Of a stretch of DNA of 64,000 nt, positions 1 through 64,000 are shown in pieces. Under the pieces are notes generated by a model, which was given only the letters and a program-made list of their open reading frames with translations, did no database searches and was not told the DNA's origin. This DNA comes from Deltaproteobacteria bacterium (GTDB lineage: Bacteria > Myxococcota_A > UBA796 > SXON01): the NCBI GenBank assembly GCA_947490345.1, contig CANLGL010000003.1, forward strand, positions 62,001-126,000. Reading direction: 5' to 3'. The stretch's first letter is position 1, and each line of letters opens with the position of its first letter. The position numbers were made by a program, and so were the translations under genes.

Positions 1-1
1 T

Positions 2-2491
2 ATCTGCCTGTACTATGGGGCTGACGTCAACGCGCTGTACCTGCCTGGGCCCTCTGACATATTCCCGGCGCTGGTCGCGGAGGCGGATGCGGATTTCTTG
101 ATCGCTTGGGACGACGCGATTCATCGGAACCTGGAGGATGGCGGTCCGCTCACGCCGGACAGCGCCGCCGAACGGTATCTGCGCATCGCCGACAGCATCG
201 AAGACGCCGTGGTCGCCGAGTCGGCGCGCTGGGGCGGCGGGTGGTGGGACCGCGACGGCGAATGGCTGGTGGAGCGGGATCGTCTGCTCAACGATTACTT
301 CCCGGTCCGCGCGGACGCGCTTTTGGGGCAACTCCAGACCGCCGGCTACGCGCGGATCCCAGCGCCGGTTTTTTCCCTGGCATCGGGTCCAGTCACCACC
401 GGGGATGACGTCAGCGTCGAGCTGCCGGAGCGAAGCAACGCCGAGCTGTGGATGACGGCGGACGGCAGCGATCCACGGTTGCCGGGGGGGGACATTTCGA
501 GCGCCGCGACGCTGGTGGATGGAGTTGCAGTCGTCACCCTGGCGCACAGCACCGAGCTGCGGGCGCGGCTTCTGGACCGCGGGCGGTGGGGGCCGCTCGG
601 TTCGCGCAGCTTCGTGGTCGAGGAGCCCGTCGCGTTGGTGCTCAACGAGTGGAACGCCGTTGGCGAGGGCGAGACGCTGGACCGCCGCGACTTTGATGGG
701 AGCGGGGCGGACGACGCCTTCGGCACCGCTGCGGGCAACGGCGGCGCCTGGCTCGAATTCGTCGTGACACAGGGTGTCGACCTCCGCGGCTGGCGGCTGG
801 TGATGACCGACCTGCGTGGCCCCGCGGGTACCGTCGAGTTCTCCGAGGCCGACGCGCTCAAAGAACTCCGCGCCGGCACCCTGGTGACGGTGAGCAGCGA
901 ATTGGTGGAGGACGCCCGCGTCGATCCCGAGGCCGGCGATTGGCGCATGGCGCTCACGGCCAGCGCGGCCGGTGAGTACGCGCGCTCCGCAGGCTTCCGG
1001 GTAAGCGCGTTCGAGTGGCAGCTCACCGTCTACGATGCCGACGGAAACGTGCGTTTCGGCCCCGTGGGGGAGGGGAGGTCGCCGCGTCGGGGCATCTCCG
1101 GCCACGAGGTGGGCGCGCTGCTGACGAACCCCAACTCCAGCGTCGCCGCGGACGACACGGACTACGGCGCCAACACCCGGTCCACGTTTGGAGCGCCCAA
1201 CGTCTGGGAGGCAGGCGAGCAGGACCTGAGCGGTCTCCGCGGTGAGTCGGGGATGCTCACCCCCGCCGACACGGGGCTGCCCACCGTCACCGACGCCCCC
1301 CCGACTGCGCCGGGCGGTTGCGACAGCAGCCGCGGCCGTCCGGCCTCGACGCTCGTCATCCTCGCGCTCGTGCTCGCGGCGTGTTCGAGTCGCGCTTCCG
1401 TGGCGGTGCCCGACACCGGGGAGGGTCGCGCTTGTTTCGCCGACCGGGACGGCGATGGGCACGGCGAGCTTGCCACACCCGTCCGTTGCGACGTCGGCGT
1501 CGGCACCAGCGACGACTGCGTCGACACCGACGCGCTGGTTCATCCCGAGGCGGGCGAACGCTGCAACGCGGCCGACGACGACTGCGACGGGGAGGTGGAC
1601 GAGGACCCGGTCGACCCGCTCGCGTTCTTCGCCGACAGCGACGGCGACGGCTACGGCAGCGACGGCGACGTGGTCTACGCCTGTGTCGTCGGCGACGGCG
1701 CGGCCCTGTCGGCCGGTGACTGTGATGATGAGGATGGCGACGTTCACCCCGGCGCGGACGAGGGCTGCGAGCCCGTCGATCGCGACTGCGACGGCGTCGT
1801 GAGCACCGGCGCCGGGTCCGCTGCGTCCTGCCCAGCCAGCACCTGCACCGGTATTCTCACCGACTCTCCCGACGCGCCCGACGGCGCCTACTGGCTGGAA
1901 CAGCCCTCCGGCAGCGTGGTGGAGAGCTGGTGCGACATGAGCACCGGCGGGTGGACGCTGGTGTTCTCGAGGAACACGGCCAGCACCGGGTCGCAAGGGG
2001 GTTTCGGCGGCGGCGAGGAGAACGTCGCGTCCATGGCGGTCTCTCCGGAAACGGCCAGCGCCAGCGCCGCGGCGGTGCTCGGCTGGGTGGACATCGACAG
2101 TATAGAGTGGAGCGCGCTGCGGCTGACGGCGGCGGCCTCCGGCAGCCGCACCTACACCTCCCGCGACATCGATCGCAGCGCGCTCCGCATCGGCTTCGGC
2201 GAGCCCGGCTACCTGCTTTACGGTGGGGACAGCGGCTACTATTGGTGCGGTGGCCCGGCTTCGTACACCGACGGCGGCGTGGGAGCGGTCAACAATCCGG
2301 CCGACGCCCCGGCCGACTGCAAGTACCATGGCTCCCTCGGCTCGGGCTGGGACTTCTCCGAGTCGCCTGGTGCCAACGCGGGGCTGACCCTGTGCGGCGG
2401 GGACGCCAGTTACTTCCTCGCTGCGAGCTGGGGTGGTACGTGGATCGGCTACGGCGCTGCGGGCGGGGCGCAGGCGATCTGGGTCAGGTAG
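2..2491 (+). CDS. Composite surface protein, 5'-truncated by the window edge: CotH-kinase-like C-terminal part, chitobiase/lamin-tail-like domains, MopE-type Asp/Cys repeats, fibrinogen-like C-terminal domain
   Basis: Frame is open from base 2 (ICLYYGADVNALYLPGPSD...), so the listed start at 98 is internal. Motifs: APVFSLASGPVTTGDDVSVEL; DRDGDGHGE...CDGEVDED; DSDGDGYGSDGD...CDDEDGDVHPGADEGC; DGAYWLEQPSGSVVESWCDMSTGGWTLVFSR. Confidence 0.7.
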   Translation: MCLYYGADVNALYLPGPSDIFPALVAEADADFLIAWDDAIHRNLEDGGPLTPDSAAERYLRIADSIEDAVVAESARWGGGWWDRDGEWLVERDRLLNDYFPVRADALLGQLQTAGYARIPAPVFSLASGPVTTGDDVSVELPERSNAELWMTADGSDPRLPGGDISSAATLVDGVAVVTLAHSTELRARLLDRGRWGPLGSRSFVVEEPVALVLNEWNAVGEGETLDRRDFDGSGADDAFGTAAGNGGAWLEFVVTQGVDLRGWRLVMTDLRGPAGTVEFSEADALKELRAGTLVTVSSELVEDARVDPEAGDWRMALTASAAGEYARSAGFRVSAFEWQLTVYDADGNVRFGPVGEGRSPRRGISGHEVGALLTNPNSSVAADDTDYGANTRSTFGAPNVWEAGEQDLSGLRGESGMLTPADTGLPTVTDAPPTAPGGCDSSRGRPASTLVILALVLAACSSRASVAVPDTGEGRACFADRDGDGHGELATPVRCDVGVGTSDDCVDTDALVHPEAGERCNAADDDCDGEVDEDPVDPLAFFADSDGDGYGSDGDVVYACVVGDGAALSAGDCDDEDGDVHPGADEGCEPVDRDCDGVVSTGAGSAASCPASTCTGILTDSPDAPDGAYWLEQPSGSVVESWCDMSTGGWTLVFSRNTASTGSQGGFGGGEENVASMAVSPETASASAAAVLGWVDIDSIEWSALRLTAAASGSRTYTSRDIDRSALRIGFGEPGYLLYGGDSGYYWCGGPASYTDGGVGAVNNPADAPADCKYHGSLGSGWDFSESPGANAGLTLCGGDASYFLAASWGGTWIGYGAAGGAQAIWVR

Positions 2492-3773
2492 GGTCCCGGA
2501 CAATCGCGCCCTCAAAAACCACGATCGACCTCGGATAGCCCGCCATCGGCGCTGAGAGGCTACTCGGCAGCTCTGGCCACAGCGCGTGGAGCTCGGCGTC
2601 CAAGGTGACCTTGCCCATCTCCGCGGCGTTGTCGGCGGTCAGGCGTACGCTGGTCACCCGCACCGCCATCTTCCCCCCTCCGCCCGAAAGCCGGGGCGTC
2701 CACACGCGAATCTCGCCCGGACCCAACCGGTTGTCGTCCGTCCGCCGCGCCGGCCGGGCGGTGGCCTCGTCGCCCCAATCCCAGCTCTGTCCGATGCGCA
2801 AGGAGTCCGCCGCGAGCACGGTGCCAGCATCGTCGCGGAGGGTGGCTTCGACCAGGAGGAAGCGCTCCGGATCTCCGGTGGGGAGGGCGTGGCCCGCGCG
2901 TGCGTTGGTGAGGGTGACCGTCGTCGACGCGAGCGCCACGTCGAGGCCTGAAACGAACCCGCGCTCGGCCGCCGTCGTGAGCCCCGCCGTCGTCTTGGCG
3001 ATCCCGCTGCCCGCCCAGGTGTGGCGCCGAATGGGCTGCACCGCCCCATCCACGACGATGGCGCGCTCCGCCGAGGGCATGTGACAGTCCACGCAGGTGG
3101 TGCCGGCGGCCGGTCCCGCCGCCAGCTCCTCAGCGGTGCCGAACCAGCACGGGAAGGTGGGCGTGATGACGATGTCCGTCCCTGGGCTGTGGCAGCTGAC
3201 GCACACCGCGTCCAGCGCGGTGGGGTCGTGTCGGACGCGGTGTGGGGCTCGCCCGCTGCCGCGGGGGCCGACGACGGTCCCAGCGCCGTCGGTGTCGCGA
3301 CGAACATGACAGGAGGCGCAGGTGACGCCCTCCGCGGTGCGTAGGCGGTCATAGGTCGGGTTGGGCGTCGTCTGCAGGGCCAGGATGGAGTCGGCGCTGG
3401 CAAGCCGCGTGTCGGCGGTGATGGTCTCGGCGCGCTGTGGGGCGGTGGGGGCGTGGCAGTTGAGGCAGAGCCAGCGCGGCTGGTCCGGTTTGGCCAGCTC
3501 GGCGAGGAACTGCACGTCGTGGACGGCGGCGGCGTGGGTGCTCTGGCTCCAGTCGCGGTAGTGCTCGGCGTGGCAGCCGCCGCAGGTGGAGGCGCGGGTG
3601 TCGAGCTCGCCCCCGGCGACCAGGGCCACGGTGGGCGGGGCGTCGATCGGCGTGAGGAAGGCGTGGTCACCGAAGCGTTCCCGGAGCGTCGGTGGCTCGG
3701 CGGCCGGTTCGACGAACGTGCAGCTCAAGGAGATGAGCACCAGCATGGGCGTCGGCTTAGCTTGTTGAGCCAT
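2484..3773 (-). CDS. Multiheme c-type cytochrome, probably exported/lipoprotein (5 CxxCH motifs)
   Basis: CGGCH, CLNCH, CASCH, CVSCH, CVDCH. N-terminus MAQQAKPTPMLVLISLSC; alternative start at 3746 (MLVLISLSC). Confidence 0.82.
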   Translation of the reverse strand: MAQQAKPTPMLVLISLSCTFVEPAAEPPTLRERFGDHAFLTPIDAPPTVALVAGGELDTRASTCGGCHAEHYRDWSQSTHAAAVHDVQFLAELAKPDQPRWLCLNCHAPTAPQRAETITADTRLASADSILALQTTPNPTYDRLRTAEGVTCASCHVRRDTDGAGTVVGPRGSGRAPHRVRHDPTALDAVCVSCHSPGTDIVITPTFPCWFGTAEELAAGPAAGTTCVDCHMPSAERAIVVDGAVQPIRRHTWAGSGIAKTTAGLTTAAERGFVSGLDVALASTTVTLTNARAGHALPTGDPERFLLVEATLRDDAGTVLAADSLRIGQSWDWGDEATARPARRTDDNRLGPGEIRVWTPRLSGGGGKMAVRVTSVRLTADNAAEMGKVTLDAELHALWPELPSSLSAPMAGYPRSIVVFEGAIVRDPT

Positions 3774-4803
3774 GGCCCACTTCGAAGAAGGCACCACCCT
3801 CGATCGGTTCCTGATGGAGACGATGCGCGCCCATCCGGGCGCCACCGGCCACCTTTTGACCCTGCTCAAGCAGGTGGCGCTCGCCGGGAAGTTGTGCAGC
3901 TCCAGAGTGCAACGAGCGGGCCTCGCGGGGATGCTCGGGGCTGCCGGCGGCATGAACATCCAGGGCGAATTCGTCCAGAAGCTGGACATCTACGCCAACG
4001 AGACCTTCAAACGGGCGCTGGAGCACGCGGGTGTGTGCTGCATGATCGTCAGCGAAGAAGACGACGGTGCCGTCTTCATTCCGCCCGAGTTCCCGGTGGG
4101 GGACTACATCTTCTCCATGGATCCGCTCGACGGCTCCAGCAACATCGACACCAACGCGTCGATCGGCACCATCTTCGCCATTCACCGAAGGGTAAGCGAG
4201 GGGCGCGACGGCACCATGGCGGACGTGCTTCGTCCGGGTCGCGAGCTGGTCTGTGCGGGGTACATCGTCTACGGCGCAGGTACGGTGCTGGTCATCAGCA
4301 CCGGCAAGGGCGTCCACGGCTTCACGCTGGACCCTACCGTCGGCGAGTTCTTCTTGTCCCATCGTGAGATGAGACTGACTGCGGCGACGCGCTCCTACAG
4401 TTGCAACGAGGCCTACGCCGCGCAGTGGGATCCGCGTCTGCAGGAATGGCTCACGCGGCAGAAAGCGCCCGAGCTCGGGTGGTCGGCACGCTACATCGGC
4501 TCGTTGGTCGGTGACTTTCATCGTAACCTGGTCAAAGGCGGCGTGTTCTTGTACCCGCCGACGGCGAAGGCTCCGAAAGGCAAGCTCCGGATGTTGTACG
4601 AGGCCCAACCGCTCGCGTTCCTCGCCGAGGCGGCCGGGGGCGCTGCCAGCGACGGGGTGATGCCGATCCTCGACAAGGTGCCCACCACACTTCACGAACG
4701 CACGCCCCTGTACATCGGCAACTCCGAGGCCGTCTCCGAGATCGTGTGGGCGCTCGCTGGCGACGAGGGGCCTCCTTCTGGGCAGTGGACGAGGCGTGGG
4801 TAA
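3772..4803 (+). CDS. fbp: Fructose-1,6-bisphosphatase class I
   Basis: SEEDDGAVFIP, MDPLDGSSNIDTNASIGTIFAIHRR, CAGYIVYG; full length. Confidence 0.97.
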   Translation: MAHFEEGTTLDRFLMETMRAHPGATGHLLTLLKQVALAGKLCSSRVQRAGLAGMLGAAGGMNIQGEFVQKLDIYANETFKRALEHAGVCCMIVSEEDDGAVFIPPEFPVGDYIFSMDPLDGSSNIDTNASIGTIFAIHRRVSEGRDGTMADVLRPGRELVCAGYIVYGAGTVLVISTGKGVHGFTLDPTVGEFFLSHREMRLTAATRSYSCNEAYAAQWDPRLQEWLTRQKAPELGWSARYIGSLVGDFHRNLVKGGVFLYPPTAKAPKGKLRMLYEAQPLAFLAEAAGGAASDGVMPILDKVPTTLHERTPLYIGNSEAVSEIVWALAGDEGPPSGQWTRRG

Positions 4804-5830
4804 TGCTGGGAAGGACGTTGCCGTCCGGTTCGGCGCGCCGCGGGTCCCCTTGGGATGGGTGGTCGAGGCCGAGGAGCAGGTCGAGCAGGTGGGCGAGACG
4901 GGTGTTCCCGTGCGCCTGCAGAAGTCGCGTTTGCGGCACGCCAGCGGATTGGTTGTCACCCGAAAATATGTCCCCTGCGTCGCGGGGCCGCCGGTGGTGC
5001 TCGTCCACGGCTTCGCCCAGAACCGCTACACTTGGCATGGGAGTACCCGCTCGATGAGCGCGTGGTTGGCTGGCGAAGGGTACGACGTCTACGTCTTGGA
5101 GCTGCGCGGGCACGGGCGGTCTCGCGAGTCGGCCGCGCCCGAGCGCTTCTCTGACTACATCGATGACGCCATCGCCCTGGCTGAGTCGATCGGGGAGCCC
5201 GCGTTCTGGATCGGCCATTCTCTCGGCAGCGCGGTGATCTTCGCGGCCTCGTCACGGGTGGCCATGCGAGGAATCGTCGGCATTGCGCCGGTGTATCGGT
5301 TCGCGCAGGCCAATCGATTCCTCAAGTGGATCGCCCGCCTCTCTCATCTGACCGCGACTCGCGGCGTGCTCGGCGGGGTCAACGTGCGCACCCGGGTCGC
5401 CGGACAGCTCCTCGGCCGGCTCTACCAGGTCTCGGACGTGGCTGGCTACGCGTTTCCGATCAGCGCCTGGGCACCCGGAAGCGTCGAGCCGGAGCTGCTT
5501 GCGGAGCGGCTCGAGCACGGCTTTGACTGGCTGAGCCTGCACGTGTGGTTGGACATGGCGCGTTGGGCTCACGAGGACGAGGTCGAGTACGCGGCGGAAT
5601 GGGAAAGCTCCACCGTCCCGCTGCTGGTGGTCACCGGCGACCTCGACCACATGACGCCGCCGGCGGACTGCCACGTCGCCTTTGAGGCCAGCGGCGCCGC
5701 CGATCGCACGCTCCTGGACCTCGAGCCCTGGAACACTGGGCGGCACTGGGGGCACCTGGACCTCATCAGCGGCACTCACGCTGCGGCGCATGTCTGGCGG
5801 CCGGTTTCGGCGTGGCTCGGGGCGCGCTGA
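4796..5830 (+). CDS. Alpha/beta hydrolase
   Basis: VVLVHGFAQNRYTW and nucleophile elbow GHSLG, late GDLDHMTPP; start codon uncertain (GTG listed). Confidence 0.85.
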   Translation: MGNAGKDVAVRFGAPRVPLGWVVEAEEQVEQVGETGVPVRLQKSRLRHASGLVVTRKYVPCVAGPPVVLVHGFAQNRYTWHGSTRSMSAWLAGEGYDVYVLELRGHGRSRESAAPERFSDYIDDAIALAESIGEPAFWIGHSLGSAVIFAASSRVAMRGIVGIAPVYRFAQANRFLKWIARLSHLTATRGVLGGVNVRTRVAGQLLGRLYQVSDVAGYAFPISAWAPGSVEPELLAERLEHGFDWLSLHVWLDMARWAHEDEVEYAAEWESSTVPLLVVTGDLDHMTPPADCHVAFEASGAADRTLLDLEPWNTGRHWGHLDLISGTHAAAHVWRPVSAWLGAR

Positions 5831-8800
5831 ATGGCTCAGCTCACCGAAGTCCACGGTTGTGCGCTGCTCGATCGCATCGGTGAGGGCGGGCTCGCAGACG
5901 TGTTTCGCTCCGAATGGCAAGGCCAGGAGGTCGCGCTCAAGGTGCTCCGCGATCCCGAGCGGCCGTCCATGCGGAATCGATTCCTGCGTGAGGGCCGCCT
6001 GCTCCAGCGCATTTCGCACCCCAGCCTCGTGCGCTGCCTCCACATCTTCGACGGGGACGCGCCGGCTTTGGTGCTGGAGCTGTTGCGGGGCGAGCCGCTC
6101 GACGAGCGGATCTCGCGCCGACCGCTCGGCGCCGACGAAGTCATGCAACTGGCCAGCTCCGTCCTGCGGGTGCTCCAGCACATCCACGAGCTGGGTGTGG
6201 TGCACCGCGACGTGAAGTCGTCGAACGTCTTCTGGGGGAGCGACAACCGCATCGTCCTGATGGACCTGGGCCTGGCCGGCGACCCCGGCGATCCACTCAC
6301 CACCACCACGCTTGGCGACGTACTCGGCACCTACGCGTACATGGCCCCGGAGCAGATCGCGGGCGCCGAAACCGACCACCGGTGCGACCTGTACAGTCTC
6401 GGGGTCACCCTGTACGAGGCGGTGTGTGGGGCTCGCCCCTACGCGGCCCGGACCGCCGCGGCATGGCTTGCAGCGCATCGCGGCGGGACGGCCACGCCGC
6501 TGTCGGAGGTCGCCTCTGGGGTTCCAGTCCGGCTCACCGCGCTCGTGGAACGGCTGATGGCCCGCGACCCGGCGGCGCGTCCGGCATCGGCGGGGGTGGC
6601 GCTCGCGCTGCTCAACGGGGCGGCCGGTCCCCGGAGCGAACTGCGACGGCCACCGGTTTTGGCCCGGGAGGGCGCGCGAGGGTCGATCGAGGCGGTTCTG
6701 GACGCGGCCGGGAAACTGCAGATCACGGGCCCGCTCGGCTCGGGTTTCGGTCTGTTGGCGCGCCTGGCGCGAGATGCTGCGGCCGACGCCCGCGTCGAGG
6801 TCGTCGCGTTCCGAGGGCGCTCGCGTATGCGGGGCGGCGACGTGGTGCGCGGCATCGTCGACGAGCTCGTCCGCTTTGGCCTGCCGCGCGTCGAGACGAT
6901 GGAGGCCGCGCGTGCACACTTGAAGTCCCTCGTCCACGAGGGCACGGTGCTGATGCTCGCGGAAGAAGTGGATCAGCTCGGCACTGAAGCACTCGCGGCC
7001 CTGGTTGCGCTGAGCGATGTACCGGGGCTGGCAGTGGTGCACTTGGGCGTTGACCTCGAAGCCCGCGCAGGGGTTCGAGTCCATCGGCTCCGACCGCTCA
7101 ACGCGGCGGAGATCCGCGAGCTCTTGCGGACGATGCTCAACTCAGGAAGTGTGCCGTCCGGCTTGGATGCCGCCCTGCGTGCCGCATCCGGCGGACTCGC
7201 GGCCCACACCGTGGCGCTGGTGCGTGAGCAGGTGCTCGCGGGGACGCTCTGGTGTGAAGGGCTCGCGGAAAATGGTGATCCGGCCTGGCGGTGGAACGTC
7301 AGCGCCGGGCTTGTCTCGGGGGAGAGCACGCGACGGCTCCTGGAGCGGATCGTCCGGCGGTTGGGCGCGGCGGAGAAGGCCGCGTTGGAGGCGCTGTCGA
7401 TCGCTGACGATCCAGTCCCGGTCGAGGTGCTGGGCACGCTCTTCGGGGGGGACGGCACGGGGCTGGAGGTCGGGGGGCTGGTGGCCCAGGGGTTGGTCCT
7501 CAGTTGGAACGAAGGCGGCGAGGAGTGGGTGGCGGTGGCGCGCTCCTCTGTCGAGCGACTGATCCGGGAGGACATGGCCGATGCGCGGCGGCGGCGCATC
7601 CACCTGGCGTTGGCCGATGCCGTGGAGGCGCGGGCGCGCGGCGAGTGGGAGCAGCGCTTCGTGATCTTCCATCGTTCACTCGGTACGCGGGGCCCCGAGG
7701 CTACCCTGCGACTGGTAGAGCTGGGCGAGTACCTCGCGGCGGCGGGGAGGCCGAATCGCGCGTTGCGAGTCTTGGAGCACGTACCTCCGACCGCTGCGCC
7801 TGGGGCGATCGCCCGCTCGGCGATGGGACGCGCCGAGGCGCTTCGGGCGGCGGGGCGACTTGGGGAAGCGCTCGATGCGCTGGCGGCGGCGTCGCAGCTT
7901 GCCCGCGGCGTGGAGGGCGCGCCGGACGTCTCGCGAATCGAGGCGCTCGAGCTTGAGCTCATTGTCGCGCTCGGGTCCACACCGAGCGAAGCGCTGGTGC
8001 AGCGCCTCAGCGATCGAGCGTCCGCGGGTGAGCCGCACGTGCTCTTGGCGCTCGGCGAACTGGCCGCGCTCCGCGGGCAGTGCGACACCGCCGCCGCGCT
8101 GCTGGACGCCGCGATCGCCGCGAGTCCCAGTGGCATCGAACGGGTGCCGGTCGCGGCGCGGATCGGCGGGGCCCTCGTTCAACTGCTGCAAGGAAGGGTC
8201 GCCCAAGCCGAACGCCGGCTACTGACCCTGGTGCGAGAGCTGCACGGTCGGGATCGGCGGACGCTCCTGTCGGCGGCCTATCTGGCGTTGGCTCGGGTGC
8301 AGCGGGTGCGTGGCCAGTTCTCCCGCTGCCTGGCAAGCGTCGCAATCGCGGGCGATTTGCACGGTCGGAGCGATGTCCCCACCTTCGAGGCTGCGAGCGA
8401 GGTCATCCGGGCGTGGGCCTACGCGGGCGTCGGCGATGTCGCCGCGGCGGGGGAAGCCCTCACACGGGTGACGGGCGCGCTGGTGGGGGGCGTCTCCTAC
8501 GAGGTGCGGGCGCTCTACTTCGAGGTTCTCGGTGAACTGAGACGCGCTCTCGGCGACACCCCCTCCACGCTCGCCGCTCACCTCGGTGGACTGGACGCGG
8601 CGCGGGCCGCCGACGACGGCGTCAGGGTCCATTTCCATGAGGCGATGGCGGGGATGCGCACCGCGAACGCGCGGCTCCTCAGCGGCGCCGTCGAGCGGCT
8701 GGTGCCCACCGGTGCGCACCGGCACCTCGCGACGGTCTACCTCGTTGGAGCGGAGGTAGGTCGCGACCGAGACATCCTGGATGCCGCCGAAGCGGAAGCG

Positions 8801-9001
8801 CGGCGTTGTGAGGACCCGACTCTGCTGCTGGATGTGCTCTTCGTCACGCGAAACCCGGCCACGCGTAGTGAGGCGCGGGCGATCGCCCGCGTCGTCTTGG
8901 AGTCTCTGCACGGCGGAATGCGGGAGCAATTCCTTGAACTTCCGGCTGCTCGCTGGGCCATGGAGGAGCCGGGCCGGGTCGCGCACGATAAGGCGCCGTG
9001 A
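5831..9001 (+). CDS. Ser/Thr protein kinase with long C-terminal ATPase/TPR-like region
   Basis: VALKVL, HRDVKSSN, MDLGLAG, GTYAYMAPEQ; ATG directly follows the upstream stop. Confidence 0.92.
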   Translation: MAQLTEVHGCALLDRIGEGGLADVFRSEWQGQEVALKVLRDPERPSMRNRFLREGRLLQRISHPSLVRCLHIFDGDAPALVLELLRGEPLDERISRRPLGADEVMQLASSVLRVLQHIHELGVVHRDVKSSNVFWGSDNRIVLMDLGLAGDPGDPLTTTTLGDVLGTYAYMAPEQIAGAETDHRCDLYSLGVTLYEAVCGARPYAARTAAAWLAAHRGGTATPLSEVASGVPVRLTALVERLMARDPAARPASAGVALALLNGAAGPRSELRRPPVLAREGARGSIEAVLDAAGKLQITGPLGSGFGLLARLARDAAADARVEVVAFRGRSRMRGGDVVRGIVDELVRFGLPRVETMEAARAHLKSLVHEGTVLMLAEEVDQLGTEALAALVALSDVPGLAVVHLGVDLEARAGVRVHRLRPLNAAEIRELLRTMLNSGSVPSGLDAALRAASGGLAAHTVALVREQVLAGTLWCEGLAENGDPAWRWNVSAGLVSGESTRRLLERIVRRLGAAEKAALEALSIADDPVPVEVLGTLFGGDGTGLEVGGLVAQGLVLSWNEGGEEWVAVARSSVERLIREDMADARRRRIHLALADAVEARARGEWEQRFVIFHRSLGTRGPEATLRLVELGEYLAAAGRPNRALRVLEHVPPTAAPGAIARSAMGRAEALRAAGRLGEALDALAAASQLARGVEGAPDVSRIEALELELIVALGSTPSEALVQRLSDRASAGEPHVLLALGELAALRGQCDTAAALLDAAIAASPSGIERVPVAARIGGALVQLLQGRVAQAERRLLTLVRELHGRDRRTLLSAAYLALARVQRVRGQFSRCLASVAIAGDLHGRSDVPTFEAASEVIRAWAYAGVGDVAAAGEALTRVTGALVGGVSYEVRALYFEVLGELRRALGDTPSTLAAHLGGLDAARAADDGVRVHFHEAMAGMRTANARLLSGAVERLVPTGAHRHLATVYLVGAEVGRDRDILDAAEAEARRCEDPTLLLDVLFVTRNPATRSEARAIARVVLESLHGGMREQFLELPAARWAMEEPGRVAHDKAP

Positions 9002-10533
9002 TGGCCTCTGGGGATGACGACGCGCTGGTCCTGGTGGACCCCCGGACCGGGGGAGTCGTCGGCGATCTGGCCTGCACGCCCGTCGCCGCCGTCGTGAGTC
9101 AGGTCGCCGCGGCGCGGGTGGCGGGGGCGCTGTGGGCGGCCCGGCCGCTGCTCGATCGAATGGCGGTGGTGCGCGCGCTCGGCACCGCGCTGCTCGCGCG
9201 CGGTTCGGACCTCGTGGCCGTGCTCGGCGCCGAGATCGGCAAGCCCTCGGGAGAGGCGTGGACCAGCGAGGTCGTGACGCTGGGCGAGCTCTTCGATCAC
9301 TGGCTCGCGGTGATCGAGGACGAGTTGGAGCCGCGCAGCCTCGACTTGAATCCGGTGAACTACCCAGGCAAGCGGGTAGAGGTGGTGCCAGAACCCCTCG
9401 GCGTCGTCGCGCTCATCATGCCGTGGAACTACCCCATCCACCTGCCAATGCGCACGATCGTGCCGGCGCTGTTGGCGGGGAACGCCGTGGTCTTCAAGCC
9501 CAGCGAGCATGCCGCCCGCTGCGGGGCGCTCCTGGCCGAGGTCTTCGCGACGGTGCTGCCGCCGAATCTGGTCGTGACCGTCCAGGGTGGCCCGCCGCAG
9601 GGCGCGGCCGTCATCGCGGCTGGGGTCGACAAGGTCATCTTCACCGGTAGCGTCGCGGGCGGGCGCGCGGTGGCACGCCAGGCCGCAGAGCTTCTCATCC
9701 CAACCGCCCTTGAGCTCGGCAGCAAGGACGCGGCGATCGTGCTCCACGACGCGAAGCTCGGTCGCGCGGTGGAGGGCGTGTTGTGGGGGGCCTTTCACAA
9801 CGCCGGTCAGGACTGTGCCAGCGTCGAGCGCGCGCTTGTCGATCGTCGTATCGTCGGGCAGTTCACCGACGCGCTGGTCGCGCGGGCCAAGGAGCTCCGC
9901 CTGGGCGACGACATCGGTCCGCTCATCGATGCGCGCGCGGTCGCCAAGGTGCACGCCCAGGTGCTCGACGCGGTCGCTCGCGGCGCCACGCTCTTGTGCG
10001 GCGGGCAGCCAGTCGAAGGCGGCTTCTTCTACCCTGCAACCGTGCTCACCGGTGTCCCCACTGATTGTCCGCTCTGGACCGAGGAGACCTTCGGCCCGGT
10101 GCTGCCGATCGCGGCCTTCGATGGGGAAGATCAGGCCGTGGCGATGGCGGACGACTCTCAGTACGGGCTCTGCGTCAGCGTGTGGACCCGGGACGTGGCG
10201 CGTGGCGAAGCGTTGGCACGTCGTGTGCGCTGCGGTGTTTCCTACGTCAACAACTGTTGTTTTTCCGGACCCATGGGCGGCGCGTCCTGGGGCGGACGGA
10301 AACACAGCGGCCACGGGGTTACCGGCTCCGTGTTCGGGTTGCACGGACTGGTGCAGCCGCGCACCGTGGTGGTGGACCGTTTCTTCGGTCAGAAAGAGCT
10401 GTGGTGGTATCCATACACCCCGGCGCTCACGACGATGGCCGAGGGCCTCGTCGAACTTGCACGATCTGGTGGGGCTCGATTCACGGGCCTCCGAAAGATG
10501 CTTGGTGGCCTTATCGGCCGTTGGAAGACCTAA
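8998..10533 (+). CDS. Aldehyde dehydrogenase family protein
   Basis: MPWNYPIHLPMRTIVPALLAGNAVVFKPSEH, FTGSVAGGRAV, LELGSKDAAIV, NAGQDCASVERALVD. Confidence 0.95.
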   Translation: MMASGDDDALVLVDPRTGGVVGDLACTPVAAVVSQVAAARVAGALWAARPLLDRMAVVRALGTALLARGSDLVAVLGAEIGKPSGEAWTSEVVTLGELFDHWLAVIEDELEPRSLDLNPVNYPGKRVEVVPEPLGVVALIMPWNYPIHLPMRTIVPALLAGNAVVFKPSEHAARCGALLAEVFATVLPPNLVVTVQGGPPQGAAVIAAGVDKVIFTGSVAGGRAVARQAAELLIPTALELGSKDAAIVLHDAKLGRAVEGVLWGAFHNAGQDCASVERALVDRRIVGQFTDALVARAKELRLGDDIGPLIDARAVAKVHAQVLDAVARGATLLCGGQPVEGGFFYPATVLTGVPTDCPLWTEETFGPVLPIAAFDGEDQAVAMADDSQYGLCVSVWTRDVARGEALARRVRCGVSYVNNCCFSGPMGGASWGGRKHSGHGVTGSVFGLHGLVQPRTVVVDRFFGQKELWWYPYTPALTTMAEGLVELARSGGARFTGLRKMLGGLIGRWKT

Positions 10534-11279
10534 TGCGGTATCTCGGCCTTGATATTGGTTTGACTCCTCGCGATAGCTCAGGCGGCGTCGTGCTCGAAGC
10601 GGTGGACGGCGGGGTACGCCTCGTCTCCGCCGACTCCCTGCGCGCCCACGAGGACACGCTCCGTTGGCTGACGCGCAACCGTCCGCGCACCGGCTGTGTG
10701 CTGGCGATGAACGCGCCGGTCATCGTGGAGAACCTCTCCGGCTCCCGCCCGTGCGACAAGCTCTTGTCCGAGCACTTCAACCGCTACCGCATCGACGAGT
10801 ATGCCAACAACACCGTCAGCGCGTCCCACCCTCGCACGATGGCGAAGGGCCTGATCCGGATGGGGTTCAACGTCGACCCCCAGTCCACCGCTTCCGAGCG
10901 GCTGGTAGAGACGCACACCCAGTCGGCGCAGGTCCTGCTCTTCGGGGTGGATCGCCCGGTACGGATGAAAGCCGGTCCCATCGGGGGCCGCAAGGAGGGC
11001 GTCGCCCGCTTCCGCGAGTTGATCGTGGAGCGGCTCTACAAGGGGCCTCCCGCCCTGCTCCCGTCGCCCGCGCTCGACGCGCTGATGAGCGCCCACCTGC
11101 CCGATCTGAACGGCACCCGCCTCGGCGAGCTGGAAGAGCGGCTCGAAGCCCTCCTGGTTGCCTATGTTGCCGCGTGGCTCGGCGAAAATGGTGGCAGCGC
11201 CTGTGCAATGTTGGGAGACCTCGTGCGCGGGTACATCCTGTTGCCCGATCCCAGCCGCTTGGGTCAGGCTGAGGAGTAG
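10533..11279 (+). CDS. DUF429-like protein
   Basis: MRYLGLDIGLTP...LAMNAPVIVEN...RPCDKLL; ATG overlaps the ALDH stop (TAATG). Confidence 0.65.
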   Translation: MRYLGLDIGLTPRDSSGGVVLEAVDGGVRLVSADSLRAHEDTLRWLTRNRPRTGCVLAMNAPVIVENLSGSRPCDKLLSEHFNRYRIDEYANNTVSASHPRTMAKGLIRMGFNVDPQSTASERLVETHTQSAQVLLFGVDRPVRMKAGPIGGRKEGVARFRELIVERLYKGPPALLPSPALDALMSAHLPDLNGTRLGELEERLEALLVAYVAAWLGENGGSACAMLGDLVRGYILLPDPSRLGQAEE

Positions 11280-11369
11280 TTCCCCATGCCGCCTGCCGCG
11301 GCGCCCAGGGCGATGAAACTTCCGGGCGGCATGGGGGACTGCGGAGAGGGGGAGGCGATCTTGGCGGCG

Positions 11370-11520
11370 AGCCGTCAGCAATTAGCCTTCAGCTGTCAGC
11401 TTCCGATGGAGAGCGAGCGACAGGAATCGGGCGAAGTCCCGCTTGCCGTCTCGACCACAGCTGAAGTCTCGCATTCCGCCTCCGACCCAGCTAATCGCTG
11501 ACGGCTAACGGCTGATGGCT
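11370..11520. repeat. 151-bp intergenic element bounded by inverted GCC(R)TCAGC-type repeats
   Basis: Left arm AGCCGTCAGCAATTAGCCTTCAGCTGTCAGC (11370-11400); right arm AGCTAATCGCTGACGGCTAACGGCTGATGGCT (11489-11520), an imperfect reverse complement. Confidence 0.75.
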
Positions 11521-11581
11521 CATGCTGCGCTGCCTAAGTGACCGGCATTGGTGTTAGCTCCGCCTCCCCCTCGGAGGTCCC

Positions 11582-14077
11582 CTGCCCACGCACGGATTCA
11601 CGGACAAGTCACTGGCGCGCGAAGCCGCTTTTGGCGGTTGGGCGCTCGATCGTCGCGTCTTCGCAGAGCCCGGCGTCGAGCCGAACTACCTCCCCGATCG
11701 CACCCTCGACATTCGCCATTACGACCTGGATTTGTGGATCGACCCGGTGGGGCGCTCGCTCCGTGGGCAGGCTCACATCGAGGTCAAGGCGCTGGCCGGG
11801 TCCGAGGGCGAGCTGATCTTCGACCTGGACGAGCTGACGGTGGACAGCGTCGAGCGTCCTGACGGCACCTCACTTGCGTGGTCGCATCACGATGGAAAGC
11901 TCCGGGTGGCCCGCGCCGACGCGCTCATCGTGCGGTGGCATGGCTCGCCGCGGAGGGGGCTGTACTTCGTCGGCCCCACCCAGGCCGAGCCCGATCGCGA
12001 CGTCCAGGCGTGGACGCAGTGTCAGGACGAAGACGCCCACTTCATCTTCCCTTGCCTGGACCATCCGTCGGTGAAGCATCCCTGGCGTGCGCGCATCCAC
12101 GCGCCTGCGGGCTTTGACGTCGTCGGGAACGGATTGCGCGTGGAGGACGCCACCGGGGTCAGTTGGGTCGTGGACGCGCCGATGCCGGCCTACCTGTTCA
12201 CGGCCGTGGTCGCCCGTCTGGACCGCCACGTCGACCGCACGGGCGAGGTTCCGGTCCACTTCCTCGTCCCGACGGGGATTCCGAGCGCCCAGGTAAAGCG
12301 CGCATTCCACAACACCCCGGCGATGATCGACTTCCTCGCCTCGTTGTACGGTCCCTATCCGTGGGCGCGATACGATCAGGTCGTCGTCTGGGACTTCGTC
12401 TTCGGTGGGATGGAGAATCTGGGCGCGACGACGCTCTTCGACATCGTCCTGGTGGACGACGCCGCGAGTCTCGACACCGAGATGGAAGACCTCGTGGTGC
12501 ACGAGCTCGGCCATCAGTGGTGGGGCGACCTGGTGACCTGCCAGGACTGGTCGCAGGGTTGGCTCAACGAGGGGTGGGCGACCTATACCGAGGTGCTGTG
12601 GCTCACCCATAGTCGGGGCCGCGCCGAAGGTGACTACCACCGCTACGAGCAGCTCCAGGCCTACCTTTCAGAGGATGGCAGCCGCTATCGCCGCCCCATC
12701 GTCAGTTACCTCTTCAAGAGCCCGATCGATGTGTTCGACCGGCACCTGTACGAGAAGGGGGCCTTGGTGCTCCACACCCTGCGCACCGTGCTGGGCGACG
12801 ACGCCTTCTGGGCCGGGACCCGCCTCTATCTGGGGCGGCACGCCCATCAGACGGTGCATACCCGGCACCTTCAGCGCGCCTTCGAGGACGCGTCGGGCCG
12901 TTCCCTCGACCGCTTCTTCGCCGAGTTTGTCTATGGCGCTGGCCACCCGACCCTCAAGGTCGACCTGGGTTGGGAGGACGGGCAACTTCGGATCGGCGTC
13001 AAGCAGACGCAGGAGGGCGAGGGAGTCGCGCCCGCGTTCGCGATTCCGCTCCGCGTTTCGGTCGCGGGGCAGGCCCACACCCTTCAGCTCGACGCCCGCG
13101 AGCGCACCTTCGTGCTTCCGGTCGCGACGAAGCCGGCGTGGGTGGGCGTGGACGCCGAGTTTGGGCTGCTCGCGGAGATCACGCTGTCCGGTCCGGTGTC
13201 GCTGCTCGCCGGCGGTCTGGCAAACGACGGCAACATCGTTGGGCGCATCCGCGCCGCGCGGGCGCTGGCCACTGACGGCTGTCCCGAGGCGCTCCGGGCG
13301 CTGCGCGCTGCGCTCACCGGCGATGCCGTAGGGTCGGTGAGGGGCGAGGTGGCGGAAGCCCTCGCCAGCACCGGACAGACCGGGGCGCTCGACGCGCTGA
13401 TCCTGGCCCTCGGGGACGCGGATCCCAAGGTGCGCCGTCGTGTCGTCGCCGCCCTGGGCAGCTTCCGACGGCAGGAGAGCGCGCGGGCGTTGCTCGCGAT
13501 GCGCCCCGACGTCTCGATCCACGTCCGCGGCGAGATCGCGCGGGTTCTGGCGCGCCTGCGGGCTCCAGAAGCGCGCGCCGTATGCGAAGCGCTGCTTTCG
13601 GAGTCCAGCTGGAGCGAGGTCCTTCGGGCGCGGGCGCTCGAAGGGCTGGGCTGGCTCCGTGATGCCGACTGTGTCCCGCTCCTCGTCGAGTGGACCGGCG
13701 AGGATCGGCCGGTCCGGGCGCGCGCGGCGGCGGTGGCGGCCCTGGCGCGCCTCGGCGACGAGGTCGAGGCGGTGCGCACCCCGGCGTACGAGCGGCTGGT
13801 GCTCCTGGCCGAGGACGCCAACGTGCGCGTCCAGATCTCCGCGATCAACGCGCTGGGCGTGCTCCGGGATCCCCGGTCGCTCACCACGCTCGGACGGATT
13901 CACCAGAGCAGCCCCGACGGTCGGTGCCGCCGCCTGGCGTGGGAGGCGATGGCTTCGGTACGCGCCGGGCGTACGCTCGAAGGGTCGCTCGGGACGCTCC
14001 GAAAGGAGCTGGAAGGCGCGATGGAGGACAACAAGAAGCTCCGCGATCGGGTCATCCGGTTGGAAGACCGGAAGTAG
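11582..14077 (+). CDS. M1-family (aminopeptidase N-like) metallopeptidase with C-terminal HEAT-like repeats
   Basis: VVHELGHQWWGDLVTCQDWSQGWLNEGWATYTE. The N-terminal sequence YLPDRTLDIRHYDLDLWIDP extends upstream of the first canonical start (TTG 11732); CTG at 11582 proposed. Confidence 0.88.
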   Translation: MPTHGFTDKSLAREAAFGGWALDRRVFAEPGVEPNYLPDRTLDIRHYDLDLWIDPVGRSLRGQAHIEVKALAGSEGELIFDLDELTVDSVERPDGTSLAWSHHDGKLRVARADALIVRWHGSPRRGLYFVGPTQAEPDRDVQAWTQCQDEDAHFIFPCLDHPSVKHPWRARIHAPAGFDVVGNGLRVEDATGVSWVVDAPMPAYLFTAVVARLDRHVDRTGEVPVHFLVPTGIPSAQVKRAFHNTPAMIDFLASLYGPYPWARYDQVVVWDFVFGGMENLGATTLFDIVLVDDAASLDTEMEDLVVHELGHQWWGDLVTCQDWSQGWLNEGWATYTEVLWLTHSRGRAEGDYHRYEQLQAYLSEDGSRYRRPIVSYLFKSPIDVFDRHLYEKGALVLHTLRTVLGDDAFWAGTRLYLGRHAHQTVHTRHLQRAFEDASGRSLDRFFAEFVYGAGHPTLKVDLGWEDGQLRIGVKQTQEGEGVAPAFAIPLRVSVAGQAHTLQLDARERTFVLPVATKPAWVGVDAEFGLLAEITLSGPVSLLAGGLANDGNIVGRIRAARALATDGCPEALRALRAALTGDAVGSVRGEVAEALASTGQTGALDALILALGDADPKVRRRVVAALGSFRRQESARALLAMRPDVSIHVRGEIARVLARLRAPEARAVCEALLSESSWSEVLRARALEGLGWLRDADCVPLLVEWTGEDRPVRARAAAVAALARLGDEVEAVRTPAYERLVLLAEDANVRVQISAINALGVLRDPRSLTTLGRIHQSSPDGRCRRLAWEAMASVRAGRTLEGSLGTLRKELEGAMEDNKKLRDRVIRLEDRK

Positions 14078-14080
14078 GTC

Positions 14081-15367
14081 ATGCGGGCCCTGGCCGACGT
14101 GCTGGCGGAGCTGGGAGCGCATCCCCGGGCGGTGCCATGGCGGATCCGCGCCCACGCCGGGTGGGGGGCCTCGGCGCCCGTGCGGGAGCAGATCGTGTTT
14201 GCGCCCGCGCTCGGCCGCTCGGTCTGGCCGTTCCTGGCGCGCGCCCACAACGCCGCCCTCCTCTACAACGCCGCCGCCATCGAGCTGGTGACGCCCGTCC
14301 CCGAAGCCGAGTTGGAGCCCGTTCTCGGGCGCGTCCGCTCGGTCCACAACATTCCATTCGCCGTCGCCCCTGCCCGCCCGCAGGCTGCACGTCGGGTTGA
14401 CGTCCCGAGCGTCGACCAGCCCACGCTCGTTCCCCCGGGGCCGGGCCTCGCCCTTGGGTTGGACATCGGGGGCACCAGCATCAAGGTCGTCGCGCTCGAC
14501 GGCTCCAGCGTCGTCGGTAGCGCCGGCGCCGCCACCTGGCCGGAAGGCGTGCGCGGCATCGACTCGCTCATCGTCCGTGGGCGCGCCCTGATCCTGGAGG
14601 CCGCCGCCGGACGCCCCATCGGCTCCCTCGGCATCGGCCTCGCGGCGCCGATGGGCGTGGGTGGGCAGGTGCTGGAACTGTCCACCGTTCTGCGCGAGCG
14701 CGTCGGGGACCCCGCGGCGTTTGTGGGATTTGCGGAGCGGGTCGGGGACGGGATCGTGCACGGTCCGGTGGTCGTGTTCAACGACCTGAGCAACCTCGGG
14801 CGGCACCTCAGCGACCAGGGGGCTCGCCGCCTGGTGCGTGTGCAGATCGGCACCAGCTTCGGCGGGTGCTGGATTGACGGCGACGGCGCGGTGGTCGCGA
14901 CCGAGATGGGCCGCCTCGTCGTCGATGTCGGCCCTGACGCGCTGCCGCACACCTACCTTCCCCTCACCGGCGCCATGCGCACCTACCTCAGCAACGTCGG
15001 TGTCGCGCATATGCTTGCCGCTTCTGGAATGCAGGTCGCACCTGCCCAGGCGGGGCATGCGCTTCGTGACGCCTTGGTCGCGGGCGAGCCTGCGGGGCTG
15101 GCGACGATGGAGCGGATGGCGGACGTGATGGTGGGCGTCGTTCGTGAGCTCGCGACACTCTTGATCGGGGTGCAGTCGGTTGAGTGTGGCGGCTCGATGT
15201 TGCAGGGTCCGGCGGGGGTCTTGCTGGCCCAGCTCGTGTCGGCGCGGGCTCCGCTCCCCTTCGAGGTCTCGGCCCGTCCTGGTGAAGACGGCGCGATCGC
15301 CGCGGCGTTGGCTCCGCGAGTGTCGACGCCGCTTCGTGGCGTGCGGCGCTTGGGCGGACCGTCCTGA
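14081..15367 (+). CDS. ROK-like / ASKHA-fold sugar kinase-type protein with an extra N-terminal domain
   Basis: GLALGLDIGGTSIKVVALDG, VVVFNDLSNLG, VQIGTSFGGCWIDGDGAVV. Confidence 0.65.
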   Translation: MRALADVLAELGAHPRAVPWRIRAHAGWGASAPVREQIVFAPALGRSVWPFLARAHNAALLYNAAAIELVTPVPEAELEPVLGRVRSVHNIPFAVAPARPQAARRVDVPSVDQPTLVPPGPGLALGLDIGGTSIKVVALDGSSVVGSAGAATWPEGVRGIDSLIVRGRALILEAAAGRPIGSLGIGLAAPMGVGGQVLELSTVLRERVGDPAAFVGFAERVGDGIVHGPVVVFNDLSNLGRHLSDQGARRLVRVQIGTSFGGCWIDGDGAVVATEMGRLVVDVGPDALPHTYLPLTGAMRTYLSNVGVAHMLAASGMQVAPAQAGHALRDALVAGEPAGLATMERMADVMVGVVRELATLLIGVQSVECGGSMLQGPAGVLLAQLVSARAPLPFEVSARPGEDGAIAAALAPRVSTPLRGVRRLGGPS

Positions 15368-16314
15368 TGGGAGGCGATCCGGGCCGGCGCGTATACCGCT
15401 GGGACCTCGACAAAACCTATCTACTCACCGACTTCGACTCGCTCCGCGGCGTCGTCCGCTCGGCCATGGAGCCTGCGTGGGCCAAGCGCGCGGTGCCCGG
15501 GGCCACGGCGCTGGTGCGCGAACTGGGGCGAGAGGGGCCGGGGTGGCGCCCGATGATCTCGATCGTCAGCGGATCGCCCACGCAGATGCGGGCCCGGCTG
15601 GAGGAGAAGCTGCGCCTGGACGGGGTTCGGTTCGACAGCCTGGTGCTCAAGGACAACGTTCGCAACTTACGCCGCGGTCGGCTGCGTGCGGTGCGCGGGC
15701 AGTTCGGGTACAAGCTCCCCCAACTCATCGCCGGGCGGGTGGGCCTGGGCGCGGCCGCAGTGGAGTCGCTCTTCGGGGACGACGCGGAGATCGATGCGGT
15801 CGTGTATTCCGTCTATGCCGACGCGATCGCCGGGCGCATCGGCACGGTCGAGCTGTCCAGAGTGCTGGAGGCTGGCGGCGCCTATGGAGATGACATCGTC
15901 GCGACGCTCGCGTCGTTGCGGCGGGTTGCCATCGCCGACGCGGTGGAGCGCATCTACATCCGGCTCGACAAGGGCCGCCCGGTCGCCGACTTCGACCCGC
16001 TCGGCACGCGCGTGATCCCGGTGCGCACCTGGTACGCAGCGGCCCTGGTCATGGTCTCGGTGGGTGAGCTGGCGCCCACGGCGTTGGCTCCGGTTCTCGC
16101 CGGCAGCGCATTGTCAGCGGAGGCGGCGCTGGCGGAGCTCGAGGACGTCGTGCAACGAGGCCACGCCGATGCGGCGGGGCTGCGGGCCCATCTCGGGCGC
16201 CTGCCTCCAAGGGCGGCGCTGATCTTGGAGGGCCCCTCGACCTATCGGCCGCCGACAGCCCCCCATCCGCTGGACTACCTGGCGATTCTGAACGGCTTTC
16301 GCCCGCGGGTGTGA
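15367..16314 (+). CDS. HAD-like phosphatase-domain protein (APP1-like)
   Basis: WDLDKTYLLTDF near the N-terminus, SIVSGSPTQM, LKDNVRNL, FGDDAEID; ATG overlaps the upstream TGA. Confidence 0.6.
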   Translation: MGGDPGRRVYRWDLDKTYLLTDFDSLRGVVRSAMEPAWAKRAVPGATALVRELGREGPGWRPMISIVSGSPTQMRARLEEKLRLDGVRFDSLVLKDNVRNLRRGRLRAVRGQFGYKLPQLIAGRVGLGAAAVESLFGDDAEIDAVVYSVYADAIAGRIGTVELSRVLEAGGAYGDDIVATLASLRRVAIADAVERIYIRLDKGRPVADFDPLGTRVIPVRTWYAAALVMVSVGELAPTALAPVLAGSALSAEAALAELEDVVQRGHADAAGLRAHLGRLPPRAALILEGPSTYRPPTAPHPLDYLAILNGFRPRV

Positions 16315-16324
16315 GGGGTGGGCG

Positions 16325-17443
16325 CTACACCAGGGTGCTGAGCAGCGCCAGGGCCGGGGCCACGCGGATTCCCGACGCATCCACGTAGTCCTTGGTCCCC
16401 GTTGCCGCGATCTGCCAGGCCGGTACATCGGGGAAGCGTTCCTTCAGATAGCGAAGGCCGCGTTCGACAGGGGCGTCAGACCATTTTGCCTCGACGAACA
16501 GTACGGGTGTCCGGCCGTTCACCACCACGAAGTCCACCTCTCGGCGATCCACGTCGCGGAAATACCGAAGGTCGAGGTCGAGCCCCAGGGTGTCGACCTG
16601 ATGGTGCACCCACTTCAGCAGGTGACAGGCCACCAGCGATTCGAAGCGGGGCCCATCACTCGCAATGCAAGTCCAGTCGAAGTGGTAGTGCTTCTGTTCC
16701 TTGCGGACGGCGCGGAGCTTGGGGGCTCCGAATGGGGGAAGTCGGAAGATTGCGTAGAGCCGCTCAAGCGCATCCAGCCAGCGAGCGGCGGTGGCGTGGG
16801 CGACCTGCAAGTCCTCACGCAGGCCGTTGATGGACAGCGGAGAGCCAACGCGTTCGGGAAGCGCAAGCGCGAGCTGCTCCATGCGACCTAGATCAACCAC
16901 ACGCTCCAAGTCCACCAGCTCGTCGCGCAGGATGCGGCTGCGATATTCGCGCGACCACCGCCGCGCCTGCACCTCGTCGCCCCCATAGAACGGCTCGGGG
17001 AAGCCGCCCAATCGCACCAGATCGAGGATGTCCTCGTTCCGCTGCATCCCCAGTTCGGCGGCCGAGAGGGGGTGAAGGCGCAGCAGGTGGTAGCGGCCCT
17101 GGAGCGACTCCCCTCCGTACCGGAACAAGTCGAGTCGCGCGCTGCCCGTGACGAGCAACTGCTGCTCGGGTGGGCGACCGTCCCACACCCCCTTCAACCA
17201 ATTGCGCCAAGGCCCATACTTGTGGAGCTCGTCGAAGGCCCAGATCGGGGCGGCGGGCAGTTCGCGCTTGAGAATATTTTCGCGGTCTTCCGCGATGTCC
17301 CAGGACAAATAGCCGGCTGAGTTGCCGATGATGTTGCGCGCCAACGTGGTCTTCCCCACCTGGCGGGGACCGGCGACGAAGACCATCTTCCGTGACAGAT
17401 CGGCGGTGACCTGCGGCTCAAGGTACCGGGCGGAGGCGGACAT
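16325..17443 (-). CDS. AAA ATPase with DUF4143-like C-terminus
   Basis: VFVAGPRQVGKTTLARNI (Walker A), IWAFDELHKY (Walker B-like), LLVTGSARLD. Confidence 0.9.
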   Translation of the reverse strand: MSASARYLEPQVTADLSRKMVFVAGPRQVGKTTLARNIIGNSAGYLSWDIAEDRENILKRELPAAPIWAFDELHKYGPWRNWLKGVWDGRPPEQQLLVTGSARLDLFRYGGESLQGRYHLLRLHPLSAAELGMQRNEDILDLVRLGGFPEPFYGGDEVQARRWSREYRSRILRDELVDLERVVDLGRMEQLALALPERVGSPLSINGLREDLQVAHATAARWLDALERLYAIFRLPPFGAPKLRAVRKEQKHYHFDWTCIASDGPRFESLVACHLLKWVHHQVDTLGLDLDLRYFRDVDRREVDFVVVNGRTPVLFVEAKWSDAPVERGLRYLKERFPDVPAWQIAATGTKDYVDASGIRVAPALALLSTLV

Positions 17444-17449
17444 TCTTGC

Positions 17450-17478
17450 AGAATACGAGTGAATTCGACCCAGGTCAA
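17450..17478 (-). promoter_or_regulatory. Sigma70-like promoter of the AAA ATPase gene, predicted leaderless
   Basis: Minus strand TTGACC-N17-TATTCT-N6-ATG; palindrome ACTCGCGAGT at 17483-17492 just upstream. Confidence 0.7.
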
Positions 17479-17491
17479 TATTACTCGCGAG

Positions 17492-18865
17492 TTATTTCGA
17501 GTGTGGGTGAATTCGCCCAAACCACCCCATCTTTGCCCGATGCACCGGCCATCGCGCCGCATGCCAGGGCAACGCTCCCAAACGACGCAGGGCGGCGCGG
17601 TCCATCCCCGGCCGCCACGTCCACCACGCAGACTCGGCGCGGAGCACCTCCCGCACCGCGTCATAGAACGGCTGCGGGTAGGCGCCGGCGAAGAGCACCT
17701 CGTTGGCCATGGAGCTCTCCCAGTTTTCCCGCTTCAGTTGATCGCGCACCTTGTCGTGGAAGGGCGTTCCTGGGAGGGGGTAACTGACACTGATGCCAAT
17801 CTCGTCAGGCCGCAACGAACGCACCATGTCGAGGGTCGCCAACACATCGTCGTAGCGTTCGCCCGGGTACCCGAGTTGGAGGAAGAAGCCCACCCGGATG
17901 CCGGCGCTACGGAGTCGCGACACCGCTGTGTCGATGTCGGCGCGGGTCTGATCCTTGTCCATCGCGGCGAGGACCGAGTCGCTACCGCTCTCGGCGCCCA
18001 TCCACACCTCGCGGCAGCCGGCGGCGGCGAGGTCGGCGACGTACGCGCCATCGCGGACAAGATCGGCGCGGGTGTTGCAGCGGAAGGGCAGGGGATCGTT
18101 GCCGACCAGACCCCGAAAGGTGGAGAGCCAGGATGGCTTCACCGCGAAGATGTCATCTGTGAACCACAGTCCGTCCGGGCGCCAGCGCTCGCGGGTCGCG
18201 GCGATCTGGCTGGCGACACGCTCCGGGGAGGCCACGTGGTAACTCCGCCCCCAGGTGGGCTTGGCGCACCAGTTGCAGCGGTAGGGGCAGCCCCGCGCGG
18301 TAGACACGTTGAGCTCCCACCGCCCGTGACGCCGCCGCCAGGATTCGGCGTAGGCGGCGAGGTCGACCAACTCCCAGGCTGGATCCGGCAGCGCGTCCAG
18401 ATGCGTTGTATTCGCCCGTCGTGGGGTGATCCCGGGGGCGAGGCGGCCGTCCGCCCAATCCAACAGGGCCCCATCATGCTCCCCGAGCACGACGTGGCTC
18501 GCGCCGGCGGCGGCGTAGAGCTCCGCGTGATCGGTGGGGTCGGGACCGGCGACGAGTACGCTGGCGCCGGCCGCACGGGACAGGCGAACCATGGTGAGTG
18601 CCGCCTCGCGCTGGCGGAGCGTGCACATCTTCACGGGCACGCTGTGCGGATCGGAGAGGATTGCTACCTGGGTGGGACGGTGCCCGCGCAGCGCCTCCCG
18701 AAAAGTATCGACGTGTGACACCAACGTCGCGTCGTAAAACGCCACGGAATGGCCGCGGGCTTGCAGCTCGGCAGCGCTCACCAGCGGTGCAAGGGGCGGG
18801 AAAGGCTTACCGACGACGCTCTCGGCGGGGTCCAGGCTCAGGTGGTAGGGGCTGGCGAGGAGCAT
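17492..18865 (-). CDS. B12-binding-type radical SAM protein
   Basis: TARGCPYRCNWCAKP (CxxxCxxC); N-terminal half like a cobalamin-binding domain. Confidence 0.9.
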   Translation of the reverse strand: MLLASPYHLSLDPAESVVGKPFPPLAPLVSAAELQARGHSVAFYDATLVSHVDTFREALRGHRPTQVAILSDPHSVPVKMCTLRQREAALTMVRLSRAAGASVLVAGPDPTDHAELYAAAGASHVVLGEHDGALLDWADGRLAPGITPRRANTTHLDALPDPAWELVDLAAYAESWRRRHGRWELNVSTARGCPYRCNWCAKPTWGRSYHVASPERVASQIAATRERWRPDGLWFTDDIFAVKPSWLSTFRGLVGNDPLPFRCNTRADLVRDGAYVADLAAAGCREVWMGAESGSDSVLAAMDKDQTRADIDTAVSRLRSAGIRVGFFLQLGYPGERYDDVLATLDMVRSLRPDEIGISVSYPLPGTPFHDKVRDQLKRENWESSMANEVLFAGAYPQPFYDAVREVLRAESAWWTWRPGMDRAALRRLGALPWHAARWPVHRAKMGWFGRIHPHSK

Positions 18866-18899
18866 CGGAGCGGAATTCTATCCCGTGAGAACCGCGCCC

Positions 18900-19805
18900 T
18901 CATCCGCGCGTCGCGAGCAACATTCCCGCGATGGTGACGACGCCGGCGGCCACGGTCCAGGCGTCGAGCGTCTCGCCGAGCAGCGGCAGCGCCAGCGCCG
19001 CTGCGATCGTCGGCTGCAGACAGACGAAGACGGCGACGACGCTGGCCGGGACCGTCCGCAGCGCCACGAGGTTGAGCACATAGGTGCCCACGGTCGAGCC
19101 CAGCACGACGAACGTCAGCGCCATCCAGGCGTGAGCGTTGGTCTCACCGATCGTGGGCACCCCGGTCACGACCAGCACCATCGGCACGCCCCAGGTGAAC
19201 AACCACGCGCCCAGCGTCCACGGTGAGACGGTCGCGACAAGGTCCCGTCCGAGGACCAGGTAGACCGCGTAGGCGACGGTGTTGGCGAGGATCATCAGGT
19301 CGCCGACCAGGGCGCCGCCCCCGAGGCTGCCGCGGTGAGCGACAACCGAAGCCGCGCCGCACAGCGCCAGAACGATGCCCCCGATGCGCAGGCCGCTCGC
19401 ACGCTCGCGTCCGGCGAGGATGGCCACGCAAAGCGTCGCGACCGGAACGGTGACGATGAGCAGGCTGGCGTGGGTGACCGTCGTCTGCGCGAGGCCGTAG
19501 ATGTAGAGGAGCTGGTTGGAGACGATGCCGAAGAACGCGGCGACGCCGATGCGAAGGTGCGTGCGCAGGTCCAGCCCTGCCTCCTTGCGGGCCACGCGCA
19601 CGATCTGCAGCACCACGGCCGCTCCAAGCACCCTCGCGAGCGCGACGCCCCCGGGGCCGAAGGCGGGGAACGCCAGCTTGGCGATGACGGGATGCGCTCC
19701 GAAGAGGAGCTGGACGGTGATCAGCGCGAGCAGCGGCTGCAAGGGGAGGGGGAGGCGCACGGGCGGCGGATAGCTCGATTGCGGGCCGCGGGTCGGGCTC
19801 GACAT
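18900..19805 (-). CDS. EamA/DMT-family transporter
   Basis: MSSPTRGPQSS... then about ten hydrophobic segments; two EamA-like halves. Listed 690-aa ORF over-extends; ATG at 19805 chosen. Confidence 0.85.
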   Translation of the reverse strand: MSSPTRGPQSSYPPPVRLPLPLQPLLALITVQLLFGAHPVIAKLAFPAFGPGGVALARVLGAAVVLQIVRVARKEAGLDLRTHLRIGVAAFFGIVSNQLLYIYGLAQTTVTHASLLIVTVPVATLCVAILAGRERASGLRIGGIVLALCGAASVVAHRGSLGGGALVGDLMILANTVAYAVYLVLGRDLVATVSPWTLGAWLFTWGVPMVLVVTGVPTIGETNAHAWMALTFVVLGSTVGTYVLNLVALRTVPASVVAVFVCLQPTIAAALALPLLGETLDAWTVAAGVVTIAGMLLATRG

Positions 19806-19877
19806 TGGGGTGGCTGACGGTCGCTTGAGCACCGCCGGAACAGTGGTAGACTCCCGGCTCCCGACCGCGAGCCCCAC

Positions 19878-22457
19878 GTGTCCCTCCTCAGCCTCTGTGC
19901 CTTGGCCGCCGCGGCGGAGTGGTCCGTCGAGCATGACGGTCGCGGTGACTTCGAGACGCTCGCCGAAGCCGTGCTGGTCGCGGCCAGCGGGGACACCGTC
20001 GTCGTCGGCGACGGGACGTTCGGCGGTTTCGTGTGCGACAAGGAGCTCCACATCGACAGCCGGAACGGGGCGGCGTTCACCACCATCGACGGGGCCGGCT
20101 ACCCGGCGGTGACCTCGACGCGGCCACTCACGCTGTCGCGACTGACGGTCACCTCCGCAGGGGCGTCGGCGCTCATCATGGCCGGCGGTGGCGAGTTGGT
20201 GGACGTGTTGGTCGTCGATTCCGGCGGGAGCGCCGTGGCCGAGGGCGGCGGCGCCCGTTTCGAGGGGGGGAGGTTCGAGCTGGTGGGGGTGAGCTTCACC
20301 GGCAACGAGGCGGTCGCGGGCGGTGCGATCTACGCCTCGGGTCGGGCGACGGTCGTCGAGGTGCGGGAGAGTACCTTCGATGGAAACGTCGCCTTCTCTG
20401 GCGGGGCGGTGGCGCTTTTCGACTACGCCGACCTCGACGCGGAGTCGAGCGCGTTTGTAGACAACGTCGCTGCGGTCGATGGTGGCGCGGTCTTCGCGTC
20501 TGACGCCAACGACGTCATTCTGGCAGCCAACACCTGGACGGGCAACACCGCGGGGTTCCGCGGTGGGGCGCTGTACCTTGCGTCCAGCACCTTCTACGAG
20601 TCGACCGGCGAATCGTATGTCGGGAACGAATCGCCGTCCGGGGGGGCGCTCGCCGCGAACGGGAGTGTGACACTCACGCTGACCGGCGCCACCTTCGATG
20701 GGAACCGGGCCGAGAACGGCGGCGCGGCTTGGCTCGAGGCGGGGACCGCGCTGCAAAGCACCACCACGACCTGGACCAACAATGCCGTCACCGCCTCCGG
20801 GGGCGCGATTTATGCCATCAACGTCGTCAGGATCGCAGAGGCCGGGGCGGTGTACACCGACAACACGGCGTACTCGTCCGGCGGCGGGATCTACGCGTAC
20901 GACCACGTGACGCTGAGCGAAACCAGCGCCACCTTCGACGACAGCACGGCCACCTATGGCTACGGCGGCCACGTCAACGTGTCCTACTACGGCTCCACGC
21001 GTTTTGTGGACACGACGTTTTCAGGCGGGCTGGCCTACTACGATGGCGGCGCCGTCTATGCTTACTACCTCTATGATGGCGGCGTGAGCGTCGAGCGCTG
21101 TCGGTTCGATGACAACACCGCCAACTACGGGTCGGGCGGCGCGCTCCTCGTATACCAGGGCTCGGGACTGTCGATCATCGCCAGCGAGCTCACGCGCAAC
21201 CGAGCCTACAGCCATGGCGGGGGCCTCGCGGTGTGGTACGGCGTCCCCACCGAGATCCGTGACAGCGTCGTCCAATACAACACCACGACCTATTACTCAG
21301 GAGGTGGCATCAACTGGAACGCGTATTCCGCCTCCGACGCGGACTTCGTGCTCAGCGATTCGGTGGTCAGCGACAACGCGGCCGCGGAAGGCGGGGGAGG
21401 GCTGGCGCTGGCCTTTGCGGCCGATGTCGAGATCGTCGGCACCGAAGTCGACCGGAACGTCGCGGATGACCGGTCCTTCGGTGGCGGAATGCTGCTCTCT
21501 CGCCCCTCAGGCCTGGTGCATGTCCACAACTCCGGATTCCAGGGCAACAGTGCGGGCTTTGGTGGCGGGCTCTACTTCGAAGGTAGCCGAGACCTCGACG
21601 CCGAGGACGACTGGCACAACCTCGTGATCGCTGGGAACAACGCCAGGGTCGGGGGCGGCGCCTGCTTCGTTCGGGGCATCAACACCCACCTCCGGAATGT
21701 CAGCGTCGTAGGGAACGCCGCTTCCAGCGAGGCGGGCGGACTCTGCGTCAGCGAAACCGCGCTTGTGTTGAACAGTGCGGTCATCGCCTCGACGCTCTCG
21801 GGCGCGGCGCTCCATCTGTACGACGCGGAGAGCGTCGCCGGGCTGTCGCTCACGTATGACAACTTCGAAGGCAACCTCGCCGACGATGTGGGCGGCGAGC
21901 TGACGATCCTCCCGGACTCGCTTGCCGTCGAGCCGGGGTTTGTGCGCTGGACTGACGATGGTCGCGTCAACGACAGCTTCCTCCTCGTGGCCGCGAGCAA
22001 GATGCAGGACGCCGGAGATCCCGGGCGCCTGGACCTCGATGGTTCGCGCACGGACATCGGCGCGTGGGGCGGCCCCGACGTCCTGGTGGTCGATCGCGAT
22101 GGCGATGGAGCGGGCTCGGACAAGGACTGCGACGACGCCGACATCAGCGTCGGCCCCGGCCTTCCCGACGCCTGGTACGACGGCATCGATTCGGACTGCG
22201 TCGGCAACGACGATCAGGACCAGGACGCCGACGATACCCCGTTCGCGGAGGATTGTGACGACACCGACGCGACCCGCGCGGCCGACTGTTCGGCGACCGC
22301 CGACACCGCGGCAGGTGGGGAAAGCGACTCCGGGGGCGCGGGGGCTGGGGACGGGTGCGGGTGCCAGACCAGCGGGGGTGGGTCCTGGCTCACGTTGGCG
22401 GCGCTCGCGGCGGTCCTTGCTCGGCCACGGCGCGCGCGTCCCTTCAGTCGACGCTGA
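19878..22457 (+). CDS. Secreted right-handed beta-helix (Pmp-like) repeat protein with MopE-type repeats and MYXO-CTERM-like tail
   Basis: Repeated SGGAIYA/GGGLYFEG...NTA patterns; DRDGDGAGSDKDCDDADISVGPG; tail GCGCQTSGGGSWLTLAALAAVLARPRRARPFSRR. Confidence 0.85.
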   Translation: MSLLSLCALAAAAEWSVEHDGRGDFETLAEAVLVAASGDTVVVGDGTFGGFVCDKELHIDSRNGAAFTTIDGAGYPAVTSTRPLTLSRLTVTSAGASALIMAGGGELVDVLVVDSGGSAVAEGGGARFEGGRFELVGVSFTGNEAVAGGAIYASGRATVVEVRESTFDGNVAFSGGAVALFDYADLDAESSAFVDNVAAVDGGAVFASDANDVILAANTWTGNTAGFRGGALYLASSTFYESTGESYVGNESPSGGALAANGSVTLTLTGATFDGNRAENGGAAWLEAGTALQSTTTTWTNNAVTASGGAIYAINVVRIAEAGAVYTDNTAYSSGGGIYAYDHVTLSETSATFDDSTATYGYGGHVNVSYYGSTRFVDTTFSGGLAYYDGGAVYAYYLYDGGVSVERCRFDDNTANYGSGGALLVYQGSGLSIIASELTRNRAYSHGGGLAVWYGVPTEIRDSVVQYNTTTYYSGGGINWNAYSASDADFVLSDSVVSDNAAAEGGGGLALAFAADVEIVGTEVDRNVADDRSFGGGMLLSRPSGLVHVHNSGFQGNSAGFGGGLYFEGSRDLDAEDDWHNLVIAGNNARVGGGACFVRGINTHLRNVSVVGNAASSEAGGLCVSETALVLNSAVIASTLSGAALHLYDAESVAGLSLTYDNFEGNLADDVGGELTILPDSLAVEPGFVRWTDDGRVNDSFLLVAASKMQDAGDPGRLDLDGSRTDIGAWGGPDVLVVDRDGDGAGSDKDCDDADISVGPGLPDAWYDGIDSDCVGNDDQDQDADDTPFAEDCDDTDATRAADCSATADTAAGGESDSGGAGAGDGCGCQTSGGGSWLTLAALAAVLARPRRARPFSRR

Positions 22458-23919
22458 TCTCCCCGCCGCTCGCGACCACCCAACGCGACAGCGACACCCA
22501 CGCCGCTGCCCGCGCGAAGGGCGCCAGATCGGTGGAGAGTCCATGGTCCTGGGCGTCCGCGACCACCAGCCGGCGGGTACCCGTCGGCCCCGGAGCGTCG
22601 ATGTACGCCGCCGGGCGGAAGCCGTCCGCGCTCGACGCGGTGTACGACCGGGCGTCGACGATGGCGGCCTCGTCTCCAACGCCGCGGCGATAGAACCGGA
22701 CGTCGAAGTCGACCTCGATGGTCAGGCGCTGATCGTCGGCAGTGTGCAAGCGTATGGACCGGTCGACCAGCACGCTGCGGTCGGTGCGACCGGACATCTG
22801 CGAGCCGAGATAGGCATAGGGCATGTGGTCCGACCACACCAGCGCCTCCCCGATCGCGCTGCCGCGAAGGGCCGGGTGGACGTACACGCCCGACAGCCGC
22901 TCATGGTCGCGGTAGATGCGGTTGATGTCAACGGCGGCCTCGTCGCCGGAGCTCGACACGAACGAAGCACAGGCCGCTCGGCTGGCACGGTCGAGGCCGG
23001 CCACGTGCCACGACGTCCCGTCGATGGTCACGCGGGCGTCGGTCGCGGTGCCATCCAGCCGAGGCGCGGAGCGGGGGACATCGCCGTCGAGAACCGCCAG
23101 CTGCCCCAAAACCACGCCGCCCGGCAATCGGGGGAAATGGCTGACATGAGCGCCGGGCACCGACCGCAACCTCGGGGCGGTCGTGGCACGGCCCGGGATC
23201 GACAACAGGCTCGACGTCACCCCGATGAGCTCGCGGGCGCGAACCGGGAGGAACGCCGCGTTGAGCTCCAGCCGGCTGTTCACCGGGACCGAGCTGCCCC
23301 GATTCTGCGCGTTGCGATGGAAGGGAAAGGCCGAGCCCGCCGGCAAGGACGCCAAGAGCGACGAGGCCATCCATACCTCGCTCTCCGCCGACTCGCTGTC
23401 GACCAGCGCCCACCGTGAGCCGGCCTCGGCGTAGAGGGCGCCGGCGGCCGCGGGCTCGAAGGCGGCGACGCCTGTCTTCCGGCCGCCGAACGGGTGGGTG
23501 ACATACCCGGCTCGGAAGAGCCGCTCGCGCAGGCGCTGCGCCGAGACGGTGCTGTCCGCGCCGTGGGTGACGACCAGGCGCTCGCCGGGTTCGGCGAGGG
23601 TCCATCCCGCCCCGAAGTCCTCTGGGTGCACCGACTGATTCGGCAGGTACGCCGCGAGCATCCGGAGGCGTCCGTCGGCGACCGCGTCAACCCAGCCCAT
23701 GCCGAGGCTGGTCGCCTTCCCGCCGTGACTCCTCCCATCGAGCGGGGCGAGATGCAAGGGGGCCTCGGCCGCCGCCGAGGACTCCCAACTGCGGCGCAGG
23801 TCGATGCCGCCTTCTTGGACCGCGGCTTCGAGAATGCGGTCGGTGGGCGCGGCCTCCGGATCCAACACCGCGGCCGAAGAGATGGAGGAGAGCGAAAGCG
23901 CAGTGAAGAAGGGAGACAT
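22444..23919 (-). CDS. Uncharacterised secreted protein
   Basis: Long ORF with signal-like N-terminus (MSPFFTALSLSSISSAAVLD) and GAGGT 4 nt before ATG; no family recognised. Confidence 0.7.
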   Translation of the reverse strand: MSPFFTALSLSSISSAAVLDPEAAPTDRILEAAVQEGGIDLRRSWESSAAAEAPLHLAPLDGRSHGGKATSLGMGWVDAVADGRLRMLAAYLPNQSVHPEDFGAGWTLAEPGERLVVTHGADSTVSAQRLRERLFRAGYVTHPFGGRKTGVAAFEPAAAGALYAEAGSRWALVDSESAESEVWMASSLLASLPAGSAFPFHRNAQNRGSSVPVNSRLELNAAFLPVRARELIGVTSSLLSIPGRATTAPRLRSVPGAHVSHFPRLPGGVVLGQLAVLDGDVPRSAPRLDGTATDARVTIDGTSWHVAGLDRASRAACASFVSSSGDEAAVDINRIYRDHERLSGVYVHPALRGSAIGEALVWSDHMPYAYLGSQMSGRTDRSVLVDRSIRLHTADDQRLTIEVDFDVRFYRRGVGDEAAIVDARSYTASSADGFRPAAYIDAPGPTGTRRLVVADAQDHGLSTDLAPFARAAAWVSLSRWVVASGGEISVD

Positions 23920-24025
23920 CGGCACCTCGGACGCTTGCTGACCACCATACGCTCAGTGGGTTCCGCCGGGTACGCAAAATCGGTGCAACTTCGGTGCAAG
24001 CGCGACCGGGGGCCGCGCCCTCATG

Positions 24026-25285
24026 TCAGCCGCTCAGCGCCCCGTCCAGCCTCGCGACCCCTGGCAAGAACTGTTCGCTGTCGACACCGGCCACGGCGAG
24101 AAGCGTTGCGCCCACCACATCCGACGACAGCGCCTGTCCGCTGGCTTCGTCCAGGTCCCCGCTGGCAAGATCGAGGGTGTGTCCGTAGTAGAGTTTGTCG
24201 TAGCTTCCGACCACCCGGTCCCCCGTGACGCCCCCGCCGACGATCATCATCGAGGTGTAGGGCCAGTGGTCCTTTCCCTGCCCGGCGTTGAGTTGCGGGG
24301 TGCGTCCCATCTCCGAAAGCACGACGACGACGGTCTCATCGGCCATCGTGCCGCCGAGCTCACCGGGGAGTGCGGCGAGTTTTTCCATCAGCGCGCCGAG
24401 CCCCGAATACAACGCCTCAAAATTCTGCGACTGGTACACATCGTTGTAGATGTGGGTGTCCCACCCATTGTAGCTGAACGACAGGGTCACGCACCGCGAG
24501 ACCCCCAACGACAGCGCGTCGATCGCAAAATCGACCTGTTCGGTAAAGCCAGAGGACCCCGACCAGTTCACCAGTGTGCGCAGCCCTTTGAGTGAGGTGG
24601 CCCGCTCATGGGCGGCGGTGTAGGCCGCGCCCAACTCGGCATCGCGCCCCGGGCTGACACCCTGATTCCAGCCCGCAATTCGCCGCTGCAGGTACCGGTC
24701 CATGATCGCTTCGGCGCGACTGGAGGGAGCGGCGGCGGGGGTGTCCGACCAGCCGACGATGCTTCCGTCCAAGAGCGCCGGCAACTGTCCGCTCGTGCCG
24801 GTGCGCGTCACGAAGGCGCCGAACTCACCGGGGTAGGAGGGTCCAGCGGCGACGACGTGGGGTAGCGAGAAGTCCGCCCCCTGCATCCCGCCCATGATCG
24901 CCGGCCAGTCGGAGGCGTCCTGGCGAGTGGAGCCGGTCATGCACAGACGCAGGCAGTTCTCGTGGGCGACGCTGGGCACCAGCACCCCCTTCAGAATCAA
25001 CATGCGCTCGTGCCAATCGCGCATGAACGTCGTGACGCTGGGACGGTTGACGTGTTCTACGAAGGTGATGCCACCGATAGTGGTGGCGCCCGCGTCGCGC
25101 TCCATATCGACATTGGGGTTGTCGAACTCCGGGGCGAGGACGCGGGTGGGATCCCAGCCGCCGTAGTTGACCACGAAGATGAATTTCCGCCCCTTCGCGG
25201 GGACCACATCGTCGGCGTACGCTCGACGGAGCGGCAGGATCGCTCCAGTCAGTGCGGAGGCGGCGAGGAAGTCGCGACGGCGCAT
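24026..25285 (-). CDS. DUF1501 family protein with Tat signal
   Basis: MRRRDFLAASALTGAILPLRRAYA; ILKGVLVPS...WDTHIYND...VVVLSEMGRTPQLN. Confidence 0.88.
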   Translation of the reverse strand: MRRRDFLAASALTGAILPLRRAYADDVVPAKGRKFIFVVNYGGWDPTRVLAPEFDNPNVDMERDAGATTIGGITFVEHVNRPSVTTFMRDWHERMLILKGVLVPSVAHENCLRLCMTGSTRQDASDWPAIMGGMQGADFSLPHVVAAGPSYPGEFGAFVTRTGTSGQLPALLDGSIVGWSDTPAAAPSSRAEAIMDRYLQRRIAGWNQGVSPGRDAELGAAYTAAHERATSLKGLRTLVNWSGSSGFTEQVDFAIDALSLGVSRCVTLSFSYNGWDTHIYNDVYQSQNFEALYSGLGALMEKLAALPGELGGTMADETVVVVLSEMGRTPQLNAGQGKDHWPYTSMMIVGGGVTGDRVVGSYDKLYYGHTLDLASGDLDEASGQALSSDVVGATLLAVAGVDSEQFLPGVARLDGALSG

Positions 25286-25294
25286 GGGATGGGC

Positions 25295-26902
25295 CTAGTA
25301 GAGGAGGAACGCGGGATCGCGCAGGAGGGTGGAGAGCACGCCCGACCAGGCGCGCGGGGCCGAGCCTTCGGCCACGTAGAGTTCTTGCCAGAGGGCCAGG
25401 TTGGCCTGGACTTCGGGGCCATCGGCCACCACGCGGTCGCCGAACAGGCGCAGGTGCAAAAGTTGGAGCTGGGCGGCGAACCCGTCCGGGTCTGACGCTG
25501 GGGTGGCGGTCAACGATACGGCCGTGAACAATCGGGCCGCGTCGGGCGCGGCGAGATCGCCAGCCACAACCACCGAGGCGGCTGCCTGAGCGACGCGTTC
25601 GTTGACCAGGACCGACGTTGCAGTCGGCCGGTCGGCGGGTTTCGTGGAGTAAACGCCATCGACGCCGCCGGCCAACGTTCGCAGCCCGTAGGTGTCGGTC
25701 TGGAGCATGTCGTAGCCGGCGTAGGTGTACCGGAACCCGGTGAGGTCGAACAGCACGGTGCCGAGTTGGTCGGGTGACAACAACTTCCGACCCGAGCGGT
25801 AGGCATCGGTCGAAACCACCGCCGAGAAGAGGGGCCGGATCCGCAGATCGTTCGCCAGAAAGGTCTCCCGAAGGTCACTGAGCGCGTCGGTGTCGGCGAG
25901 CGCTGCCTCGCGCTGGAGGAGCAGCTCGTAGCTCTGTTTGACGAGGCACTGGGGCAGGCGCGGATCGGCGGCGATCTGCCCGCCGAGATCGGTCAAATCG
26001 TGCCCGGGCTCGCCATAATATCCTGGTGCTACCTCGGTGTACCCCTCCCAGTAGGTTTCGCGCTCCGGGTGGTAGTAGGTGGTGTCGTCCCGACTGTCGT
26101 AATTGAAGTAGTAGAAGCCCCACAGGTAGCTGGCGAGCGGGTCAAGTGTGCTGTGGCAGGCCACACAGCCTTCGTTGGTCTTGAGCGCGTCGTTGACGGC
26201 ACCCTGGTCCAGCAGGTTCACGCTCCGGTCGAACTCGATCGGCTTGCCCAGGTAATCGTCACACAGGAGGATGCGCGAGATCGCGTTGGCACGACCGCGG
26301 TTGGCGTTGCTGCCATTGGTCATGTACCGCCACCACAAGCCGTTGGTGGAGAGGATCCCCGCTTCCGGTCGCTCGTCGGTGTAGCGCACTTTCTGCCACC
26401 CGGTGGCGTCGTCCGGGTAGTCCGTGGGCCAGGCGCGACCGATGCTCTCGTCGGCCATCGACCACTGTGCGGTCACGATGTCTGTGTAGGGCAGGTCTGT
26501 CTGGGCAATCGTGGAGAGGATGCGTAGGGGTTCGTCGCCGACGGCGCGCGCGAAGGCCGCCTCGTCCGTCTGTCCGTAGTCGGCGGCGCCGACGTAGAAG
26601 TAGTCCGAGCGGGTGAGGTAGATCGTCGAGAAGAGGTCGCGGACCCGCTCGCCGAAACGGGCGTCGTGCAGGTAGGCGTCCACGAGCGCGTCGAGCGCGG
26701 CAGGGTCGGCCTCGACGGCTTCGATCTCCGCCACGGAGGGGCGGACGCCGCGGAGGTCGAGGCTGACGCGTTGGAGGACCTTGCCCGCGGACAGCGGCAC
26801 CGCCGTCGCAACCGGATCGGCGCGAGGGTCGGCCGGAACGTCGGGCACCCCGGTGGCGCTGGGAAGCACCCCGCAACCGAGCAGCAAGAGCACTACTCCC
26901 AC
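25295..26902 (-). CDS. DUF1588/DUF1585-like protein with one c-type heme motif, lipoprotein
   Basis: GVVLLLLGCG lipobox after GTG at 26902; RVSLDLRGVRPSVAEIEA; NEGCVACHSTLDPLASYLWGF. Confidence 0.75.
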   Translation of the reverse strand: MGVVLLLLGCGVLPSATGVPDVPADPRADPVATAVPLSAGKVLQRVSLDLRGVRPSVAEIEAVEADPAALDALVDAYLHDARFGERVRDLFSTIYLTRSDYFYVGAADYGQTDEAAFARAVGDEPLRILSTIAQTDLPYTDIVTAQWSMADESIGRAWPTDYPDDATGWQKVRYTDERPEAGILSTNGLWWRYMTNGSNANRGRANAISRILLCDDYLGKPIEFDRSVNLLDQGAVNDALKTNEGCVACHSTLDPLASYLWGFYYFNYDSRDDTTYYHPERETYWEGYTEVAPGYYGEPGHDLTDLGGQIAADPRLPQCLVKQSYELLLQREAALADTDALSDLRETFLANDLRIRPLFSAVVSTDAYRSGRKLLSPDQLGTVLFDLTGFRYTYAGYDMLQTDTYGLRTLAGGVDGVYSTKPADRPTATSVLVNERVAQAAASVVVAGDLAAPDAARLFTAVSLTATPASDPDGFAAQLQLLHLRLFGDRVVADGPEVQANLALWQELYVAEGSAPRAWSGVLSTLLRDPAFLLY

Positions 26903-27861
26903 GGCCGCTCCTGCCAGCCGGTCAGAGCTGTGAAGTCGGGGCAGGCTTCGCCCAGGTAGTCCCCGCGCCAATACACGCTGCCGCAGCCGTCGCAATAGGC
27001 CGGGAAGCTCGGCGCCCCGCTGTAGGCCGGCCCATCGAAGCTGACCTCGTACCATGTACCCGCACTGTCACGCAGGCGGACCGCCCCGCCCGGCTCGGCA
27101 GCACAGCTGGTTCCGGTCGCGGCGTTTTCCAGGTACACCGAATCGAAGTTCACCGCGGTGACGGTGTCGTCGATGTCGGCGAGGCTGCCGGTCAATGTGG
27201 TGTACAGCGCCCCGCTGTCGTAGCGGTAGGTGTACAAGTACAGGTCCATCGAGATCCCGCGGGACAACCAGGAGTCCTCGAAGCTGTCCCCCTCCCACTT
27301 GAACGTGCCCTGGATCTGCTCGTAGGCAGCCCGGTAGGCATAGGCGTAGTAGTCGATGTCGTAATAGTATGCGTAGCCGCTGCCCGTCAGGCGTTGCCCG
27401 TCCGAACGAGTCAGCGTCGCGGCGCTGGTGTACAGGTAGAAGTAGCGGTCGTAGGTGTAATACCCGCCGTCGTAGTCGCGGTATCCCTGGTAGTAGGCGT
27501 ACCCGTCGAAGGTGGCGCCGGCTTCGGAGGTGCAGTCGGCCGACCAGATGTATTGGTTGTAGAGTGTCAGATACTCGGGATAATAATACGGACAGGCGGG
27601 GTCGTCGCGCTCGGCCCAGATGCCCTCGTAGGCGTCTGCAAGGTCACGGGGATCCACCGAAAGCGCCGCGGCAAACGCCCGGGTGATGCCGGCGGCCACG
27701 TCTTCAGCGGACATCGAGGGCGTGGCAGACTCACCGGTGTCCTCGACCACATACGGCGAAGGATCGACAACCGGGTCGGGCGCGGCATCGACCGCCGTCG
27801 CAGGCTCCTCCACCGGCGCGCAGGCGACCAGGGCGGCGAAGGCGAGGGGGGCAGCGCGCAT
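26893..27861 (-). CDS. Tyrosine-rich lipoprotein
   Basis: MRAAPLAFAALVAC lipobox; segment PYYYPEY...YRAAY has 26 Tyr in 90 residues (counted). Confidence 0.75.
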   Translation of the reverse strand: MRAAPLAFAALVACAPVEEPATAVDAAPDPVVDPSPYVVEDTGESATPSMSAEDVAAGITRAFAAALSVDPRDLADAYEGIWAERDDPACPYYYPEYLTLYNQYIWSADCTSEAGATFDGYAYYQGYRDYDGGYYTYDRYFYLYTSAATLTRSDGQRLTGSGYAYYYDIDYYAYAYRAAYEQIQGTFKWEGDSFEDSWLSRGISMDLYLYTYRYDSGALYTTLTGSLADIDDTVTAVNFDSVYLENAATGTSCAAEPGGAVRLRDSAGTWYEVSFDGPAYSGAPSFPAYCDGCGSVYWRGDYLGEACPDFTALTGWQERPWE

Positions 27862-27910
27862 CGGGTCGCGCGAGACTACCATGGGTGCCATTAAAAGGGG
27901 AGGCGCCCCA

Positions 27911-28324
27911 TCAGTGGCCGAAGGTGCCACAGCCCAGCCACCAGTACAGGCGTACGCGGTCGTCGTCGGACACCCCGCCGCGCGGCGGCATCGATGGGGA
28001 CGCGCTCGCAGCGAGGGCGAGGATGCCGTCGGCGTGGGTCCAGACCTGCTCCACGGTGTCGTAGGTGTGGTCCAGCGGGGCGCCGTGCCGGTCGCTGGCA
28101 GAGGCGGCGTGACAGCCGTTGCAGTGTTCGATCACGAACCCGTGGCCGAAGTTGTCCCAGTCCAGTGTGGCGGCCCCGGCGCAGCGGTCGGCGGTGTCCG
28201 CCTCTCCCGAGTCGGCCTCACCCGAGTCCGAGGCGGCCGTTTCCACCGGAGTGGTGACCGGGCACGCCACGAGCGTCAGGACCAGGACCATGGGGGGTTC
28301 TATCTCCCGGTTAGCAGGAAGCAT
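27911..28324 (-). CDS. Small mono-heme c-type cytochrome lipoprotein
   Basis: MLPANREIEPPMVLVLTLVAC (lipobox LVAC), single CNGCH; alternative start at 28291. Confidence 0.75.
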   Translation of the reverse strand: MLPANREIEPPMVLVLTLVACPVTTPVETAASDSGEADSGEADTADRCAGAATLDWDNFGHGFVIEHCNGCHAASASDRHGAPLDHTYDTVEQVWTHADGILALAASASPSMPPRGGVSDDDRVRLYWWLGCGTFGH

Positions 28325-28742
28325 GTTCCGCCGGAATCTCAGCCCCCCGACCCGCCTCCGTTTGCGCCAGGTCCTCACCGCCATCGCCGAGGCCGAGGTC
28401 GCCGATGAGCTCGGCCGGGACGACCTCGCCGGCGTGCCGCTCCTCGCCGAGACCGTTGTCGTCCTCGAGCGCCGCCTCCTCGGGATGCCCGCCCACTTCG
28501 CGGCTGGCATGGTCGGGCTCACCTTGATTTTCGACCGCTCGGCGGTGCTTACCGACGGCGCGCCCTACCGGCTCCTGCCACTCGCCAAGCGCCGGGTCGC
28601 CTTCGCGCGGCTGCGCGGCCTCCCCCTGGGCCCTCTGGGCAACTTCACCACGTTCTTCGACAAGATGGCTCCGTTCATCTTCTGGTCCCAACTCGAAGAG
28701 CATGGGCAGATCCAGACCGTACTCGGCGAGAGCGCGTCGTGA
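28323..28742 (+). CDS. Conserved-looking small protein coupled to a GMC oxidoreductase
   Basis: MFRRNLSPPTRLRLRQ...; AGGA upstream of ATG; stop overlaps the next start (GTGA). Confidence 0.65.
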   Translation: MFRRNLSPPTRLRLRQVLTAIAEAEVADELGRDDLAGVPLLAETVVVLERRLLGMPAHFAAGMVGLTLIFDRSAVLTDGAPYRLLPLAKRRVAFARLRGLPLGPLGNFTTFFDKMAPFIFWSQLEEHGQIQTVLGESAS

Positions 28743-30178
28743 AACAGTTCAGCTCGGATGTGTTGGTGATCGGCTCGGGTCCCGGGGGGGCGATGACCGC
28801 GTGTACCGCCGCCGAAGCGGGCCGCGATGTGCTCCTCGTGGAGGAGGGCAGCCACCACGCGGTCGATTCGGCGCCGAGCTTTTCGTTGGCCGAGATGGAC
28901 CAGAAGTACCGCAATGGCGGACTCAACGTCACCTTCGGCGGCACGAGCATCACCTACCTGGAGGGGCGGTGTGTAGGCGGCGGCAGCGAAATCAACGCCG
29001 CGCTCTACCACCGCCCGCTGGAAAAAACGCTCCGCGAGTGGCAAGCGCAGACGCAGATCCGCGGCTTCGAGCCCGAGGCGCTTTGGCCCCACTTCGAGGC
29101 GGTCGAGGCCGACTGTAACGTCAACCTCGTGCGCGGCGGGAACGGTCCGGCCTCCGCACTTCTGCGTCGGGGCGCGGGGAGCATGGGCTGGTCCACTCGC
29201 GAGATCGCACGCTTCTGGAACTACGATGGCGACGCGCCGATCGCGGGGTTGTCGCGCGGTCGGCAGTCGATGACGGTGACGCTCGTTCCGCGCGCCGTGC
29301 GGGCGGGGGCCCGCCTGCTGCCCGACACCCGTGTGCTTCGGCTGCTCCGCGATGGGAAACGCGTCACTGGGGCGGTGGGCGAGCGGACCGTCAACGGCGA
29401 GCGCGAGAAGGTGGAGTTTCGCGCCAAAGACGTCTTCGTGTGCGCCGGTGCGGTCCAGACCCCGCGCCTGTTGCGTCGCTCCGGGTTCACCCACAACGTC
29501 GGCGACACGCTGCAACTCCACCCGATGATTCGCATCACCGCGCGCTTCCGGGAGCCCATCAACGACCTTGGGTACGGTGTGCCAACCGAGCAGGTCGATC
29601 AGTTCAAGCCGGAGCTGACCCTCGGGTGCAGCTACAGCTCCATTCCGCACCTGGCGCTGTGGATGGGCGCGTCGCTCGGAAACAAGCAGGCCCGGCTCCG
29701 CGACTGGCGGCGCACGGGCATCTTCTATGTCGCCGCCGTCGGCACCGGTGTCGGTCGGATTCGCGACTTGCCGCTGGTTGGCGAGCCGCTCATCCGACTC
29801 CCGCTGACCACCGCCGATCTGGCTCGGCTCGGCGAAGGGCTCCTTCGGTTGGGTCAGCTCTTGTTCGCCGCGGGGGCCGAGGAGCTGTCCAGCCCGGTCG
29901 ACGGAGCCCCTCCGATCCGCGACGTGGCGGCGCTCGAGGGTGTCGCGCGAGTGCTCCCGCAGGGGCGGATGCCGGTCTCCACGATTCACATTTTCTCGTC
30001 GGTGCCGATGGGCGAGGATGACGCGCGCACCGGCACGGACTCGTTCGGGCTCGTGTGGGGGTGCGACAATCTGCGCATCAATGACGCGAGTTTGTTTCCT
30101 GCCAGCCCGGCGGTGAACCCGCAGGGGACCGTGCTTGCCGTCGCCCGGCGCAACGTCATGCACTTCCTGCACGGCTGA
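28739..30178 (+). CDS. GMC-family FAD oxidoreductase
   Basis: DVLVIGSGPGGAMTACTAAEAG, EGRCVGGGSEINAALYHRP, C-terminal INDASLFPASPAVNPQGTVLAVARRN. Confidence 0.9.
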   Translation: MKQFSSDVLVIGSGPGGAMTACTAAEAGRDVLLVEEGSHHAVDSAPSFSLAEMDQKYRNGGLNVTFGGTSITYLEGRCVGGGSEINAALYHRPLEKTLREWQAQTQIRGFEPEALWPHFEAVEADCNVNLVRGGNGPASALLRRGAGSMGWSTREIARFWNYDGDAPIAGLSRGRQSMTVTLVPRAVRAGARLLPDTRVLRLLRDGKRVTGAVGERTVNGEREKVEFRAKDVFVCAGAVQTPRLLRRSGFTHNVGDTLQLHPMIRITARFREPINDLGYGVPTEQVDQFKPELTLGCSYSSIPHLALWMGASLGNKQARLRDWRRTGIFYVAAVGTGVGRIRDLPLVGEPLIRLPLTTADLARLGEGLLRLGQLLFAAGAEELSSPVDGAPPIRDVAALEGVARVLPQGRMPVSTIHIFSSVPMGEDDARTGTDSFGLVWGCDNLRINDASLFPASPAVNPQGTVLAVARRNVMHFLHG

Positions 30179-30207
30179 CGGCGCCGTCCCGCTGGCCTTG
30201 ATCTCGC

Positions 30208-30222
30208 TACAATAGCGCCGTG
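30208..30222 (+). promoter_or_regulatory. -10 element and leaderless start (TACAAT-N6-GTG)
   Basis: TACAAT 30208-30213, AGCGCC, GTG 30220. Confidence 0.6.
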
Positions 30223-33200
30223 AACGAACCCGAAGCACGCACCCGGCCCCCGTACGCCCCGTTGAGGACGGGTGGGGGTGCGGGTTGGTTGTGGGCCCGC
30301 AATGCCGCCATGGCGCTCCCTCCCGACCGTCCGAAGCTTCGGTTCCTCGATCAGCTCGGCAGCGGCGGGATGGGGGCGGTGTACCGCGCCTGGGATCTGG
30401 CCATGGGCGTTGAGGTCGCTGCCAAACAGGTTCTGGTGCCGGGGCCCGAGTCGGCCGCCCAGCTCAAGCACGAGTTCCGCATGTCGCGCGGGGCGGTGCA
30501 TCCGAACCTCGTGGCGCTCTACGAGCTCGTCGTCGACGACCTCGGCGCCTTCTTCACCATGGAGCTGGTCCCCGGGTCGGAGATCGTGCCTTACTTGCGA
30601 CGGGGGCTGCCGCCTGGCGTTCCGCTCGACCCCGAGGGTGTTGCGGAGCTGCGGCGTGTTTTTTCCGGGCTCGTCGATGGCGTTTCTGCGCTCCACCGGG
30701 CGGGGGTGGTCCACCGTGATCTCAAGCCGGCGAACGTGCTGGTCACCAGCGCGGGTCGGGTGGTGGTGCTCGATCTGGGTGTCGCCGCGCCGTGGGGGCA
30801 GAACGCCGGGCCGTCGTCGGTGACGCCGGTGGGAACGCCATCCTACATGCCGCCCGAACAGGCGCTGGGACAGGACCCGGTGCCGGCGTCGGATGCCTGG
30901 GCGCTTGGCTGCATCTTGAGCGAGTCCATGACCGGCGTGCGTGGGTGGGGGGCGATGTGGGGCGCGGCCGCCATGTCGGCCGGGGCCTTCCCGATGGAGC
31001 GGCCCGACGGTCCCGACGATTTGGTGGAGCTCAGCATGCGCCTCCGCGCGTGGGAGCCGACCGACCGGATGACGCTAGAGGCGGCCGCGGAGGTCCTCGG
31101 CGGCGCTGCCGCGGTGAGCGTGTCGGGTTGGGCTCCGTTGCGGGAGCCGCAGTTCTTCGATCGTGAGGACGAGCGGCAGGCCCTCCGAGCCCAGATCGAC
31201 GGTGACGGTCCCTCCCTGGTGATCGTACAGGGCGAGGCGGGTCGGGGAAAGTCGGCCGTGGTGCGCGAGGTGCTCCGGGTGGTACAGGCCAGCCCAGCGC
31301 ACGTGGTGGTGAGCGGCCGGTGCGACGACGCGGAGTCGGTGCCCTTCCGCGCCTGGGACGGGGTTGTTGATGCGCTGAGCGAGCGGCTCCTGGCCATGCG
31401 CGCGACCGAGGTGGAAGCCATCTCGCTTCGAAACCCGGGCGCACTGTTCAGCGCCTTCCCGGTTTTGGGTCGCGTGCCCTCGTTCAACGCCGACACCGCT
31501 CGGGCCCCGTCGGTGGACCCCATCGAATGGCAAAAAGAGGCCTTTGCCGGCTTTGTGGATCTGCTCGAACAGGTGGGCAGGTTGCGTCGCGTGGTGATCG
31601 CGATCGACGACGTGGCGGAGGGGGACGAGGACAGTGCCCGGCTTCTGGCCGCGGTCTTGCGTTCACCGAGCCTCAACGCCGCCGTGGTCCTGATCGGTCG
31701 CGACGGTGCGGCTTCGCCCCTTCTGGCGGCGATTCGCGCCCCTCATCCCGCCTGGTGCGTGCTGCAGCTGAACGTGGGGCCACTGGCGACGACCGACGCT
31801 GCTGCGATGCTGGTGGACCTCGGCGTCGATCGGAGCCGGCCGGACTTCGACGCGCTCGTTGCGCAGGCCGACGGCTCGCCTTTCCTCTTGACTGAGCTGG
31901 CCCAGCAGGCGCGGGACGGCTGGACCGTTCGCTCAATCGACGAGGCAATTCGCTTGAGGGTCTCGACGCTGGATGCCGACGCGCGCGCGCTCCTGGTGGC
32001 GGCGTCGGTGTGCGCCGCGCCGGATGGGCCGGACTTCCTCGGCGCGGTGGCGGGGCTGAGTGCCGGGGTTCGCGAAGCGGTCTATCGCCTGCGTCGCCTG
32101 CGCTTGCTGCGGTCGGTGGCCGGCGTGCCGCGCGAGCGGGTGGAGCCCCATCATGATCGGGTCGCTGCGGTCGTGCTTGCCGAGCTTCCGCGCGATGTCC
32201 TATCGCGACTACATGATCGCGCGGCGGAGCTGTTGGGCGCACGTCCGGGTGGCGAGCCGAACCGTCGATTGAGGCACCTCGTCGGGGCAGGCAAGGTCGT
32301 CGAGGCGGCGGTTTGCGCGGTCGAGGCGGGAGGGCTTGCGCTTGAAGCATTGGCCTTCGAGGCTGCGGTGGCGCTCTATGGCCAGGCTGTGGAGTTGGAG
32401 CCCACCGTCGAGCGCCTCGTGCTCCTGGCGGAAGCACTGCGGCTGGCGGGCCGGTTGAGTGAATCGGGCGCCGCGTTGGAGCGGGCGGCTTGTCTGGTCG
32501 AGTCGGGCGACCCGCGCGCTTGGGATCTGCACCGGGGGGCCGGCGAAGCGTGGTTGCGCGCCGGCGATCTCGCGCAAGGTCTGGCGGTGTTGACCCCCCT
32601 GCTTGAGCAGGTCGGGGTTCGACTGCCCGCCACGGCTGGCGCCGCGACTGCCGAGGGACTCTGGCTGCGGATCCGCTTCATGCTCTTCGGCAACCTCGGG
32701 CGCCAAGGGGCGTCGTCGCCCACGCCAGACAGCACGAGACGGATGGACCTATTATGGTCCGTCACCACCGGGCTCAGCATGCTCGATCCCGCGCGGGGTG
32801 ACGTGCTCGGCTTGCGGCACCTCTTGGATGCGGGGCGACAGGGCGACCCCTCACGCCGGGCGCGCGCCCTTGGCTTCGAGGCTTCGAATGAGGCGCTCGT
32901 CGGGAATGGGTTCTTCCTCGGCCGCGCGCGCGCGCTTTTGGAGCGTGCGGAGCCGTTGGCCGCAGACACCGGCCTCCCCGCGGACCGCGCGTGGGTGCTC
33001 CTCGCGCGCACGACCGTCCACGGGCTGGCGGGCGAGTTTCGTGAGTCGGCCCAGCTGGGCCTGGAGGCCGAGCGGCTCTACGTCGGCGAGTGCACCGGCG
33101 TTGACTGGGAGCTGATGGCGCTCCGGACCTACGTCAACGGGGCCCTGGCCCAGCTTGGTGAGGTGCGCCTCTTGCAGGATCGCGTGGTGCGAGGGCTGGA

Positions 33201-33825
33201 CGACGCCCTGCGACGGGAGCACGTCTTGGCGGCGATGGTGCACCGCGCCGGGCAGCCAGCCCTCGCCTGGTTGTGGCTCGATCGCCCGGAGGTCATCCTC
33301 GCTTCCGAGGCGCTGCCACCGGAGTCGCCGGGGGTCGACTTCTCGGCGCTCCGGTACTTCTCCATGGTGGCGACGGTTCGGGCGAGGTTGTACAGCGGCG
33401 ATCCGACGGGCGCGCGTGCCGCGCTCGACCTCAGTTGGGCGGGGATGCTGGCGGCCGGGTACCTCGGGTTCGCGTACACCCGGGTGGAAATGTTTGTGTT
33501 GCGCTCTCAGGTCCAGGCCGCCTCGGGCGAGCTGGCCGGGCTCAGCTCCGCGGCGGGTCGCATCGCGAAGGACACGCCTCTGGCCCATGCGGCTGCGTAC
33601 GCCGCGCTCGTCCGGGCGCTGGCGGCGCCAAGCGCGGTCACCTTTGCCGCGGCCGGCGAGGCCTTCGAGGCCAGGGAGCTCGCGGTGTCGGCGGCTGCCT
33701 GCCGTTGGCGCGCGGCGCGGCTCGATGGCCGTATGGCCGACGCTGAAACGATCATCGCCACTGCGCGCGCCTCGGGGATCGTGAACCCGGAACGCTACTT
33801 CGTGGGCTTCGCGCCGGTGGCTTGA
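30220..33825 (+). CDS. Ser/Thr protein kinase with AAA-type ATPase and TPR-like C-terminus
   Basis: LGSGGMGAVYRAW, HRDLKPANVLV, LDLGVAA, GTPSYMPPEQ; VIVQGEAGRGKSAVV (P-loop). Confidence 0.92.
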   Translation: MNEPEARTRPPYAPLRTGGGAGWLWARNAAMALPPDRPKLRFLDQLGSGGMGAVYRAWDLAMGVEVAAKQVLVPGPESAAQLKHEFRMSRGAVHPNLVALYELVVDDLGAFFTMELVPGSEIVPYLRRGLPPGVPLDPEGVAELRRVFSGLVDGVSALHRAGVVHRDLKPANVLVTSAGRVVVLDLGVAAPWGQNAGPSSVTPVGTPSYMPPEQALGQDPVPASDAWALGCILSESMTGVRGWGAMWGAAAMSAGAFPMERPDGPDDLVELSMRLRAWEPTDRMTLEAAAEVLGGAAAVSVSGWAPLREPQFFDREDERQALRAQIDGDGPSLVIVQGEAGRGKSAVVREVLRVVQASPAHVVVSGRCDDAESVPFRAWDGVVDALSERLLAMRATEVEAISLRNPGALFSAFPVLGRVPSFNADTARAPSVDPIEWQKEAFAGFVDLLEQVGRLRRVVIAIDDVAEGDEDSARLLAAVLRSPSLNAAVVLIGRDGAASPLLAAIRAPHPAWCVLQLNVGPLATTDAAAMLVDLGVDRSRPDFDALVAQADGSPFLLTELAQQARDGWTVRSIDEAIRLRVSTLDADARALLVAASVCAAPDGPDFLGAVAGLSAGVREAVYRLRRLRLLRSVAGVPRERVEPHHDRVAAVVLAELPRDVLSRLHDRAAELLGARPGGEPNRRLRHLVGAGKVVEAAVCAVEAGGLALEALAFEAAVALYGQAVELEPTVERLVLLAEALRLAGRLSESGAALERAACLVESGDPRAWDLHRGAGEAWLRAGDLAQGLAVLTPLLEQVGVRLPATAGAATAEGLWLRIRFMLFGNLGRQGASSPTPDSTRRMDLLWSVTTGLSMLDPARGDVLGLRHLLDAGRQGDPSRRARALGFEASNEALVGNGFFLGRARALLERAEPLAADTGLPADRAWVLLARTTVHGLAGEFRESAQLGLEAERLYVGECTGVDWELMALRTYVNGALAQLGEVRLLQDRVVRGLDDALRREHVLAAMVHRAGQPALAWLWLDRPEVILASEALPPESPGVDFSALRYFSMVATVRARLYSGDPTGARAALDLSWAGMLAAGYLGFAYTRVEMFVLRSQVQAASGELAGLSSAAGRIAKDTPLAHAAAYAALVRALAAPSAVTFAAAGEAFEARELAVSAAACRWRAARLDGRMADAETIIATARASGIVNPERYFVGFAPVA

Positions 33826-34961
33826 GCAGCAGGGTCCGCGAACATCGCGGCGAAGCCGCTCAAGAGTGCCGCCGCCGGCACCGCGCTGAAGACGGTGTCT
33901 CTCACCTGTGCGGCGAACTCCGAGCCGGGGCACGACACTTGGGAGACCGCCCAGGACGCCCGCTGCAGTCCGGCGGTGCGCTCGGAACGTTGGCCTTCGT
34001 ACCTACGGAAAGCGGCCTCTGTCGGGCCGGCTTCGCTGGCGAGCGTCGCGGCCAAAACCACTGCATCCTCCAGCGCCATGCACACCCCTTGGCCGAGGTC
34101 TGGCGTGCAGGGGTGGGCCGCGTCGCCCAACAGGGAGATGCGCCCCGTGCCCCATACGGTCGACGGTGGGCGATCCTGCAGTTCGAAGCGGAGCCAACTG
34201 CCGTCCGGGGTCGTCGCGATCAGATCGGTGATGGGTGGCGGGTAGCCCCGGAAGCACGCCCGCAACGCGGCCATGTCCGCGACGCCGAAGGATGCGTGGG
34301 TGTAGGCATACCACCACGAGCCCGTCGCGTGGGGGATGTGAAGGAAGCGGCGCCCCTGCCCGTCGGTGCTGGTCAGCCGAGTCGCGTCGCTACCCGGGGT
34401 GGGGCTCGACCCGATCCAAGCGACCATGTTGGCGAGCCGGGGCGGCACGTCCCCGCGGAGGTACGTCGCGACTTTGGAATGGAAGCCGTCGGCGCCGACC
34501 AACGCTGCGGCCTCGATCTCTTCGCCACCGTCGAGGCGGACGCACACCCGATCACCTTCGGTGGTCGCGGATTCGACTGGCGCGCCCCACCTGACGTGCT
34601 CGCGTCCGAGCGCGCCGAGCAGGGCGTCGATAAGCCGCCCGCGCTCCAGGGCCATGAGCCAGCCGCCGCCGCCGGCGGCGAGCTTTCCGATCGGCAGGTC
34701 GTGGGTGAGCGCGCCGGTCCAGCCGCGGACGTGGACCCTCCGGAACGCCGGTCCCAGCGCCCTCGCAGGGCCCTCGCCGAGAACCGCGGCGAGCGCGCGC
34801 GTACCGTGGGGCCACAAGACGAGGGCTCCGCCGCCAGTGCGCGGTCCCTGGGCCTTCTCCACGACCCGCGCGTCGATCTCCGCGCGGCGCAAGAGGATGG
34901 CCAGCGCGAGCCCGCCTGGCCCGGCGCCGGCGATGAGAAACGGCCTACCGGCGTCCGCCAC
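33795..34961 (-). CDS. FAD-dependent monooxygenase (PHBH-like fold)
   Basis: FLIAGAGPGGLALAILLRRAEIDARVVEKA; LVGADGFHSKV; GRISLLGDAAHPCTPDLGQGVCMALEDAV. Confidence 0.9.
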   Translation of the reverse strand: MADAGRPFLIAGAGPGGLALAILLRRAEIDARVVEKAQGPRTGGGALVLWPHGTRALAAVLGEGPARALGPAFRRVHVRGWTGALTHDLPIGKLAAGGGGWLMALERGRLIDALLGALGREHVRWGAPVESATTEGDRVCVRLDGGEEIEAAALVGADGFHSKVATYLRGDVPPRLANMVAWIGSSPTPGSDATRLTSTDGQGRRFLHIPHATGSWWYAYTHASFGVADMAALRACFRGYPPPITDLIATTPDGSWLRFELQDRPPSTVWGTGRISLLGDAAHPCTPDLGQGVCMALEDAVVLAATLASEAGPTEAAFRRYEGQRSERTAGLQRASWAVSQVSCPGSEFAAQVRDTVFSAVPAAALLSGFAAMFADPAAQATGAKPTK

Positions 34962-37900
34962 GCGTCTCGTAGAGCTCCTTGGCCCAGTCGACGAACCGTT
35001 CGCTGGCTGCCCGTAGATCTTCGAGCGAGTTGCGAGCCACCGAGGGCTCGTTGCGCAGCGCGTCGTAGGCTTCTTCGAGGTAGCTGGTCCAGTTCATCGG
35101 CGTCTTCGGCGTCGCGATAATCATCTGTTCGACGCGGAGGATCTCGACCATGTGCGGAAGTCCGCGGGCCACCAGGCGCTCGTCGAGCTTGCGCAGCGCG
35201 GCCAGATCCGGGAACTCGTTGTCCTCCGGGTCCCAGGTGTCGCAGAACTCGCCGAGCAGCTCGCCGTTCGGGCGACTGGCCACGTCGTAGAGGATCGCGT
35301 TGACCGCGTGCCGCGCCGATTCGTTGGCGGCCTCCATGCTGGTGAGGCGGGTGTGGGTCCGCATGTGCGGCCCCGCAAGCACCCATTGTCCCGCGGTGAC
35401 TCGGTACCGCTGACCGGCGTTGGTACCGCCATCGTCGGTGGCGTCGACGGGGATGGCCCACGTCGGGCGTTTCTCGTTGTCCTGCGGACGGTTGATCAGG
35501 AAGGGCGCGGCGTTTCGTTTGATCTGGCGGTCGGGGTCACCGCCCTCGCGCTCGAGGTGCCAGTCGACCGCGTACCACCGCGGCAGGGTCGTGCCCTGCT
35601 TCTGAAAGTCAGGCAACGGCGCGGTGAGCTGGTTCCACGTCTCCTTCTGCAGCTTGTCCGAGCTGATGGCGATGGCATTGAGCTTTGCGCCCGGGGCGAT
35701 GTCGGCGTTGGTCCAGTGGCACAGGTCGACCGAAAGGTTCGAGACGAACCCGGCTTCGTGCCGCTGCATGCGCGTTCGCCAGTAGGACGGCTGCGAAATC
35801 GACGAGATACCCCAGGGAGCACCGATGTAGTAGACGTGCCCTTCGCCCCCGACGCGCACGCCGGAGTCGAAGTAGAACTGCACGCCCGCCATCACGCGGA
35901 AGGGGCCGGCGACGGTCCAGCTCTCGTTGGCGCCGGCGGTGCCGACGCCGCCCAGGCTCAGGTAGTCGTCGGCGGTGTACGGGTCGTTTTCCGCGATGTC
36001 CTTCAGCGACATCTCTCGTTCGACTTCTTCGAGGGCGCTGACGTGCCACCGGTGCATCGTGTCGAAGTCCCCGACCCAGGAGCCCGCCTTCACGAGGTCA
36101 AAGGTTCGATAGAGCCCGGTAGCGAGCACGTAGTAGTCGGCCTCCTCGACGAAGGCGGGGGCACCCGGGTCGGGGACCGGAGTGGCGGCGAACGAGGGTG
36201 AGTACTTGAGGTCGGCCCCAGCACCCGCACGGTCGAGCTGAGTGACCTTCCCCGCGTAGAAGTTGACTCCCTGGTAGCGCAAGTAGTGCTTCCACGGGAC
36301 GAAGAACGCGGTGGTGGTCGGACCGTTGAGCGTCTGGTCCGAGCGTCGGTCGCCCCGCACCGGATCCATCAACAGTTGCACCGTGGTGTTGAGCTGGGTG
36401 CGGGCGTCGACCTCGTCGGCACGCGCCGACAACAGCGACAGCGGCGCGTCCTCCAACGCCTGCGCAAAGCCATTTTCACCCGGCGAACGCTTGAAGTCGT
36501 CGATGCCGATGTACGACTTCCAGTCCTTCCCTTCTGCCTCTTTCGTTCGACGCGCGGGGCAGGAGGTCAGATATTTGAGGATGCGCACCTCGAAGAGGGC
36601 CACATCCCAGTCTTCGTACCCCATCTCCTTGAACTCCGCGAGAATCTTGCGGAGCTCCTCGAAGCTGTGGACCGGACGCCGGGGGAAGGTGTGGAGTTTT
36701 TGACGCTTGATCGGGTCTTTCTCGCGGGATAGGTACATCTGCACCTCCCCGGTGGGGACCAGGTTGTCGTAGGCGGTGAGTCCACCGGCGCGACCCATCT
36801 CGTCCAGGAGGGGGATCCGCTTCATCGTGTCGAACAGATGCTGATAGAAGGACGGAAAGATGCGGTAGCCGTGCTCGGTGGGTACGAGGTGCTGCCGCAC
36901 CCGGAGCTCGACCCAGGCTCCACTACCGTCGCCCCGGTCGTTGGGGTCTTCGGCCACGCGCAGCTCAGGCTCGAAGAGTACGGTGACCACTGCTGCGGGG
37001 ATGTTTTCGCTGGCGGCGCGGGTGTAGGTGAACGCCTCCTCGGAGGTGGCGCCGGCCTCGCGGCGGAGGATCTGTCGCGACAGGGGAATCTTGATGGACC
37101 CGGGGGCGACCTTGGCGCGGGTCCAGCCATCCGGGGCCTCGGTGTAGTCCTTCACCCACTTCAGGGTGTGCCGGACACGCGACTGGGCGCACCCAGGATC
37201 GTCGATCTCGCCGACCCGGCCGAGCACGGTGACTGTCCAGGCGGGGATCGGGCGGTCCGCCTGGCGTGCGTCCTCGTCGTTGCCGGTGCGGGTGGCCTGG
37301 CGACGCGGCGGGCCGCCCTGCGAGATCAGGTAGGCGGTTCCCTTGTCATAGCCCTCGCCGGTTTGATCCCCTGAGGCAGCGGCAGCGGCCAGGAAGCCGG
37401 CGAATGCGGCGAGGAGATCGGCGCTGGTGGGCTCGAGCACGGTGAAGTCGGGCACGCCGTTGTTGACCCCGCCGCTCACCAGCAGTCGCCCCTGAAAGTT
37501 GCCGAGGGCGATGCGCAGGGGCGTGGCCACCAGCAGCGGTTCTGCCGCCTCACGCGTGGGCAGACGACGCAGCGGCGTCCGGGCAATGCCGCCGACGTCG
37601 GTCTTCCAGGGCTCCAGGTCCATGGTGTTCTCCTCGACCACCTGGACGCGGAACCCGCGCTCGATGAGCTCGTGGGCGGCGCTCAGGCCGGCGATGCCCG
37701 AGCCGATGACGGTGACCAGCGGACCGTACCTCTTGGCTTCGTCCGACAGGGGCGGACGGGCCGGCGGCACCGGTGCGGGCGCCTCGCCGTCGTGTTCGAT
37801 CTCGTGAGGTGCGACGCCAGTCAGCGCGCACCACAGGCTCACCAGGTCGGCGGGATCCAGCCTGAGGTCGGGGATCGTCGCCTCCGCCGGCCGACGCATC

Positions 37901-38118
37901 CGATTGAGCGCCACGTTGGGCAGCCAGACCGTCACATGCGGAGGCGCGCGCCGCCCTTCGACGATCGTCACCGCGCCGTCGTCGTCGATGTGCAAGAGCG
38001 CGACCTCGTCGCCGCGGCGGAGCTCGACATATTTCGCGGCGAGGGCGCCTCGGATCGTCCGCGAGAGGCTGTTGAGCGCATCCACCCGGGCCGACAGTTC
38101 GCTACGCAGCTTAAGCAT
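34945..38118 (-). CDS. Very large FAD/NAD(P)-binding amine-oxidase-like flavoprotein (1057 aa)
   Basis: VTVIGSGIAGLSAAHELIERGFRVQVVEE...GGIARTPLRR; C-terminal THTRLTSMEAANESARHAVNAIL; unclassified N-terminal ~130 aa. Confidence 0.8.
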   Translation of the reverse strand: MLKLRSELSARVDALNSLSRTIRGALAAKYVELRRGDEVALLHIDDDGAVTIVEGRRAPPHVTVWLPNVALNRMRRPAEATIPDLRLDPADLVSLWCALTGVAPHEIEHDGEAPAPVPPARPPLSDEAKRYGPLVTVIGSGIAGLSAAHELIERGFRVQVVEENTMDLEPWKTDVGGIARTPLRRLPTREAAEPLLVATPLRIALGNFQGRLLVSGGVNNGVPDFTVLEPTSADLLAAFAGFLAAAAASGDQTGEGYDKGTAYLISQGGPPRRQATRTGNDEDARQADRPIPAWTVTVLGRVGEIDDPGCAQSRVRHTLKWVKDYTEAPDGWTRAKVAPGSIKIPLSRQILRREAGATSEEAFTYTRAASENIPAAVVTVLFEPELRVAEDPNDRGDGSGAWVELRVRQHLVPTEHGYRIFPSFYQHLFDTMKRIPLLDEMGRAGGLTAYDNLVPTGEVQMYLSREKDPIKRQKLHTFPRRPVHSFEELRKILAEFKEMGYEDWDVALFEVRILKYLTSCPARRTKEAEGKDWKSYIGIDDFKRSPGENGFAQALEDAPLSLLSARADEVDARTQLNTTVQLLMDPVRGDRRSDQTLNGPTTTAFFVPWKHYLRYQGVNFYAGKVTQLDRAGAGADLKYSPSFAATPVPDPGAPAFVEEADYYVLATGLYRTFDLVKAGSWVGDFDTMHRWHVSALEEVEREMSLKDIAENDPYTADDYLSLGGVGTAGANESWTVAGPFRVMAGVQFYFDSGVRVGGEGHVYYIGAPWGISSISQPSYWRTRMQRHEAGFVSNLSVDLCHWTNADIAPGAKLNAIAISSDKLQKETWNQLTAPLPDFQKQGTTLPRWYAVDWHLEREGGDPDRQIKRNAAPFLINRPQDNEKRPTWAIPVDATDDGGTNAGQRYRVTAGQWVLAGPHMRTHTRLTSMEAANESARHAVNAILYDVASRPNGELLGEFCDTWDPEDNEFPDLAALRKLDERLVARGLPHMVEILRVEQMIIATPKTPMNWTSYLEEAYDALRNEPSVARNSLEDLRAASERFVDWAKELYETRGGRR

Positions 38119-39127
38119 CCACTACCTCCAACATTCCGTTGAGCTGACAGTCCAGGACCTGACCCCGTAGGCAACCGCGCACTGTGAGCCGCGTCGGGCA
38201 CTCGGTGACCCGGACCAGACGCGCCGCAGCCGGGATGAGCAGTTGGGCCGCCCCGTCGGTCGAACCTACCACGTCCAGCCAATCGTCACCCGCGCGAGCG
38301 CGCCATTTTGCCAACTCGGGCACACTCGCGACCAGACAGTGGTTTCCCACCTCGATGTCCGGCACGCGGTGCGGCTCGCCGCGCCAGCTGCCCTCGCGAA
38401 CATACTCGACCTCGTCGGTGCGGAAATCGCGCCATAGCTCGCCGTCGCGCCACACCGCGAGGCCCGAAACGAGCGTGCGATGGCGCGCCCGATCCGACAC
38501 CCGCAACGCCATGAGGCTCCACGCGTCGGTAGGCTTGGGGGGCAGGCCGAAGCTCCACTCCCAGGCGAAGTCTCCCCCGAAGTCGAAGGAGCCCCAGTTA
38601 TGGTCGTGGTAGGCTGACAATCCGGTGAGCGAGCGCGAAAATGGCGCCCGGAGCTCGCCGTCAGCGACGATCATCCGCGGCACGCTCACCCAGTGAAAAC
38701 GCCCGGAGTCCGGGAGGCGCAGGTGGTTGGCGACCAGCGGCGCCGCCTCGGGCCGCAGCAGAAGATCAGCCTCGATGCCCGTGTCTTCCGGGGCAAGGTG
38801 CAGTCGGTAGCCCTCAGGCACGGCGCGGACCGAGGTCTCGCCGAACATCGCGTCGACCCGGCCGGGACGGAGCTCCAGCCGCTCCCGACGTGGGGTGTGC
38901 ATTCCGCCGACCCATCGCGCGCCGTCCCAGACCAAAACCAGGGCCCGCGGGACCACGCCCGCCTCCTCTCGTCGCACGCTGAGGTTGACCAGCAGCCGGA
39001 AGCCGTCGCCGACGACGACGAAGTGCATCCACTCCAGGCCGGCGCCCCGGAGCGGAGACCCACGCCACCAATCCGCCGCCAAGGCAGCGTGGAGGTGGGC
39101 GGCCTGCGGGGTGGGCGGGTGCATCAT
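38111..39127 (-). CDS. CrtC/AttH-like (carotenoid 1,2-hydratase / lipocalin-like) protein
   Basis: GLSAYHDHNWGSFDFGGDFAWEWSFGL, resembling the CrtC YHDHNWG signature. Confidence 0.6.
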   Translation of the reverse strand: MMHPPTPQAAHLHAALAADWWRGSPLRGAGLEWMHFVVVGDGFRLLVNLSVRREEAGVVPRALVLVWDGARWVGGMHTPRRERLELRPGRVDAMFGETSVRAVPEGYRLHLAPEDTGIEADLLLRPEAAPLVANHLRLPDSGRFHWVSVPRMIVADGELRAPFSRSLTGLSAYHDHNWGSFDFGGDFAWEWSFGLPPKPTDAWSLMALRVSDRARHRTLVSGLAVWRDGELWRDFRTDEVEYVREGSWRGEPHRVPDIEVGNHCLVASVPELAKWRARAGDDWLDVVGSTDGAAQLLIPAAARLVRVTECPTRLTVRGCLRGQVLDCQLNGMLEVVDA

Positions 39128-39393
39128 CGGAGCAGGCGCCCCGGCTCATCGACTGGCGCCGGCACTGGCGAGACCGCGGCGGCGGCCGTCGTCTCCACCC
39201 AGCGTTCGCAGCTCTCCGCGACGTGCACCAGGCCTACCAGAAAGTCGAGCGTGGCCTCGTCAGGGGCCTCTCCCGAAACGCCGCGGAGCTCCGCCGCCCG
39301 GGTGATCCGCCCCGCCACCGCGCGCAGACCCAAAAGCAGCTCCAGGAAGTCGCCGCCGGCCTCCTCGGGAAGCTGGCTGTCGATCACTCTCAT
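39124..39393 (-). CDS. Small orphan protein in isoprenoid-type cluster
   Basis: MRVIDSQLPEEAGG...; stop overlaps the next start by 4 nt. Confidence 0.6.
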   Translation of the reverse strand: MRVIDSQLPEEAGGDFLELLLGLRAVAGRITRAAELRGVSGEAPDEATLDFLVGLVHVAESCERWVETTAAAAVSPVPAPVDEPGRLLR

Positions 39394-39400
39394 GTCCGCC

Positions 39401-39763
39401 TCACGAGCCGCCCGAGAAGACACGCCCGAGGAAGGGCTTACCGCTCGACGCAGCCGCGAAGAGCAGGTCGCCGAAGTCGGCCGGATACGGACCTTCCGTG
39501 TCGGAATGGAGGGCGTTGAGCGTGCCAACCTCCCACGCTTCCCGCCATCGCCGTGCCAGCGCCGACTGCGCCAGACGCCCTCGCAGCGCCTGACCCTCGG
39601 GCGTGGTGGAGACGCGCCGTCCTTCCGCCGCCAAGGCAGTGAAGATGGCCTGAGCGGCCACCGGGTGGGTCAAAACTGCCGCCTGCGCGTCGCCGAGGAG
39701 CGCTTCCAACTCGGCCTCGGCATCGGCCAGATGCAGCTCGGGCAGGCCGTCGTCGTCGGTCAT
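39401..39763 (-). CDS. Small orphan protein in isoprenoid-type cluster
   Basis: MTDDDGLPELHLADAEAELEALLG...; start overlaps the upstream stop by 4 nt. Confidence 0.6.
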   Translation of the reverse strand: MTDDDGLPELHLADAEAELEALLGDAQAAVLTHPVAAQAIFTALAAEGRRVSTTPEGQALRGRLAQSALARRWREAWEVGTLNALHSDTEGPYPADFGDLLFAAASSGKPFLGRVFSGGS

Positions 39764-40320
39764 GGCGTGGCCCATGCCGCGTCGATACGCACGTCCAGCC
39801 ACAACTTCAGCCGCGGCGCGTCCCCGACCAGGACATCGATCAACAGCGACGCCGTCTCCCCGATCCGGAAACTCCCGTCGAGCTCGATGCGAACATCGAC
39901 GCCGATGCGCTGTCCGGGCGTGAGCACGGGCTCGGCTGGGGTGAACGTGGCGGGCAGGTCGAATCGGGGGATGAGGCGGAAGGCTTCGCTCCGCGCGCTT
40001 TCGTTGTGGAGCACGAAGCGCCCTCCCACCGTCGAGCGAGGCGCCCCCTGCAGGCGGAGCACCGCCTGCCGCGCGGTAGTGGCGCGCTGGCGCACGCCCT
40101 CCAGGAGCTTGGTCGCCGCGGTCGACTGGGAGCGCAACAGCTCCTCCTGGCGCGTAAACAGCCGCGTCGCCTCCTCGTAGAGTCGGTCCGGGCCAGCGGC
40201 GGCCGCGGCGAGCGCGCGCAGCCCCGTTTCCGCGCCACCAGGAGTTTCCCCGCGGTGCACGCGCTCCAGGGCGTCGGCCATCCGCTCCAGGTCGATTCGG
40301 TCCAGGCCGCGCGCCATCAC
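39760..40320 (-). CDS. Orphan protein: helical N-terminus plus beta-rich C-terminus
   Basis: MMARGLDRIDLERMADALERV...GRFVLHNESARSEAFRLIPRFDLPATF...; overlaps polyprenyl synthase stop by 4 nt. Confidence 0.65.
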   Translation of the reverse strand: MMARGLDRIDLERMADALERVHRGETPGGAETGLRALAAAAAGPDRLYEEATRLFTRQEELLRSQSTAATKLLEGVRQRATTARQAVLRLQGAPRSTVGGRFVLHNESARSEAFRLIPRFDLPATFTPAEPVLTPGQRIGVDVRIELDGSFRIGETASLLIDVLVGDAPRLKLWLDVRIDAAWATP

Positions 40321-41333
40321 CAGCTCCGCTCGGTCACATAGCCGATTAGCGCGGCCACGAAATCACGATGCACCGACTTCGGCAGCCGGGGACCGAGCTC
40401 ATCGAGAATTTTCTGAGCCCGGCGTGCATGCGCCATCGCCGACGCCTGGGCCGCGTCGACGCCGCCATGCCGGCGCACGAACTCCACCAACCAGTCCACC
40501 TCGGCCTGCAACTTCTCGGCGCGAGGCTTCGCCAGGATGCGGATGGCTTCGCCCCGCTCTTGCGCGCCGGCGACGCGGAGCGCGTGCAGGATCAGCAAGG
40601 TGCGCTTGCCCTCCCATAGGTCGCCCGCGAACTCCTTCCCGTATCGGCCCGACTCCTGCAGGTTGAGCACGTCGTCCTGCACCTGGAAGGCGATTCCAAG
40701 CATCGAGGCCAGGCGCACCATCGGCGTCGTGACTGCCTCCCCGTCGGCGACGAGGAGCCCGCAGCGAATTGGCGCGATGAACGAGTACCAGGCGGTCTTG
40801 AGCCACACCATGTGCACATAGTCGCGACGCCCAAGTGCCCATTCGTTCCGACGGACCCAGCCCAACTCCAACGCCTGCCCCTCCGCGGAGCGCTGCGCCA
40901 TCTCGCTGAGCACCTCGAGGATCGCGAAGGCGCGCCGCCCCCCCAGGGTGCGAGCGTTGTTCACCAGCGGACGCATGGCCAACGCCAGCATCGCGTCGCC
41001 GACGTTGACGGAGATGGGCACGCCGTGTTCGGCCGGTAGGGAGGGCCGGCCGCGGCGGTCGGTGCTGCCGTCCTCGACGTCGTCGTGAACCAGGAACGCG
41101 TTGTGGTACAGCTCTAACGCCGCAGCGGTAGGCACCGCCGCGTCCAAAGGAGCACCAAGCATTCTTGAGGTCGCGATGCACAGGCTGGGCCGCAGGGCCT
41201 TGGCGCCACGCAGCGGGTAGTCCATCACCAGGCCGTACAGCCCGCCGGTCCACCGCGAGTCCGCGGGGACGATGCGCCGCATCTCGTCGAGGACGAGGTC
41301 GCGGCTGTCGGCGAGGTAATGCTCGATGTCCAC
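40317..41333 (-). CDS. Polyprenyl synthetase (isoprenyl diphosphate synthase)
   Basis: LVHDDVEDGSTDRRGRPSLP (first Asp-rich motif), FQVQDDVLNL (second). Confidence 0.93.
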   Translation of the reverse strand: MDIEHYLADSRDLVLDEMRRIVPADSRWTGGLYGLVMDYPLRGAKALRPSLCIATSRMLGAPLDAAVPTAAALELYHNAFLVHDDVEDGSTDRRGRPSLPAEHGVPISVNVGDAMLALAMRPLVNNARTLGGRRAFAILEVLSEMAQRSAEGQALELGWVRRNEWALGRRDYVHMVWLKTAWYSFIAPIRCGLLVADGEAVTTPMVRLASMLGIAFQVQDDVLNLQESGRYGKEFAGDLWEGKRTLLILHALRVAGAQERGEAIRILAKPRAEKLQAEVDWLVEFVRRHGGVDAAQASAMAHARRAQKILDELGPRLPKSVHRDFVAALIGYVTERSW

Positions 41334-41411
41334 GCCGCGCGGCTATCATTCAACGGGGGAAGACGGTCGCGCCCCGGACTTTTCCCGGCGCGTCACGCGG
41401 TCGACGAGGTA

Positions 41412-42035
41412 CTAGGTTCGGAGCGCGCGAGCCAGCGCGTCGTTGACCGAGGCGCCATCGGCGCCGTCGATGCGTGCGAGTGCGAGGCCGTGGATCATCG
41501 AGGCGAGGTAGCAGGCGCGCTCGGGGTCTCCGCGCGGTTTCCCGAGGCGCCGGGTGCGCACTCGGACCGCGTTCTCCAAGGCGCGCCGCGGGGACGCCAC
41601 GGTGAGCATGCCGTGGAAGCCACGCACCCCGGTGCCCGGTGCGTGCCACCCCTCGCCGGACAGCAGGCGGTAGAGGTTGGCGTTTGCGGAGGCGAACGCG
41701 ACCCAGCGGCCCGCGACGTCAGCCACGGGAACGCAGCGCCCTGGCGCCATCGCCGCCTCCTCCTGTAGTTTCTCGAGCACGGATTCCGCGACCGCGGCGC
41801 GCATGCCCGCCAGGTTTCCGAATTGTCGGACCAGCGACATGGCTCTGACGCCGAGGTCGCGCGCGAGGCCTCGTAGCGAGAGCGCGCACGGTCCGTGCAC
41901 CGTGACGATCTGCCGGCCGCGCGCGAGGGCTGAGGTCCGCAGATCGCCGTGGTGGTAACGACGTTTGCGGTACCAGCGGTCCGCGGGGGCGAGGGTGGCG
42001 GGAGAGGGGGCGGGAGAGGGGGGGGGGGCGTCCAT
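41412..42035 (-). CDS. TetR-family regulator
   Basis: RRYHHGDLRTSALARGRQIVTVHGPCALSLRGLARDLGV; C11 tract in codons 3-6. Confidence 0.88.
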   Translation of the reverse strand: MDAPPPSPAPSPATLAPADRWYRKRRYHHGDLRTSALARGRQIVTVHGPCALSLRGLARDLGVRAMSLVRQFGNLAGMRAAVAESVLEKLQEEAAMAPGRCVPVADVAGRWVAFASANANLYRLLSGEGWHAPGTGVRGFHGMLTVASPRRALENAVRVRTRRLGKPRGDPERACYLASMIHGLALARIDGADGASVNDALARALRT

Positions 42036-42051
42036 GCTCGTATAGTAGCAT
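42034..42051. promoter_or_regulatory. Putative TetR autoregulatory operator overlapping -10 and start codon
   Basis: ATGCTCGTATAGTAGCAT, 7 of 9 base pairs symmetric; contains minus-strand TACTAT (42042-42047) 6 nt from ATG. Confidence 0.5.
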
Positions 42052-42199
42052 CGGTACCATGGGCGTGCGAGGAGCACGTGACACTCCGCCCGGAGGCCGC
42101 CGTCGACGCTCGACAGGGCGTCGCGGCCGAACCGTCCTCGTCACCCATGCCGCAGCACGCTCAGCGGGAGGGGGAACCATCACAGCCCCGCCGCGGTGC

Positions 42200-42973
42200 T
42201 CAACGCGCGTTGGCGCGCTTCAACAGCTGGCCCGCCAACGTCAATACCAGACCCCGGTGGAGAATACCGGCGAAGAAAGCGGAGAGCTTGTTGATCAGTC
42301 CCGGCACCACGGCGCGTTTGCGAAGAAACATCGCCCGGACGCCCGCCTTCGCCACCACGGCGGGCGTCAGGATCGACAGGTTCATGAGCGGCGGCGTGCG
42401 CGCGGACGCAGTGGTGTTGAACTCGGTGGTGGTGATCCCCGGGTACAGCGTCGTCACCGAGACGCCGCTCCCGCGCAGCTCGAAGCCGAGCGCCTCCGAG
42501 AACGACAGCACGTACGCCTTGGTAGCGGCGTAGGCCGACACCTGGGGGGAGGGAAGGAATGCAGCGCTGGACGCCACCTGAAGGATGTAGCCGTGCCCCG
42601 CTGCCACCATCTGACGCGCCACCAGCTGGGTCAGCGCGGTGAGCGTGGTGATGTTGAGCCGACACATCTCCTCCACCCGGGCCAGGTCCATGTCCAGGAA
42701 CTGGCCCTGCATGCCGACGCCCGCGTTGTTCACCAGGATCTCGATTGGCCTCCCACCGACCTTGGCCACCAGGTCTTCGGCCGCGTGGAGCGCCGACAGA
42801 TCGTGCTGGATGACCACCACCTCGACGCACGCGAGCTCGCTACGAAGCGCCTCCAGCCGTTCGCTCCGACGGGCCACCAGGATGAGCGGGTACCCCTCGG
42901 CAGCCAGGACACGGGCGATGTCGGCCCCGATGCCGCTGCTGGCCCCGGTGACCAGCGCAAAGCCTTTACCCAT
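42200..42973 (-). CDS. Short-chain dehydrogenase/reductase
   Basis: ALVTGASSGIGADIARVLA, VNNAGVG, SAYAATKAYV. Confidence 0.92.
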   Translation of the reverse strand: MGKGFALVTGASSGIGADIARVLAAEGYPLILVARRSERLEALRSELACVEVVVIQHDLSALHAAEDLVAKVGGRPIEILVNNAGVGMQGQFLDMDLARVEEMCRLNITTLTALTQLVARQMVAAGHGYILQVASSAAFLPSPQVSAYAATKAYVLSFSEALGFELRGSGVSVTTLYPGITTTEFNTTASARTPPLMNLSILTPAVVAKAGVRAMFLRKRAVVPGLINKLSAFFAGILHRGLVLTLAGQLLKRANAR

Positions 42974-43859
42974 TCGCGGGGGAGTCCACGGCCTTGATGG
43001 GCAAGGCCACTCCGTGGTGGTGAAGGTGGTTGGCGGAGATGGACCAGTCTTCGTAGAAGGTGCCGAAGAGCCGGTCCCAGATCGAGAAGGCCGCGGCGAA
43101 GTTGACGAGGTTGCCCTTCTTGCAGTGGTGCAGCTTGTGGGCGTGGTTGTCCATGAAGATGTAGCGGAGCCAGCCGATGTTGAAGGTGATGTTGGTGTGA
43201 TCGGTGGCCTGCAAGGCGAGGATCAGCGCGTAGGCGGCGAGCGTGGCCCCCAGGTCCATGCCGAGCAGCCAGGCGATGACGATGAGCGAAGGCTGGAACT
43301 GACTGATCGCGGTGTCCACCAGCGAGGATTGGTTGCCGCGCAGGAAGTCCAGTTCGGTGACCGCGTGGTGCGCCCAGTGCTTCCGACGGTAGTACTTCAA
43401 GATCGAGGTGTTGTGCCGGCTGTGGCTCATCAGCCGGTGGATGGTGTAGTACGCGAGGTCGGTGCCGGCGGTGGCCGCCGCGATCAGCCACCAACTGTTC
43501 GAAAGTGGACCCCACAAGGGCACATGCGACAGCGCCCACCAGCCCGCAGTGACAAAGCCGCCGCCGATGCCGACGCCCTTGACGAAGACCATGAACATGC
43601 CGTCCCACACCTCGCGCCAGGTGGCGGCGGGCAAGGCGATGGCCGGCTGGAGCTTTTCCGCGAGCAAGGTGAAGGTCATGAAGACGACGGAGACGGCGAG
43701 GAAGACCCAGATGGCGGACCAGGGGGTGACGCCGACGTAGGCCAATAGGAGCACGTAGGCGATGGGCGAGCCGAGGTGGCCGAAGATGCCATAGGGCACG
43801 TTGCCGATCTGCTCGGCGGGGACCGCAGGATGGGCAAGGGTGACGAACGTGGGCTTCAT
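42966..43859 (-). CDS. Sterol desaturase / fatty acid hydroxylase superfamily membrane protein
   Basis: HRLMSH, HWAHH, HKLHH histidine boxes in a hydrophobic protein. Confidence 0.85.
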   Translation of the reverse strand: MKPTFVTLAHPAVPAEQIGNVPYGIFGHLGSPIAYVLLLAYVGVTPWSAIWVFLAVSVVFMTFTLLAEKLQPAIALPAATWREVWDGMFMVFVKGVGIGGGFVTAGWWALSHVPLWGPLSNSWWLIAAATAGTDLAYYTIHRLMSHSRHNTSILKYYRRKHWAHHAVTELDFLRGNQSSLVDTAISQFQPSLIVIAWLLGMDLGATLAAYALILALQATDHTNITFNIGWLRYIFMDNHAHKLHHCKKGNLVNFAAAFSIWDRLFGTFYEDWSISANHLHHHGVALPIKAVDSPANG

Positions 43860-44518
43860 GCGCCGGGCACCCCCCGCACAACGTCGTTCCCCTGCGCAAT
43901 CCAATCCATCGTGCCGCCGGCGACGTTGATCGGCTGGTGGCCCTCGGTGGCCAGGAACTGGGCCGCTTTGGCCGAGCGCCCGCCGCTCTTGCAGATGACG
44001 TAGAGGTCCCGGCCTTTGAACCGGTCCAGCTCGCCGAGGCGCGACTGGAGATCGTTGAGCGGGATGAGCAGCGCGCCGGGGACGCGCCCCGCAGCGGTCT
44101 CGTCGGGATTGCGCACGTCCAGCACGCTGCCACCCGCGGCCAGCGCGGCTTTGAGCCCGGCGACGTCCACTTCCTTCGGCGGTGGCGCCGGCTCGGCGGC
44201 GAGGGCCCGATCGACCAGGGCCTCCAGCGCTGCGAGGCCCTTCCAGCCTACGTCACCGGTGACAACCGTGCCTCCCTTCATGCCGACGACGAGCGGGATG
44301 CTCTGCACCTGGAACGCGCTGGCCAGCGCCGGCTCCTCGTCCACGTTGACCTTGCAGAAGCGCACGGCATCGCCCCGGCGCGCGGCCACCTCCTCCATCG
44401 CCGGCGCGATGGAGCGACAGGGCCCGCACCAGGGGGCCCAGAAGTCGATGATGACCGGCACGGGGCTGCCGAGGACGAAGGACTCAAACGTTTGAGTTGT
44501 AACGACGGTGACAGGCAT
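43856..44518 (-). CDS. Thioredoxin-rhodanese fusion
   Basis: DFWAPWCGPCRSIAP; VLDVRNPDE...VICKSGGRSAKAA. Confidence 0.92.
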   Translation of the reverse strand: MPVTVVTTQTFESFVLGSPVPVIIDFWAPWCGPCRSIAPAMEEVAARRGDAVRFCKVNVDEEPALASAFQVQSIPLVVGMKGGTVVTGDVGWKGLAALEALVDRALAAEPAPPPKEVDVAGLKAALAAGGSVLDVRNPDETAAGRVPGALLIPLNDLQSRLGELDRFKGRDLYVICKSGGRSAKAAQFLATEGHQPINVAGGTMDWIAQGNDVVRGVPGA

Positions 44519-44526
44519 GCCGCTTC

Positions 44527-47007
<2,481 letters not shown>

Positions 47008-47077
47008 CGGCGTTTCTCCTGGGCTGCGCGGGCTAACGCGGAGGCGCCCGTGTGGGCGACGCCTCGGGCCAGACGCA

Positions 47078-47581
47078 TCACCCATCGAAAGTGGCGGAAT
47101 ACCCGAATGCTGCGTGGCACGGAATCTCCCCCATGACGCTGCCGCAGTCTGCACCGTCGCACGAGAGGTAATCGACCAGATAGTCGCCCGTCAGCTCGGT
47201 CGCGGAGGAAAAACTCCCCTCCCAATGGCTTTCTACCTGGAACATCGCGTCGTAGAGTCCGAACGAGCCGCCGTCGTAGGCAAACGCATCGGTGTCGCAG
47301 ACGTAGTCGAAGCCGTCCAGCTCGCACGCCATCGGACCTCCGAAGGTGTTGGTGAAGCCCGACGCGGTGACGTTCTTGATCGCGCCATGGTAGGCCACGG
47401 GCGAGAACGAGATCTGACGGCAGGGGTCCTCCTGCTGACCGGGCTCGACGAGCCAGCGCCCCGACTCGGGCATGACGGAGGCCTTCGGCACCGCGGAGTC
47501 CCCTCCTTCAGGTTCGCCGCTGAGGTCGATGGGAGCGCAGGCGAGGACAACGAAGGGAAGCAAGCGAAGTGGAGAGGCCAT
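47078..47581 (-). CDS. Small Cys-containing lipoprotein
   Basis: MASPLRLLPFVVLAC lipobox. Confidence 0.6.
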   Translation of the reverse strand: MASPLRLLPFVVLACAPIDLSGEPEGGDSAVPKASVMPESGRWLVEPGQQEDPCRQISFSPVAYHGAIKNVTASGFTNTFGGPMACELDGFDYVCDTDAFAYDGGSFGLYDAMFQVESHWEGSFSSATELTGDYLVDYLSCDGADCGSVMGEIPCHAAFGYSATFDG

Positions 47582-47891
47582 GCAAGGACGTGGCGGTACC
47601 GAGCCCGTTCGATCTCGACTTTCGTGAGCGGCTTGTCAAATCGACGTCCACCATCTCGATGAGAAGTGCCTGTGGTGTGGACACACGACGGGGACTCCCG
47701 CGTGCGGGTGGGACGGGACGCGCTGGGCATGGCGGCGGCGGTGGTGCGGATCCGGCGGATGCTCCCGGGGTGATAACCGCCGAGCACGTGAGCCCTCGGG
47801 ACCCCGGGCGATCTTCACCCTGTGGCGCTCGGTGCTCGACGGCGACTGGGCCGACAGACCGCCCCCCGACGGCGTCGCGCTCCCGCAGTGG

Positions 47892-47906
47892 TAGTGTGCG
47901 GCGGTG
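47892..47906 (+). promoter_or_regulatory. -10 element and leaderless start (TAGTGT-N6-GTG)
   Basis: TAGTGT 47892-47897, GCGGCG, GTG 47904. Confidence 0.55.
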
Positions 47907-49643
47907 AGCCTGTTCGCGCCGCTTTTGGACCCTACCCTCCGCACCTGGGAGGTGCGGGCGCTGGTTGCCGGGGTGGTGGTCGGCCTCGTGGGGTGGGCGC
48001 TCCGGCGTTCCGGGCGAACGAAGCCGCTTGCGGCCTGGGAGCACGCCTGGGCGTGGGACGTGCTGGCGCTGAGCATCGTGCTTGCGGTGCAGGTGCCCGC
48101 GGTCCTCCGGGTGTGGGGGATGATCTCGCCGCACGGCTCGCCCGTGGGGCCCGACTCCGACTACAATTTCCTGTCCGCGGTGGCGATCGAAAACGGGGAC
48201 GCTTCGCTGTACGCGATCGACCGGTACCCGGGCTTTCCTTGGGCGGCGAGCGTTTTGGCCGAAGGGTCGCGCGAGCTCGCCTCGGCCGGGCTGCGAGTGT
48301 CGATGGCGTCCAGCTTCCTGTCCGGTTTCGGCGCCTACTGGTTGGGGCGGCAGCTGCACGGCCGGATCGCTGGCGCGCTGGCGATGTGCGTGGTGCTCCG
48401 CCTCCCGGGGCTGGTCGACTGTGGGCGGCAATTCACTCCTTACGCGTTCATCGCTGCCGCCGATCTGATTGGGGTTGCCGCGCTCATCGCGCTGGCGCGT
48501 GGACGACTGCTTGCGACGGTGCCGTTGGCGGCCGCCGCGGGGGGATTGTTCACGGCCGATCCGAAGCAGGTACCGGTGGCGCTGGCGATGGTGGGCCTCG
48601 GCGCCTTTTTCCTAGTGCTGCGTCCCCGCTGGGCCGCGTTGCCGGCGCTCGGCGCGCTCGGGGCCGTGCTCCCGGTGGTCAATGACTGGATGGGCAAGAA
48701 AAACCTGCCGATTGCCTCGATCGAGGAGATCACCACCCGAGTATCGCTTGGTTTCAACATCGATCCCGCGCTCCCCCGAGACGGTTGGGTCCCAGGCCAG
48801 ACCTTCGCTGACCTTTTTGCCAGCCTTCTGCGTGTCGCGGACGCGGTGAGCGCACCGGAGGCCCGGGGATGGTTCGCCCCCGCCGCTCTCCCGGGAATTC
48901 GGATGGAATTTCCTGACACCTCGGCTGTGTGGCCACTCCTGGTTTTGGCGCTCCCCGTCGTGATGCTGGTCCAGCGGTCCGGCCTGCGGGCTTGGTTGCT
49001 CCCCCTGGCGGTTTCGCCGCTGGCAATCGTACTGGTCTCCTGCCTGCACCTGCACTTTCAGCATCGGTACTTCCTGGCCGTCGCGGTGTGCCTGCCGCCG
49101 TTGGCGGTCGCGGCGTTGGCCCGGCTCGTGGGTCCGTGGGGGTGTCTCGCCGCTGGACTCGTCGCGCTGGTCCCCGCCAGCTCGCCGTGGCGGCGCGAGG
49201 CCCCGGGCCTCTCTGGAGGGCGTCCAGTGGACACCGATTCCTGGTCGGGGACCGAGTCGCCCGAGTGGTTCACGGTCTCCCGCGCCTACGATGAGCGCTT
49301 GCCCGCCGACGCCGTCGTTCTCGACTACGCCTCCTCTCGACCCTGGGTGATGATGGCGGTCCTGAGGCCGTACGTGCGCTGTGTCAGCACGCGCGACACC
49401 TGCCGGTCGCATCTCAACGACGCCGGCAGCCTCCATGCCGTCCTTTTCCCGGGCGAACCGCCCAGCTCCCGTGACGCGCCCGACGCGAGCGAACTCTGGA
49501 GCGCGACCCACGCCCCAGCCGCGGTCGGCGCCTGCTGGCAGCGGGTCGGCGGGCGGCCCGGCAACGGCGCTTTGTACTCCTGGACCTGCGACGCTCGCCC
49601 GGTGACGCTGCGGATTCGGGCCGCGGGAGAACCGCCCCGATGA
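47904..49643 (+). CDS. Polytopic membrane protein (PMT/ArnT-like glycosyltransferase topology)
   Basis: Many hydrophobic segments; large C-terminal soluble part; overlaps MBOAT start by 4 nt. Confidence 0.6.
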   Translation: MSLFAPLLDPTLRTWEVRALVAGVVVGLVGWALRRSGRTKPLAAWEHAWAWDVLALSIVLAVQVPAVLRVWGMISPHGSPVGPDSDYNFLSAVAIENGDASLYAIDRYPGFPWAASVLAEGSRELASAGLRVSMASSFLSGFGAYWLGRQLHGRIAGALAMCVVLRLPGLVDCGRQFTPYAFIAAADLIGVAALIALARGRLLATVPLAAAAGGLFTADPKQVPVALAMVGLGAFFLVLRPRWAALPALGALGAVLPVVNDWMGKKNLPIASIEEITTRVSLGFNIDPALPRDGWVPGQTFADLFASLLRVADAVSAPEARGWFAPAALPGIRMEFPDTSAVWPLLVLALPVVMLVQRSGLRAWLLPLAVSPLAIVLVSCLHLHFQHRYFLAVAVCLPPLAVAALARLVGPWGCLAAGLVALVPASSPWRREAPGLSGGRPVDTDSWSGTESPEWFTVSRAYDERLPADAVVLDYASSRPWVMMAVLRPYVRCVSTRDTCRSHLNDAGSLHAVLFPGEPPSSRDAPDASELWSATHAPAAVGACWQRVGGRPGNGALYSWTCDARPVTLRIRAAGEPPR

Positions 49644-51004
49644 GTTTTGTGACCCTCACCTTCGCGATCTTCTTCGCGCTGGTCTTCGCGCTGTACGTTC
49701 CGGTGCGCTGGCGGCTGCAAAACCTGCTGCTCCTGGTGGCGAGCGCTGCGTTCTACGGCTGGGAGCACCCCTGGTGGGTGCTCCTGCTCTACTTCTCCGC
49801 CGGTATCGACTACCTCGCGGCGATCGGGATGGAGCGGTGGCCGGCCCACAAGCGTCCCTTGCTCACGACGAGCCTCGGCGCGAACCTGGCGCTGCTCGCC
49901 TGGTTCAAGTACGCAATGTTCGCCTCGGACAACTTGCGTGCTCTGGGCGCGGATGTGCCGCTCCTCGACGTGATCCTGCCGGCCGGCATCTCCTTCTACA
50001 CGTTCCAGTCGATGAGCTACACCATCGACGTGTACCGCGGGGTCATGCCCGCATGCCGGAACATCCTCGACTATTACCTCTTCGTAAGCTTCTTCCCTCA
50101 GCTCGTTGCCGGCCCCATCGAGCGTGCTCCGGACCTGTTGCGCCAGGTGCTCGCGCCGCGGGTGGTGGCGTGGTCCAACGTCGAAGCGGGGCTTTTGCGC
50201 GCGACGTGGGGCGTGGCCAAGAAGGTGATCGTGGCGGACAACGTCGCGGTCTACGTCGACCGGGTGTACGGGCTACCGACCTTGAGCCTGCCCCTGGCGA
50301 TGGCTGGCGCGTTCGCCTTCGCCGTCCAGATTCTCGCGGACTTCTCCGGGTACACCGACATCGCCCGCGGCGTGGCCCAGTGTTTCGGGTTCACCCTGTC
50401 CCCGAACTTTCTTCATCCCTACCTCGCGGCCAATCCTTCCGAACTGTGGCGTCGATGGCACGTCAGTTTTTCAAGCTGGATCCGTGATTATCTCTATGTT
50501 CCGCTCGGCGGGTCGAAGGGTTCGGCGCTTCGTGTCGCGGCGGTGACCGTCCTGACGATGGCCATCAGTGGTCTGTGGCACGGGGCGTCGTGGAACTTCG
50601 TATTGTGGGGGGTGTACCACGGGCTTTTGGTCGTGGTCTATCGCCCGCTGTGGAGGGTGCTGGGGCTGTTGCCGCGCTGGGTCACCGTGCCGATCTTCTT
50701 CTGCCTCGTCGTCTTCGGCTGGGCGATCTTCCGTCAGCACGATGCCAGCGTGCTTTTCGACACCTTCCGCCACCCCTGGCCGGTTCACCCGCACAGCGAA
50801 CTCATCGTCGGCGGCGTGCTGATGGCCGTCGGCGCCTGTGGCGGCGCGATCCTGGTGCTGGGCCTGTTGGCCGAGCGCTATCTCCTGCCGCGCCTCGGTG
50901 CGCTCCGACCCGCCTTTGCGGTCGGTTTTGTCTCGCTGGTCGCGACTCTTCTGGTCTACTGGATGCGGACCAATGCGGACGCGTTTATTTACTTCCGGTT
51001 CTAG
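49640..51004 (+). CDS. MBOAT-family O-acyltransferase (AlgI-like)
   Basis: SFYTFQSMSYTIDVYRG, FFPQLVAGPIERA, SGLWHGASWNFVLWGVYHG. Confidence 0.93.
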   Translation: MSFVTLTFAIFFALVFALYVPVRWRLQNLLLLVASAAFYGWEHPWWVLLLYFSAGIDYLAAIGMERWPAHKRPLLTTSLGANLALLAWFKYAMFASDNLRALGADVPLLDVILPAGISFYTFQSMSYTIDVYRGVMPACRNILDYYLFVSFFPQLVAGPIERAPDLLRQVLAPRVVAWSNVEAGLLRATWGVAKKVIVADNVAVYVDRVYGLPTLSLPLAMAGAFAFAVQILADFSGYTDIARGVAQCFGFTLSPNFLHPYLAANPSELWRRWHVSFSSWIRDYLYVPLGGSKGSALRVAAVTVLTMAISGLWHGASWNFVLWGVYHGLLVVVYRPLWRVLGLLPRWVTVPIFFCLVVFGWAIFRQHDASVLFDTFRHPWPVHPHSELIVGGVLMAVGACGGAILVLGLLAERYLLPRLGALRPAFAVGFVSLVATLLVYWMRTNADAFIYFRF

Positions 51005-51007
51005 TCC

Positions 51008-51427
51008 TCAGCGAAACGGATTCTCGATCCGGAGCTCACCGATGCGCTGGCCGTCTTGGAGGTCCTCCGTGAACAGGGTGGTGCAGCCGCCCTGGATCGC
51101 GGCCGCCACGATCATCGCATGGTAGAGGGAGAATCCCCAGCGGCCTCGCAGCGCCAGGGCCTCCCGGTAGAGGTCTGGCTCGGGGAAGACCCGACAGAGA
51201 GGCAGGAGCACCAGGTCGAGGTACTCCCTCGCCTCGGCGGTGGTCATCGGCGTTGCGAACTTGCGGAGCGCCACGTTGAGGAACTCCTGGACCACCTGGA
51301 AGCTGATCGTTCCCGCCCCGCCGAGCGCCCCGGCGACGAGCTCCCGCGACCGGGCGCGCTTGGCGGGTTGGGAGCTGTCGAAGCCGTAGACGACAACGTT
51401 GGTGTCGAGAAAATACCTACCGCTCAT
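51008..51427 (-). CDS. PIN-domain toxin (VapC-like)
   Basis: RYFLDTNVVVYGFD; FSLYHAMIVAAAI; TLFTEDLQDG. Confidence 0.9.
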   Translation of the reverse strand: MSGRYFLDTNVVVYGFDSSQPAKRARSRELVAGALGGAGTISFQVVQEFLNVALRKFATPMTTAEAREYLDLVLLPLCRVFPEPDLYREALALRGRWGFSLYHAMIVAAAIQGGCTTLFTEDLQDGQRIGELRIENPFR

Positions 51428-51638
51428 TCAGCTCATCCCGCGAAAACGGACCGCCCGATTCGACGTGGGCCAGCCGCTTGAGCAGGCCGTCGTGGGCCTG
51501 ACGGAGCCTCTCCTCGGCGACGTACCCCTCCAGCCACAGCCGAAAGACGACGTTGAGCGTGGTCTGCTGCCGCTGAGCACGCTCCCGCGCTTGCTCGATG
51601 AGGTGCTCGTCGGCGGTGAGCGTGACGTTGCGCAGCAT
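51417..51638 (-). CDS. Antitoxin of PIN-domain TA pair (RHH-like)
   Basis: MLRNVTLTADEHLIEQARERAQRQQTTLN; overlaps the toxin start by 11 nt. Confidence 0.8.
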   Translation of the reverse strand: MLRNVTLTADEHLIEQARERAQRQQTTLNVVFRLWLEGYVAEERLRQAHDGLLKRLAHVESGGPFSRDELNER

Positions 51639-51654
51639 GCTGGTCTCCACGATC

Positions 51655-51695
51655 TTCGTGTGCACGAATGTAGTGGAAGCAAGCGGGCTCGTCAA
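51655..51695 (-). promoter_or_regulatory. TA promoter with palindromic operator
   Basis: Minus strand TTGACG (51690-51695)-N17-TACATT (51667-51672); TTCGTG-N2-CACGAA palindrome at 51655-51668 touching the -10. Confidence 0.75.
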
Positions 51696-51700
51696 CGGAG

Positions 51701-51715
51701 TACAATCATGGGGTG
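51701..51715 (+). promoter_or_regulatory. -10 element and leaderless start (TACAAT-N6-GTG)
   Basis: TACAAT 51701-51706, CATGGG, GTG 51713. Confidence 0.6.
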
Positions 51716-52714
51716 CGCAAACTTGCCATCGCCGACGCGCTCTGGCTGCTGACTGCGCTCTTCGCCGCGACGCCGCCCGTCGTCGGCTACCTCGCGCTTC
51801 CCGCGGCGCGCGAGGGTACCGCCGTGCCGCTGCCCGGCGCGCCTGGCGAGGTGACCGTCGATCCCCAGGCCGAGCTGTTCATCATCGGCAACTCGAAGGC
51901 CGGCTCCGACATTGACGTGCCGACGCTCCTCGCCGCTTTGGGGCGACCGAAGCTCAAGGTCCAGGTCATCTCGATCGGCTCGGCGACCCTTCCGGTGTAC
52001 TACGCGGTGGTCAAGAACCTCGTGGCGCCCCAGACCCGGCAGCCGGTCGTCGTCGTCTATGCGACGCCCATCGAGATCCTCACTTCGGACCTGACCTCTG
52101 ACCGTCGCGACCTGCTCTTGCGACCCTACCTCACCGCGGACGAGCCGGTGATCGGGCGGAAGCTCTACCACCACGCTCCCGACGGGCTCCAAGGCATGCG
52201 AGAGCGGGCGGTGACCGCGCGCGACGCGACTCTCTCCAGACTGGCAGACGTCGTGGCGGCGGCGGTCAGCGGGCCCCCCGGTCGGGCGCACCTCGACGCG
52301 GCGTTTGCCGAGGTCTTCGGCCAGAGCTGGGCCGCCCGTCGACGCCCGAGCCTCACCGGCGTTCCTATCGGCGGCTACCCGTCCGAGTCCGCGATCGGCC
52401 AGGTGCTCGACGACACGTTCGTGGTTGAGTTGGAGGCCGTGTGCGACGCACATGGCATCCCCTTGGTCTTTGCCGTCTCGCCGGTGACCGGGGTGATCCT
52501 TGCCCGCGAGGAGGGCCGCCTGCGGGGCATGGAGACCGTCTTGGCCGACGCCCGCGCCCACGCCGACGGTTGGTTCGTGCTCCCGAACCCCGGGCCCCAG
52601 CGCGTGCACTGGCGCGATGATGAGCACATGAGCGAGGTCGCGGCGCGGGCGAACACGGAGCTGCTTGCGTCGGAGCTGCGGCGGTTGGGCGTGCTCGGGG
52701 CGCGGGGGGAGTAG
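51713..52714 (+). CDS. Membrane-anchored SGNH/AlgJ-like protein
   Basis: N-terminal anchor, LFIIGNSKAGSDIDVPTL (GDS-like block), late WRDDEHMSE; next to MBOAT. Confidence 0.6.
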   Translation: MRKLAIADALWLLTALFAATPPVVGYLALPAAREGTAVPLPGAPGEVTVDPQAELFIIGNSKAGSDIDVPTLLAALGRPKLKVQVISIGSATLPVYYAVVKNLVAPQTRQPVVVVYATPIEILTSDLTSDRRDLLLRPYLTADEPVIGRKLYHHAPDGLQGMRERAVTARDATLSRLADVVAAAVSGPPGRAHLDAAFAEVFGQSWAARRRPSLTGVPIGGYPSESAIGQVLDDTFVVELEAVCDAHGIPLVFAVSPVTGVILAREEGRLRGMETVLADARAHADGWFVLPNPGPQRVHWRDDEHMSEVAARANTELLASELRRLGVLGARGE

Positions 52715-52727
52715 CGGCGCGCCCCGA
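52642..52727 (+). repeat. 86-bp direct repeat, copy A (3' end of SGNH-like gene)
   Basis: GGCGCGGGCGAACACGGAG...GTAGCGGCGCGCCCCGA; 81/86 identical to 53380-53465. Confidence 0.9.
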
Positions 52728-52728
52728 A

Positions 52729-52762
52729 CCGATGCCAGGGGCCAATCGTGTTCAGGCGCTGC
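52729..52762 (+). pseudogene. cinA fragment
   Basis: 31/34 identical to 53825-53858 inside cinA, including the exact 21-mer CCAATCGTGTTCAGGCGCTGC. Confidence 0.75.
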
Positions 52763-52790
52763 GAGGGCTGCGCGGAGGCGCCGCTCCTGG

Positions 52791-53192
52791 GCGGCGGCGC
52801 CGCAAGGGGGGCAGGGCGGCGGCGGTAAGCGGCCGGGGGACCGCGAGGGTGAGTTTTTCAACGCAGCGTTCCAGCCGCTCACGGCGGCCGCCCGCTGCTC
52901 CCGCAGCCCCGACGCTGGGCGGGGCTCAGGCGCGCCCCTCCAGGCGGCAGCGCGGCGGCGCCGGAGGCGGCGCGGAGCGCGGCGGCGCCGCAAGGGGGGC
53001 GGCGCGGCGGCGCCGCCGGCACCAAACAAACGACTCGAACTGACGAGTGGCGAGTTTGGTGTCGTGGCGACACCAAACTGCCCTCTCACCACCGTGAACA
53101 GCGAGTTTGGTGTCGTGGCGACACCAAACTCGCATCTCACACTTACGACCGCGGACTTTGGTGCCGCGGCGCGGCGGCGCCGCAAGGGGGGC
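52791..53192. repeat. Three copies of a 22-bp GC-rich repeat GCGGCGGCGCCGCAAGGGGGGC
   Basis: Copies at 52791-52812, 52979-53000, 53171-53192. Confidence 0.85.
53017..53171. repeat. 51-bp-period palindrome array: two full units flanked by two half-units
   Basis: AGTTTGGTGTCG-TGG-CGACACCAAACT at 53053-53079 and 53104-53130 (second stem extends to 53101-53133); half-units 53017-53028 and 53155-53171; all three intervening segments are 24 nt. Confidence 0.9.
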
Positions 53193-53227
53193 AGCGCGGC
53201 GGCGCCGCCGCCGATTCCGTCAGTCGG

Positions 53228-53452
53228 GTGGAGGCGCTGCCGGTGCCCGCCTCTGGCCTGGGCGAAGCCTGCACGGACGCCGAGGGCTACCAGTCGTATC
53301 ATGGCGACGGCGGCTGCGGCTGCGCGGCGGACCCGGGCGCCACGGCGTCCGGCACGCTGCTGCTCAGTGTGCTCGGCGTGGCGCGGGCAAACACGGTGCT
53401 GCTTGCGTCGGAGCTGCGGCGATTGGGCGTGCTCGGGGGGCGGGGGGAGTAG
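53228..53452 (+). pseudogene. Chimeric gene remnant: MYXO-CTERM-like tail joined to duplicated SGNH C-terminus
   Basis: ...HGDGGCGCAADPGATASGTLLLSVLGVAR|ANTVLLASELRRLGVLGGRGE*. Confidence 0.55.
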
Positions 53453-53465
53453 CGGCGTGCCCCGA
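53380..53465 (+). repeat. 86-bp direct repeat, copy B
   Basis: See 52642-52727; 5 mismatches. Confidence 0.9.
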
Positions 53466-53494
53466 TGGAGTCCGACGTCGGGCTACATGGCCAC

Positions 53495-54721
53495 ATGGGC
53501 GTGCGCTTTGACATCGTCAGCCAGGGCGAGGAGCTTTTGTCCGGCCAGGCGGTGGACACCAACGCGGCGTGGATCTCGGGGCAGCTCGGCAGCTTGGGAC
53601 TTTTTCCGGGGCGGGTGACCGTGGTTGGCGACGACCTGGAGTCGATTCGCGAGGTGCTTCGTGAAAGTGCCGAGCGCGCCTCGCTCGTGGTCTGTACCGG
53701 GGGCCTCGGCCCCACCAGCGACGACCTGACGCGGGAGGCGGTCGCGTTGGCGTTCAGCCGGCCACTTCATCAGGACCCGACGGCGATGGCGCAAATCGAA
53801 GCACGCTACCGCACGCGAAACCGGCCGATGCCCGAGACCAATCGTGTTCAGGCGCTGCTACCTGAGGGCGCCGAGCTTTTGGAGAACTTGCTCGGAACGG
53901 CGCCCGGTTTCCGGCTCGACACCGGGAGCTGCGCCGCTTTCTTCTTCCCCGGGGTGCCCTTCGAGATGAAGCCGATGGTCGAGGCGTATCTGCTTCCCTA
54001 CGCCCGACTGCGCTTCTCGCTCGCGCGCCGACGAACGGTGATTCTGAGGACGGTGAACCTCGCGGAGAGCGTCGCGGCCCAGCGCATGGAGGGCTTCGAG
54101 CGCCCCGGAGTGGGCGTCGGCTATCGCGCGAGTTTTCCGGAAGTCCAGGTCAAGCTGCATGTGGATGATGGACTCGACAGCGACGCACTTGCAGCGGAGG
54201 CGATCGAGCGACTGGGTCGGCAATTGGTGTTCGGTGTCGACAGCGGGACACTCGCCGATGTGGTCGGGAACTTGCTCCGCGCGCGTGGGCAAACCGTCGC
54301 GACCGCGGAAAGCTGCACGGCGGGCAGGATCGCCGCGGAGTTGACGGCGACGGCGGGGGCCAGCGACTACTTCGTCGGTGGCGCGGTGGTCTATGCAAAC
54401 GCGGAAAAGGTCCGCCAATGCGGGGTCAGTGCGGCTCTCCTCGACAGTCATGGGGCGGTGAGCGAGCCCGTGGCGCGCGCCCTGGCCGAGGGCATCCGCC
54501 TGCGGAGCGGTGCCAATTGGGGGCTGGCGGTGACTGGAGTAGGCGGACCCGGTGGGGGTTCCGTCGAAAAGCCCGTGGGCACGGTACATTTCGCGTGCGC
54601 GGGCCCCGACGGGACCACGCACCGGGCGGTGAGGCTGCCCTATGATCGGCCCCGAAATCTCGCCGCCTCGGTGGCGGCGGCGCTTGATCTGCTCCGGCTT
54701 CGCCTGTTGAACCAAACCTGA
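53495..54721 (+). CDS. cinA: CinA-family protein (nicotinamide-nucleotide amidohydrolase/competence-damage inducible)
   Basis: IVSQGEELLSGQAVDTNAAWIS, CTGGLGPTSDDLTREA, AESCTAGRIAAELT, GVGGPGGGSVEKPVGTV; directly upstream of recA. Confidence 0.93.
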   Translation: MGVRFDIVSQGEELLSGQAVDTNAAWISGQLGSLGLFPGRVTVVGDDLESIREVLRESAERASLVVCTGGLGPTSDDLTREAVALAFSRPLHQDPTAMAQIEARYRTRNRPMPETNRVQALLPEGAELLENLLGTAPGFRLDTGSCAAFFFPGVPFEMKPMVEAYLLPYARLRFSLARRRTVILRTVNLAESVAAQRMEGFERPGVGVGYRASFPEVQVKLHVDDGLDSDALAAEAIERLGRQLVFGVDSGTLADVVGNLLRARGQTVATAESCTAGRIAAELTATAGASDYFVGGAVVYANAEKVRQCGVSAALLDSHGAVSEPVARALAEGIRLRSGANWGLAVTGVGGPGGGSVEKPVGTVHFACAGPDGTTHRAVRLPYDRPRNLAASVAAALDLLRLRLLNQT

Positions 54722-54814
54722 ACATAGAATTTCAATCCATCCATTTTTTGGCGAGTCAGCCCTTGCGTCCGTACAGGTCCGGGGTAGTAGTGCAAACCAA
54801 CCCTGGAGTGTCCC

Positions 54815-55843
54815 ATGCCCATCGACCCTGAACGTGCCAAAGCCCTCGACGCCGCCGTCGCCGCCATCGAACGAGCCTACGGAAAGGGCGCCATCATGCG
54901 CTTGGGGGCGGCGGAGCACGTGCAGATCAGCACGATCTCCACTGGCTCGATCGGGCTGGATCTCGCGCTCGGTGTAGGCGGGATCCCGCGTGGCCGGGTG
55001 TCCGAGATCTACGGTCCGGAAGCCAGCGGCAAGACCACGATGACGCTGCACCTCATCGCCGAAGCGCAGAAGCGCGGCGGGGTCGCCGCGTTCATCGACG
55101 CCGAGCACGCGCTGGACGTCAACTACGCCCGCGCGCTGGGTGTGGCGGTGGAAGAACTGCTCATCTCCCAGCCCGACACCGGTGAACAGGCGTTGGAGAT
55201 CGCCGACACCCTCGTACGCTCCGGTGCCGTCGACGTCGTCGTCGTGGACTCGGTCGCGGCCCTGGTCCCCAAGGCCGAGCTCGAGGGTGAGATGGGCGAT
55301 CAGCAGCCCGGCGCCCAGGCACGACTGATGTCGCAGGCGCTGCGTAAGCTCACCGCCAACATCCACAAGTCCAACTGCGCCATGGTCTTCATCAACCAGG
55401 TCCGCATGAAGATCGGGGTGATGTTCGGCTCGCCGGAGACCACCAGCGGCGGCAACGCGCTGAAGTACTACGCCACGGTCCGCCTCGACATCCGGCGCAT
55501 CGGCACGCTCAAGCACGGGGAAGAGTCGATCGGCAATCGCACCCGCGTCAAGGTCGTGAAGAACAAGTTGGCGCCGCCCTTCCGGCAGGTCGAGTTCGAC
55601 ATCCTGTACGGCAAGGGCATCAACCAGGAGGGTGAGCTTGTGGACCTGGGCGTGGACCTCGGCATCGTCCGTAAGTCGGGCTCCTGGTTCGCGTACGGCG
55701 AGGACCGGATCGGGCAAGGACGTGAGAAGGCGATCCAGTTCCTCAACGACCGGCCCGACCTCCGCGAGCGGCTGCGCGCCGAGATCACCAACCGCGGGGA
55801 GGCGGCCGTGCCCGTGGTGTCCGGGGCCAGCGCCGAGGCCTAG
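54815..55843 (+). CDS. recA: Recombinase RecA
   Basis: [50 protein letters not shown]. Confidence 0.99.
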
Positions 55844-55917
55844 GGCGCAACAAGGCAGTGATCGGCACCGCTGGATAGCATGGCCGCGGCCGTGCTCCCG
55901 CGGTCGCCGGAGCTTCC

Positions 55918-56997
55918 ATGGATCTCGCCGCCATCTGCCGTTCCGCGGTCACCGTGGGGGCCAGTGACGTTCACCTCAAGGTCGGCCTGGTGCCGATGAT
56001 GCGGCTGCACGGCAACATCCAGCCCATTCCTGGGAACGTGGTGGTCAACCAGGACGAGCTCGGCCGCGCCCTGTGGGACGTCATGAACGCGGGTCAACGG
56101 GAGAAGTTCAAGAGCACCAACGAGTGCGACCTGGCCACCACGTTCCCGGGGGTGGCTCGGTTCCGCATCAACGCCTTCCGGCAACAGGGGAAGATCGGGG
56201 CGGTGCTCCGGGCGATTCCCACGAACGTCCGGACCATCGACGAGTTGAAGCTGCCGCCCGTCCTCAAGCGGCTGGCCGGGGAGGAGCGGGGGCTGGTGCT
56301 GGTCACCGGGGCGACCGGCTCGGGGAAGAGCACGACGCTCGCGGCGATCATCGAGGAGATCAACCGCACCGAACCCTGCCACATCCTCACCATCGAGGAC
56401 CCCGTCGAGTTCCAGTTCGTTGATCGCAAGAGCATCATCAACCAGCGGGAAGTCGGTCTCGACGCGCTGAACTTCCACAATGCGCTGCGTGCGGCGCTGC
56501 GTCAGGATCCGGACGTCATCCTGATCGGCGAGCTTCGAGACCTGGAGACCGTGGAGATCGCGCTGTCGGCGGCCGAAACCGGGCATCTCGTGCTCGGCAC
56601 CCTTCACACCGTCGATGCTCATGAGACCATCAACCGGGTGATCGGCTTCTTCGAGCCCCACCACCAGCAGCAGATTCGGCTGATTCTCGGTGGTGTGTTG
56701 CGCGGCGTCGTGTCCCAGCGACTCGTGCCGGGGGCCGCGGGCGGACGGGTGGCGGCGCTCGAGATCATGATCAATACCGGCGCGGTCTACGAGTGCATCG
56801 TCGACGCCAAACGAACGCGCGAGATCCGCGACTACATGCGCAAGGGGCGGGCCACCTACCAGACGCAGACCTTCGACCAGCATTTGATGCAGTTGTGCCA
56901 GGAGAATCGGATCAAGGAGGACGACGCGCTGAAGTACGCCAACAACCAGGATGAGTTGGCGCTGCGGTTGTCCGGGATGGGCGCGGACGACGATTGA
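55918..56997 (+). CDS. pilT: Type IV pilus retraction ATPase PilT-like
   Basis: GATGSGKSTTLAAII, TIEDPVEFQF, GELRDLETVEIALSAAETGHLVLGTLHT. Confidence 0.93.
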   Translation: MDLAAICRSAVTVGASDVHLKVGLVPMMRLHGNIQPIPGNVVVNQDELGRALWDVMNAGQREKFKSTNECDLATTFPGVARFRINAFRQQGKIGAVLRAIPTNVRTIDELKLPPVLKRLAGEERGLVLVTGATGSGKSTTLAAIIEEINRTEPCHILTIEDPVEFQFVDRKSIINQREVGLDALNFHNALRAALRQDPDVILIGELRDLETVEIALSAAETGHLVLGTLHTVDAHETINRVIGFFEPHHQQQIRLILGGVLRGVVSQRLVPGAAGGRVAALEIMINTGAVYECIVDAKRTREIRDYMRKGRATYQTQTFDQHLMQLCQENRIKEDDALKYANNQDELALRLSGMGADDD

Positions 56998-57060
56998 GGC
57001 TGACGCTCGGCGCGGGTGGCCCAGGGCTCACCCGCTGCCGCCGTAGGTTAGCTCGCGGCC

Positions 57061-59670
57061 ATGGAATCGAACGAAGTCCGCCGCCGCTTTCTGTCCTACT
57101 TCGAGCGCAATGGTCACGAGGTCGTGCGGTCGTCGGGGCTCATCCCGCAAAACGATCCGACGCTTTTCTTCGTCAACGCCGGCATGGTGCAGTTCAAGGA
57201 CGTCTTCCTGGGGTCGGACGTGCGGCCCTATCGCCGCGCTACCACCGCACAGAAGTGCCTTCGGGTCAGCGGCAAGCACAACGATCTGGAGAACGTCGGC
57301 CACACCGCGCGGCACCACACGCTCTTCGAGATGTTGGGGAACTTTTCCTTCGGCGACTACTTCAAGCGCGAGGCCATCCGCTACGCCTGGGACCTGCTGA
57401 CCAACGACCTCGGGATCGACCCCGCCCGGTTGTGGATCACGGTCTACGAAGACGACGACGAGGCCCTCGAGCTGTGGCGCGACGACCAGAACGTCCCCGC
57501 GGAGCGGATCCAGAAGCTCGGAGCAAAGGACAACTTCTGGTCGATGGGCGACACCGGGCCCTGCGGCCCATGCACCGAAATCCACTACGACCACGGGCCT
57601 CGCATCTCCGATGACACCCGCGGGCCCGCCGGCGGTGACGACCGGTACGTCGAGATCTGGAACCTGGTGTTCATGCAGTTCGACCGTGACGCCAGCGGCA
57701 AGATGACGCCACTGCCGAAGCCGAGCATCGACACCGGCTCGGGCCTGGAGCGCGTCGCGGCGGTGCTTCAGGGCAAGTACCAGAACTACGACACCGACGT
57801 CTTTTCACCGATCATCGAGCACGCTGCCCGGTTGGCGAACGTCCGGTACGGGGATCACACGGACGCTGACATCGCGCTCAAGGTCATCGCCGATCACACG
57901 CGCGCCGCGGCGTTCTTGGTCGCCGACGGGGTGATGCCCAGCAACGAGGGGCGCGGGTACATCCTGCGCCGCATCCTCCGTCGCGGCATCCGATATGGCG
58001 TGAAGATAGGGATGAAGGGGTCCTTTCTGCACGAGACCGTGCAGACCTGCATCGACCGCTTCGAGGGCGCCTACCCCGAGCTACGCCAGCGCGCGACCTT
58101 CGTGACCGACGTCGTGAAAGTCGAGGAAGAGCGCTTCGCGGCGACGCTGGACCGTGGCCTGGCGCTCTTGGAGCGCGAGTTCGAGAAGAAGCCGACCATC
58201 ATCTCGGGGCAGGTGGCCTTCGCGCTCGCCGACACCTACGGCTTCCCGGTCGATCTCACCCAGGTCATCGCGGCCGAGCGCGGCCTCGAAGTGGACGAAG
58301 CCGGGTTCAAGGTGCTTCGTGCCGAACAGCAGCGGCTCGGTCGGGAGGCGTGGAAGGGCTCCGGGGAAGAAGCGGTCTCTGCGGTGTGGCAGGAGCTGTC
58401 TCGCGCCCACGCCGGCAGCTTCTGCGGCTACGACGCCGACTCCGCGGTCTCTACCGTCACGGCCATCGTCAGCGAGGGCGCTTTGGTCACCATGTTGCCC
58501 GAAGGAAGTGAGGGTCAGCTCATCACGCTCGCGACACCTTTTTACGCGGAGAGCGGTGGGCAGCTGGGCGACGGCGGGGTGATCCGCTGGGAGGGCGGCG
58601 AGGCGGAGGTGAGCGACACCACCAAGCCCGCCGGGGACCTCCACGTCCATCACGTCACCGTGGTCCGGGGCACGCTCCGGGTGGGCGACCGTGTGGAGCT
58701 GCATGTCGACGCACTCCGCCGCAATCGCGCTCGCCTGAACCACACCGCGACGCACTTGATGCACGCTGCGCTCCAGGCGGTCCTGGGCGGGCATGTCACC
58801 CAGAAGGGCTCGCTTGTCGGTCCGGACCGGCTGCGCTTCGACTTCAGCCATCACAAGGCGTTGACCGCCGACGAGGTGCGCGCCGTCGAGGACCTGGTTC
58901 AGCGTGAGGTCCAGGCCAATCACGCCGTCGCCACCGAGGTCTGTGACGTGGACGCAGCCAAGGCGGGCGGCGCCATGGCGCTTTTCGGGGAGAAGTACGG
59001 CGCGAAGGTGCGGGTCGTGACGGTGGGAGGCTTCAGCAAGGAGCTGTGCGGGGGAACGCACGCGGGTCGAAGCGGGGACATCGGCTTCTTCAAGATCACC
59101 AGCGAAGCGGGCGTCGCGGCTGGGATCCGGCGCATCGAAGCGCAGACGGGCTTCGGCGCACAGGCGTGGGTGCGGGAGCTGGAGGCTGGCGTCAAGACGG
59201 TGGCCGCCGCGCTCAAGACCAGCCCCGAGAAGCTTCCGGAGGCCGTCTCGCGGCTCTTGGCCGATCGCAGCTCGTTGCAGAAGGAGCTCGACGCCGCACG
59301 GCGGGACGCGGCGCGGGCCAGGTCGGGTGACCTGCGGGAAAAGGCGGTGGACCTCGGCGGGTTCAAGCTCGTCGCCTCGGAGTTCGTCGGTGATGCCCAG
59401 GCGCTGCGAGAGGAGGGCGATCGGCTCCGTGATGCCCTCGGCAGCGCGGTGATCGTGCTTGCCGCCAGCGACGAGGGCGCGGTGCGGATGATCGTCGCGG
59501 TGAGCAAGGATCTGGCGGGGACTCGCTTCAATGCGGGCAAGCTCGTCGGACAGTTGGCCGCAATCGTAGGCGGGCGCGGCGGCGGGCGACCGGACGTGGC
59601 GATGGCCGGCGGCACCGACCCGAGCAAGGTGACGGAGATGCTGGCGGCGGTGCCGGGGATGCTCGCGTAG
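57061..59670 (+). CDS. alaS: Alanyl-tRNA synthetase
   Basis: FVNAGMVQFKDVFLG, SGKHNDLENVGHTARHHTLFEMLGNFSFGDYFK, FSKELCGGTHAGRSGDIG. Confidence 0.99.
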   Translation: MESNEVRRRFLSYFERNGHEVVRSSGLIPQNDPTLFFVNAGMVQFKDVFLGSDVRPYRRATTAQKCLRVSGKHNDLENVGHTARHHTLFEMLGNFSFGDYFKREAIRYAWDLLTNDLGIDPARLWITVYEDDDEALELWRDDQNVPAERIQKLGAKDNFWSMGDTGPCGPCTEIHYDHGPRISDDTRGPAGGDDRYVEIWNLVFMQFDRDASGKMTPLPKPSIDTGSGLERVAAVLQGKYQNYDTDVFSPIIEHAARLANVRYGDHTDADIALKVIADHTRAAAFLVADGVMPSNEGRGYILRRILRRGIRYGVKIGMKGSFLHETVQTCIDRFEGAYPELRQRATFVTDVVKVEEERFAATLDRGLALLEREFEKKPTIISGQVAFALADTYGFPVDLTQVIAAERGLEVDEAGFKVLRAEQQRLGREAWKGSGEEAVSAVWQELSRAHAGSFCGYDADSAVSTVTAIVSEGALVTMLPEGSEGQLITLATPFYAESGGQLGDGGVIRWEGGEAEVSDTTKPAGDLHVHHVTVVRGTLRVGDRVELHVDALRRNRARLNHTATHLMHAALQAVLGGHVTQKGSLVGPDRLRFDFSHHKALTADEVRAVEDLVQREVQANHAVATEVCDVDAAKAGGAMALFGEKYGAKVRVVTVGGFSKELCGGTHAGRSGDIGFFKITSEAGVAAGIRRIEAQTGFGAQAWVRELEAGVKTVAAALKTSPEKLPEAVSRLLADRSSLQKELDAARRDAARARSGDLREKAVDLGGFKLVASEFVGDAQALREEGDRLRDALGSAVIVLAASDEGAVRMIVAVSKDLAGTRFNAGKLVGQLAAIVGGRGGGRPDVAMAGGTDPSKVTEMLAAVPGMLA

Positions 59671-59711
59671 GCGGGTGGCCGGGTTAGCTGCGGCGCCATT
59701 CGGAGACTCTG

Positions 59712-60488
59712 ATGAACCTGACCGACAGCAAGATCCTCGTGACCGGCGGCGCAAGCGGCATGGGTCGCCACTTCGTCCTCGCCCTGGCCCGTGACGGCGC
59801 CGACGTGGCCTTCTGCGACCTCAACCCCGACGCGGTGGGCGCGGTAGAGGCCGAGGCGGCTTCGCGCGGACTCCCCGGCAAGGTCAAGGGTTTTATCGCC
59901 AACGTCGCCAAGGAAGACGAAGTCGTCGCCCTGGTCAAGGACGCGGCGGCGGCGCTCGGTGGCCTCACCGGCATCGTCAACAATGCGGGCATCATCCGCG
60001 ACGGGCTCCTCATCAAGGTCGACCGCGAAACGGGCGCCGTCATCAAGTTCCCCCTCGCCAAGTGGCAACAGGTGCTCGACGTGAACCTCACCGGCGTGTT
60101 TCTGGGCGCGCGTGAGTTCGCCGCCTACGCCGTCGAGAACAAGGTCAAGCAGAGCGTGATCATCAGCATCAGCTCGATCAGCCGCCACGGCAACATGGGC
60201 CAGGGCAACTACTCCGCGGCCAAGGCGGCGATTGTGGCGGACACCGCGCTGTGGGCCGGCGAGCTGGCTCGCTACGGCATCCGCACCGGCGCCGTTGCGC
60301 CCGGGTTCACGCGCACCCCGATCCTCGAGGGCATGCCGCCGGAAGCGCTCGCCAAGGTCAGCGCGCCGGTGCCTCTGAAGCGCATCGGCGAGCCCGAAGA
60401 GATGTACCTCGCGGTGAAGTTCATCATCGAGAACGACTACTTCACCGGGCGCGTCATCGATGTGGACGGCGGCCTGCGCTTGAGCTGA
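59712..60488 (+). CDS. Short-chain dehydrogenase/reductase (FabG-like)
   Basis: ILVTGGASGMGRHFVLAL, VNNAGII, NYSAAKAAI; SD GGAG. Confidence 0.93.
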   Translation: MNLTDSKILVTGGASGMGRHFVLALARDGADVAFCDLNPDAVGAVEAEAASRGLPGKVKGFIANVAKEDEVVALVKDAAAALGGLTGIVNNAGIIRDGLLIKVDRETGAVIKFPLAKWQQVLDVNLTGVFLGAREFAAYAVENKVKQSVIISISSISRHGNMGQGNYSAAKAAIVADTALWAGELARYGIRTGAVAPGFTRTPILEGMPPEALAKVSAPVPLKRIGEPEEMYLAVKFIIENDYFTGRVIDVDGGLRLS

Positions 60489-60490
60489 GG

Positions 60491-61342
60491 GTGGCCGTCC
60501 CCGCGGTTGGTCGCATCGCGCCGACGCCGTCGGGGCATCTGCACCTCGGCAATGCGCTTGCGTTTGGCGCGGCGTGGCTCAGCGCGCGCGCGGCCAGCGG
60601 GCGTGTGCTGCTGCGGATCGAAGACCTGGACGCGGGACGGGCTCGGGCGGATGTCGCGACCGGCCAGCGGGAAGACCTCGAGTGGCTCGGCCTCCACTGG
60701 GACGCTGAGGTCGCGCCGCAGTCGACGCGTCAGTACCCACTGGACGGCATCCCCGCGTTCCGGTGCCTGTGCACCCGGCCGACGCGGCTGTACCTGGGGT
60801 GCCGATGCCGCGCCAAGGAGCACGACAAGGGCGCCTGGCGTTTTGATACCCCCCGGGGGCTGGTGGAGTTCGTGGATCGCACCCGCGGTCCACAGCGCTT
60901 TTCACCCGATGAGGACCCGATCCTCGTGCGCGCTGACGGTGAGGCCGCCTACCCCCTGGCCGTGGTCATCGACGACCACCGCGACGGCGTGACCGAGGTC
61001 GTGCGGGGAGGGGACCTCCTGGCCGCGACCGCGACGCAGCTGCGGCTCTACGAGGTGCTGGGGTGGACGCCACCCACCTGGCTGCACGTCCCGGTGCTGC
61101 GTGGTCCCGATGGGAAGAAGTTGTCCAAGTCCCACGGAAGCACCGAATTGCGCGCACTCCGTGCGGCCGGCTGGACGGCCGAGCGGGTGTGGGAGGTGCT
61201 GGGTCCGCTCTTAGGCGTGGAAAGCCTTGAGCCTGCCGGGTTCCGCCCCGAGCGGGTGCGCATCGGCGAGTTCCTGGTGGCGGACAGCGGCGCCGTGTTC
61301 GGCCCACTCGAAGCAAGCGCGGCGGCCCCGGTGGCGGGTTAG
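60491..61342 (+). CDS. GluQ-type glutamyl-tRNA(Asp)/Glx-tRNA synthetase-like protein
   Basis: RIAPTPSGHLHLGNALAF (HIGH-like), CLCTRPTRLYLGCRC Zn site, KKLSKSHGS; no anticodon-binding domain. Confidence 0.85.
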   Translation: MAVPAVGRIAPTPSGHLHLGNALAFGAAWLSARAASGRVLLRIEDLDAGRARADVATGQREDLEWLGLHWDAEVAPQSTRQYPLDGIPAFRCLCTRPTRLYLGCRCRAKEHDKGAWRFDTPRGLVEFVDRTRGPQRFSPDEDPILVRADGEAAYPLAVVIDDHRDGVTEVVRGGDLLAATATQLRLYEVLGWTPPTWLHVPVLRGPDGKKLSKSHGSTELRALRAAGWTAERVWEVLGPLLGVESLEPAGFRPERVRIGEFLVADSGAVFGPLEASAAAPVAG

Positions 61343-61368
61343 TCACCCATGGCCAACAGAGGGCATGG

Positions 61369-62106
61369 ATGTCGGGGTTCCGTACGGCGGCCGTGATCGG
61401 CGCATCCGTGGGTATCGGGGCGGAGCTGGTCAAGCAGCTGGTTGCGAGCGGGGTCGTGGTTGCCGCGGTCGCGCGTCGGTTGCCCGAGCTCGAGGCGCTT
61501 CAGGCGGCGTGCGGCGGCCCGGACAAAGTGAAGATCTACGTTCACGACGTGAAGCAGTTCGACGAGGCGCCCGCGGTCTTCGACCGCCTGGTCGCCGAGT
61601 TGGGTGGCCTCGACTGCCTCATCTACAACGCGGGCGTCATGCCGCGCATCGAGGAGAGCGAGTACAACTTCGCCAAGGACCGCGAGATGATCGAGGTCAA
61701 CCTCCTCGGCGCGATGGCGTGGTTCAACCCCGCCGCCGCGTTCATGGAAGCGCGGCGAGCGGGCACGCTGGTCGGCATCTCCTCGGTCGCCGGCGACCGT
61801 GGTCGGCGGGGGAACCCGGCCTACCATACCAGCAAGGCCGCACTCACGACGTATCTGGAGGCGCTGCGCAATCGTCTGTTCCGGTACGGCGTCCACGTCG
61901 TCACGGTCAAGCCGGGCCCGGTCCGCACCGCGATGACCGAGGGCCTGAAGTTGCCGCTGATGATCGACGCGGACGACGCCGCGCGGGGCACCCTCGCCCT
62001 CGCTCGCGCGGGAACCGGGCAGGGCTACGTGCCCGTCGCCTGGAGGCCGATCATGCTCGCCATCCAGCACGTGCCGTCGGTCCTCTTCCGCCGCACCAAC
62101 ATCTGA
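61369..62106 (+). CDS. SDR-family protein, DprE2-like
   Basis: AAVIGASVGIGAELVKQL; C-terminal WRPIMLAIQHVPSVLFRRTNI. Confidence 0.75.
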   Translation: MSGFRTAAVIGASVGIGAELVKQLVASGVVVAAVARRLPELEALQAACGGPDKVKIYVHDVKQFDEAPAVFDRLVAELGGLDCLIYNAGVMPRIEESEYNFAKDREMIEVNLLGAMAWFNPAAAFMEARRAGTLVGISSVAGDRGRRGNPAYHTSKAALTTYLEALRNRLFRYGVHVVTVKPGPVRTAMTEGLKLPLMIDADDAARGTLALARAGTGQGYVPVAWRPIMLAIQHVPSVLFRRTNI

Positions 62107-62113
62107 GGCGCTG

Positions 62114-63526
62114 ATGACCCCGGCAGCAGCGGCCCTCCCGCGGAAGGTCTTCGACGGTTTCGGCTATTCGGTGCGCTCGGTCTCTGGTTTCGCCGAGCCA
62201 AAATCGGCCGCAGAGATCGCTGGGTGGTTCCAATTCGCCAAGGAAAATGGGCTCACCGTTGCGATGCGCGGCTCCGGCCGTAGCTACGGTGACGCCGCGA
62301 TGAACGGCGGCGGCTTGGTGCTTGATACACGAGGGATGCGTCGTGTATTGTCGTGGGATCCCACCACGGGCATCGCCGACGTCGAGCCAGGCGTCACCAT
62401 CGAGGACCTGTGGCGCAACTTCCTTAAGGACGGGTACTGGCCCGCAGTGGTGCCGGGAACGATGTTCCCGACCTTAGGCGGAATCGCCTCGATGAACGTT
62501 CACGGCAAGAACTGCTTCAAGGTGGGGCCGTGGGGGGATCACATCCTCGACGGCGAGCTTGTCGCGCCCGATGGCAACACATATCGTGTATCACGGGAAG
62601 AAAACGCCGACCTCTTCCGGGCCGCCATCGGTGGCTTTGGGATGCTGGGCGCTTGGAGCCGACTTCGTATCAAGCTCAAGCGTGTGCACAGCGGGCGGCT
62701 GCGGGTCAAGGCCCACTACTGTCGCGACCTGAAGGAACAGTTCGCGTGGTTCGAAGAAGCGACCAAGACGGCCGACTATTGTGTCAGTTGGGTCGATTGT
62801 ATCGCTGGCGGGTCGGGGCTGGGCCGGGGGCAGCCTCACTCCGCGGTTTATCTGAGCGAAGGCGAGGACAAGGGGCCCAACCTGGACCCTGCCGCACAGG
62901 ACCTCCCCGGGAGTATTCTGGGCGTGCCGCGTGGACTGGTGGGCACCATCTTGGGCAAGCTGAACCACAACCTGGGCATGCGCCTGCTCAACGTCGGCAA
63001 GAACCTGGCGTCGCGTTTCGGCTCCAGGGCGGCGTTCCTGCAGGGGCACGTCGCGTTCAACTTCCTCCTCGACTACGTACCCACGTACCGGGACGCCTAC
63101 CGGCCGCACGGATTCGTGCAGTACCAGCCCTTCGTGCCTCGTGATGCCGCGCCGGAAGTCTTCGCGAACATCCTGCGGCTGACTCAGGCGCGGGGCGTGC
63201 CCAGCTACCTGGGCGTGATGAAGCGGCATCGCCCGGACGAGTTCTTGCTCTCACACGGGCTCGACGGGTACAGCCTTGCGCTCGATTTCCCGGTGACCCC
63301 CGCCAACCGGGCGGTCCTGTGGAAGACGCTCCACGAGGTCTCGGACATGGTGTGTGAGGCTGGCGGTCGCTTCTACCCGGCCAAGGACGCGGTCCTGCGC
63401 CCCGATCACCTGCAGCGCTCGCTGGGCCAGGAGCGGTTGGCGCGCTTTGCCACGCTCCGTGACATGGTCGATCCCGACCGAATCTTGCGGACCGAGCTTG
63501 CGGCGCGGCTGGGGCTCAGCGTCTAG
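62114..63526 (+). CDS. FAD-binding oxidoreductase, DprE1-like
   Basis: MRGSGRSYGDAAMNGGGLVLDTRGM, VVPGTMFPTLGGIASMNVHGKN. Confidence 0.8.
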   Translation: MTPAAAALPRKVFDGFGYSVRSVSGFAEPKSAAEIAGWFQFAKENGLTVAMRGSGRSYGDAAMNGGGLVLDTRGMRRVLSWDPTTGIADVEPGVTIEDLWRNFLKDGYWPAVVPGTMFPTLGGIASMNVHGKNCFKVGPWGDHILDGELVAPDGNTYRVSREENADLFRAAIGGFGMLGAWSRLRIKLKRVHSGRLRVKAHYCRDLKEQFAWFEEATKTADYCVSWVDCIAGGSGLGRGQPHSAVYLSEGEDKGPNLDPAAQDLPGSILGVPRGLVGTILGKLNHNLGMRLLNVGKNLASRFGSRAAFLQGHVAFNFLLDYVPTYRDAYRPHGFVQYQPFVPRDAAPEVFANILRLTQARGVPSYLGVMKRHRPDEFLLSHGLDGYSLALDFPVTPANRAVLWKTLHEVSDMVCEAGGRFYPAKDAVLRPDHLQRSLGQERLARFATLRDMVDPDRILRTELAARLGLSV

Positions 63527-63527
63527 C

Positions 63528-64000
63528 GTGGCGCGGCGACACCTCGCCCACCCCGGCGACTGGGCGTCGCTCGCGCGGCGGCTGGACGAGCTCATCAGCG
63601 CGCACAGCGGCGAGGACCCCCTGCATGAAGCCCTGAAGCTGATGGTGGCGAAGCTGGCGCACGAACGCGGACTCGGGGTCGGGGGCGGTTTTTCCCCAGG
63701 GAACGTGGACGCGCTCTTGGATAACGCCGAGCAAGCATGGCCAGGAGTTCTCGGCCCCAACGCGCGGTCCCTGCTTCCGTTGCCTGCACTGGTGCGATGT
63801 GTCGAACTCTTGGCCGGCGTGGAGCTTTGGGCCGACAACCTGGAGGGCCTTGACGCGCTCTTCGAGGGCATCGTGAACAAGGCGTCCAAGGGGCAGAAGG
63901 GGCAGTACTTCACTCCGCGGTATGTGGTGTCCACGCTCATCGAGATGCTGGATCTCCGGCCCGGGGAGCGAGTCGCGGACCCCGCCTGTGGTTCCGGCGC
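63528..64000 (+). CDS. N6-adenine DNA methyltransferase (HsdM-like), truncated by window end
   Basis: Open from GTG 63528 to the edge; ...NKASKGQKGQYFTPRYVVSTLIEMLDLRPGERVADPACGSG. Absent from the ORF track because no stop lies in the window. Confidence 0.85.
   Translation, partial: MARRHLAHPGDWASLARRLDELISAHSGEDPLHEALKLMVAKLAHERGLGVGGGFSPGNVDALLDNAEQAWPGVLGPNARSLLPLPALVRCVELLAGVELWADNLEGLDALFEGIVNKASKGQKGQYFTPRYVVSTLIEMLDLRPGERVADPACGSG

Follow-up and report, generated by a model that had tools for sequence, protein, structure and literature searches.

What is the short palindromic array that lies upstream of cinA in this deltaproteobacterial genome, and how did it come to be there? Within the window, i.e. 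the whole stretch of 64,000 nucleotides that was analyzed, it occupies part of the 0.75 kb that separates the upstream gene, which ends at 52714, from cinA, which starts at 53465. The initial annotation described an array with an exact 51-bp period and considered a REP/BIME-like element, a protein-binding array or a structured RNA. Here, the array is interpreted as probably being a copy of a REP-like array of tandem hairpins that lacks the transposase gene; the partner of the array would be a transposase-like protein with a Y1 (HUH) domain and a helix-turn-helix (HTH).

The feature consists of three complete 42-nt hairpin units, starting at 53020, 53071 and 53122, with 9-nt linkers of sequence TCGTGGCGA; phased on the outer stem, the units follow the pattern CACCAAAC...TTTGGTG (Table 1). 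The 30-mer GCGAGTTTGGTGTCGTGGCGACACCAAACT occurs twice, in exact copies starting at 53050 and 53101, precisely as had been claimed. The 51-bp register also holds, whereas the supposed half-units at its two ends belong to units 1 and 3, as their outer arms. TRF returned a period of 51 with 2.4 copies, the 27-nt palindrome pattern had two exact matches in the window against none in shuffles, and the fold of the 155-nt array stretch gave z = -8; the register and the palindromes are far above chance. The three 24-nt segments described as differing do diverge, but they are not independent spacers, since they recur at the copies on contigs C61 (97%) and C59 (88%); they appear to be divergent copies of a single ancestral segment.

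Table 1. Features of the window array, its flanks and its other copies. Positions without a prefix refer to the window.
Feature	Position	Strand	Remarks
Hairpin unit 1	53020..53061		Outer stem CACCAAAC / GTTTGGTG; ssDNA fold z -4.2
Hairpin unit 2	53071..53112		From sequence; ssDNA fold z -3.9
Hairpin unit 3, weak inner stem	53122..53163		From sequence; ssDNA fold z -2.5
30-mer across joint of units 1/2	53050..53079		Alternative tight hairpin, TGG loop
Second, identical 30-mer across joint of units 2/3	53101..53130		
G+C-rich GGCGGCGCCG flank	52943..53019		Similar kind beside C61, C33 and G009 copies
Left flank of array	52816..53019	+	87% identical to C5 end (133952-134154)
Right flank of array	53217..53276	+	60-bp match to C61:1408-1467 (75%), past C61 transposase gene
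89-bp end of upstream gene	52639..52727	+	93% repeat at 53377-53465
Second copy of 89-bp repeat, just before cinA	53377..53465	+	From sequence
Array copy	C61:1-150		97% identical to window array
Array copy	C59:34610-34761	opposite	88% identical to window array
Single-unit copy	C33:166-215		Same genome as window
Two-unit array copy	G009 C4:4349-4448		83%; same genus
Half-unit	G009 C6:162915		Same-genus genome

The initial annotation proposed a genome-wide count of such units, and the search placed the window family at four loci of its own genome, namely the window, C61, C59 and a single unit on C33. The genome is a 129-contig assembly in which array copies fall at contig ends, and the array counts given here cover parts of it. 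Partial copies were found in a genome of the same genus (G009), 20 further genomes from the family gave no match, and the exact window palindrome was absent from the viral and genome contigs searched. An array upstream of cinA is lacking in all eight of the other genus members examined; these members differ upstream of cinA, and no clean empty site was definable.

A RAYT-type transposase had been named as a possible companion, and a Y1/HUH gene does adjoin the closest other copy: a 266-codon gene (L008:290-1090) starts about 140 bp downstream of the C61 array, and its product gives weak matches to Y1_Tnp and to a C-terminal HTH, with Y1 below the Pfam cut-off and HTH_23 below its own. Its motifs are of the DDHVH and YCLGQFEHHG type. 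Among 21 relatives, H47 and H49 (HUH), Y98 and Q102 are invariant, with the motif YCLxQxxHHG, and profile matches were obtained to Y1_Tnp in 11, to HTH_23 in five and to HTH_28 in one (HTH at E<=0.05). A profile search of solved structures placed IS200/IS605-type transposases first, with marginal E-values; an AlphaFold model of one relative, made from single-sequence input, had a pLDDT of 42 and was left unused. The phylum sample comprised 237 genomes; the Y1-HTH family occurred in 23 of them, mostly within this order and in several copies per genome. The nearest paralogues of the C61 protein in its own genome are 61-64% identical to it.

Arrays recur beside these genes. At 13 of the 20 closer homologue loci, which represent non-independent lineages, a tandem array with a period of about 51 bp lies within about 0.7 kb (the consensus at L065 being 50-51 bp); besides these, there is one array of 52 bp and one of 62 bp, and some other loci have isolated inverted repeats of similar look. 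The arrays at different closer homologues have quite different sequences and equal 51-bp spacing, and they are found mostly just upstream of the Y1 gene, with downstream positions at L057, L071 and L077. Among the more remote homologues, part of the loci have arrays with a period of 51, 52 or 62-63 bp. At some of the more distant Y1 genes, namely L213 (G000:C93:12657-13074), L163, L172 and L061, the hairpin arrays have periods of 62-63 bp, about one helical turn above 51, and no period between 53 and 62 was seen among the clear palindromic arrays. In a genome of another family, the Y1 match at L159 (G040:C99:763-1167) is overlapped at its end by an array of about six 51-bp units (TCGATTC...GAATCGA), the sequence of which resembles the C12 unit.

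Within the present genome, five of the ten Y1 genes adjoin an array (two of these genes are on C61 and one each on C19, C36 and C93), those on C12 and C94 have isolated inverted repeats, and no clear array was found at those on C11, C71 and C105. In 825 kb of the genome, a sample selected to include known Y1 contigs, all seven arrays with a period of 51-53 were palindromic by consensus and four of them were about 0.3 kb or nearer to a Y1 gene. Related arrays are also dispersed. Six further loci, on contigs that gave no Y1 match, have relatives of the C36 gene's array, all with a 51-bp period (seven loci in total), the arrays of C12 and C19 recur on C59, and that at C61:12833 recurs on C9; the copy number per family is low, at 4-7 loci. 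Part of this spread may be due to plain segmental duplication, since several dispersed copies share flanks and no target-site signature indicating array movement was seen.

The units at different genes have one fold in common. Eleven 51-nt TRF consensus units, each placed on its own dyad axis, gave a gap-free alignment with a single plan: a short symmetric internal loop separates the outer stem (about 11 bp) from the inner stem (about 6 bp), the inner stem is closed by a short loop, and a linker completes the unit. Pairing was found in 82.9% of stem cells, a value reached by none of 500 shuffles, and it was only 30-44% when the partner was shifted by one to three columns. Because each unit's register had been picked for pairing, the register choice was repeated on shuffled units, for which the mean pairing was 56% and the maximum 63.6% (300 trials). 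Change is compensatory, with both sides varying in 14 of the 17 stem pairs. The dyad test on single arrays was non-significant for some of them (L052, L057, L066 and L064 downstream). Furthermore, the similarity of units tracks that of the neighboring proteins (Mantel rho 0.80, p = 0.0002, n = 11), both without the two most distant members (0.75, p = 0.001) and among the seven closest (0.49, p = 0.03). On the gene strand, imperfect stem cells are G-T in 43 cases and A-C in 20; this excess gives a weak hint of selection on the single strand, graded as such because units within one array are non-independent.

The route of the array to the cinA site may be read from its flanks. The left flank matches the C5 end, downstream of a gene whose counterpart in G009 has a neighbor bearing the half-unit, the right flank matches part of C61, and the 89-bp repeat pair brackets the inserted region (52639-53465; Table 1). 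Since the counterpart of the C5-end gene, the half-unit and the apparent counterpart (by eye) of the C61 S1-domain gene follow each other in G009, C5 and C61 are probably neighbors in this genome. In the simplest reading, the neighborhood spanning the C5 end to the C61 start was copied to the cinA site, and the copied locus would then have lost DNA equivalent to about C61:194-1407, including the transposase gene. The window array looks like a duplicated array locus that has lost its transposase gene in this way. The bracketed region also includes pieces of cinA (34 bp, 52729-52762) and of the C5 gene (36 bp, 52756-52791), as well as a fragment that resembles a protein C-terminus (53228-53398); the patchwork at 52639-53465 suggests copying by template switching.

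Two other features of the surroundings were recorded. A second repeat family (GCAGCgTTCCAGCCGCTCACGGCGGccGCCGGCTGCTCCCGCAGCCCCGA) is present beside the array at 52860-52917; it has six clear copies in the 825 kb, several of them directly after gene ends, and is possibly another family of extragenic palindromes. Just upstream, on the minus strand (51008-51695), a PIN-domain protein and a small ORF have a toxin-antitoxin-like arrangement.

At the level of sequence, these comparisons document the association of genes with arrays, the two-stem 51-bp plan, compensatory change, co-diversification, dispersed copies and conserved catalytic residues. They suggest that Y1-HTH proteins and 51-bp hairpin arrays form an unrecognized variant of the bacterial REP repeat system. 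TnpA_REP cleaves and rejoins REP sequences (PMC6006769), and by analogy the Y1 protein may act on the single-stranded hairpins of its own array. It would recognize these hairpins, probably as single strands exposed in replication, and nick and rejoin DNA at them, which would maintain, expand or spread the arrays; the HTH may serve to anchor the protein to the array or to regulate the gene that encodes it. A bolder proposal, which is regarded as possible and somewhat doubtful, is that of a distinct class of single-strand DNA processing, with Y---Q HTH Y1 proteins, several mutually specific protein/array pairs per genome and a period kept near 51 bp, or about a helical turn above it, under compensatory change.

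The main rival gives the HTH an operator role, in which it binds the palindromic 51-bp units as double-stranded DNA and autoregulates the Y1 gene, other copies being captured operators or passive duplicates. Most arrays are indeed located just upstream of the Y1 gene, 51 bp is about five turns of the double helix, with periods mostly at 51-53 and 62-63, about one turn apart, and a dimeric binder would keep dyad symmetry and would also yield compensatory change. However, arrays are downstream of the gene at the three loci named above, the units are hairpin-like, with two nested stems and small loops, many copies are at loci without a Y1 gene, and the preponderance of G-T over A-C is a weak hint of single-strand action. 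The operator reading is considered to be unlikely, and such a role could coexist with action on single strands. Replication stalling, slippage expansion and template-switch copying could also produce a passive tandem repeat, next to which the Y1 gene would be a neighbor without a role. The window locus, as a patchwork of duplications with the 89-bp repeats as brackets and two flanks of another locus, is in keeping with such a history, as are the common flanks of some dispersed arrays; however, it would leave unexplained the recurrence of differing arrays beside Y1-HTH genes, their common fold and period, and the way in which array similarity follows the protein tree, and we regard it as quite improbable.

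Transcription of the array into a regulatory leader or a structured RNA, the latter raised at the outset, agrees with the very stable predicted fold and the weak G-T bias but with nothing more specific. No Rfam family came near its gathering score, simple scans found no promoter-like or array-linked terminator site, and copies occur on both strands relative to their neighbors; this reading is considered very improbable. The likelihood of a CRISPR-like array is negligible: palindromic repeats do alternate regularly with segments of constant length, but these `spacers' share homology with one another and are conserved from locus to locus, and the nine neighboring proteins gave weak ATPase-type matches only and no cas gene, in accordance with the initial annotation. 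The array DNA had no match in phage or plasmid records, in which counterparts of the 24-nt segments had been envisaged, and a phage or plasmid origin was rejected. The absence of a T-run terminator was likewise borne out, the sole intrinsic-terminator candidate being a weak 5-bp stem on the minus strand (53033-53048), within chance. The open frames, previously read as a coding repeat, proved to be incidental: the window array is open in one plus-strand frame and the C61 consensus in several, other 51-bp families are interrupted by stops in many of their frames, and periods of 50, 52, 53 or 62 occur among related arrays. Integron attC sites carry the motif GTTRRRY, which GTTTGGT in the array fails to match.

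How REP-like repeats spread and why their transposases persist is an open question on which these pairs bear. Several protein/array pairs per genome keep repeat length and fold constant while their sequences diverge, and swapping proteins and hairpins in vitro among the many matched pairs would put their specificity to a direct test. Such arrays are undescribed in the literature found; subscription journals were mostly outside that search, and priority is not claimed.

The earlier suggestion of a REP/BIME-like element with a RAYT was largely right in kind, with a Y1/HUH gene beside the closest copy, paralogues with their own arrays, and dispersed copies. As in RAYT/TnpA_REP systems with REPs, BIMEs and REPINs (PMC2817692, PMC3116915, PMC6006769), a protein with an HUH motif and a single catalytic tyrosine has its own hairpin family beside its gene and elsewhere (here the C61, C36, C19, C12 and C61:12833 families), protein and repeat co-evolve, and palindromicity is kept via compensatory change. 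However, the tyrosine motif of RAYTs is Y---NP [NP(L/V)(R/K)xG; PMC2817692, PMC6006769], in contrast to Y---Q here, no GT[AG]G tetranucleotide at the hairpin foot is common to the aligned units as read from the alignment, and REPs have tens to hundreds of copies, against four loci for the window family and seven for the C36 family. The present system also differs in its HTH domain, its head-to-tail arrays of fixed period (about 51 bp) and the usually one-sided placement of the array relative to the gene.

TnpA_Y1 subclass 2.1, or TIRYT with its TIRtrons, has a C-terminal HTH of the HTH_23, HTH_28 or Bac_DnaA_C kind (PMC6006769, PMC3733652); the first two kinds, several diverged copies per genome and Delta-proteobacteria among the hosts are points of likeness. 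However, the motifs of subclass 2.1 are NHxH and Y---NP (Table 1 of PMC6006769) rather than DDHVH-type and Y---Q, and the flanks of TIRYT genes carry terminal inverted repeats with GGGGWSAS rather than 51-bp hairpin arrays. A 2018 survey reported no REP-like sequences beside these closest HTH-bearing relatives (PMC6006769). Subclass 1.2 has a Q-ending Y motif, its YIKNQKEHH and DH[IV]H being near YCLGQFEHHG and DDHVH, but is short and without REPs. Class 3 also has a Q-ending motif, and atypical hairpins, some in high copy number, flank its genes; it differs in NHVH and a CnGA foot, and neither an HTH domain nor a fixed-period tandem array is described for class 3 or subclass 1.2 (PMC6006769). 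IS200/IS605 elements share the Y1 signature, hairpins beside the gene and Y---Q, but they have several near-identical copies per genome, whereas the present paralogues are diverged, longer and accompanied by an HTH and tandem arrays. Because Y---NP, the GT[AG]G foot and a high copy number are lacking, and because the motifs of subclass 2.1 differ and no REPs are reported for it, the system is ranked as a variant: the array and its Y1 protein appear to work like REP and RAYT, but stand outside the classical RAYTs by several defining features.
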